Source: an uncultured Synechococcaceae cyanobacterium (GTDB taxonomy: Bacteria; Cyanobacteriota; Cyanobacteriia; PCC-6307; Cyanobiaceae). Taken from it: 35,701 bases of DNA. Shown here piece after piece: positions 1-35,701 of this stretch (positions are counted from its first letter, which is position 1; every line of letters starts with the position of its first letter). A program made the position numbers and the translations under genes. The stretch is taken from the NCBI GenBank assembly GCA_903907855.1, contig CAIVPT010000048.1:1-35701 (forward strand), in the 5' to 3' direction. The notes below the pieces were generated by a model that ran no database searches, had not been told where the DNA came from, and saw only the letters and a program-made list of their open reading frames with translations.

Positions 1-626
1 CCTGGAGCGATCTCGGAGGGGCGCCGGAGAGCGTGGATCTGCGGGCGGCCCAGCCCGGCGACCGCTGCCACCACGACCCCTCCCAATGCCTGGAGGCGGC
101 CCGCGGCATTGAGGTGGGCCACATCTTCCAGCTGGGCCGCAAGTACTCCGAAGCCCTCGATGCCCGCTTCACCAATGAATCCGGCACTGAGGAGGCCCTG
201 TGGATGGGCTGCTATGGCATCGGCGTTTCCCGCCTCGCCCAGGCGGCGGTGGAACAGCACCACGATGCCGATGGCATCCGCTGGCCGGTGTCCATCGCCC
301 CGTTCGAGGTGATCGTGGTGATCGCCAGCGCCCAGGATCCCCAGCAGGTGAGCCTGGCCGAGCGCCTCTACAGCGAGCTTGGGGCCGCCGGCGTGGATGT
401 GTTGCTCGATGACCGCCCTGAGCGGGCCGGTGTGAAGTTCAAGGACGCCGACCTGATCGGCATCCCCTGGCGGCTGGTGGTGGGCCGGGGTGCAGCGACC
501 GGCCAGGTGGAGCTTGTGGAGCGCCGCGATCCGACCTCTCGCCGGGAGCTGGGCGCCGACGAGGCTGTGGCATGGCTGCGGGCGCAGCTGGCGGACCAGC
601 GCCACGGCCTCGGCGACGGGGCCTGA
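1..626 (+). CDS. proS: Prolyl-tRNA synthetase, C-terminal part (5' end outside window)
   Basis: This is the 3' end of a class II prolyl-tRNA synthetase, which charges tRNA-Pro in the cytoplasm. The open frame enters from the left edge (codons in phase with base 3) and stops with TGA at 624-626, so about 207 residues are visible. The class II motif 3 region is recognisable in the segment [13 protein letters not shown], and is followed by the anticodon-binding domain with its typical WP.SIAPFEV start and the [20 protein letters not shown] segment. The ends match the usual bacterial-type ProRS C-terminus. psb27 and purA follow on the same strand. Identification is secure; only the extent of the missing N-terminus is unknown. 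Confidence 0.96.
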
Positions 627-645
627 CGTACTGCGGGAATGGGCA

Positions 646-669
646 GGGGGATCCCCCCTAAGATCCCCC
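646..669 (+). terminator. GC-rich hairpin between proS and psb27
   Basis: GGGGGAT (646-652) can pair with ATCCCCC (663-669) across a 10-base loop, 19 bases after the proS stop and 28 bases before the psb27 ATG. There is no T-run, so it is weak as an intrinsic terminator. It could equally be a 5' structure of the psb27 mRNA or simple GC-rich noise. Confidence 0.25.
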
Positions 670-696
670 CGCCGCCCCGTCCCCGCCCCTTCCGCC

Positions 697-1110
697 ATGG
701 TCGCCTTCCTGCGCCGCACCGTGCTCCGCACGGTGGTGGCCCTCTGCCTCTGCCTCTCCCTCGCTCTCACCGCCTGCAGCGGCAGCGGCAGCGGCCTCAC
801 CGGCAACTACGTGGACGACACGGTGCGCACCGCCCAAAGCCTGCTGGCCACCATCGCCCTGCCCCAGGACGACCCCGGCCATGGGGCGGCCGAATCCGAG
901 GCCCGGGCCCTGATCAACGACTGGACCTCCCGCTACCGCCCCCGCGGCGAGCTGCGCACCCTCACCTCCTTCACCACCATGCAGACGGCCCTGAACTCCC
1001 TGGCGGGCCACTATGCGAACTACGCCAATCGCCCCCTGCCGGACGCCCTGCGCACCCGCTTGGAGAAGGAGCTTCACAAAGCCGAGGCCAGCGTGACCCG
1101 CGGCGCCTGA
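697..1110 (+). CDS. psb27: Photosystem II assembly lipoprotein Psb27
   Basis: A 137-residue lumenal lipoprotein that binds CP43 during assembly and repair of photosystem II and keeps premature PSII complexes from binding the Mn cluster proteins. The ATG at 697 is chosen because it is followed directly by a basic n-region, a hydrophobic stretch and a lipobox LTAC (Cys at about residue 24), as in cyanobacterial Psb27. The mature part carries the family signature: LTGNYVDDT, the LPQDDP segment, LINDWTSRYR, and the highly conserved SFTTMQTALNSLAGHY. Length is normal for the family. An upstream in-frame extension to 490 only reflects an open frame inside proS. It lies between proS and purA on the same strand, 92-97 bases before purA. 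Confidence 0.95.
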   Translation: MVAFLRRTVLRTVVALCLCLSLALTACSGSGSGLTGNYVDDTVRTAQSLLATIALPQDDPGHGAAESEARALINDWTSRYRPRGELRTLTSFTTMQTALNSLAGHYANYANRPLPDALRTRLEKELHKAEASVTRGA

Positions 1111-1207
1111 GCCCAGCCTGATCCCAGGGGTCGTCCTTTGACGAACGGCCCCTCCGTCTGAGAGGCTCCCTCCTTGTGCTTTCGGGCGGCGTTCGGCCGC
1201 GGTGTCC

Positions 1208-2521
1208 TTGGCCAACGTTGTCGTCATCGGTGCTCAGTGGGGCGACGAAGGGAAGGGCAAGATCACCGATCTTCTGAGCCGCTCGGCGGATGTCGTCGTG
1301 CGTTACCAGGGCGGAGTGAACGCGGGCCACACGATCGTGGTGGGCGATCGCGTGCTGAAGCTGCACCTGATCCCCTCCGGCATCCTCTACCCCGAAACCA
1401 CCTGCCTGATCGGCTCCGGCACGGTGGTGGATCCCAAGGTGATGCTCGGGGAGATGGATACGCTCGTTGAGTACGGCATCGATGTATCCGGCCTCAAGCT
1501 GGCTTCCACCGCCCATGTGACGATGCCCTATCACCGCCTGCTGGACCAGGCGATGGAGCAGCGCCGGGGCGATCGCCGCATCGGCACCACCGGCCGTGGC
1601 ATCGGGCCCACCTACGCGGATAAGGCCGAACGCAACGGCATCCGCGTGATCGACCTGCTCGACGCCGCTCGGCTGCGGGAGCGGCTCATCGAACCGCTGG
1701 CCGAGAAGAACGAGCTGCTGGAGAAGGTCTACGGCGTTGAGCCCCTGGATCCCGATGCGGTGATCGAGGAATACGCCCGCTACGGCGAGCGGTTGTCCCC
1801 CCACGTGGTCGATTGCACCCGCGTCATTCACGAGGCGGCCCGTGCCCGCAAGAACATTTTGTTCGAGGGGGCGCAGGGAACCCTGCTCGACCTCGACCAC
1901 GGCACCTACCCCTACGTCACCTCCTCCAATCCGGTGAGCGGCGGCGCCTGCGTCGGCGCCGGTGTTGGCCCCACCCTGATCGATCGGGTGATCGGTGTGG
2001 CCAAGGCCTACACCACCCGCGTGGGCGAGGGACCCTTCCCCACCGAACTCCAGGGCAGCCTCAACGACCACCTCTGTGACCGGGGCGGCGAATTCGGCAC
2101 CACCACAGGGCGCCGTCGCCGCTGCGGCTGGTTTGACGGGGTCATCGGCCGCTATGCGGTGGAGGTGAACGGGCTCGATTGCCTGGCGATCACCAAGCTC
2201 GACGTGCTCGACGAGCTCGATGAGATCCAGGTGTGCGTGGCCTATGAACTCGACGGCCGTCGCATCGACCACTTCCCGTCCAGCTCTGAGGATTTCGCCC
2301 ACTGCCGGCCCCTCTTCCAGGCGCTGCCGGGCTGGCAATGTTCCACGGCCGATTGCCGTCGCCTCGAGGATCTCCCCCCCGCCGCCATGGCCTATCTGCG
2401 CTTCCTGGCGGAGCTGATGGAGGTGCCGATCGCCATCGTCTCCCTCGGGGCCCAGCGCGACCAGACGATCGTGGTGGAAGATCCCATCCATGGGCCCAAG
2501 CGGGCCCTGCTGAGCGCCTGA
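1208..2521 (+). CDS. purA: Adenylosuccinate synthetase
   Basis: Catalyses GTP-dependent condensation of IMP with aspartate to adenylosuccinate, the first committed step of AMP synthesis. The protein has 437 residues from a TTG start at 1208, which gives the common N-terminus (M)[17 protein letters not shown]; a GTG at 1202 would add only two residues and cannot be excluded. The P-loop-like GDEGKGK (about residues 12-18), [26 protein letters not shown] and the [11 protein letters not shown] loop are all present, covering the GTP, IMP and aspartate sites. Length is typical. The PfkB-family kinase follows 60 bases downstream on the same strand, so the two may be co-transcribed. Confidence 0.97.
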
Positions 2522-2581
2522 CACGCGCCTTTCTCCACTCGCTTTCCCCCCTTCCCCTCCCGCTTGCGCCCTGTTTCGCCC

Positions 2582-3592
2582 ATGACGTCCTCCCAGAACA
2601 GTTCCGAGAAAACCCTCGACGTGGTGGGCATCGGCAACGCCATCGTGGATGTGATCGTGCAGGCCGAGGAGAGCTTCCTCGATGATCACGGCCTCACCAA
2701 GGGCACCATGGCGCTGGTGGATGAGGGCGTTGCGGAGAGCCTTTACGCCAGCGTTGGCCCCGGCCTGGAAACCTCCGGCGGTTCCGCCGCCAACACCCTC
2801 GCCGGCATCGCCCAGCTCGGTGGGCGGGCGGCCTTCATCGGCCGGGTGCGCGACGACCAGCTCGGCGCGATCTTCGCCCACGACATCCGCTCGGTGGGCG
2901 CCCGCTTCGAGACGCCTCCGGCCGTGGAGGGCCCCGCCACCGCCCGCTGCCTGATCCTGGTCACCCCGGATGCCCAGCGCACGATGTGCACCTATCTGGG
3001 CGCTTCAGTGGGCCTCGACCCGCGCGATCTCGACCTCGACCTGGTGCGCCAGGCCCGGGTTCTTTACCTGGAGGGCTACCTCTGGGACAGCGATGAGGCC
3101 AAGCAGGCTTTCCTGGCGGCCGCCGAAGTGGCCCGTGCCAGTGGCGGCGAAGTGGCTCTCTCCCTTTCGGATGCGTTCTGCGTCGACCGCCATCGCGAGA
3201 GCTTCCAGGAGTTGGTCGATGGGCACGTCGATCTGTTATTCGCCAACGAAATGGAGATCACCTCGCTCTATCGGGCCGATTCTTTCGAGGAGGCCGCCGC
3301 CGAGGTGCGGGGCCGCTGTCGCATTGCCGCCCTCACCCGCAGCGAGCAGGGCTCGGTGCTGCTCCGGGGCGAGGAGACCCTCACCATTCCCCCCTACCGC
3401 CTCGGCGAGCTGGTCGACACCACCGGGGCCGGCGATCTTTACGCCGCCGGCTTCCTCCACGGCCACACCCGCGGCGAAAGCCTGGAGCGTTGCGGACGCC
3501 TCGGCTCCCTCTGCGCCGGGCAGGTGGTCACCCAGCTGGGCCCCCGTCCCCATGCCTCCCTGCCGGAGCTGGTGGCCCAGCATCTGGGCTGA
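2582..3592 (+). CDS. PfkB-family carbohydrate/nucleoside kinase (adenosine kinase-like)
   Basis: A 336-residue ribokinase/PfkB-fold kinase that transfers phosphate from ATP to a sugar or nucleoside hydroxyl. The ATG at 2582 is preferred to a TTG at 2564 because it is the first ATG and leaves a normal N-terminus. Visible motifs are the N-terminal PfkB signature GGSAANTLAGIAQLGG (residues 66-81) and the C-terminal DTTGAGDLYAAGF (from residue 279), which supplies the anion hole and the catalytic Asp285. The overall pattern (start DVVGIGNAIVDV, AGIAQLGG) resembles adenosine kinase-like members common beside purA in cyanobacteria. The true substrate (adenosine, inosine, fructose or another sugar) cannot be read from the sequence. 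Its 3' end converges on cutA with a 9-base gap. Confidence 0.9.
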   Translation: MTSSQNSSEKTLDVVGIGNAIVDVIVQAEESFLDDHGLTKGTMALVDEGVAESLYASVGPGLETSGGSAANTLAGIAQLGGRAAFIGRVRDDQLGAIFAHDIRSVGARFETPPAVEGPATARCLILVTPDAQRTMCTYLGASVGLDPRDLDLDLVRQARVLYLEGYLWDSDEAKQAFLAAAEVARASGGEVALSLSDAFCVDRHRESFQELVDGHVDLLFANEMEITSLYRADSFEEAAAEVRGRCRIAALTRSEQGSVLLRGEETLTIPPYRLGELVDTTGAGDLYAAGFLHGHTRGESLERCGRLGSLCAGQVVTQLGPRPHASLPELVAQHLG

Positions 3593-3601
3593 TCCCTTCG
3601 A

Positions 3602-3925
3602 TCACCCCAGGGCGAGTTCCGCCGCCAGCCACTCTGCGTACCCGCCCTCGCTGGCCGCCGTCCAGTGGATCCACATCGGCGTTTCGTAGCTATGCAGCTC
3701 GCCGAACAACCGGCGCAGCTCCGGCAGCCGCTCTCCGTGGGTCTTGAGCAGCAGCAGCACCTCCGATCCGTTCTCGATCCCCCCCTGCCAGTGGTACAGG
3801 GAGCGGCAGGGCTGCAGGCTCACGCAGGCCACCAGCCGCCGCTCCAGCAGGGCCCGGGCCAGGGCCTCGGCCCGCTCCAGATCAGCTTCGCTGGTGAGCA
3901 CCAGCTCCAGCGGGGTCTTGGTCAT
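3602..3925 (-). CDS. cutA: CutA1-type divalent-cation tolerance protein
   Basis: A 107-residue member of the CutA1 family, small cytoplasmic trimers of ferredoxin-like fold named for divalent-cation tolerance in E. coli; the true role is debated. The strand order VLTSEADLERAEALARALLE, RRLVACVSL, SLYHWQGGIENGSEVLLLLKT and the C-terminal SYETPMW are all diagnostic. Length is normal (100-115). The first 44 bases of the gene overlap the 3' end of cobK on the same strand, so translation of the two is probably coupled. Nothing here indicates that it is specific for copper. Confidence 0.93.
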   Translation of the reverse strand: MTKTPLELVLTSEADLERAEALARALLERRLVACVSLQPCRSLYHWQGGIENGSEVLLLLKTHGERLPELRRLFGELHSYETPMWIHWTAASEGGYAEWLAAELALG

Positions 3926-4814
3926 GGGAGGGGATGGGGGGAGGGCCCACCCGCGCTAGCAGCGACTCCAGGGTCAGCGCCATGACCCTCGGATCCTCCG
4001 GGGGGCGCTCCAGGAGCAGCAGGCGCAGCCCCAGGTCTTGGCAGATCCGCCGCCAATGGGCTTCGCTGGGGCCCCCCGAGCGCCGGCACAGCACCACCTC
4101 GATGCCCCAGCGCCGGCACAGGGCCGCCTCGATCGCCGCCGCCGCATCCGCCTCGGCCGGGGGCCGCAGGCAGGCCACCCGTTCGGCGGGGATCCCGGCC
4201 GCCATCGCCTGGCGCAGGGCTCCTGGCGATGGCAGCAGGCGGGCGTGGGGAATGGCCCCGGGGCAGTGGCCCATCGCCTCCGCCAGTCGCCGGGCGCCGA
4301 TGGCCAGAAGCAGCCGCCGATCCGCCAGCGGCTCCGCCGCCAGGGCTGGCAGATCGGGCAGGATGCTGGCCCCGCAGGTTTTCTGGCGGGGGCGCCACAG
4401 GCGCAGCAACGGTTGCCCCTGGAGCCCGCAGGCCGTTGCCAGCCCGGCGCTGATGCGCTGCGCGAAGGGATGGCTGGCGTCGATCACCCAGCGGCAGGGT
4501 TGCCCCCGCTGCCCGGCCGCCCGCAGCTCCGCCAACACCGCCGCCCCCGGTTCCCCCGCTCCGCCAGCAGCGGCACCGATCGCCCCCACCGCCAGCTCCA
4601 GCCGGGGGTGGGGGGCGTAGGCCCGGCTCGCCGCCGCGCTCACCACCGATACGCGCACGCGCCAGCCGCTCCCCAGGAGCCGCGCAGCCAGGGGGGGTCC
4701 CTCGCCGGTGCCGGCGATCAGCCAGATCCACGGTTCGTCGCCTGACCCGTCGCCTGGGCTGCCGCTGGGGCCATCGCGGGGCGGGGGGGCCTGGTGAACG
4801 GCGGGTCCTTGCAT
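3882..4814 (-). CDS. cobK: Precorrin-6A reductase CobK/CbiJ
   Basis: A 310-residue protein of the CobK/CbiJ family, which reduces precorrin-6A (or cobalt-precorrin-6A) with NAD(P)H in corrin-ring synthesis. After an unusual 27-residue Pro/Gly-rich leader the fold starts with WIWLIAGTGEGPPLAARLL, the Rossmann-like nucleotide-binding loop of the family. The internal segments VIDASHPFA and LLLAIGARRLAEA are also typical, as is a C-terminal block around GPSEA. Usual length is about 250, so the leader and a Gly/Ala-rich tail are extra. No later ATG fits, so ATG 4814 is kept. It overlaps cutA by 44 bases and is divergent from the SSB-like gene, whose start lies 32 bases away. Confidence 0.88.
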   Translation of the reverse strand: MQGPAVHQAPPPRDGPSGSPGDGSGDEPWIWLIAGTGEGPPLAARLLGSGWRVRVSVVSAAASRAYAPHPRLELAVGAIGAAAGGAGEPGAAVLAELRAAGQRGQPCRWVIDASHPFAQRISAGLATACGLQGQPLLRLWRPRQKTCGASILPDLPALAAEPLADRRLLLAIGARRLAEAMGHCPGAIPHARLLPSPGALRQAMAAGIPAERVACLRPPAEADAAAAIEAALCRRWGIEVVLCRRSGGPSEAHWRRICQDLGLRLLLLERPPEDPRVMALTLESLLARVGPPPIPSHDQDPAGAGAHQRS

Positions 4815-4846
4815 CAGGATGGGGGCTCGTAGCCGCCGGATCGGGT

Positions 4847-5380
4847 GTGAATCACTGTTTGCTTGAGGTGGAGGTGCTGGAGGCGCCCCAGTTGCGCTAC
4901 ACCCAGGACAACCAGACGCCGGTGGCGGAGATGCCGGTGCGCATGGAGGGGCTGCGGCCCGATGATCCGCCGGGCCAGATCAAGGTGGTGGGCTGGGGCA
5001 ATCTGGCCCAGGACCTCCAGAATCGGGTGCAGGTGGGCCAGCGCCTCGTGCTGGAGGGGCGGCTACGCATGAGCACCGTCACCCGTCAGGACGGCCTCAA
5101 GGAGAAGCGGGCTGAGTTCGTGCTCTCCCGTCTCCATCCCCTTGCGGGGGGTGGGGGGCCGGCCTCCCCTGCCCAGGGGATGGCGCCCGCCATGGCATCG
5201 GTGCCTGCGATGGGATCGGCGCCCGCCCCTGGGGCTGCCGCCACGCCTGCCCGAGCCGCCGTCGGTCGCCCGGCCCCAGCCCCTGGCAAAGCCGCCCCCG
5301 CCGCTGCCCCGCCGGTGTGGAACACCTCCCCCCTGGTGCCCGAGGATCCGCTCGACGACGACGACGAGATCCCCTTCTGA
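4847..5380 (+). CDS. ssb: Single-stranded DNA-binding protein (SSB family)
   Basis: A 177-residue SSB-type protein that coats single-stranded DNA during replication and repair. The GTG at 4847 gives MNHCLLEVEVLEAP, typical of a cyanobacterial SSB; no ATG fits. An OB-fold covers residues 1-105 (IKVVGWGNLAQDLQN, VGQRLVLEGRL, RAEFVLSRL), followed by a Pro/Ala-rich linker and an acidic tail ending in DDDDEIPF, the tip that recruits partner proteins in bacterial SSBs. The linker is longer than in the short cyanobacterial SSBs. It is divergent from cobK and convergent with a small hypothetical gene. Whether it is the only or housekeeping SSB cannot be told from this window. Confidence 0.88.
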   Translation: MNHCLLEVEVLEAPQLRYTQDNQTPVAEMPVRMEGLRPDDPPGQIKVVGWGNLAQDLQNRVQVGQRLVLEGRLRMSTVTRQDGLKEKRAEFVLSRLHPLAGGGGPASPAQGMAPAMASVPAMGSAPAPGAAATPARAAVGRPAPAPGKAAPAAAPPVWNTSPLVPEDPLDDDDEIPF

Positions 5381-5423
5381 GCCTCAGCGCCCGCTCGGCC
5401 GGGCCCCGTCTTCCGGGCCCTGC

Positions 5424-5636
5424 TCAGGTTTCGCTGCATCGCTCGGCCGCCTGCTCCAGCAGCTGGCCGAGCTCCCTCTCCAGGGCGGCCAGGTCAAGGC
5501 GCCACTGGGGCCAGCGGCCGCTGTCGATCTGCCGCAGCAGCCAGAGCCGATCCTGGCGGAGTTGCTCCAGCAGCTCCTCGGTAGTGAGCTCCTCAGCGAG
5601 CCCCTCGCTTCCCTCCTGGCCCATCGTTGTGCCCAT
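5424..5636 (-). CDS. Small conserved-looking hypothetical protein
   Basis: A small protein of about 70 residues that I do not recognise. The stretch EELTTEELLEQLRQDRLWLL and the following helix-forming ELGQLLEQAAERC are Leu/Glu/Gln-rich with a heptad-like spacing, predicted helical, possibly a short coiled coil. This composition differs from the Ala/Arg/Pro-rich shadow frames around it, which supports real coding. The start is uncertain: ATG 5636 or ATG 5624 give a compact protein, while an open frame continues to 5885 but its N-terminal part is low quality and overlaps the DUF2854 gene. It converges with ssb (43-base gap) and is divergent from DUF2854. No function is proposed. Confidence 0.6.
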   Translation of the reverse strand: MGTTMGQEGSEGLAEELTTEELLEQLRQDRLWLLRQIDSGRWPQWRLDLAALERELGQLLEQAAERCSET

Positions 5637-5775
5637 GGGGTCGCGCAGCGTGCCATCAACCTCCCCCTCCCATCCGGCCGGCGCCGAAGCGGAGTGGGGC
5701 ACGGAAGCGGGGGGAGGGGCCATCGCCACGACACATCGGCTCCCATCCTGCCCCCCGCTGCACGAGGATGGGGGT

Positions 5776-6312
5776 ATGCAAGCTCTCCTCTCTCCGGGCA
5801 GCCTGGTGACGATCGCCGGCGCCCTTCTCACCGTGATCGGCTCGATCGCGTACCTCGACGACAACGCAAACCTGAGCCTCCCCACGATCTTCTACGGCAT
5901 TCCGATCCTGCTCGGCGGCCTGGCTCTCAAGTCGTCCGAGCTGCCCCCTGCCCAACGCCTCACCCCACCCGAGCAGCTGCGCCACCTGCGCGAAGAACCC
6001 GGCAGCGAGCCCCTGCGCAAGCTTCTGGCCGATGTCACCCGCTGGCGCTACGGGCAGAAGGCCCATCTGGAGAGCTCCCTGGAGGCCCTCAAGCTCTGGG
6101 ACGAGGAGGCCCCGCCCCAGCTGCTGACGATCGAGGAGGTCGACCGGGAGGGCTATGGCCTGCGCCTGCTGTTCGAGCGCAATGCCGTGCCCCTGGAGCG
6201 ATGGCAGGAGCGACAGGAGCGCCTGGGCCGTTTCTTCGGCCCCGGGCTGCGGGCCGAGCTGGCCGAGGACGGCCCCTCCCGCCTCCGCCTCTCCCTGCTC
6301 CCGGCCCCCTGA
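5776..6312 (+). CDS. DUF2854 membrane-associated protein
   Basis: A 178-residue protein of the DUF2854 family, found in cyanobacteria and plastid-bearing eukaryotes, function unknown. The ATG at 5776 is chosen because it starts the family N-terminus (LLSPGSLVTIAGALLTVIGS). Two hydrophobic helices lie near residues 5-24 and 35-55, separated by the conserved YLDDNANLSLPTIFYGIP loop, so the protein is probably a two-helix membrane anchor with a cytoplasmic C-terminal domain (residues 60-178) rich in charged residues. Length is normal. argB follows after 51 bases on the same strand. The family call is solid; no biochemical role can be given. Confidence 0.9.
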   Translation: MQALLSPGSLVTIAGALLTVIGSIAYLDDNANLSLPTIFYGIPILLGGLALKSSELPPAQRLTPPEQLRHLREEPGSEPLRKLLADVTRWRYGQKAHLESSLEALKLWDEEAPPQLLTIEEVDREGYGLRLLFERNAVPLERWQERQERLGRFFGPGLRAELAEDGPSRLRLSLLPAP

Positions 6313-6363
6313 TCCGTCGGCCCCCCTCCCTCCGCCCCTTATGCCTCTGCCGCCTCCGCCGCG

Positions 6364-7314
6364 ATGAGCCCCGATTTCCCCGCTGCTGCCCCCGCTCCCC
6401 GCGGGATCGCCCCCGGCCCCTCCGCTTCCGATCCCCTGATCACTGAGGCCGATTCGCTGAGGGTGGCGGTTCTGAGCGAGGCCCTTCCCTACATCCAGCG
6501 CTTCGCTGGCCGGCGGGTGGTGGTGAAGTACGGCGGTGCCGCGATGGTGCGCCACGACCTGCGCGAGGCCGTCTTCCGCGACCTGGCCTTGTTGGCCTGT
6601 GTGGGCGTGCAGCCGGTGGTGGTCCATGGCGGCGGCCCGGAGATCAATCAGTGGCTCAGCCGTATGGCGATCGAGCCCCGCTTCCACGAAGGTCTGCGGG
6701 TCACCGACGAGGCCACCATGGAGATCGTGGAGATGGTGTTGGTCGGCCGGGTCAACAAGCAGATCGTCAACGGCCTCCAGCTGGTGGGGGCCCGGGCTGT
6801 GGGTCTGGCTGGCTGCGATGGCGGCCTGGTGCGCGCCCGTTGCTTCGGCGACGGCTCCCTTGGGCTGGTGGGCGATGTGGCCGGGGTGGACCCCTCGGTG
6901 CTGACCCCGCTCCTGGAGGCCGGCTACCTGCCGGTGATCTCCAGCGTTGCCCCCGATCGCAACGGCCAGGCCCACAACATCAACGCCGACACGGTGGCCG
7001 GAGAGCTGGCCGCCGCGCTCCAGGCCGAAAAGCTGGTGCTGCTCACGGATACCCCCGGCATCCTGCGCGATCGGGAGGATCCCGCTTCCCTGATCCGCCA
7101 CCTCGGCCTGGCCCAGGCTCGCGAGCTGATCGAGAGCGGCGTGGTCGCCGGGGGAATGACCCCCAAGACCGAGTGCTGCATCCGCGCCCTGGCCCAGGGG
7201 GTGCGGGCCGCCCACATCGTCGATGGCCGCGTGCCCCATTCCCTGCTGCTGGAGGTCTTCACCGATGCAGGCATCGGCACGATGCTCTCCGGCAGTCCCC
7301 GGGTGCCGGGCTGA
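6364..7314 (+). CDS. argB: Acetylglutamate kinase
   Basis: Phosphorylates N-acetyl-L-glutamate with ATP, the controlling step of arginine synthesis in cyanobacteria, where the enzyme is feedback-inhibited by arginine and relieved by binding the nitrogen-status protein PII (family knowledge). The 316-residue sequence has the amino-acid-kinase loops VVKYGGAAM (residues 53-61) and [10 protein letters not shown] (86-95), the [15 protein letters not shown] segment, TDTPGIL, and [10 protein letters not shown] near the C-terminus. The N-terminal 30 residues are Pro/Ala-rich. The extended N-terminal helix after it (about 31-48) is the part that builds the arginine-sensitive hexamer, so the long N-terminus fits the PII-regulated form. 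The DUF3153 gene follows after 28 bases. Confidence 0.96.
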
Positions 7315-7342
7315 CGGACCGCCATGGTTGATCTGGAGCGCC

Positions 7343-8449
7343 ATGGTTGATGACGCGCAGGCCGCCGCGCTCGCCGCCGCCCGCCAGGCCCTGGAGAGTG
7401 GTGACTACGGCCGGGTTCGATCCCTGCTCGAACCGCTGGCTGAACGGGAAGGTCCCCGCACATCTGTGGGGGCTGGTGTGCGGTTGTTGCTGGCCACGGC
7501 CTTGATGGGCCAGGGGGAAACCGAGCAGGCCGCCGATTGCGCACGGGCGGTGCAGGAGAGCCTTGATCCAGCCTTGCGCGCCCGCGCCCGCGACCTGCTC
7601 TACGTGCTGGAGGCCCCGGCTCTCCAGCGTCCCCGCGACTGGTCGCTCACCCTGCCGGATCTCTCCGCCGGAGAGCCCCTTGAACGACTGGGACCCGCCG
7701 CCTCCCGCCGCCGCTCCGACGCTCCCCCGCCGCCCCCCCCACCTCCGGTGGGGCCGACCCGGGCGCCCCTGGGGTTCGCCGCCCTGGCGGGCGCCCTCCT
7801 GGTGTTCCTTCTGCTCGTCGCCCTGCTCGGGGGCTGTGTGGAGGTGCGCAGCGACCTGCGCTTCGACGGACCGGGCCGTCTGCAGCTCAGCCATCAGCTG
7901 CGGAGCTCCTCCGGTGCGGCCACACCCTGGGAGAACCGCTTCGCCGAGGATCTGCGCGGCCAGGGCTTCCGGCTCGAGGAGCGGGGGGATCGTCGCCTGC
8001 TGCGCACCCCCGTGTTGCCGGCTCCCCAGGCGCTCGCGGCCCTGACCGCGAGCCTGGCGCGCGCGTCGGAGCTGGCTGGCGCCTCCCTGCCGCCACCGCT
8101 CCTGGATCTCCGGGAGCGCAACTGGCTGGTGGGGGTTCGCCAGGACCTGCGCCTCGAGATCGATCTCACCACCCTGGAGGCCCTCCCCGGCCTGCGGCTG
8201 GAGATGGGACTGGCGCCCCTGCGCCCCGGGGCCGTGCGGAAGGCTGTGCCGTCCGCGGCGCTCCGGGAGGGTGACGGGGTGCTCTGGCCCCTACGGAGTG
8301 GAGCGCTCAATCGCCTCGAGGTGCGCTGCTGGCGCTGGAGCCCCCTCGGATTGGGCAGCCTGGTGGTGGTTCTGGCCCTTGGGCTGGCCCTGGCGCTGCA
8401 GAGGATGCGCCTGACTCTCGGCTTCGGCCTGCCCCAGCTGCCGGCCTGA
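7343..8449 (+). CDS. DUF3153 membrane protein with TPR-like N-terminus
   Basis: A 368-residue protein of the cyanobacterial DUF3153 group, function unknown. Residues 5-90 form a helical, TPR-like repeat region (AARQALESGDYGRVRSLLE). A Pro-rich linker follows, with an uninterrupted run of prolines near residue 128, then a transmembrane helix (about 143-163) ending in LLGGC. The large central domain (CVEVRSDLRFDGPGRLQL onward) would be outside the cytoplasm, and a final helix lies near residues 343-360. The LLGGC looks like a lipobox but is far from the N-terminus, so lipidation is doubtful. The start region carries a duplicated 12-base sequence containing ATG; the ATG at 7343 is in frame. argB is 28 bases upstream, suggesting co-transcription. 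Confidence 0.8.
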   Translation: MVDDAQAAALAAARQALESGDYGRVRSLLEPLAEREGPRTSVGAGVRLLLATALMGQGETEQAADCARAVQESLDPALRARARDLLYVLEAPALQRPRDWSLTLPDLSAGEPLERLGPAASRRRSDAPPPPPPPPVGPTRAPLGFAALAGALLVFLLLVALLGGCVEVRSDLRFDGPGRLQLSHQLRSSSGAATPWENRFAEDLRGQGFRLEERGDRRLLRTPVLPAPQALAALTASLARASELAGASLPPPLLDLRERNWLVGVRQDLRLEIDLTTLEALPGLRLEMGLAPLRPGAVRKAVPSAALREGDGVLWPLRSGALNRLEVRCWRWSPLGLGSLVVVLALGLALALQRMRLTLGFGLPQLPA

Positions 8450-8488
8450 TCCCGCCGGCGCTGATCCCATCGGTTCAGGGGCTGGTTC

Positions 8489-10810
8489 TTAGAGCTGCAG
8501 CGGATCCGGATCGATGGTCAGGGCAATCCCGGACGGCAGCAGGCTGCGCAATTCCGCTTCCGGCGGCAGGGGTAGCGGCTGGGGGCCTCTCCCCCCGGTG
8601 GGTCCATGCAGCAGCACCTGCCAGCGGCTGCGGCCCGCCACCCGGGCCACCGGCGCCGGTGCCGGCCCGATCACGCACCAGCCCAGCCGGGCCAGATCCG
8701 CCCGGATCCGCTCGGTGAGCGCCGTTGCTGCGGTGGCGGTGCGGCTGGCGGACGGACCGGACAGCCGCAGCAGCGCGGCGCGGCGGAACGGCACCAGGCC
8801 GCCGTGCCGTCGCAGCGCCAACTCCTCCTCCAGGAAGCGCTCGTAGCGGCCATCCACCAGATGGCGGATCACCGGATGGTCGGGGCAGTAGGTCTGCACC
8901 AGCACCTCCCCGGGCCGTTCGCCCCGGCCGGCCCGCCCGGCGAGCTGGAGCAGCAGCTGCAGGCTCTGCTCGCTCGCCCGCAGATCAGGGCGATGCATCA
9001 AGCCGTCGGCCGCCAGCACCGCCGCCAGGGTTACCCGGGGCAGATCCATCCCCTTCGCCAGCATCTGGGTGCCCACCAGCACATCCGCCTCGCCCGCGGC
9101 GAAGCGCTCCAACAGCCGGCGATGGCCATCCCGGCCGCCGGTGGTGTCCTGATCGAAGCGCAGCGTCCGCAACCCTTCCAGCTCCGCCCCCAGCTGTTCC
9201 TGCACCCTCTGGGTGCCGGCCCCGAACGGTTTGAAGGCGCTGGAGCCGCAATGTCCGCAGCGCTGGCCGATCGGCTGGCGGTGATCGCACCAGTGGCAGC
9301 GCAGCCATTCCTGGCCGCCGCCACGGTGCACCGTCAGCGAGACGTCGCAGTGGGGGCAGAGCACCGCCTCACCGCAGCTGCGGCAGCTCAGAAAGGAGCG
9401 GTAGCCGCGCCGGGGCACCAGCACCACCGCCTGCTCGCCCCGTTCCCGCAGGGCTGCCAGCCGATCCATCAGCGCCCGGCTGATCAGGCGCCGGTGCCCT
9501 TCGGCCAGTTCCAGGCGCATGTCCACCACCCGTACCGGCGGCAGCGGCCGTCCACCGATCCGCTCCGGCAGGCGCACCAGCGCCGTGTCGGCGGCCGGGC
9601 CCCGGGTGCGGCACCAGCTCTCGAGGGCGGGGGTGGCGCTGCCGAGCACCAGGCGGGCGCCGCAGAGCTCCGCCCGCAGCCGGGCCACATCGCGGGCGTG
9701 GTAGCAGGGCATGGGGCTGTCCTGCTTGTAGGAACTGTCGTGTTCCTCGTCGAGAACGATCAGCGCCAGGCGCTCCAGGGGCAGGAAGACGGCCGAACGG
9801 GTGCCAACCGCCAGCAGCGGCGCGCCGCTGGCGCCGGCCTCCAGGCAGCGGCGCCACGCCGCCACCCGCTCCGCCGGGCCCATGCCGCTGTGGTACTCGA
9901 GCACGTCGGGCCCCAGCCGCTCGCGGGCCCGGTCGAGCAGCTGGGGGATGAGCCCGATCTCCGGCGCCAGCAGCAGAACGCTCCGCCCCGCAGCCAGCTC
10001 CGGGGCAGCGGCCTGCAGATAAACCTCGGTCTTGCCCGCGCCCGTCACCCCCCACAGCAGCAGGGTCTGCCCGGGGTCAGCCGAACGGATGGCCGCCACC
10101 GCCGCCGCCTGCTCCAGGCTCAGGGGAAGGGCGGGGGCCATCGCTCCGTCGCCGCGGCTGGAAGACCGGCCCGCCATGGGCTCGCGCACCGTGCGCCGCC
10201 GCAGCCAGCCGCGCCGCTCCAGGGCACCCACCAGATCCCGGCCGAAGCCGCCCTCCGCCAGCAGATCCCGCAGCAGGGCGCCATGGCCACGGGCCTCCAG
10301 CCAGGTCAGCAGCTCCCTCTGGCGCGGGGTGAGGCTCTCGGCGGAGTCGGGGGGATGGTCATGCCGCTCGATCCTCACCAGGGCCCGCCCCCCCGCGCCT
10401 GGGGCCCCCCGCCGTCGCTGACCCAGCCAGCCGGGAGGCAGGGCGCTCTTGAGGGTGCGGAAGCGGCTGGTGTGGCAGGCATCGGCGACGGCATCCACCA
10501 GGGTCTGCCAGGTGGGATCCACGGCCGCCGGCTGCAGCAGGGCCCCGATCGGCTGGATCCGCTCCTGGGGCAGGTCAGCTGGGGGCTGGGCCCGTCCGCG
10601 CACCACCAGGCCCGCATGGCGGCGACCCTGCAGGGGCACCTCCACCAGGTCGCCGGCGCTTACCGGTTGGCGCTGCGGGTTGGCGTAGGTGAACACCTGC
10701 CCCTCGCGTCCGGCCTCCAGCCACACATCCAGCCAGGCGGGAGGGAGGGCGCCGGCGGCGGCGGCGGCGGTGCCGGGGGTTGTGGCCGAATCAGGGGCGT
10801 GCGCGGACAA
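8489..10810 (-). CDS. priA: Primosomal helicase PriA
   Basis: A 773-residue replication-restart helicase that reloads the replisome at stalled forks. It has the N-terminal 3'-end-binding domain (about 25-120), Walker A GVTGAGKT (254-261), Walker B DEEH (354-357), the SATPALES motif III, and a zinc ribbon with eight cysteines (476, 479, 485, 488, 505, 508, 518, 521). The C-terminal helicase half includes VGTQMLAKGMDLP and a QLAGRAGRGERPGEV motif VI. In E. coli the DEEH signature is DEEH as well, so the ATPase looks active. Length is typical. It is divergent from sigA, with 463 bases between the two starts, and converges on the DUF3153 gene. Confidence 0.96.
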   Translation of the reverse strand: MSAHAPDSATTPGTAAAAAGALPPAWLDVWLEAGREGQVFTYANPQRQPVSAGDLVEVPLQGRRHAGLVVRGRAQPPADLPQERIQPIGALLQPAAVDPTWQTLVDAVADACHTSRFRTLKSALPPGWLGQRRRGAPGAGGRALVRIERHDHPPDSAESLTPRQRELLTWLEARGHGALLRDLLAEGGFGRDLVGALERRGWLRRRTVREPMAGRSSSRGDGAMAPALPLSLEQAAAVAAIRSADPGQTLLLWGVTGAGKTEVYLQAAAPELAAGRSVLLLAPEIGLIPQLLDRARERLGPDVLEYHSGMGPAERVAAWRRCLEAGASGAPLLAVGTRSAVFLPLERLALIVLDEEHDSSYKQDSPMPCYHARDVARLRAELCGARLVLGSATPALESWCRTRGPAADTALVRLPERIGGRPLPPVRVVDMRLELAEGHRRLISRALMDRLAALRERGEQAVVLVPRRGYRSFLSCRSCGEAVLCPHCDVSLTVHRGGGQEWLRCHWCDHRQPIGQRCGHCGSSAFKPFGAGTQRVQEQLGAELEGLRTLRFDQDTTGGRDGHRRLLERFAAGEADVLVGTQMLAKGMDLPRVTLAAVLAADGLMHRPDLRASEQSLQLLLQLAGRAGRGERPGEVLVQTYCPDHPVIRHLVDGRYERFLEEELALRRHGGLVPFRRAALLRLSGPSASRTATAATALTERIRADLARLGWCVIGPAPAPVARVAGRSRWQVLLHGPTGGRGPQPLPLPPEAELRSLLPSGIALTIDPDPLQL

Positions 10811-10812
10811 TC

Positions 10813-10841
10813 TTGCGTTCGACTCCCGCCATTCCTAAGAT
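10813..10841 (+). promoter_or_regulatory. Putative sigma-70 type promoter upstream of sigA
   Basis: TTGCGT (10813-10818) and TAAGAT (10836-10841) are separated by exactly 17 bases and lie just outside priA, pointing at sigA. A start near 10848 would give a sigA leader of about 425 bases that begins with three small hairpins. This is read by eye, so other promoters closer to sigA are possible. Confidence 0.45.
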
Positions 10842-10847
10842 GAGAGC

Positions 10848-10938
10848 GTTGGGCAGCCCTTCAGGCTGCCGTCGGAACGAAACAGAGTTCCGTCCAGCGG
10901 GAAGACCCGTCGAGAGCCTGGGAAATTTTCTCCCTTTT
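10848..10938 (+). ncRNA. Candidate structured leader or small RNA upstream of sigA
   Basis: Directly after the putative promoter come three hairpins in a row: GGCAGCC/GGCTGCC (10852-10858 with 10864-10870, loop CTTCA), CGGAAC/GTTCCG (10873-10878 with 10887-10892, loop GAAACAGA) and CGGG/CCCG (10898-10901 with 10906-10909, loop AAGA). A fourth short stem GGGA/TCCC (10920-10923 with 10931-10934) is followed by TTTT (10935-10938). The layout is that of a roughly 90-base independent RNA or a leader with early termination. The GAAACA-containing loop recalls, loosely, the conserved loop of the cyanobacterial Yfr2 RNA family; I cannot verify that relation here. Confidence 0.35.
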
Positions 10939-11088
10939 ATGGTCTCCGGTCTGCGAACACCCCTGACAGCACTGTTCCGGTCACGGCCTTCCTCCGCGGC
11001 CACCCTCCATTCCCCATCTGCGACGGCCCATCGGTTCCCGAGCCATTCCGGTCTCCTTGAGCGATTTTCTTTGTTGGCTTTCGGAGAG

Positions 11089-11112
11089 TTGCCACGGCTG
11101 TGCCTGTGGCAA
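11089..11112 (+). promoter_or_regulatory. Strong hairpin in the sigA leader
   Basis: TTGCCAC (11089-11095) pairs perfectly with GTGGCAA (11106-11112), and GGC/GCC can extend the stem inside. It is followed by a T/G-rich stretch with GTTTGTTTG. It may act as an attenuator or mRNA-stability element about 160 bases before the sigA start; it could also be chance. Confidence 0.3.
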
Positions 11113-11190
11113 GCTGGTTTGTTTGTCGTAACGCCGTCTCCATTCGCGCGATCCGCTCCGCATTGTTGCTGATTCGGAGTTGATGGGCGC

Positions 11191-11208
11191 AGCCCCCTTT
11201 GGGCTTTT
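11191..11208 (+). terminator. Terminator-like hairpin close to the sigA start
   Basis: AGCCC (11191-11195), loop CCTTT, GGGCT (11201-11205) and then TTT to 11208. The stem is only 5 bp, so it is a weak intrinsic terminator, but its position 65 bases before the sigA ATG would suit attenuation of the long leader. Confidence 0.28.
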
Positions 11209-11273
11209 CCGGTGTCTTCGCGGACCCTCCACGCGATGGCTTCTCCTCTCCTTCCCGCTCCCGCCCCGCTTCC

Positions 11274-12662
<1,389 letters not shown>

Positions 12663-12675
12663 CCCAGGCCAGGGA

Positions 12676-12697
12676 AGCCAGGGGTCTTCCCCTGGCT
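12676..12697 (+). terminator. Hairpin after sigA, probable terminator
   Basis: AGCCAGGGG (12676-12684), loop TCTT, CCCCTGGCT (12689-12697): a perfect 9-bp stem with a tetraloop, 13 bases after the sigA stop. No T-run follows, which is common for GC-rich cyanobacterial 3' ends, so it may be a processing or stability stem rather than a true intrinsic terminator. Confidence 0.6.
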
Positions 12698-12757
12698 CGC
12701 TGCGTCCGGTAGGGTCCCTGCGTTCGTCGTGGCCGCCATCGGTCATTTGCATCGTCC

Positions 12758-13876
12758 TTGAGCGCCGCCCCTCCGACCCCGCCGCCGGCGCTGCGCCTTT
12801 CGGTGGTGCTGCCCACCTATAACGAACGCGACAATGTCGCGCCGATCATCACTGAGCTGCTGCCGCTTGCGCGTTTCTGCGATCTGGAGATCCTGTTCGT
12901 TGATGATGATTCCGCTGACGGCACCGCCGAGGTGGTTCGTGAGCTGGCCCACCACCATCCCCCGGTTCGCCTGATCCGGCGGGTGGGCCGCGCCGGCCTA
13001 TCCAGCGCGATCAAAGAGGGGATTCTCGATGCCACCGGGGATCTGGTGGTGGTTATGGACTGCGATGGCCAGCACGAGCCGGCCACAATCCGTGCCGCCG
13101 TTGACGCTCTCCAGCGCACGGGCGCCGATCTGGTGGTGGGCAGTCGCTTCCATCCCCAGGCCCGCATCCATGGCCTCAGCGAGCGGCGGGAACGCAACTC
13201 CACCTGGGCCAACGCCGTGGCCCGTTTCAGCTTGCCGCGTTATCGCCAGCTCACCGATTACATGAGCGGCTTCTTTGTCCTGCGACCCGATACAGCGCTG
13301 GCCTACGTGCGTCGCGTCGATGTCAATGGCTTCAAGTTTCTCTACGAATTGCTGTCCCTCTGCGGCGGCCGGCTGCGGGTTGAAGAGGTGCCGCTGCGCT
13401 TCCAGCCTCGCTTCGCCGGCGATTCCAAGCTCGATCTGGCGATCGTCTGGGACCTGGGGGTCTCCATCCTGCACACCCTGATCTGGCGCAGCGTGCCGCG
13501 CCGCGCCATCAGCTTCGCCTTGGTGGGGGCCAGCGGCGTGCTCGTTCAGCTCGCTGTGAGCCAGGTGCTGATGCGGCTCGGCCTGCCCTTTGGCCAGGCA
13601 CTCCCCCCGGCGGTGGTGGCCGCGGCCACCTCCAACTATCTGATCAACAACTCCCTCACCTTCCGCTTCCAGCGACAGCACGGCCTGGCCCTGCTGCGCG
13701 GTCTGCTCAAGTTCCTGGTGGTCGCCTCCCTGCCCGTGCTCGCCAATGTGGGGGTGGCCTCCGCCTTTTACAGCCTCGTGGCTGAGGACACCTTCTGGGC
13801 CCAGCTGGCCGGCATCGTCGTGGTCTTTGTTTGGAACTACGCCGCCTCTTCCCGCTTCGTCTGGAACAGCCCCTGA
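12758..13876 (+). CDS. GT2 glycosyltransferase fused to GtrA-like membrane domain
   Basis: A 372-residue bifunctional membrane protein. Residues 12-240 are a GT2 domain of the dolichyl-phosphate-mannose-synthase type (LSVVLPTYNERDNV, LFVDDDSADGT, VVVMDCDGQHEP with its metal-binding Asp pair), which moves a sugar from a nucleotide donor to a polyprenyl phosphate. Residues about 245-372 are a four-helix GtrA-like domain (ISFALVGASGVLVQ, SNYLINNSLTFRF, FVWNYAASSRFVW), thought to help flip the lipid-linked sugar. A TTG at 12758 is the only sensible start in frame. It heads a cassette with the ArnT-like transferase (62-base gap) and the PAP2 gene, which together look like synthesis, transfer and carrier recycling. 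The sugar is unknown. Confidence 0.9.
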   Translation: MSAAPPTPPPALRLSVVLPTYNERDNVAPIITELLPLARFCDLEILFVDDDSADGTAEVVRELAHHHPPVRLIRRVGRAGLSSAIKEGILDATGDLVVVMDCDGQHEPATIRAAVDALQRTGADLVVGSRFHPQARIHGLSERRERNSTWANAVARFSLPRYRQLTDYMSGFFVLRPDTALAYVRRVDVNGFKFLYELLSLCGGRLRVEEVPLRFQPRFAGDSKLDLAIVWDLGVSILHTLIWRSVPRRAISFALVGASGVLVQLAVSQVLMRLGLPFGQALPPAVVAAATSNYLINNSLTFRFQRQHGLALLRGLLKFLVVASLPVLANVGVASAFYSLVAEDTFWAQLAGIVVVFVWNYAASSRFVWNSP

Positions 13877-13938
13877 GGGGGTTGCGCCGTAGGTTTGGCC
13901 ATCATTTCCGCTCGCGCCGTTTGACGACTTCGGATCGG

Positions 13939-15720
13939 ATGGGAAAGCGTGATGGCGGGCTGGGCCAGCTCCCCCCGTGGCTGTTCAGCGCCCTGGCCCT
14001 GCTGCTCCTCTGCTGGTTGGCCTTCTTCCACGGTCTCGGGGCCCTCGGCCTGATGGACAAGACCGAGGCCCTGTTCGTGGAAGTGGGCCACCAGATGCAC
14101 CAGCGCGGTGACTGGGTCACCCCCTGGTGGAACGGCGAACGGTTTTTCGACTATCCCGTCTGGGGCTACTGGATGGTGGCCCTGAGCTTCCGGTTGTTCG
14201 GCGTTTCCCCCTGGGCGGCCCGCCTGCCGGTGGCCCTGGCCGCCAGCGCCGTGGTGGTGGCCACCTACCTCTTGCTGTTCTGCTGGTCCCCTGGGGGCGA
14301 GCCGGCCCGGCTGCGCCATGGCCGCGGGCTCCTTGGCGCCTCCGTGCTGGCCACCTCGCCCGGCTGGATCGGCTGGGGGCGCACCTCCACCACCGACATG
14401 TTTCTTTCCAGCGCCATCACCCTGGCGCTGTTCGGCTTCCTGCTGGCCTGGCGCCATCCGCACCATCCCCGGCTGGCCCCCCTTGGTCGGGTCGGTTTCG
14501 CCCTGTTCAGCGCCATCGCCGTATTGGCGAAGGGGCCGGTGGGTCTGCTGTTGCCGGGTCTGGTGATCACTGTCTTTCTCAGCCTCACCGCCCGCTGGCG
14601 TGACTGGTTGCGGCCCGCTCCCCTGCTGGCGATGGCCGCCCTGTTTGCGGGGGTGGTCCTGCCCTGGTACGCAGCCGTGGCGAAGGTGAACGGCATGGCT
14701 TTCCTCGGTGGCTTCCTCGGATTCAGCAACCTGCAGCGCTTCACCTCCGTGATCTACGACCACCCGGGCCCCCCGTGGTTCTACCTGCCCTGGGTGCTGC
14801 TGCTGCTGTTGCCCTGGTCGTTGTTTCTCCCGGCGGCGATCGCTTCGCTTCGGTTCTGGCGGATGGATCGCTGGCGCCCGGCGATCGAGGCGGCCGAGGA
14901 CCGGGCCGTGCGCCAGCTGCCCTTGCTGCTCCTGCTATGGCTCACCTTGATGGTGGCCTTCTTCTCGGCCGCCGCCACCAAACTGCCCGGCTACATCCTG
15001 CCGGCCTTGCCCGCCGGGGCCTTGCTGGTGGCCCTCTGGTGGGTGCCCATGGCGCCGGCCGGGGGGAGCCGCGGCCTTGCCCCGGCTGCCTGGCCATTGG
15101 CGGCCTCCGGATGGGCGAACGCGGGGTTGTTGGCGCTCCTGGCGGCGGCGGCGGCGATCGCCCCCCGCTGGGCGGCGAGTGATCCGGCCCATCCCGCCCT
15201 GGCGGTGGCGCTCGATCGCTCCGGCCTGCCCCTGCGGCTCGCCGTGCTGCTGGCCCTGGCGGCCATCGCCCTGGTGGTGCTGCTGCGTCAACCGGATCGC
15301 CGCCGCTGGCTCTGGGTTCCGGATCTGGCCGCCTTCCTGGCGACGCTGGCCCTGGTGGTGGCCCCCCTGGCCCCGCTGCTCGATCGCGAACGTCAGGCGG
15401 CGCCGCGCGAGCTCGCCGTGCTGGCCCGCCGCCAGGCCCAGGCCGATGAGCCCCTCTGGGTGGTGGGCACCAAGCGCTACAGCACCCTCTTCTATGGCGG
15501 TGAGACGGCGGCCTTCGTCTCCAGCCGCGACCGCATCAAGGAGCGCTGGCGCGAAGACCCGGCCAGCCTGGGACTTTCCCCCCGCAGCCGCAGCCTTCGC
15601 CTGCTGGGTGATCGCCGCGACCTGGAGGATCTCGATCTGCCGGCGGGGGCTGTGCAACGGCTGGCCCAGCGGGGTGAGCAGGAACTCTGGCGCGTTCCGC
15701 TGGGGGTGATGCAACCGTGA
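13939..15720 (+). CDS. ArnT/PMT-family membrane glycosyltransferase
   Basis: A 593-residue polytopic GT-C enzyme that takes a sugar from a polyprenyl-phosphate donor and adds it to a lipid or protein outside the membrane. The first periplasmic loop carries the acidic pair typical of the family (D40 and E43 in GLMDKTEALFVE), followed by GDWVTPWWNGERFF and PVWGYW as in ArnT. About ten or more hydrophobic helices follow, then a soluble C-terminal part from about residue 480. ATG 13939 is preferred to an open frame that starts inside the preceding gene; TTG 13921 is possible. Its stop overlaps the PAP2 start as GTGA, so the two are translationally coupled. The acceptor is unknown; lipid A-type modification is only one option. 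Confidence 0.85.
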   Translation: MGKRDGGLGQLPPWLFSALALLLLCWLAFFHGLGALGLMDKTEALFVEVGHQMHQRGDWVTPWWNGERFFDYPVWGYWMVALSFRLFGVSPWAARLPVALAASAVVVATYLLLFCWSPGGEPARLRHGRGLLGASVLATSPGWIGWGRTSTTDMFLSSAITLALFGFLLAWRHPHHPRLAPLGRVGFALFSAIAVLAKGPVGLLLPGLVITVFLSLTARWRDWLRPAPLLAMAALFAGVVLPWYAAVAKVNGMAFLGGFLGFSNLQRFTSVIYDHPGPPWFYLPWVLLLLLPWSLFLPAAIASLRFWRMDRWRPAIEAAEDRAVRQLPLLLLLWLTLMVAFFSAAATKLPGYILPALPAGALLVALWWVPMAPAGGSRGLAPAAWPLAASGWANAGLLALLAAAAAIAPRWAASDPAHPALAVALDRSGLPLRLAVLLALAAIALVVLLRQPDRRRWLWVPDLAAFLATLALVVAPLAPLLDRERQAAPRELAVLARRQAQADEPLWVVGTKRYSTLFYGGETAAFVSSRDRIKERWREDPASLGLSPRSRSLRLLGDRRDLEDLDLPAGAVQRLAQRGEQELWRVPLGVMQP

Positions 15721-16349
15721 TCCGCTGGAATCCCCGCCGCCGTGATGCGCTGGTGGTCGCTCTCTGCGTCGCCGTGGTGCTCGGCCTTTCCCTGACGATC
15801 GATCCGCGCCGCGCCCCCGCCTTCGACGAAGCCGTGCTCCAGTGGCTCGGTGACCATCTGCGCGGACCGGTGGGGGACGCGTTGCTGCAGGTCTATCGCC
15901 TCAGTGGTGTGCACGTCACGGGGTTCCTGGTGCTGGCGGCCCTGATGTACGTGGTGCTGCGCCGCTGGTGGAACGATCTGCGCCTGCTGGTGATGGCCAC
16001 CGCAGGAATCCTGGTGATCATTGATCTGGCGCTCAAGCCCCTCTTCGATCGCTCCCGCCCCCCGGACAAGCTGCTCGATGTGGACGGTCGCAGCTTCCCG
16101 AGCGGCCATGCGGCCGGCGCCGTGGCCTTCTACGGCGCCATGCTCGTGATCCTTGCGCTCCACTATCCCCAGCTGCGTCGCCCCCTGGCGATCGGCGCGA
16201 GCCTGTGGATCGCCCTGGTGTGGCTGAGCACGCTTTACGCGCGCGCCCACTGGCCCACCGATCTGCTGGCGGGCGGAGCCGTGGGCCTGGCCTGGCTCAC
16301 CCTCTGCCTGGGCTTCTGGCGGCGTTCCCCCGAGCCCACGCGCTCCTGA
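15717..16349 (+). CDS. PAP2-family membrane phosphatase
   Basis: A 210-residue integral membrane phosphatase of the PAP2 superfamily, which includes undecaprenyl-pyrophosphate and phosphatidate phosphatases. The three signature motifs are complete: KPLFDRSRP (107-115), PSGH (128-131, His as acid) and STLYARAHWPTD (171-182, with the nucleophilic His178). Five or six hydrophobic helices surround them. The GTG start overlaps the stop of the ArnT-like gene by four bases (GTGA), so it belongs to the same transcript. Its neighbours favour a job in recycling the polyprenyl carrier; a role in phosphatidate turnover cannot be excluded. Confidence 0.9.
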   Translation: MIRWNPRRRDALVVALCVAVVLGLSLTIDPRRAPAFDEAVLQWLGDHLRGPVGDALLQVYRLSGVHVTGFLVLAALMYVVLRRWWNDLRLLVMATAGILVIIDLALKPLFDRSRPPDKLLDVDGRSFPSGHAAGAVAFYGAMLVILALHYPQLRRPLAIGASLWIALVWLSTLYARAHWPTDLLAGGAVGLAWLTLCLGFWRRSPEPTRS

Positions 16350-16416
16350 GCGGAGGGCGTCCCCGCGGCCCCCGCTCCGGGGCAGAGTGGGGGCCCCGTT
16401 GCCCTTTCCCCCTCCC

Positions 16417-16887
16417 GTGAGCGACGCCGCCCCCGCCGCCAGCACGGTGCCCTCCTCCACCCCTGGCCTGCAGGCCCTGCGCGGCCTGCGCAGCGCCCCA
16501 AGCCTTGATGGGGCCGCCCGGGAGTCTCTCCGTCAGGAGCTGCTCCAGGCGATGGAGCCCTGTGCCTGGTTCACCATCGGGGTGATGGCCCCGTCCAACG
16601 CCGCCGCCTTGGCCGCCCTGCGGTTGTGGGAGGGCTCCCTGGGCTGGTCCCCGCTGCAGCCCCAGCCCCTGGGATTCGAGCCGGTCGACGACCACGACAG
16701 CGCCGGTGCCGATCCCGCTGGAACGGTGTTTCTCAAAGGGAACCAGCGCACCGGCTCCTACTTGCTGCGCCCGGAACGGGGCCTCGGCGAGGGGGTCCTC
16801 ATCAGCGGCCACCACCCGGACAACCCCGCGGTGGAGGACACCTGGGGGCCTCTCCCCCTGAATCTCTTCGCGCAGGCTGATGCCTAG
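16417..16887 (+). CDS. DUF1824 protein
   Basis: A 156-residue cytoplasmic protein of the DUF1824 family, restricted mainly to cyanobacteria and of unknown function. The family core is recognisable in EPCAWFTIGVMAPSNAAAL, the LKGNQRTGSYLLR segment and EGVLISGHHPDN. GTG 16417 is taken as the start because it gives a normal N-terminus (MSDAAPAAS); GTG 16387 would add a Pro-rich leader. There is no signal peptide or membrane helix. It lies 67 bases after the PAP2 gene and 48 bases before hemC on the same strand. No reaction can be assigned. Confidence 0.85.
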   Translation: MSDAAPAASTVPSSTPGLQALRGLRSAPSLDGAARESLRQELLQAMEPCAWFTIGVMAPSNAAALAALRLWEGSLGWSPLQPQPLGFEPVDDHDSAGADPAGTVFLKGNQRTGSYLLRPERGLGEGVLISGHHPDNPAVEDTWGPLPLNLFAQADA

Positions 16888-16935
16888 GCTGGGCGGCTGT
16901 GCAACGGCAGAGTTCCTGCCCCCCCTTTCTCGCCC

Positions 16936-17889
16936 ATGAGCAGCTCCACCCTGCGCATCGCCTCCCGCCGCAGCCAGCTGGCGATGGTGCAGACCCACTG
17001 GGTGCGCGATGAACTGAGCCGCGCCCATCCCGAGCTGGCGATCGAGATTGAGGCGATGGCCACCCAGGGGGACAAGATCCTGGATGTGGCGCTGGCCAAG
17101 ATCGGCGATAAGGGTCTGTTCACCAAGGAGCTCGAGGCCCAGATGCTGGTGGACCGGGCCGACATCGCCGTGCACAGCCTCAAGGATCTGCCCACCACCC
17201 TCCCCGACGGCCTGATCCTCGGCTGCATCACCGAGCGGGAGGACCCCGCCGATGCCCTGGTGGTGCATGAGAAGCACCGCGATTGCAGCCTGGCCACCCT
17301 GCCGGAGGGGGCGGTGGTGGGCACCAGCTCCCTGCGGCGCCTTGCCCAGCTGCGCCACCATTACCCCCATCTGCAATTCCGGGATGTGCGCGGCAATGTG
17401 ATCACCCGCCTGGAGAAGCTCGACGCCGGCGAATTCGATTGCCTGATCCTGGCGGCCGCCGGTCTGGGTCGCCTCGGCCTGGCCGCCCGCATCCATGAGC
17501 TGATTGATTCGGCCATCTCCCTCCATGCGGTCGGCCAGGGAGCGCTGGGGATTGAATGCCGCGCCGGCGATGCCCAGGTGATGGAGTGGATCGGCGTGCT
17601 GGAGCATCGCCCCACCGCATTGCGCTGCCGGGCGGAGCGGGCCTTCCTGCATGCCCTGGAGGGCGGTTGCCAGGTGCCGATCGGGGTCAACAGCCGGCTG
17701 GAGGGCCAGGAGCTGGTGCTCACCGGCATGGTGGCCAGCCTTGATGGGCAGCGGCTGATCCGCGACGAGGCCCGCGGTGCTGATGCCGATCCCGAGGCCA
17801 TCGGGGTGGCGTTGGCGCACACCCTCCGCTCCCAGGGGGCAGGGGAGATCCTGGAGGAGATCTTTGCCACCGTCCGGCCCCAGGTCTGA
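16936..17889 (+). CDS. hemC: Hydroxymethylbilane synthase (porphobilinogen deaminase)
   Basis: Condenses four porphobilinogen units into hydroxymethylbilane, the linear precursor of haem, chlorophyll, phycobilins and corrin. The 317-residue sequence has the N-terminal [11 protein letters not shown], the catalytic-Asp loop VHSLKDLPT, the GTSSLRR and FRDVRGNV substrate-binding segments, and the LEGGCQVP loop whose Cys245 carries the dipyrromethane cofactor. All key residues are present and length is typical. ATG 16936 starts immediately at the conserved N-terminus. The following ClC gene overlaps its 3' end, so the two may be translationally coupled. The same pathway leads to the corrin substrate of CobK encoded at 3882-4814. 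Confidence 0.96.
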
Positions 17890-19879
17890 GGCCCCCTCCC
17901 CCCGGCTGGGGCTGCCCTTCCAGTGGACGCTGCTCGCCTGGGCGTTTCTGGTGGGCGCCCTCACGGGCCTGGCGGTGGTGGGCTTCCACGAACTGCTGGG
18001 GTTCATCAACACCTTTCTCTACGGCCCCTTCATCGAGTGGTTGCTGGCGGTGGGTCGCTCCCCCCTCAGCCCACCGCCCCTGCCGGACCTCCCCCCGCCG
18101 CCCAGCTTTTCGGCTCCCGGTGTTCCCCCCCTGAAGGCCCTGCTGCAGCTGGGTCTCGGTGGCATGGGCCTGCTGCCTGTCCCGCCGGCGCCGCCGGAGC
18201 CAGCGCAGATTGCCCTGCCCTCCACCTTCGACTGGCTGGAGCTTTGGCCGGTGGTGGTGGTGCCCACCCTCGGTGGGTTGTTCGTGGGGCTGCTGCGCTG
18301 GCTTGGCGGTGAGCTGGGGCCTGGCCTGCCCAGCCTGATGGCGATGGCTGAGGGGGTTCTTCCGGACAAGCCGCGCCTCCCCCTGCTGCGGCTCGTCGCC
18401 GCCTCCTTCAGCCTCGGCAGCGGCGCCTCCCTCGGTCCGGAGGGGCCGAGTGTGGAAAGCGGCGGCAACATCGGCCTCTGGTTGGCTGTGCGGGCCGGCC
18501 TGCCGGCGGAAGCCCAGAAATCCCTGGTGGCAGCAGGCGTGGCGGCGGGCTTGGCGGCCGGCTTCAAGGCGCCGATCGCCGGGGTGATCTTTGCCTTCGA
18601 GGGCAGCTTCAGCTCGATTGCGGTGCGGCCCAGCCTGCGGGCCGTGCTCGTGGCTGCCGTGGCCTCCACCCTGGTCACCGAGATCGGCCTCGGGGATGCC
18701 CCGATCCTGCGCCTGCCCGATTACGAGGTGCGCTACCTGTTTGAGCTGCCCCTGTACCTGGTGCTTGGGCTGCTGGCGAGCCTGATGTCGTTGCTGTTGG
18801 TGCGGCTGCTGGCGATCGGGCGAAGCGAGCGGCTGCAGCGGCTGTTGCTGCGGTTGCCGCCGGGGGTGCCCACCGCCCTGGGGGGCGCGGGGGTGGGCCT
18901 GATGGCGCTGGCCTTCCCCCAGGTTCTTGGCGTCGGCTACGAAACGATCGAAGCCCTGTTGGGGAGCGATGGGGGCATCCCTTTGGTGACGCTGTTGGCG
19001 CTCCTGGGGGTGAAGCTGCTGGCCACCACCTGGAGCAACGCCAGCGGCTTCGTGGGTGGCGGCTTCGCCCCCGCCCTGGTGCTGGGGGCGGTTCTCGGCA
19101 ATGCCTATGGCCAGCTCCTCGGGGAGAGTGGTCTGCACCTGCCGGTGGCCGAGCCGCCGGCCTACGCGATGGTGGGCATGGCGGCGGTGCTGGCGGGCAG
19201 CGCCCGGGCCCCGATGACGGCCCTGCTGCTGATGTTTGAGCTCACGCGCGACATCCGCATCGTGCTGCCCCTGATGGCGGCGGCCGGCCTGAGCGCCGTG
19301 CTGGTGGAGCGCTGGCAGGGGTTCGTGGATCCGGGCCTGCTGGGCCCCGACCCGTTGGAGGAACAACGCCGGGCCGAACTGGCGGCCCTGTCGGTTGCCG
19401 ATGCCCTCGAACCCGAGGCCCCCCTGGTGCTCCCCGCCAGGATGGCGGCGGCCGAGGCGCTCGCCGACCTGATCGCCGCCCACGGCCACTCCCTGGTGGT
19501 GAGCGAAGGGGCGGATGTGGTCGCGCTGGTGACCTTGGCGGATCTGCAGGGCTCCCTGTCCGCCGCCGGTGATGCCGCCGCCGAGCTACGCCTGATCGAC
19601 TGCCGCCGCAGTGATCTGGTGTGGCTGCCGCTCTCGTCGCGGCTGGATCGGCTTGAGGACCAGATCAAGGCCCGTGGCCACCGCCAGGTGCCGGTGTTCG
19701 ACGTGCCCGATGGGAACCTGGGCTATTTGCCGGAGGGGCCACCGCCTGCTGGATTGCCGGTGGCAAGGCTGAGGGGCCTGGCGAGCCGCGATGGACTGGC
19801 CCGAGCCCTGGCCCGCCGTTTTCAATCCGCCGGGCGAACCGACTGGCCGATCAGCGCTTCAGCTACCGGATCGGCCTGA
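17864..19879 (+). CDS. ClC-family chloride channel/transporter with C-terminal CBS-like region
   Basis: An approximately 671-residue membrane protein of the ClC family, moving Cl- as a channel or Cl-/H+ antiporter. The selectivity segments are clear: [13 protein letters not shown] with the gating glutamate (E193 counted from TTG 17864), the [13 protein letters not shown] helix, and [15 protein letters not shown] Pro-rich insert of about 55 residues (65-120) separates the first two helices. A soluble C-terminal region from about residue 500 resembles a CBS pair ([23 protein letters not shown]). The start is uncertain: TTG 17864 overlaps hemC by 26 bases, while an ATG at 17777 lies deep inside hemC. 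The residue after the conserved inner glutamate is Gly where antiporters usually have the proton glutamate. Confidence 0.88.
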
Positions 19880-20073
19880 GAGAGCAGGCTGAGTATGCGT
19901 TGGAGATCCAGCTCGGAGAGCTCTCCATCGCTGCTCCACTTCAGGGAGGTGCCGTTCAGCTGGTCGGTGCGGGGTGTTGACGAAGACGCTGTTCTGGGGC
20001 TGGAGCCCGGCGTGTGGGTCATCGGGAAGCCGGTGGAGGGGGGCACGGAGCGGCGGCAAGGGGCCGAAGCCAA
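19822..20073 (-). CDS. Possible small or decayed gene, convergent with the ClC gene
   Basis: I do not recognise this. The last 45 residues of this 83-codon frame (LNGTSLKWSSDGELSELDLQ and onward to [11 protein letters not shown]) look like real protein: acidic and leucine-patterned, unlike GC-rich shadow frames. The first 35 residues are Ser/Pro/Thr-rich and poor. A second minus-strand frame (19859-20170) has a plausible N-terminus, MKRQARFNGGKYLGFRTDLL, so one older gene may be split by a frameshift in between. Its 3' end overlaps the ClC stop by 58 bases. The gap 19880-20230 otherwise holds only an inverted repeat at 20148-20170. Confidence 0.22.
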   Translation of the reverse strand: MASAPCRRSVPPSTGFPMTHTPGSSPRTASSSTPRTDQLNGTSLKWSSDGELSELDLQRILSLLSQADPVAEALIGQSVRPAD

Positions 20074-20147
20074 GGAGCTGCTCCAGAGAGTTGGAGCGAC
20101 TCGCTGGCACCAGCAAATCGGTCCTGAACCCTAAGTACTTACCCCCA

Positions 20148-20170
20148 TTGAATCGCGCCTGGCGCTTCAA
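20148..20170. repeat. Imperfect inverted repeat in a non-coding gap
   Basis: TTGAA (20148-20152), two unpaired bases, GCGCC (20155-20159), T, GGCGC (20161-20165), TTCAA (20166-20170). The arms match perfectly apart from the two-base bulge. It sits about 60 bases outside the L,D-transpeptidase stop and upstream of the small minus-strand frame. It could be an operator, a bidirectional terminator or chance. Confidence 0.35.
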
Positions 20171-20230
20171 TCTGCAGAATCTTTTCTGATCAACGGCCGC
20201 CCGTGCAGCAGGGCCGCGAGCGTCGCTGGA

Positions 20231-20866
20231 TCAGCGCCGCACGATCACCGGAGTACCCAACTGCACCTTCTCAAACAGTTGGCGCACATGGGGGGTAAGC
20301 ATGCGCACGCAGCCGTGGGTGACGGCGGCGCGGGAGGTCACGGTCCAGGCCCAGGCGCTCGGGGTTCCGTGGATGCCGAATTGATCCTTATCGGTGGCGT
20401 GGAAGCCGATCCAGCGATCCCCCAGCGGCCCCTGGGCCCCGATGGTGGGATTCACCTTGCCGCTCTTGGTGCTCTGGTACTGCGGATTGACCACCTTGTT
20501 GCGCACCGTGAACGTGCCGGTGGGGGTGGGGGTGCTCGAATCTCCGATGGCCACCGGCCAGCTGCCAAGCACCTTGCCGTCCTCCACCAGGCTGATGGTG
20601 CGGCGCCCCAGCTCCAGCAGGATCTGGCGGTTGCTGGTGACCGCCGCCGTGGCCCCAGGGGAGGACGGCAGCGGAGCCGCGGGCGCCGAGCCAGCGGCGG
20701 GAAGGGCCGGGGCTGTACGGATGGGGGGGGCGGAGGTGGAGATCGCAGGAAGGGGCGGAAGCTCCGCCAGTTCCGCCCCCGTGGCCGCATCGATCGCCAG
20801 CAGGGGCAAACCGAGCGGCAGGAGCAGGCCCGGGATCAGCAGGCCGGTCAAGGGACGACGGGTCAT
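20231..20866 (-). CDS. L,D-transpeptidase (YkuD domain)
   Basis: A 211-residue exported enzyme that cross-links peptidoglycan through meso-diaminopimelate or anchors proteins to it. The first 25-30 residues form a signal peptide (basic MTRRPL, hydrophobic core). A Pro/Ala-rich linker runs to about residue 78. The YkuD catalytic domain (80-211) has IHGT (165-168) and the active-site motif THGCVRM (183-189) with nucleophile Cys186. The TPTPTGTFTV segment is also typical. Length is usual for short cyanobacterial members. The gene ends 57 bases before the ppa stop region on the same strand and is preceded by ppa. Confidence 0.93.
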   Translation of the reverse strand: MTRRPLTGLLIPGLLLPLGLPLLAIDAATGAELAELPPLPAISTSAPPIRTAPALPAAGSAPAAPLPSSPGATAAVTSNRQILLELGRRTISLVEDGKVLGSWPVAIGDSSTPTPTGTFTVRNKVVNPQYQSTKSGKVNPTIGAQGPLGDRWIGFHATDKDQFGIHGTPSAWAWTVTSRAAVTHGCVRMLTPHVRQLFEKVQLGTPVIVRR

Positions 20867-20923
20867 GGTGTTCGCGGGGGTCGCTCGGGGCAGGGTCTTC
20901 GGGGTCGGGGCCGATAGGGCCCC

Positions 20924-21511
20924 TCAGGGGACCAGTTTCGGATCGATCAGAGAGGTATAGCGCGCTTCGCACTCCTTGACGATCTTCACGGCCTCCGTCG
21001 CATCGAAGAAGCCGTTCACCCGGCAGGTGCCGGGTTTCTTGAGGTCCTTGTAGTGCTCCCAGTAGTACTGGGTTTCCGTGAGCCAGTGGTCGCCCAGCTG
21101 GGTGTAGCTGGTGATGTGGTCCATCCGCTTGTCATCGGCCAGCACGGCGATCACCTTGTCATCCACCTCGCCACCATCGTCGAATTTCATGATGCCGATG
21201 ATGCGGGCCTCCACCAGGGATCCCGGCACGAGCGGTTCGGTCACCCCCACGATCTCGATATCGAGTGGGTCGCCATCCTCATCCCAGGTGCGGGGAATGC
21301 AGCCATAGGCGAAGGGATAGGCCAGGGAGCTGTAGCCGACCCGGTCGAGCTTGAGATGGCCGGTTTCGGTGATCAGCTCGTACTTGTTGATTGTGTTGGA
21401 ATTGAGCTCCACAATCGCGTTCAGGCGCAGCTCCGCTTCCTCGGCGAAGGCCGGCAGCACGTGCAGGAGGTTGAGCATCGTGCGGCTCGGGGCGTGGTCG
21501 ATGTTCGCCAT
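20924..21511 (-). CDS. ppa: Inorganic pyrophosphatase (family I)
   Basis: Hydrolyses pyrophosphate released by biosynthetic reactions and so pulls them forward; cytoplasmic and Mg-dependent. The 195-residue protein has the N-terminal IVELNSNTINKYEL, the acidic metal-binding core (DEDGDPLDIEIV, DDKVIAVLADD) and the downstream FFDATEAVKIV segment. Length is somewhat above the bacterial 170-180 owing to a 20-residue N-terminal extension, as in other cyanobacteria. ATG 21511 begins it. The M32 carboxypeptidase gene is 24 bases upstream in the direction of transcription, so the two are probably co-transcribed. Confidence 0.96.
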   Translation of the reverse strand: MANIDHAPSRTMLNLLHVLPAFAEEAELRLNAIVELNSNTINKYELITETGHLKLDRVGYSSLAYPFAYGCIPRTWDEDGDPLDIEIVGVTEPLVPGSLVEARIIGIMKFDDGGEVDDKVIAVLADDKRMDHITSYTQLGDHWLTETQYYWEHYKDLKKPGTCRVNGFFDATEAVKIVKECEARYTSLIDPKLVP

Positions 21512-21535
21512 GGGAAGGGGAAAAGCCGCGGCATC

Positions 21536-23098
21536 CTACGGGGTCTTGCCGGCCGCTCCGATCGCCTCCGCCAGCTTGCGCTCCAGGTGGTCGAGGAAGG
21601 GGCGGGCCTCCAGGGGCCGGCCGCTCAACTGTTCCACCAGCTCCGCGCCATTCACCGAGCGGCCCAGGGGCCACACATGCCGCCCCAGCCACTCCCCCAA
21701 CCGCAGGGTGTCGCCGTTGGCGATCACGGCCTCGATCGCACCCAGCTCGCTCTCCATCGTTTCCGCCAGCTGGGCACTGATCAGGTGACCCAGGGCGTAG
21801 GAGGGAAAGTAGCCAAACAGGCCCTCGGCCCAGTGGATGTCCTGCAGGCATCCCTCGCGGTCGCTGGCGGGCACCACCCCCAGCAGCTCCCCCATCCGCT
21901 CCCGCCACCGCTGCGGCAGCTCCGCCACCGGCATCTCCTGCTCGATCAAGGCCAGCTCCAGCTCAAAGCGCAGCACGATGTGCAGGCAGTAGCTGAGCTC
22001 TCCGGCCTCCACCCGGGTGGTTCCCGGCCGCAGGGGGTTGAGGGAGCGCCAGAAGCCGTCGGCATCGCCCCAGGGATCGCGGCCCAGGCCCTGGACGAAG
22101 CGCGGATGCCAGTGGGCGGCGAAGGCCCGGCTGCGCGCCACCCGGCATTCCCAGAACAGCGACTGGGATTCATGCACCCCCATCGAGGTGGCCTCCCCCA
22201 GGGGCCAGGGGAAGTAGTGCTCGTCCCCGCGCGGTAACCCCTGTTCGTAGAGGGAGTGCCCCCATTCGTGGGCGGTGGCGAGGAAGGCGGCCAACGGTTG
22301 ATCCGGCACCACGCGGGTGGTGATGCGGAAATCCCGTGGTCCCACAGTGCAGGAGAAGGGATGGGCGGAGCGGGCCCGCAGGCAGCGGGAGGGGTCGTAG
22401 CCCCAGGTCGCCAGCAACGCGGCGCAGAGGGAATCCTGCAGGGCCTCCGGCAGGTCGGGGGCGGCGCCCTCCGGCGGATCGGCGGCCCGCAGCCGCTCCA
22501 GCAGCACGGGGATCTCGGTCGCCAGCGGCGCGAACAGGGCCTGCAGGCGGGCGGTGCTGATGTCCGGTTCGAAGGTCTGGGCGAGGATTTCCCAGGGGCT
22601 GCGCGCCACCGGTTCGGCGTCGGCCAGCTGGGCCGCCTGCGCCCGCCGCAGCCGGATCATCTCGGTCAAGGCCGGAGCAAACGCCGCGAAGTCGTCGCGG
22701 CGCTTCGCCTCCTGCCACACCGCGTTGCCCCGCGACTGGGCGGCGGCGATCTGGCCCACCAGATCCGGATCGAGCCGCCGTTGCCGCTCCAGTTCCAGCC
22801 GCAGCAGGGCCAGGTTGCGGCGCAGGGCCGTTGGCGCCGCCGCGTCGCCGCGGGCCTGCGCCCCCTCCACCTCCATTTCCGCCGCCGCCAGCAGGTCGGC
22901 GTAGGAGGCGCTGCTCTGGCGTTCGTGCAACTGGCGGGCCAGCAGGGCCAGCTGTTCGCCCCGCCAGGCTGCACCGGCCGGAGGCATCACGGTGTTCTGG
23001 TCGAAGTAGAGGGCGCTGCTGATCGAGCCCAGCAGCCGGGTCTGGTGCAGATGCTCTTGAAGCTGCCGCACGGGATGGGGGAGGGCCGGGGCTGCCAT
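21536..23098 (-). CDS. M32 metallocarboxypeptidase (Taq type)
   Basis: A 520-residue thermostable-carboxypeptidase-Taq family enzyme that removes C-terminal residues from peptides. The catalytic metal motif HEWGH (277-281), the third ligand segment GVHESQSLFWE (307-317) and DFRITTR (256-262) are complete. The N-terminal part, LLGSISSALYFDQNTVMPP, matches the family start, so ATG 23098 is chosen. Its reading frame continues upstream without any stop into an AraC-type gene, to a GTG at 24247, giving a 903-codon open frame. I believe this is a by-product of a deletion in the AraC gene, not a true fusion. ppa follows 24 bases downstream. Confidence 0.93.
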   Translation of the reverse strand: MAAPALPHPVRQLQEHLHQTRLLGSISSALYFDQNTVMPPAGAAWRGEQLALLARQLHERQSSASYADLLAAAEMEVEGAQARGDAAAPTALRRNLALLRLELERQRRLDPDLVGQIAAAQSRGNAVWQEAKRRDDFAAFAPALTEMIRLRRAQAAQLADAEPVARSPWEILAQTFEPDISTARLQALFAPLATEIPVLLERLRAADPPEGAAPDLPEALQDSLCAALLATWGYDPSRCLRARSAHPFSCTVGPRDFRITTRVVPDQPLAAFLATAHEWGHSLYEQGLPRGDEHYFPWPLGEATSMGVHESQSLFWECRVARSRAFAAHWHPRFVQGLGRDPWGDADGFWRSLNPLRPGTTRVEAGELSYCLHIVLRFELELALIEQEMPVAELPQRWRERMGELLGVVPASDREGCLQDIHWAEGLFGYFPSYALGHLISAQLAETMESELGAIEAVIANGDTLRLGEWLGRHVWPLGRSVNGAELVEQLSGRPLEARPFLDHLERKLAEAIGAAGKTP

Positions 23099-23178
23099 CG
23101 GAGGGGGTGAACAGTGGCCCCCAGCATGGGCTAGGGGGGCGTATGGGCGTTGGCTGTATGGGCTCACCCCGGTTGCGC

Positions 23179-24247
23179 TCACCCTGCGTTGGCGCCTGCC
23201 CCGTTGGCCGCTCGCCGCGCCAGCAGCGTGGAAGGAGCCACAGCTGTAGGCGATGTCGCTCACCGTGCTGCCGGGCGGGGCCTGCTCCAGGCGGCGCCGG
23301 GCGAGCCACAGTCGCTGGCGCCGCAGGTACTGCATCGGACCACAGCCGAAGCGGGCCCGGAAGGCGTATTGAAGGCTGCGGCGCGAGTAGTGGGAGCGCT
23401 CCTCCAGGTCCGTGAGGCTGATCGATTCGTGGCAGTGGGCGTGCATCCAGTCGAGCAGCGAATCCAGCTGGCTGGTGCTGTGGTGCGGATCGGGGTCCCG
23501 GGGCTCGTGCAGCAGGGCTGGGGTGAGCAGTTCGACAATCAGACGCAGCAGCAGGTCATCGAGGCGCAGGGCCTCCGGCGGTTCGCCGTGGCGGCGAATC
23601 ACCCCGTGCAGAAACGCCAGCAGGCGGTAGAGCCGCTCGAACGGTGCTGTGTTGGCCCCCGCGCCGATCTCTCGCACCAGCGGCGTGCTCGCCACCCCCA
23701 GCCACCGTTCCGGCGGGCCCGCCGGTCCCCCCATCGTGCGGCCCACCGCCTGAATGTGCCCAGGATCCACCCGGATCGTCAGTCCCCCCAGCACGTCGTT
23801 GAAGGTGCGCCAGGGGCCGGGCGGCACCAGCAGCAGCGTGTGGCCGGTGAGATTGGAGAGGCTGCGCCGGCTGATGCGGAACTCACCCCGACCGCGATAG
23901 GGCACCACCACGGTGGCCCGCCGGCAGCCCTCCACCTCCCCCTGCAGCCCTGATCCCCACAGCGCCACGAGCTCCAGCGGCCCCAGCTGCAGGGCTCCGC
24001 CGTAGCAGAGAAACGGGGCCGAAGGGGAAGGCCGCCGCACCGGATCGCAGCTGCGCACCGGCATCAGCTGTCCCAGCTGCTCGGCCAGCTCCACCGGATC
24101 GCGGAACACCAGCGAGCGGCCGGGGAGTCCGAGCAACGGCATGGCCGGATCACGCAGGCAGTTAACGCCCCAGTGCGGCGGGAGGGTGAGCATCAGAGCC
24201 GGATGGTCGACGTGGTGCTGCGAAGCCGACCCAAAGTACCGATGCAC
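23179..24247 (-). pseudogene. AraC-family regulator with deleted second helix-turn-helix
   Basis: An AraC/XylS-type transcription factor. The sensor-like N-terminal half is intact-looking. The first DNA-binding helix-turn-helix region is present (SLTDLEERSHYSRRSLQYAF, then FGCGPMQYLRRQRLWLARRR). The second breaks off after VSDIAYSCG. In a shifted frame just downstream (about 23245 to 23179) I read VAPSTLLARR followed by a TGA at 23181-23179, which matches how such proteins end. The simplest reading is loss of roughly 16 residues plus a frameshift. In the current frame no stop occurs and the frame enters the M32 gene. The start is GTG 24247 or ATG 24193. The gene is divergent from the cation ATPase and shares an upstream region with a triple 11-base repeat. 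Confidence 0.7.
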
Positions 24248-24272
24248 TTCGCCGAGATGCCGATCCAGTCCG

Positions 24273-24305
24273 CCCGCTAGAGACCCGCTAGAGACCCGCT
24301 AGAGA
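24273..24305 (+). repeat. Perfect triple 11-base direct repeat between divergent genes
   Basis: CCCGCTAGAGA occurs three times without a break or mismatch (24273-24283, 24284-24294, 24295-24305). It lies between the AraC-type gene and the P-type ATPase, 20 bases before the ATPase ATG. The 11-base period is about one DNA turn, as for iterated operator sites. Each copy carries TAG, and because 11 is not a multiple of 3 the three TAGs close all three forward frames. Confidence 0.9.
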
Positions 24306-24325
24306 AGGGTCTGGCGGGAGGCCCG

Positions 24326-26620
24326 ATGGCGCTGCTGGAGCCCACCAACCTGCTGCTCCTTGCCTGTGCCCTCCTCTATGGGCTGATCGGCGAGCTGGGC
24401 GAAGCGGCGATCCTGCTTGTGTTTGTGCTGGCGATTGCGGCCCTCGATGGCTGGCAGCAGCAGCGCAGTCGCCGCGCGCTCGCCGAGCTGGCGCGGCTTT
24501 CGGCCCCCCGTGCCCGCGTCTGGCGGGGGGGGCAGGTGGTGGAGCTGCCCCCCGAGGCGCTGGTGCCGGGGGACCGCCTGCGGCTGGAGGAGGGCGATCG
24601 GGTGCCGGCCGATGCCCGGCTGGAGGAGGGGGTGGGCCTCTGGCTGGATGAATCGCTGCTCAGTGGCGAATCCCTACCGGTGCTGCGCCAGGAGCCCGGC
24701 GAGCCGATCCTCTCCGGTTCCCTCGTGGCCGCGGGCCGGGGATCGGCGGTGGTGGTGGCCGTGGGGGAAGCCACCGAGCTCGGCCGGCTGGGGCGCAGCC
24801 TGGCGACGGTGACGGCCCCGCCCACCCGCCTGCAGCGGCGCACCCGACGCCTCACCGCCCGGCTCACCGTGGTCGCCGTGGCGCTCTGCGTGGGGCTGGG
24901 TGTGCTGCAGGTGCTGCGGGGCGGCGATGGCACATCGGCGCTGCTGGCCTCCCTCGCCCTGGCGCTGGCGGTGCTGCCTAACGAGATTCCGGTGGTGTTG
25001 GCCCTGTTTCTGGCCCTGGGCGCCCTGCGGCTGGCGCGCCTCGGCGTTCTGGCCCGCTGGCCTGCGGCGGTGGAGAGCCTCGGCAGCGCCACCGTGCTGG
25101 CGGTGGACAAGACCGGCACCCTCACCGAGAACCGGATGGCGGTGGCCCAGCTTTGGCGCTGGCGGGATGGGGCGCTGTGGCGCGCTGGCCAGCCGCTGGA
25201 GGAGCCGTGGCATCGGCTGCTGGAGCTTGCCCTGCTGGCCAGCCGGCCCGATCCCGTCGATGCGATGGAGGTGGCGATCCAGCGGTGCGCCGCTGAGCAG
25301 CTGGGCGAGGCTGACCACCGCCATCCCGACTGGCCGCTGGCGCACGAGTACCCCCTGAGCCCCGATCTGCTGGTGTTCTCGCGGCTGTGGAGCGATGGTG
25401 CCGGTCGCTGGCGCCTGGCGACCAAGGGGGCGCCCGAGGCGATCGCCGACCTCTGCCACCTTGCCGCTGGACCACGCCAGGAGCTGCTCGCCGCCGCCAC
25501 CGCCCTGGCGGCCGAGGGGCTGCGGGTGCTGGCGGTGGCCACCGGCCTGGAGGGGGCGCCCCTGCACGGCCAGCGGCTGCCGCCAACGCAGCCACCCACC
25601 AGTGTTCACGACTTTTCCTTCGCGCCGGTGGGTCTGGTGGGCCTGGCGGATCCGCTGCGGCCGGAGGTGCCGGCCGCCATCGCGCGGGCCCGGGCGGCTG
25701 GCCTGCGGGTGCTGATGATCACGGGAGACGGTCCGGTCACCGCCAGCGCCATCGCCGAGCAGGTGGGCCTGGGGGGCGGGCCGGTACTCATCGGCCCAGA
25801 GCTGGAGGCGCTATCCGACGCCGACCTGGAGCAGCGCCTGGCCGTCACTTCAGTATTTGCACGGGTGCGGCCTGAGCAGAAGCTGCGGCTCGTGCGGTCG
25901 CTGCAGGCCGGCGGCGCCGTGGTGGCGATGACCGGCGACGGCGTCAACGATGCCCCTGCCCTGCGGGCCGCCGATATCGGCGTGGCCATGGGCGCCCGCG
26001 GCACCGCCGTGGCCCGGGAGGCGGCCGATCTTGTGCTCCTGCACGACTCCTTCGCCGCCCTGGTGGAGGCGGTGGCCATGGGGCGGCGCATCGAGGGGAA
26101 TCTGCAGCGGGCCCTCGGCTACACCCTGGCGATCCACCTGCCGATTGTGGTCCTGAGTTTGCTGCCGCTGCTGCAACCCCACCAGCCCCTGATCCTGCTG
26201 CCGGTGCACATCGCTCTGCTGCATCTGGTGATCGACCCGGCTTGCACGGTGGTCTTTGAGGCCCTGCCGGCCCGGCCGGAACAGATGCGGCAACCGCCCC
26301 GCCCGCCCGCTGCGCCGCTGTTGAACCCCGGAACCTGGCGGCGGGCCCTGCTCCAGGGCGGTGTGCTCAGCCTGGCGGCCCTGGCCGTGGCGCTCTGGCC
26401 TTCCCTGGCGGAGGACGTCCGCCGTTCCCTGGCCTTTGCCCTGCTGCTCCTGGCGGGAGGGGGGCTGGTGGCCTGGAACGGGGATCGTCGCGACCGCCTC
26501 ACGCGCCTGGCCATTCCCCTGAGCGTTCTGCTCTGGCTGGGGCTGATGGCCGTTCCGCCCGTGCGGGAGCTGCTGCGGCTGGCTCCCCTGCCGGTGTTCT
26601 TCGGCGACGGGCAATACTGA
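24326..26620 (+). CDS. P-type cation-transporting ATPase, short N-terminus
   Basis: A 764-residue P-type ATPase that pumps a cation using an aspartyl-phosphate. The SGES loop lies near residue 114, the phosphorylation motif DKTGTLTE starts at Asp261, KGAPE marks the nucleotide domain, and TGDGVNDAPAL the hinge. The membrane-4 motif is PNEIPVV (218-224) where related enzymes of this group have PEEFP or similar, and the late helix HIALLHLVIDPACTVVFE is typical of that group. The protein starts directly at the first membrane helix; the usual 40-60 residue cytoplasmic N-terminus is absent, and a TAG at 24278 blocks extension. Substrate is unclear: Ca2+, Mn2+ or another divalent ion. A response regulator gene follows after four bases. 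Confidence 0.85.
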   Translation: MALLEPTNLLLLACALLYGLIGELGEAAILLVFVLAIAALDGWQQQRSRRALAELARLSAPRARVWRGGQVVELPPEALVPGDRLRLEEGDRVPADARLEEGVGLWLDESLLSGESLPVLRQEPGEPILSGSLVAAGRGSAVVVAVGEATELGRLGRSLATVTAPPTRLQRRTRRLTARLTVVAVALCVGLGVLQVLRGGDGTSALLASLALALAVLPNEIPVVLALFLALGALRLARLGVLARWPAAVESLGSATVLAVDKTGTLTENRMAVAQLWRWRDGALWRAGQPLEEPWHRLLELALLASRPDPVDAMEVAIQRCAAEQLGEADHRHPDWPLAHEYPLSPDLLVFSRLWSDGAGRWRLATKGAPEAIADLCHLAAGPRQELLAAATALAAEGLRVLAVATGLEGAPLHGQRLPPTQPPTSVHDFSFAPVGLVGLADPLRPEVPAAIARARAAGLRVLMITGDGPVTASAIAEQVGLGGGPVLIGPELEALSDADLEQRLAVTSVFARVRPEQKLRLVRSLQAGGAVVAMTGDGVNDAPALRAADIGVAMGARGTAVAREAADLVLLHDSFAALVEAVAMGRRIEGNLQRALGYTLAIHLPIVVLSLLPLLQPHQPLILLPVHIALLHLVIDPACTVVFEALPARPEQMRQPPRPPAAPLLNPGTWRRALLQGGVLSLAALAVALWPSLAEDVRRSLAFALLLLAGGGLVAWNGDRRDRLTRLAIPLSVLLWLGLMAVPPVRELLRLAPLPVFFGDGQY

Positions 26621-26624
26621 GGCC

Positions 26625-27311
26625 ATGAAGCTGCTGGTGGTGGAGGACGATCCCACCCTGAGGGCAGCGTTGCTGCGCCTGCTGGGGCAGTGGGGCTACG
26701 CCGCCGAGGCCGCCGCCACCGGCGTGGAAGCGCTCCTTTGGTTGGCGCGCGACCCCTTCGATCTGGTGCTCCTCGACCTGGGCCTTCCCGACCTCGACGG
26801 TCTGGCGGTCTGCCAGCGGCTGCGGACCGTGGCGCGCCCCCAGCCGCTGGTGCTGATGCTCACCGCCCGCGACGGCACCCAGGACGCCGTGGCGGGCTAT
26901 GAGGGCGGCGCCGATGATTACGTGGTCAAGCCGTTTGAGCCAGAGTTGCTGCGGGTCCGCATCCGCGCCCTGTTGCGCCGCGCCGTCCGGCCGCTCCACC
27001 CCGACCTGCGCTGGGGTCCCCTGCGACTCCACCCCGGAGAAGTCACCGTCTGGATCGAGGGTCGCCCCCAGCTGCTCACCCGCAAGGAGGCGCTGCTGCT
27101 GGAGCAGCTGCTGCGGGCCCAGGGGGAGAGCTGCAGCAAGGGTCGGTTGTTGCACGGCTGCGGCGACGGCCGGCGCGAGGTGGGGGAGGAGACGATCCGG
27201 GCCCATATCCGCAACCTGCGCATGAAGCTCACCGCCGCTGGCTGCCCCCCCGACCTCATCGACACGGTGCACGGCCATGGCTACCGCCTCAACCCCGCCG
27301 CTGCCGCCTGA
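26625..27311 (+). CDS. OmpR-family response regulator
   Basis: A 228-residue transcription factor of a two-component system. Receiver domain residues 1-115: acidic pocket VVEDDP, phospho-acceptor Asp51 in LVLLDLGLPDLDG, and the conserved Lys in VVKPFEPE. The C-terminal winged-helix DNA-binding domain (about 125-224) ends TVHGHGYRLN. The pattern resembles the cyanobacterial RppA/NrsR group that responds to metals or redox, but that relation is only by eye. Its ATG lies four bases after the ATPase stop and its 3' end overlaps the kinase gene by 35 bases, so all are probably one operon. The natural target is the ATPase promoter region, where the triple repeat lies. Confidence 0.93.
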   Translation: MKLLVVEDDPTLRAALLRLLGQWGYAAEAAATGVEALLWLARDPFDLVLLDLGLPDLDGLAVCQRLRTVARPQPLVLMLTARDGTQDAVAGYEGGADDYVVKPFEPELLRVRIRALLRRAVRPLHPDLRWGPLRLHPGEVTVWIEGRPQLLTRKEALLLEQLLRAQGESCSKGRLLHGCGDGRREVGEETIRAHIRNLRMKLTAAGCPPDLIDTVHGHGYRLNPAAAA

Positions 27312-28635
27312 TCCGCTGCGCCTGCGGCGTCGCCTCAGCCTGCAGGGGGGAGGATTCGCCCTGCTCTTGCTCGCGGCCTTCTCCGGCTCCCTCTACTGGG
27401 GTATCGCCCTGCAACGGGCGGAAGACCAGCGCAAGGAGTTGCGCCGCATCGCCGCCAGCGCCGCCGCCCAGCTGCCGCTGATCCTGCACGAGTGGCGCGA
27501 GGCCGCGGGGGTGCGCAAGTTCCGGGGGGAGCCACGGGTGGTGGATCCGCCGGGATTCGAGCAACTGAGGGTGCAGTGGTTCGATGCCCGGGGTCGGTTG
27601 CTGAGCCAGCAGGGCACCTTGGGGATCCCTGGCGGTGCCGGCCCCGGCCCGTCGGGGGCTGGCAGGGGGGGAGCGGTTGGGAGCGGGGCGGAGGATTGGC
27701 GTCGTTGGACGGGGGGGCTGAGCCTGCGCCAGCCGGTGCTGGTGCGGGAGCCCGGCGAACGGGGCGAGCGCCGCCTGAGCGGATTCGTGCGGGTGGCCCT
27801 CTCGGATCGGGCGGCCCGGCAGGACCTGGAGCGGCTCCAGCGCGGTCTGTTGCTCGGCGGCGTGGTGACGGCCCTGGCGGCGCTGCTGGTGGGCCGCCGG
27901 ATGCTCGCGGGCGCGTTCGCTCCTCTCCAGCAGCAGATCGAGGCCCTGCAGCGCTTCACGGCAGATGCCTCCCATGAGCTCCGCCATCCCCTCACCTCCC
28001 TGCGCACCCTGCTGGCCACGGTGCCGGAGCCGGAGCGCCGCAGCCCCCAGCTGCCGTGGGCTGACCTCGATCGCCTGGTGCGGGAGATGGGGGAGATGCT
28101 TGATGACCTGCTGTTCCTGGCCCGTCAGGAACAGGTGGTTTCGGATCCGCCCGTCGCCCTCTGCCCCCGCTTTGATCTCCTGGAGTTGCTAGAGGATCTC
28201 TCCGTCCGCCATGGGCCCGAGGCGGCCCAGCGGGGCATCCAGCTGCGGCTTGATCCTTCGCCCCAAGACCATGGGCTGCCGATCCAGGGGCAGCCCGAGC
28301 AGCTGCTGCGCCTGTTCACCAACCTGCTGCTCAATGCCCTGCGGCACAGCCCGGAGGGCGGCATGGTGGCGGTGGTGGTGCGGCCCTCGGCGCAGCGACT
28401 GGTGGTGGAGGTGGTGGATGGGGGCCCGGGCATTGCGCCGCAGGAGCGCGACAGGGTGTTCGAGCGCTTCTGGCGGGGGCGTGACCGGGGTGGCCACAGT
28501 GGGCTGGGTCTGGCGATCGCCCGATCGATCGCCCGCCGCCATGGGGGCGACCTGCGGGTGGGGGAGAGTCGGCCGGGCCACTGTGTGCTGCGGGTGGAAC
28601 TGGCCGGCGCCAGCCCGGAATTCACGACTTTTTGA
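27277..28635 (+). CDS. Membrane sensor histidine kinase
   Basis: A 452-residue sensor kinase, partner of the preceding regulator. A membrane helix at about 26-46 and another at 190-206 enclose a periplasmic segment of some 140 residues with a Gly-rich stretch near 116-137 and no recognised sensor fold. The H-box ASHELRHPL contains the phosphorylated His233. The N-box (NLLLNALRHSP), the G1 box DGGPGIAP and the G2 box GLGLAIA are intact, so it should be active. Its start lies 35 bases inside the regulator gene. The GDT1-type exporter gene follows after 26 bases. The ligand is unknown; context suggests a divalent cation. Confidence 0.92.
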   Translation: MATASTPPLPPDPLRLRRRLSLQGGGFALLLLAAFSGSLYWGIALQRAEDQRKELRRIAASAAAQLPLILHEWREAAGVRKFRGEPRVVDPPGFEQLRVQWFDARGRLLSQQGTLGIPGGAGPGPSGAGRGGAVGSGAEDWRRWTGGLSLRQPVLVREPGERGERRLSGFVRVALSDRAARQDLERLQRGLLLGGVVTALAALLVGRRMLAGAFAPLQQQIEALQRFTADASHELRHPLTSLRTLLATVPEPERRSPQLPWADLDRLVREMGEMLDDLLFLARQEQVVSDPPVALCPRFDLLELLEDLSVRHGPEAAQRGIQLRLDPSPQDHGLPIQGQPEQLLRLFTNLLLNALRHSPEGGMVAVVVRPSAQRLVVEVVDGGPGIAPQERDRVFERFWRGRDRGGHSGLGLAIARSIARRHGGDLRVGESRPGHCVLRVELAGASPEFTTF

Positions 28636-28661
28636 CGATCAGCCCCCCAGGATTCCTCCCC

Positions 28662-29315
28662 ATGACCGTTCCCCTGCCCACCGATCCAGGCCTGGCCGCC
28701 TTTGGCTCGAGCCTCACCGCCATCACCCTGGCCGAGCTGGGTGACAAGACCTTTTTCATGGCGCTGATCCTGGCGACCCGCCATCGACCGCGCCATGTCT
28801 TCGTCGGGGCTTTTGTTGCCCTGGCGGCGGTCACAGTTCTGTCGCTGGGGCTGGGCTACGGACTGCGAGAGCTGCTGCCGGCCAGCGTGGTGCCTCTCCT
28901 GGCGGCCGTGCTGTTTCTGGGGTTCGGCGTCAAGCTGCTGCTCGACGCCCAGGGCATGGCTGAAGACGAGGCTGAGGACGAGGAGCGGGAAGCCCGGAGC
29001 GCCATCAATGAGGCGGAGAGCCACCAGCGCCGCAGCACCGCCTGGGCGGTGATCAGCGAAGCCTTCGTGTTGGTGTTCCTGGCGGAGCTGGGCGATCGCA
29101 CGATGTTCACGACGATCTTCCTGGCCACGGCCCCGGCCTTCACCCTGGTCGGTCTGCTGGCGGGCACCCTGCTGGGCCATGCCCTGGTCACCGGCTTGGC
29201 GGTGGGGGCGGGCCGCTGGATCGGCGGCCGCATCCGCGAGCGACTGCTGTATCGGTTGAGCGGGGGGCTGTTCCTGGCGTTCGGCCTGCTGGCCCTGCGC
29301 CAGGCCCTGGCCTGA
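28662..29315 (+). CDS. GDT1/UPF0016 (TMEM165-like) cation exporter
   Basis: A 217-residue six-helix transporter of the UPF0016 family, members of which exchange Mn2+ or Ca2+ for protons (Mnx in Synechocystis, Gdt1 in yeast, PAM71 in plants; family knowledge). Both diagnostic E-x-G-D motifs are present: AELGDKT (E25) and AELGDRT (E142), one per half. Between them is an acidic loop (100-112) rich in Glu and Asp. ATG 28662 gives a normal N-terminus; a TTG at 28632 would overlap the kinase stop and add ten residues. It lies at the end of the ATPase-regulator-kinase cluster, so it is likely co-expressed and probably shares its cation. Confidence 0.92.
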   Translation: MTVPLPTDPGLAAFGSSLTAITLAELGDKTFFMALILATRHRPRHVFVGAFVALAAVTVLSLGLGYGLRELLPASVVPLLAAVLFLGFGVKLLLDAQGMAEDEAEDEEREARSAINEAESHQRRSTAWAVISEAFVLVFLAELGDRTMFTTIFLATAPAFTLVGLLAGTLLGHALVTGLAVGAGRWIGGRIRERLLYRLSGGLFLAFGLLALRQALA

Positions 29316-29371
29316 AGCGCCCTGCGCGCCCCTCGCGCTTCACAGGGTCTGGCGGTGTTGCTCAGCCGGAT

Positions 29372-29416
29372 GCTGGCCGACGCGTCGGGCGCTGGCCGAT
29401 GCGTCAGGCGCTGGCC
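29372..29416. repeat. 19-base tandem repeat after the GDT1 gene
   Basis: GCTGGCCGACGCGTCGGGC (29372-29390) is followed by a copy with two changes (29391-29409) and seven further matching bases (29410-29416). It lies between the stop of the GDT1 gene and the stop of a convergent hypothetical gene, and may be a spacer repeat without function. Confidence 0.75.
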
Positions 29417-29427
29417 CAGTGGGAGGT

Positions 29428-29832
29428 TCAGGCCCCAGCCTTGGTGGTGGGCAGCGGCTCGTAGCGCAGGGGCCCGCGCGGTTCCACCGCGAGGCTCCAG
29501 AGCCCACCCCCGAGAGCGCCCAGGCCCGCCAGGAGGGCCGTCAGGTCGCCGTCGGCGATCCAGCGGGCCTTCAGCGCCGGTACCTGTTCCTGGAGCGCCT
29601 CGATCGGCACCTCCACCAGCAGCAGGCTGTGCTCTGCCGCCGCTCGCCGCAGCGGTGCCTCTTCGCTGCGCTGCCAGACCCGCAACAGCAGCTCGAGGGC
29701 CTGGCGGCGCCCCTCCTCCCCGGGATCCCCAGCCGGACCGAGTGCGGCGTTCAGGGATCGCCCCTGCAGGGGCATGGCCCGCCGGCCTCCCTGCTCCATC
29801 AGGGCCAGAGCCAGGAGATAGGGGGCGTCCAT
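29428..29832 (-). CDS. Hypothetical protein
   Basis: A 134-residue protein I do not recognise. The ATG at 29832 (MDAPYLLALALMEQGGRRAM) is preferred because the frame further upstream to 30057 becomes Arg/Gly-rich and lies over the divergent metallopeptidase-like gene. The sequence has a helical middle (RRQALELLLRVWQR, AAEHSLLLVEVPIEALQEQV) and a Gly-rich C-terminal stretch LLAGLGALGGGLWSLAVEPR. A membrane helix near residues 105-120 is possible but short. It converges on the GDT1 gene, and the tandem repeat lies between the stops. No function is proposed. Confidence 0.6.
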   Translation of the reverse strand: MDAPYLLALALMEQGGRRAMPLQGRSLNAALGPAGDPGEEGRRQALELLLRVWQRSEEAPLRRAAAEHSLLLVEVPIEALQEQVPALKARWIADGDLTALLAGLGALGGGLWSLAVEPRGPLRYEPLPTTKAGA

Positions 29833-29956
29833 CGCAGCAGGGCAGAGGTGCTCCCACAGTGCCCTGCCGCCCTGCCGGCCGATACCCCCGTTCGTGGACG
29901 TTGCCCCGATCCATGGCCAGGTTGGAACCATCCCCCCCTGCCCCTGGGTGCGGCCG

Positions 29957-30532
29957 ATGCCTGCCTCCGTGCTCCGCTGCCGTCGGCCCCGCCCGTCTGC
30001 GGTTTCGGGCACGCGGCGCTTCGCTCCGCCCGCCACCTTGGCACTGCTGGCCCTCACCGGCCTGCTTCAGGTCGTCCCCCCCGCCGCGGCCAACACATTG
30101 GCGGATATCCAGCGGCTGGAGGAGCTGATCAACGCCACCGGCACCGAAACCCAGGTGCGCGATGACTGTCAACCCAACCACGCCGGCTATTACGAGCGTG
30201 ATGGCAAGGGGATCGATCGTCTGGTGGTCTGCCGCAACACCATCGACATGGCCGATGTGGAGGCGGTCTGGGAGGTGATGGCCCACGAGGGAACCCACGT
30301 GATGCAGGCCTGCACGGATGGTCCGGCGTTGCAGGACGCGCAGATCCCCCGCACCCTGCGGGAGCTGCGCAGCCTGGCCCCCCACTACGCCAAGCTGCTG
30401 GATGAGGGGTACCATCCACGCGACCAGCGGCTGGAGGCCGAGGCGTTCTGGATGGAGCTGCAGGCCCCGGAGCTGGTGTTCGCCCTCTTCGAGCGCAATT
30501 GCGCGGGTTGGCTGCCGTCGGGGGCGCGCTGA
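29957..30532 (+). CDS. Secreted protein with HExxH motif (putative metallopeptidase-like)
   Basis: A 191-residue exported protein. From ATG 29957 the N-terminus has a basic region and a hydrophobic core ending in PPAAAN, a likely signal peptide cleavage site near residue 45. The central VMAHEGTHVMQAC contains HEGTH (residues 110-114), the zincin metal motif, and a downstream glutamate (E160 or E162, LEAEAFWMELQ) could be the third ligand. At least four cysteines may form disulfides. The APHYAKLLDEGY segment fits a conserved cyanobacterial hypothetical family I recall only loosely. The next gene overlaps its stop by one base (TGATG), so they are translationally coupled. Peptidase activity is an inference. 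Confidence 0.75.
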   Translation: MPASVLRCRRPRPSAVSGTRRFAPPATLALLALTGLLQVVPPAAANTLADIQRLEELINATGTETQVRDDCQPNHAGYYERDGKGIDRLVVCRNTIDMADVEAVWEVMAHEGTHVMQACTDGPALQDAQIPRTLRELRSLAPHYAKLLDEGYHPRDQRLEAEAFWMELQAPELVFALFERNCAGWLPSGAR

Positions 30533-31020
30533 TGGGCCGCTTCTGGGTCCCCTGGCTTCTGGGGCTGGCTCTGGCGGCGCCGTTGCCGGCGTCCAGCGCC
30601 ACCCCGACCTCGCCGGAGGCCACCACCCGTGAGCGGGAACTGCTGGAGCGCATCCGCGAACTCAAGACCCCCCGTCTGCGCAGCTACGGCACCTGCCGAT
30701 ACGACTGGGGCGCCTGGCGCCTGAATGACCGTGGCGTGCGTTCCACGGCCAGCGAATGCGGGGAGCCGCCGGTCCGCGGCACTGTGGCGGTGTTTTGCGA
30801 CACGCTGCAGATCAACCGACGGGTGGAGGAGGGGCCGTGGGAGGGCTGGCGGTTGCCCTACAGCGCCGATGAATCACCCCTGCTCGGTGGTGAGGACCGC
30901 CTGGTGGCCTCCCTCTGCGCGAATGTGCGCCAGGCCGGCCGCGGTGGCCCAGGCGAAGCACCTCCGGCGCTGGGGACTCCGGCGAAGCCAGGGCCGCCGG
31001 TCAAGCCTGTGGCTCCCTGA
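30532..31020 (+). CDS. Hypothetical secreted cysteine-containing protein
   Basis: A 162-residue protein that I do not recognise. The first 22 residues are a clear signal peptide (MGRFWVPWLLGLALAAPLPA). The mature part has a helical start (TTRERELLERIRELKTPRLR), a compact region with paired cysteines (TCRYDWGAWRL, SECGEPP, VFCDTLQ, SLCANVR) and a Pro/Gly-rich tail, consistent with a small disulfide-bonded periplasmic or secreted protein. The ATG shares a base with the TGA of the preceding HExxH gene, so the two are likely made together. They may act together, but nothing in the sequence shows how. Confidence 0.65.
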   Translation: MGRFWVPWLLGLALAAPLPASSATPTSPEATTRERELLERIRELKTPRLRSYGTCRYDWGAWRLNDRGVRSTASECGEPPVRGTVAVFCDTLQINRRVEEGPWEGWRLPYSADESPLLGGEDRLVASLCANVRQAGRGGPGEAPPALGTPAKPGPPVKPVAP

Positions 31021-31048
31021 GGACGCCAGAGGGGCGGAGGAGTGGGCC

Positions 31049-31450
31049 TCAGCTCCAGTGCAGCGTCATCGGCACCGCCCCCTCCAGGCTCCGCTTCACC
31101 GGGCAGCCTTCCCCGGCGCGGATCAGCAGCTGGCGTTGCGCGTCCTCCAGCCCCGCCGGCAGCTCAATCCACACCTCCAGGGAGGCGATGCGTCGCTCCC
31201 CTTCGCTGGTCATCGTCTTCTCCACCCGCGCCTGGCAGCCCTCCAGGGCCAGGCCATGGCGCTCGGCCACGATCCCCAGGATCGTGAGGATGCAGGTGCT
31301 CAGGCCGGTGGCCACCAGATCGGTGGGGGAGAAGGATTCACCCCGTCCCTGGTTGTCCAGCGGCGCATCGGTGAGCAGCTCCCGGCCCGAACCGGCATGC
31401 ACCGAGCGGCAGCGCAGGCCACCCTCGTAGTGGCTCGTCATCAGGGTCAT
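31049..31450 (-). CDS. OsmC-family peroxiredoxin-like protein
   Basis: A 133-residue OsmC/Ohr-superfamily protein, thiol-dependent reductases of organic hydroperoxides, or in some members of unknown role. The two conserved cysteines are Cys53 (ATGLSTCILTIL) and Cys116 (GEGCPVKRSL), in the arrangement of the catalytic pair. The GESFSPTDLV segment is also typical. The start may be ATG 31450 or ATG 31441. Length is normal. It is divergent from the DUF2721 gene, whose possible starts begin 44 bases away, and converges on the preceding hypothetical. Specific Ohr or OsmC subfamily is not assigned. Confidence 0.9.
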   Translation of the reverse strand: MTLMTSHYEGGLRCRSVHAGSGRELLTDAPLDNQGRGESFSPTDLVATGLSTCILTILGIVAERHGLALEGCQARVEKTMTSEGERRIASLEVWIELPAGLEDAQRQLLIRAGEGCPVKRSLEGAVPMTLHWS

Positions 31451-31493
31451 GGTGGGGGCGCGGCCTAGGTTTCCCCCACTCTGGCCCGCCTCG

Positions 31494-31982
31494 ATGGTGC
31501 CCGACTGGATGGTGCCCGCCTTGATGGTGAGAGGCGTTCTGCCCCTGGCTCTGGCGGCGCCGGTGGAGGGGTTGGCCAAGGCGATCCAGCTCTCGGTGGC
31601 GCCGGTCTTTCTGCTGGCGGGGGTGAGTGGCTTGCTGGGGGTCTTCACCAACCGGCTGGCGCGCATCATTGAGCGCGCCCGCGTGTTGCAGGACCAGGCC
31701 CGCTCGGCGCCGATTGCGCGGGGGCGTGAGGTGCGCCGCGAGCTGTTGGTGCAGAAGCGGCGCATGACCCTGGTGCTGCGGGCGATCCAGTGCTGCACCG
31801 TCACGGTATTGCTGGTGTGCCTGGTGGTGGCGGTGGTGTTTGTGAGCGCGGTGGCGCGGCTCGATCTGGCCCTGCTGGTGGTGCCCCTGTTCGTGGCGGC
31901 GATGGCCTGGCTGATGGCGGCGGTGGTGCTGTTCCTGATCGAGATGCAGCTGGCGGCGGAGCAGTTGCGACGGCGCTTCTGA
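31494..31982 (+). CDS. DUF2721 membrane protein
   Basis: A membrane protein of the DUF2721 family, unknown function. Three or four hydrophobic helices are visible: LSVAPVFLLAGVSGLLGVF, then after a charged loop CCTVTVLLVCLVVAVVFVSA and DLALLVVPLFVAAMAWLMAA. The loop TNRLARIIERARVL is typical of the family. Three in-frame ATGs (31494, 31509, 31524) arise from a 15-base repeat, so the exact start is undecided; 31494 is used here and gives 162 residues. It is divergent from osmC and convergent with the flavoprotein gene. Confidence 0.82.
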   Translation: MVPDWMVPALMVRGVLPLALAAPVEGLAKAIQLSVAPVFLLAGVSGLLGVFTNRLARIIERARVLQDQARSAPIARGREVRRELLVQKRRMTLVLRAIQCCTVTVLLVCLVVAVVFVSAVARLDLALLVVPLFVAAMAWLMAAVVLFLIEMQLAAEQLRRRF

Positions 31983-32012
31983 GGTTCTGGGGGCGGCTGC
32001 TCCAGGCGCGCC

Positions 32013-33551
32013 TCAGGGCGCCAGCCCCAGCTCCTCCAGCAGGGCCCGCTGCCGCGCCGGACTGACAAAACGGTGGGCCGCCATCGCGCCACTCACCGCC
32101 ACCGGGGGCACGCCGATGCCCGGGAACACCCCCGCCCCACAGAGCACCAGACCCTCGATCGGCGTGCCGCCACCGGGGAAGGGCCCCCGTTCGGCCGGCC
32201 AGGCCGGTCCGTAGCTGCCGCGCGCCACCCGCAGATACCGGCGGTGGGTGAGGGGGGTGCCCTGCAGCTCGACCACCACCCGCTCCCGCCAATCCGGCAG
32301 CAGGCGGGCGAACACCTCGCCGAAGAGGCCGCAGCGCTCCGCTTTGCGCGCCTCGTAGGCGGCGCTGCCCGGTTCGAGTCCCTCCCACAGCTCCCAGGGT
32401 TCGTTGGCGGGGCTGTAGGCGTGCAGCACCTGGTGGCCGGCCGGGGCCAGGGCCGGATCGAGCACCGAGGGCAGCGAGAACACCAGCACATTGCGCTCGG
32501 CGGTGATGCCGCGCTGCCAGTCGCCCACCCACACATGGTGGATCGGCAGGCTGCAGGGCTCGGGATGGCGCAGTGCGAGATGCCAGTGCAGAAAGCTGGC
32601 GCAGGCGGGCGTGGCGGCCTGGCGATCGCGCCAGCGGCTCGGGCCGGCCTCGGGCGGCAGCAGGGCGAGGGAGTCCCAGGGGCTGGCGTTGCTGATCACG
32701 CCCTGGCGGGCGCGCAGCTCCTCGCCGCCCTCCAGCCGCACCCCGACGGCCCGGCCCCCCTCCACCAGAATCCGCTCCACGGCCGAGCGCAACCGCAGGG
32801 TGCCGCCGTGGCGCTCCAGGCCCCGCACCAGGGCGTCGGCCACGGCGGGGCTGCCGCCGAGGGGGTAGTCAAGGCAGGCGCCGGGCTCGAACCACTCGCC
32901 GAACAGGGTGGCCATGGCGGCGGCGCTGGTCTGCTCCATCCCCAGGCCGGAGATCAGGAAGCAGAGCAGCTCACACCAGTGCAGGAGAAAGGGATCGCGC
33001 AGGTGGCGGCGGGCGATCGGCCCGAAGGCTCCCCCCAGGCTCGCCAGCTCCCGCGCCTGGCCCAACAGCCCCAGGGCCCCGCCGGCGCCGAGGCTGAACG
33101 CCAGGCCCGGCCCGGGGCGCAGGGCCAGCAGCGGCAGGGAGCGAGCGGCCCGGCAGCGGGGTTCGAGCGCGGCCATGAAGCGGGCCCATTCGTCGGCCAC
33201 CGCCGTGCCCCGCAACGTGCGCAGGACGGCGAGGAAGGGCTCCAGGCCCACCCCCACCGTCAGGTCGCCTTCGGGCAGCAACAGACCCCAGTCGCTGTAA
33301 GACACCACCGGCACGCTCTCGCCCACTGCCCGCAGCACCTGGGCCAGGGGGTTGGCGCTGGGCCAGCGACCCAGGCCGCTCCAGAGGGAGGGGCCACTCT
33401 CGAAGTGGAAGCCGCGGCGGCTGAAGCCATGGGCAGCGCCGCCGGGGCGGTCGTGGGCCTCCAGCACCAGCACGTCGAGGCCGTGGCGGGCGGCCAGGGC
33501 CCCGGCGCAGAGGCCGCCCAGGCCGCTGCCGATCACGATCAGATCCGACAC
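32013..33551 (-). CDS. CrtI/CrtISO-like FAD-dependent oxidoreductase
   Basis: A 512-residue flavoprotein of the phytoene desaturase/carotenoid isomerase superfamily. The GTG at 33551 opens the dinucleotide-binding motif [19 protein letters not shown], followed by LVLEAHDRPGGAAHGF and a typical FESGPSLW. Near the C-terminus, LVLCGAGVFPGIGVPPVAVSG is the second FAD-binding segment of this group. The substrate is not certain: a carotenoid or another hydrophobic compound. No signal peptide is present. The start overlaps the 3' end of the DCC gene by 13 bases, so the two are co-translated. Confidence 0.85.
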   Translation of the reverse strand: MSDLIVIGSGLGGLCAGALAARHGLDVLVLEAHDRPGGAAHGFSRRGFHFESGPSLWSGLGRWPSANPLAQVLRAVGESVPVVSYSDWGLLLPEGDLTVGVGLEPFLAVLRTLRGTAVADEWARFMAALEPRCRAARSLPLLALRPGPGLAFSLGAGGALGLLGQARELASLGGAFGPIARRHLRDPFLLHWCELLCFLISGLGMEQTSAAAMATLFGEWFEPGACLDYPLGGSPAVADALVRGLERHGGTLRLRSAVERILVEGGRAVGVRLEGGEELRARQGVISNASPWDSLALLPPEAGPSRWRDRQAATPACASFLHWHLALRHPEPCSLPIHHVWVGDWQRGITAERNVLVFSLPSVLDPALAPAGHQVLHAYSPANEPWELWEGLEPGSAAYEARKAERCGLFGEVFARLLPDWRERVVVELQGTPLTHRRYLRVARGSYGPAWPAERGPFPGGGTPIEGLVLCGAGVFPGIGVPPVAVSGAMAAHRFVSPARQRALLEELGLAP

Positions 33552-33967
33552 CGCCCCTCCCGCTCGGCGCACAGCTGATCGAGGGAGGGCCGCCGGGTGA
33601 GGCGCAGGCGGCCGGCGGCCCAGAGACGGTAGAGGCCATCCGCCACGGGGCCCAGCACGGGCCAGCGGGTGGGGGCATAGAGCCACCCCAGGCCGATCAG
33701 GCTGTAGGCGCGCCGGAACACCGCCACATCCCGCAGCAAGCTGCCATCGGCGGCGAGGCCATGGATGCGCCCCATCGCTTCGCGATAGCCGATGCCGCCA
33801 TTGGTGAGCGGGTCATAGTCCGGCGCGTCGATGTCGACGAAAGCGAGCTGGCGGCCCCCGGTGTTGTGGCTGGCATCGCGGGCCTCCAGGAATCGCACCT
33901 CGCGCACGCACAGGGGACAGCCGCCGTCGTACAGAACGGTGAGCGCGGCGGGGCTGGAGGGGGGCAA
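33539..33967 (-). CDS. DCC-family (DUF393) thiol-redox protein
   Basis: A protein of about 142 residues from the DUF393/DCC family of predicted thiol-disulfide oxidoreductases. The diagnostic YDGGCPLC near the N-terminus contains the CxxC pair (Cys17 and Cys20 from TTG 33967). The [12 protein letters not shown] and the [10 protein letters not shown] segments are also typical. The start is uncertain: GTG 34042 or ATG 34111 would overlap the divergent dehydratase gene, so TTG 33967 is used. It overlaps the flavoprotein gene by 13 bases, suggesting they are made together. Its partner and substrate are unknown. Confidence 0.82.
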
Positions 33968-34031
33968 AGCGGCGGGCCGGGCGGCCGGAGGCGGATCGGG
34001 GGGTGATGCTAGGGGTCCCTGCCCAGTGCCG

Positions 34032-34337
34032 ATGGCCGCCACGCCCCTCTCCTCCGAGCAGATCGCTGCCCTGGCGGCCGAGCTGCCCCACTGGTCCCTG
34101 GTGAACGGCAAACTTCAGCGCGAGTTGCGCTTCGCCGACTTTTCCGAGGCCTTCGGCTTCCTGAGCCGGGTGGCCCTGGCGGCCGAGGTGCTGGGCCATC
34201 ACCCGGAGTGGAGCAACGTCTGGAACCGGGTGACGATCGCGCTCACCACCCACGACACCGGCGGCCTCTCCAACCTTGATGTGGCCCTGGCCCAACGCAT
34301 CGATGCCCTCGCGGTCGCTGGCGGATGCGCTGATTAG
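34032..34337 (+). CDS. Pterin-4a-carbinolamine dehydratase
   Basis: A 101-residue PCD/DCoH family enzyme that dehydrates 4a-hydroxytetrahydropterin and recycles the pterin cofactor. The C-terminal catalytic half has [20 protein letters not shown] followed by [18 protein letters not shown], with the conserved histidines (HHP.W) of the active site. The length is normal for bacteria. ATG 34032 begins the protein. No aromatic amino-acid hydroxylase is visible in the window, so the physiological pterin reaction is unclear; in cyanobacteria it may serve other pterins. It is 26 bases upstream of the Coq4-like gene on the same strand. Confidence 0.93.
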
Positions 34338-34363
34338 CTTCGGACTGAGCCGCCTGCCTCCCG

Positions 34364-35137
34364 ATGGGATTCCGCTATCTCGATCAGATCGCCACCCGCG
34401 AACACCTCGACGAGTTTCTCCAGCTGACCGATCTGGCCGCCGGCGCTGGCCATGCGGCGAGCAATGTGTTCGCGCTGGCCGATCGCCTGCGGGATTCGGC
34501 ACCGATGCGCCTGTGTGAACGGATCTTGGCGGAGAATCCGGCGGCTCAGGGTCTGATCCAGCAGCGCCGGCTGAGCGGTCCTTACGACGCCGAGGCCCTG
34601 CGCCTGCTGCCGCGCGGCACGCTCGGTCACACCTACGTGACGATCCTGGATGCGCTGGGATACGACATCAACTTCTTCCCCGAGCCGGCGTTCTACAACA
34701 ATCTCGAAACTGATGCCGATTATATCAACTACCGCGTCTTTGCCACCCATGATATCCATCACATTGTCAGTGGTTTCAGCCTCGATGGCTTCGGTGAACT
34801 CGGTGTGATCAGCATCAGCGTTGGCCAGTTCAACCATCCGGGCCTCGCCTTCACCGATCTGATCAGCCTGCTGCTCAATTGGTTCCGCAGTGACACGCCG
34901 GAGCACCAGCTCGATACCCACGCCGAGCGCCTGCGCACCGCCAGCTACACCTTCCGCATGATCAGCCACGGTCTGGAGATTGCCTCCGAGGCCCAGCCGC
35001 TCTTCCCGGTGATCTGGGAGGAGCGGATGGGCCAGGACCTGGGCGAGCTGCGGCGGGAGCTGGGGGTGCAGGCGGTGGAGGAGGGGCCCTGGAGCTGGGC
35101 CACCCATCCCCAGATCAGCGCCGCCCTGGCGGGCTGA
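34364..35137 (+). CDS. Coq4-family protein
   Basis: A 257-residue protein of the Coq4 family, which in ubiquinone-making organisms acts in the ring-modification complex; recent work assigns C1 oxidative decarboxylation. The metal motif HDxxHx11E is complete: H129, D130, H133 and E145 in the segment THDIHHIVSGFSLDGFGE. The surrounding residues, LGHTYVTILDALGYD, are also family-like. There is no signal peptide. Because cyanobacteria make plastoquinone and not ubiquinone, the role here is open: a quinone-like or another aromatic substrate. It is 26 bases after the dehydratase gene and converges on clpB with a 9-base gap. Confidence 0.88.
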   Translation: MGFRYLDQIATREHLDEFLQLTDLAAGAGHAASNVFALADRLRDSAPMRLCERILAENPAAQGLIQQRRLSGPYDAEALRLLPRGTLGHTYVTILDALGYDINFFPEPAFYNNLETDADYINYRVFATHDIHHIVSGFSLDGFGELGVISISVGQFNHPGLAFTDLISLLLNWFRSDTPEHQLDTHAERLRTASYTFRMISHGLEIASEAQPLFPVIWEERMGQDLGELRRELGVQAVEEGPWSWATHPQISAALAG

Positions 35138-35146
35138 TCGCCACCC

Positions 35147-35701
35147 TTAGACCAGGGCCGGTAGGCGGGCGGGATCGGCCGGTCGCAGCCGCAGGCTGGC
35201 CGTTTCCCCTTCCCCCTCCACCGCCACGTCGATGGTGGCGCCGGGGGCGAAGGTGCCGGCCAGGATCGCCTTGGCGATTGGCGTTTCCAGCTCGCGCTGG
35301 ATGGCGCGCTTGAGCGGCCGGGCCCCGTAGACCGGGTCGTAGCCCACAGTCGCCAACCAGTCGAGGGCGGTGCTGTCGAGTTGCAGCCCCAGCTTCTTCT
35401 CCTCCAACCGTTTGCGCAGCCGCTGCACCTGCAGCTCCACGATCTGCCGCAGCTCCTCCTGTTTGAGGCTGTGGAAGATGATCGATTCGTCGAGGCGGTT
35501 GAGGAATTCCGGCCGGAAGTGGCCGCGCAGCGCCTCATTCACCCGCCGCTCCATCTCAGCGTGGCGGCCGGGATCGCCCGCCAGATCGAGGATCGACTGG
35601 CTGCCGATGTTGCTGGTGAGAATCAGCACGGTGTTGGTGAAATCCACCGTGCGGCCCTGGCCATCGGTGACGCGGCCGTCATCGAGGATCTGCAGCATCA
35701 C
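35147..35701 (-). CDS. clpB: ClpB/Hsp104-type AAA+ disaggregase, C-terminal part (5' end outside window)
   Basis: The C-terminal 185 residues of an Hsp100 disaggregase, which threads proteins out of aggregates with DnaK. The visible part runs from the second AAA+ module: LQILDDGRVTDGQGRTVDF, the sensor-1 TSNIGS, FRPEFLNRLDE with the Arg finger, and the sensor-2 GYDPVYGARPLKRAIQREL, then a short C-terminal domain. The frame is open to the window edge, so the gene is cut there. This could be ClpB or a ClpC-type protein; the QLDSTALDWLATVGYDP segment and the order of motifs fit ClpB better. It is convergent with the Coq4 gene. Confidence 0.93.
   Translation of the reverse strand: MMLQILDDGRVTDGQGRTVDFTNTVLILTSNIGSQSILDLAGDPGRHAEMERRVNEALRGHFRPEFLNRLDESIIFHSLKQEELRQIVELQVQRLRKRLEEKKLGLQLDSTALDWLATVGYDPVYGARPLKRAIQRELETPIAKAILAGTFAPGATIDVAVEGEGETASLRLRPADPARLPALV

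Follow-up and report, generated by a model that had tools for sequence, protein, structure and literature searches.

Intact regulators of the AraC/XylS type carry a C-terminal DNA-binding domain with two helix-turn-helix (HTH) motifs, and peptidases of family M32 are characterized by a HEXXH zinc-binding motif. A search of the literature returned no paper combining an M32 carboxypeptidase, AraC, and fusion. Here, we analyzed a 35,701-nt stretch of DNA from an uncultured Synechococcaceae cyanobacterium (the window), in which, as an earlier note correctly reported, a single 903-codon open frame extends from 24247 to 21536, out of an AraC gene and into an M32 gene. We consider it quite likely that this frame joins a frameshifted AraC gene to an M32 peptidase that is translated separately, from its own leader. 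The features of the locus are as follows.

24247-21536, minus strand: fused open frame, 903 codons, GTG start
23237..24247, minus strand: AraC-type regulator, codons 1-337 read from the GTG, with HTH_AraC and HTH_18 matches
23235..23242, minus strand: site of the deletion, where 53 bp of the sister sequence L002 have no counterpart, the exact breakpoint being ambiguous among these bases
23179..23235, minus strand: out-of-frame remainder of the AraC C-terminus, VAPSTLLARRAANGAGANAG followed by TGA at 23181-23179
23099..23236, minus strand: junction of 138 nt, stop-free in the M32 frame, with two of the three frames lacking a stop
23090..23129, minus strand: leader stretch, 40 nt identical to L002, with CATGCTGG at 23128-23121 and the M32 ATG
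21536..23098, minus strand: M32 carboxypeptidase (Taq-type), 520 aa, with its own ATG
20924..21511, minus strand: gene downstream of M32, found after M32 in 30 of 30 genus loci

Comparison with M32 carboxypeptidases and AraC/XylS regulators

The peptidase part resembles carboxypeptidase Taq of family M32 in every respect but its upstream neighbor. Residues 395-891 match Peptidase_M32 (Pfam PF02074) with 445 bits over profile positions 1-488 of 489, and thus over its full length; the translation contains HEWGH, which fits HEXXH; and the gene is present in 42 of 42 genus genomes. The two genes that follow M32 are conserved in 30 of 30 genus loci, and we take the one at 20924..21511 to encode inorganic pyrophosphatase. 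Upstream regions were compared for 30 of the 42 genomes, the remaining 12 having yielded no locus. Among these, the AraC gene precedes M32 solely in the window and, by L002, in its sister species; none of the 28 other loci has it within the 1.3-1.5 kb searched, and the contig that carries M32 in the sister (L032) holds only 20 nt upstream of the M32 ATG. The contigs of the sister MAG break at the M32 start, where L002 and L032 share some 50 nt that differ at a single base, a G or a T just before the ATG, perhaps reflecting strain variation.

The regulator part is like other AraC/XylS-type regulators in matching both HTH_AraC (residues 268-309) and HTH_18 (residues 283-338) above the curated Pfam cut-offs, but differs from them in that its second HTH is truncated, with the HTH_18 match covering profile positions 3-56 of 80 only. 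The first HTH is intact by its HTH_AraC match. The reading ceases to match after VSDIAYSCG, exactly where the earlier note had placed the break, and the window AraC falls short of the two HTH motifs of an intact regulator. The continuation in the adjacent frame described in that note is likewise found: the ending of VAPSTLLARRAANGAGANAG, read by eye, is VAPSTLLARR (VAPSTVLARR in the sister L002), and the TGA at 23181-23179 is listed by a stop scan. The GTG at 24247 is a mechanical start call; ATG 24193 may be the true AraC start, since L003 and L004 read MLTIP where the window reads MLTLP, and in both of these loci the 20 codons upstream of MLTIP are also open.

A segment missing from the second HTH

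The nearest relative found is L002 (G033:C124), whose AraC is 91% identical to that of the window over 337 aa, with 92.5% DNA identity over codons 1-337. The second HTH of L002 is complete (CGYLSVSSFRRDFLSRFAVAPSTVLARR), and its HTH_18 match extends over profile positions 3-79 of 80 (vs. 3-56 in the window). Measured between flanking anchors, L002 exceeds the window by 53 bp (17 codons and 2 nt), close to the loss of about 16 codons that had been estimated from the window by itself. The second HTH is also complete in L003-L007; the comparison with AraC proteins of close relatives that the earlier note had advised, for which L002, L003, L004, L006, and L007 were aligned, gave the same answer. 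Given the complete HTH in L002-L007 and the 53-bp shortfall relative to L002, it is well supported that the window has undergone a frameshifting deletion, with predicted loss of the second HTH and its recognition helix, in agreement with what had been proposed. We infer a genuine deletion that occurred on the branch leading to the window. The proposal that the deletion also removed the stop codon does not hold, as the TGA is still there and the frame has moved off it. The L002 copy of the missing segment contains a perfect 7-bp inverted repeat, GCGTGAT-N5-ATCACGC, which might favor deletion.

By eye, 27 of 30 AraC-like loci of the genus carry the second HTH to its end, the exceptions being the window (L001), L016, and L017. 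Loss of the second HTH in the window exceeds chance, since 27 of the 30 loci keep it and both other exceptions are frameshifted. The AraC-like genes of L016 (2296-2509) and L017 (1343-1542) are frameshifted just past QRFGCGPMQWLRQ, with the remainder of the HTH in another frame, and the AraC tail of L025 also appears altered. Like other frameshifted bacterial genes, the window AraC belongs to a multi-copy family of which a member has been hit (L016 and L017 are frameshifted too); it differs from them in that its shifted frame is by chance open into the next gene.

Constraint on the remaining AraC codons

Comparison of the window with its sister gives dN/dS values of 0.30 for AraC codons 1-337 and 0.28 for M32, and the AraC codons look constrained. 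The AraC amino acid changes divide into 7 that are window-derived, 10 that are sister-derived, and 14 undecided, with no concentration on the window branch. The dN/dS values and this pattern of change count against the damaged-gene reading, although they fit either a deletion of recent date or a mistake in assembly, and they are compatible with a working chimera as well; damage to the AraC gene is probably recent.

Possible, although doubtful, is an error of assembly or consensus, in which case the organism would retain the 53 bp and have an intact AraC ending at the TGA at 23181. The draft genome consists of 320 contigs, AraC codons 1-337 appear constrained, and an unshifted AraC frame would reach that TGA, all of which are in favor of such an error; the single gap, alignable on both sides, is also expected of a true deletion. 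Improbable, and compatible with the explanation that we prefer, is that a shortened regulator retains a role with one HTH, translation extending across the junction or covering only a portion. The intact first HTH and the absence of an excess of window-derived changes speak for such a role, but the second HTH is kept in nearly all of the related loci (the 27 of 30 scored by eye), and a recent deletion would give the same pattern of changes.

The stop-free junction

The junction, scored from codon 337 to the M32 ATG (23098), would be open by chance in about half of random sequences (Markov model, 0.50; shuffling, 0.48); a stop-free run of this length is not beyond chance, and caution is called for because one is expected about half the time in such GC-rich sequence. 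The open frame had been attributed to removal of the AraC stop; L002 argues otherwise. Its AraC lacks the deletion, and no stop interrupts its frame between AraC and M32 codon 10, at which point the contig ends, so that the frame is open in both species and the deletion is not needed for it. Of the 28 other genus loci, 8, none of which has this AraC there, show no stop in the M32 frame over 138 nt or more before the gene (6 of 26 once L052 and L060, whose M32 starts are doubtful, are removed); the longest such frame, in one locus, is 1452 nt.

From the end of AraC to the leader, the spacer measures 59 nt in L002 and 103 nt in the window, with no clear alignment between the two. Relative to L002, the window is 53 nt shorter at the HTH and 44 nt longer in the spacer; the net difference of -9 nt is divisible by three, and both species keep the M32 phase, as expected of a retained fusion but with a chance of one in three.

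A conserved leader before M32

The 50 nt before the M32 start contain CATGCTGG, one mismatch being allowed, in 25 of 29 genus loci (19 exact), the window included, and in 24 of 28 (L033-L060) with the window left out; L032, with its 20 nt upstream, was omitted from this count. Three control intervals farther upstream (50-200 nt from the start) each give 0 of 29, and one inside the M32 gene gives 1 of 29. The motif is missing at one mismatch in 4 of 29 loci; L052 and L060, whose starts are probably wrong, were scored as misses, and both are among the eight loci with long open frames. Because the genomes are related, locus counts are non-independent, and those for CATGCTGG measure conservation, not probability. 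The sister's other contig, L032, differs from the leader stretch of the window by one base.

An in-frame stop lies between CATGCTGG and the M32 ATG in L042, L058, and L059, and a stop overlaps the end of CATGCTGG in L033. In these four loci, no more than 9-21 nt of open M32 frame precede the ATG, and M32 must therefore have an independent start. We view CATGCTGG as a putative promoter or leader element. A scan of 23000-24400 for sigma-70 promoters and terminators returned no site, which, like the four loci lacking the motif, counts against this view. As a candidate general promoter element, CCATGCTGGNGNC was set aside because of its few copies, 6 in the whole genome (1 for the backwards control). 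A one-mismatch scan of the window with GCCATGCTGG found 14 matches vs. 10.8 expected, no more than chance; what speaks for the motif is its position upstream of M32 in the genus loci.

Separate translation versus fusion

These data bear on a genuine AraC-M32 fusion or read-through in the two-species lineage, whose common ancestor would have lost the stop and passed on the open frame, which we regard as very improbable. A genuine fusion would keep a stop-free frame in related species, as L002 does; the length differences total a multiple of three; and dN/dS is similar, and below 1, for both parts. On the other hand, the spacers differ in length and are without clear alignment, conservation is confined to the M32 leader, which occurs elsewhere without this AraC, and the chimera in the window would be without its second HTH. 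A linker conserved at the protein level, as a genuine fusion would have, is not seen in the two species compared. The earlier note had named a fused frame with shared junction peptides in a close relative as the mark of a genuine fusion. L002 formally provides both, but we discount this match because the only junction peptide common to both species, HAGGHCSPPP, is read from M32 leader bases. That AraC is truly translated through into M32 in this lineage, the window species having traded its second HTH for a link to the peptidase, is scarcely credible.

A true regulator-peptidase fusion, as first suggested for this locus, is unlikely, since the M32 leader and start are conserved in genus loci that lack this AraC in the 1.3-1.5 kb upstream. 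We favor instead a frameshifted AraC gene followed by a separately translated M32. A loss of about 53 bp would have shifted the frame and taken the second HTH, recognition helix included, out of the AraC gene; the new frame would continue and happen to meet no stop before the peptidase; and the long open frame would be a by-product of GC-rich sequence. Expression of M32 very probably relies on the conserved leader of the gene itself and on the ATG at 23098, and the AraC product would be truncated or chimeric, probably no longer acting as an activator of the usual two-HTH kind, with regulator function presumably lost. The locus has the appearance of common gene damage rather than of a novel fused protein, and its biological weight is small. 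Automatic annotation could nevertheless call a 903-aa "regulator-peptidase" that probably does not exist, and misplace the M32 start.

A contig search with the AraC alignment, which possibly omitted the records of the window's own genome, returned five loci (L067-L071). L067 is the sister, in which an ATPase gene lies beside AraC and the 10-codon piece of M32 went unmatched in that search. L068-L070 show neither an M32 nor an ATPase match within 4 kb on either side of AraC, and L071 is a distant relative.
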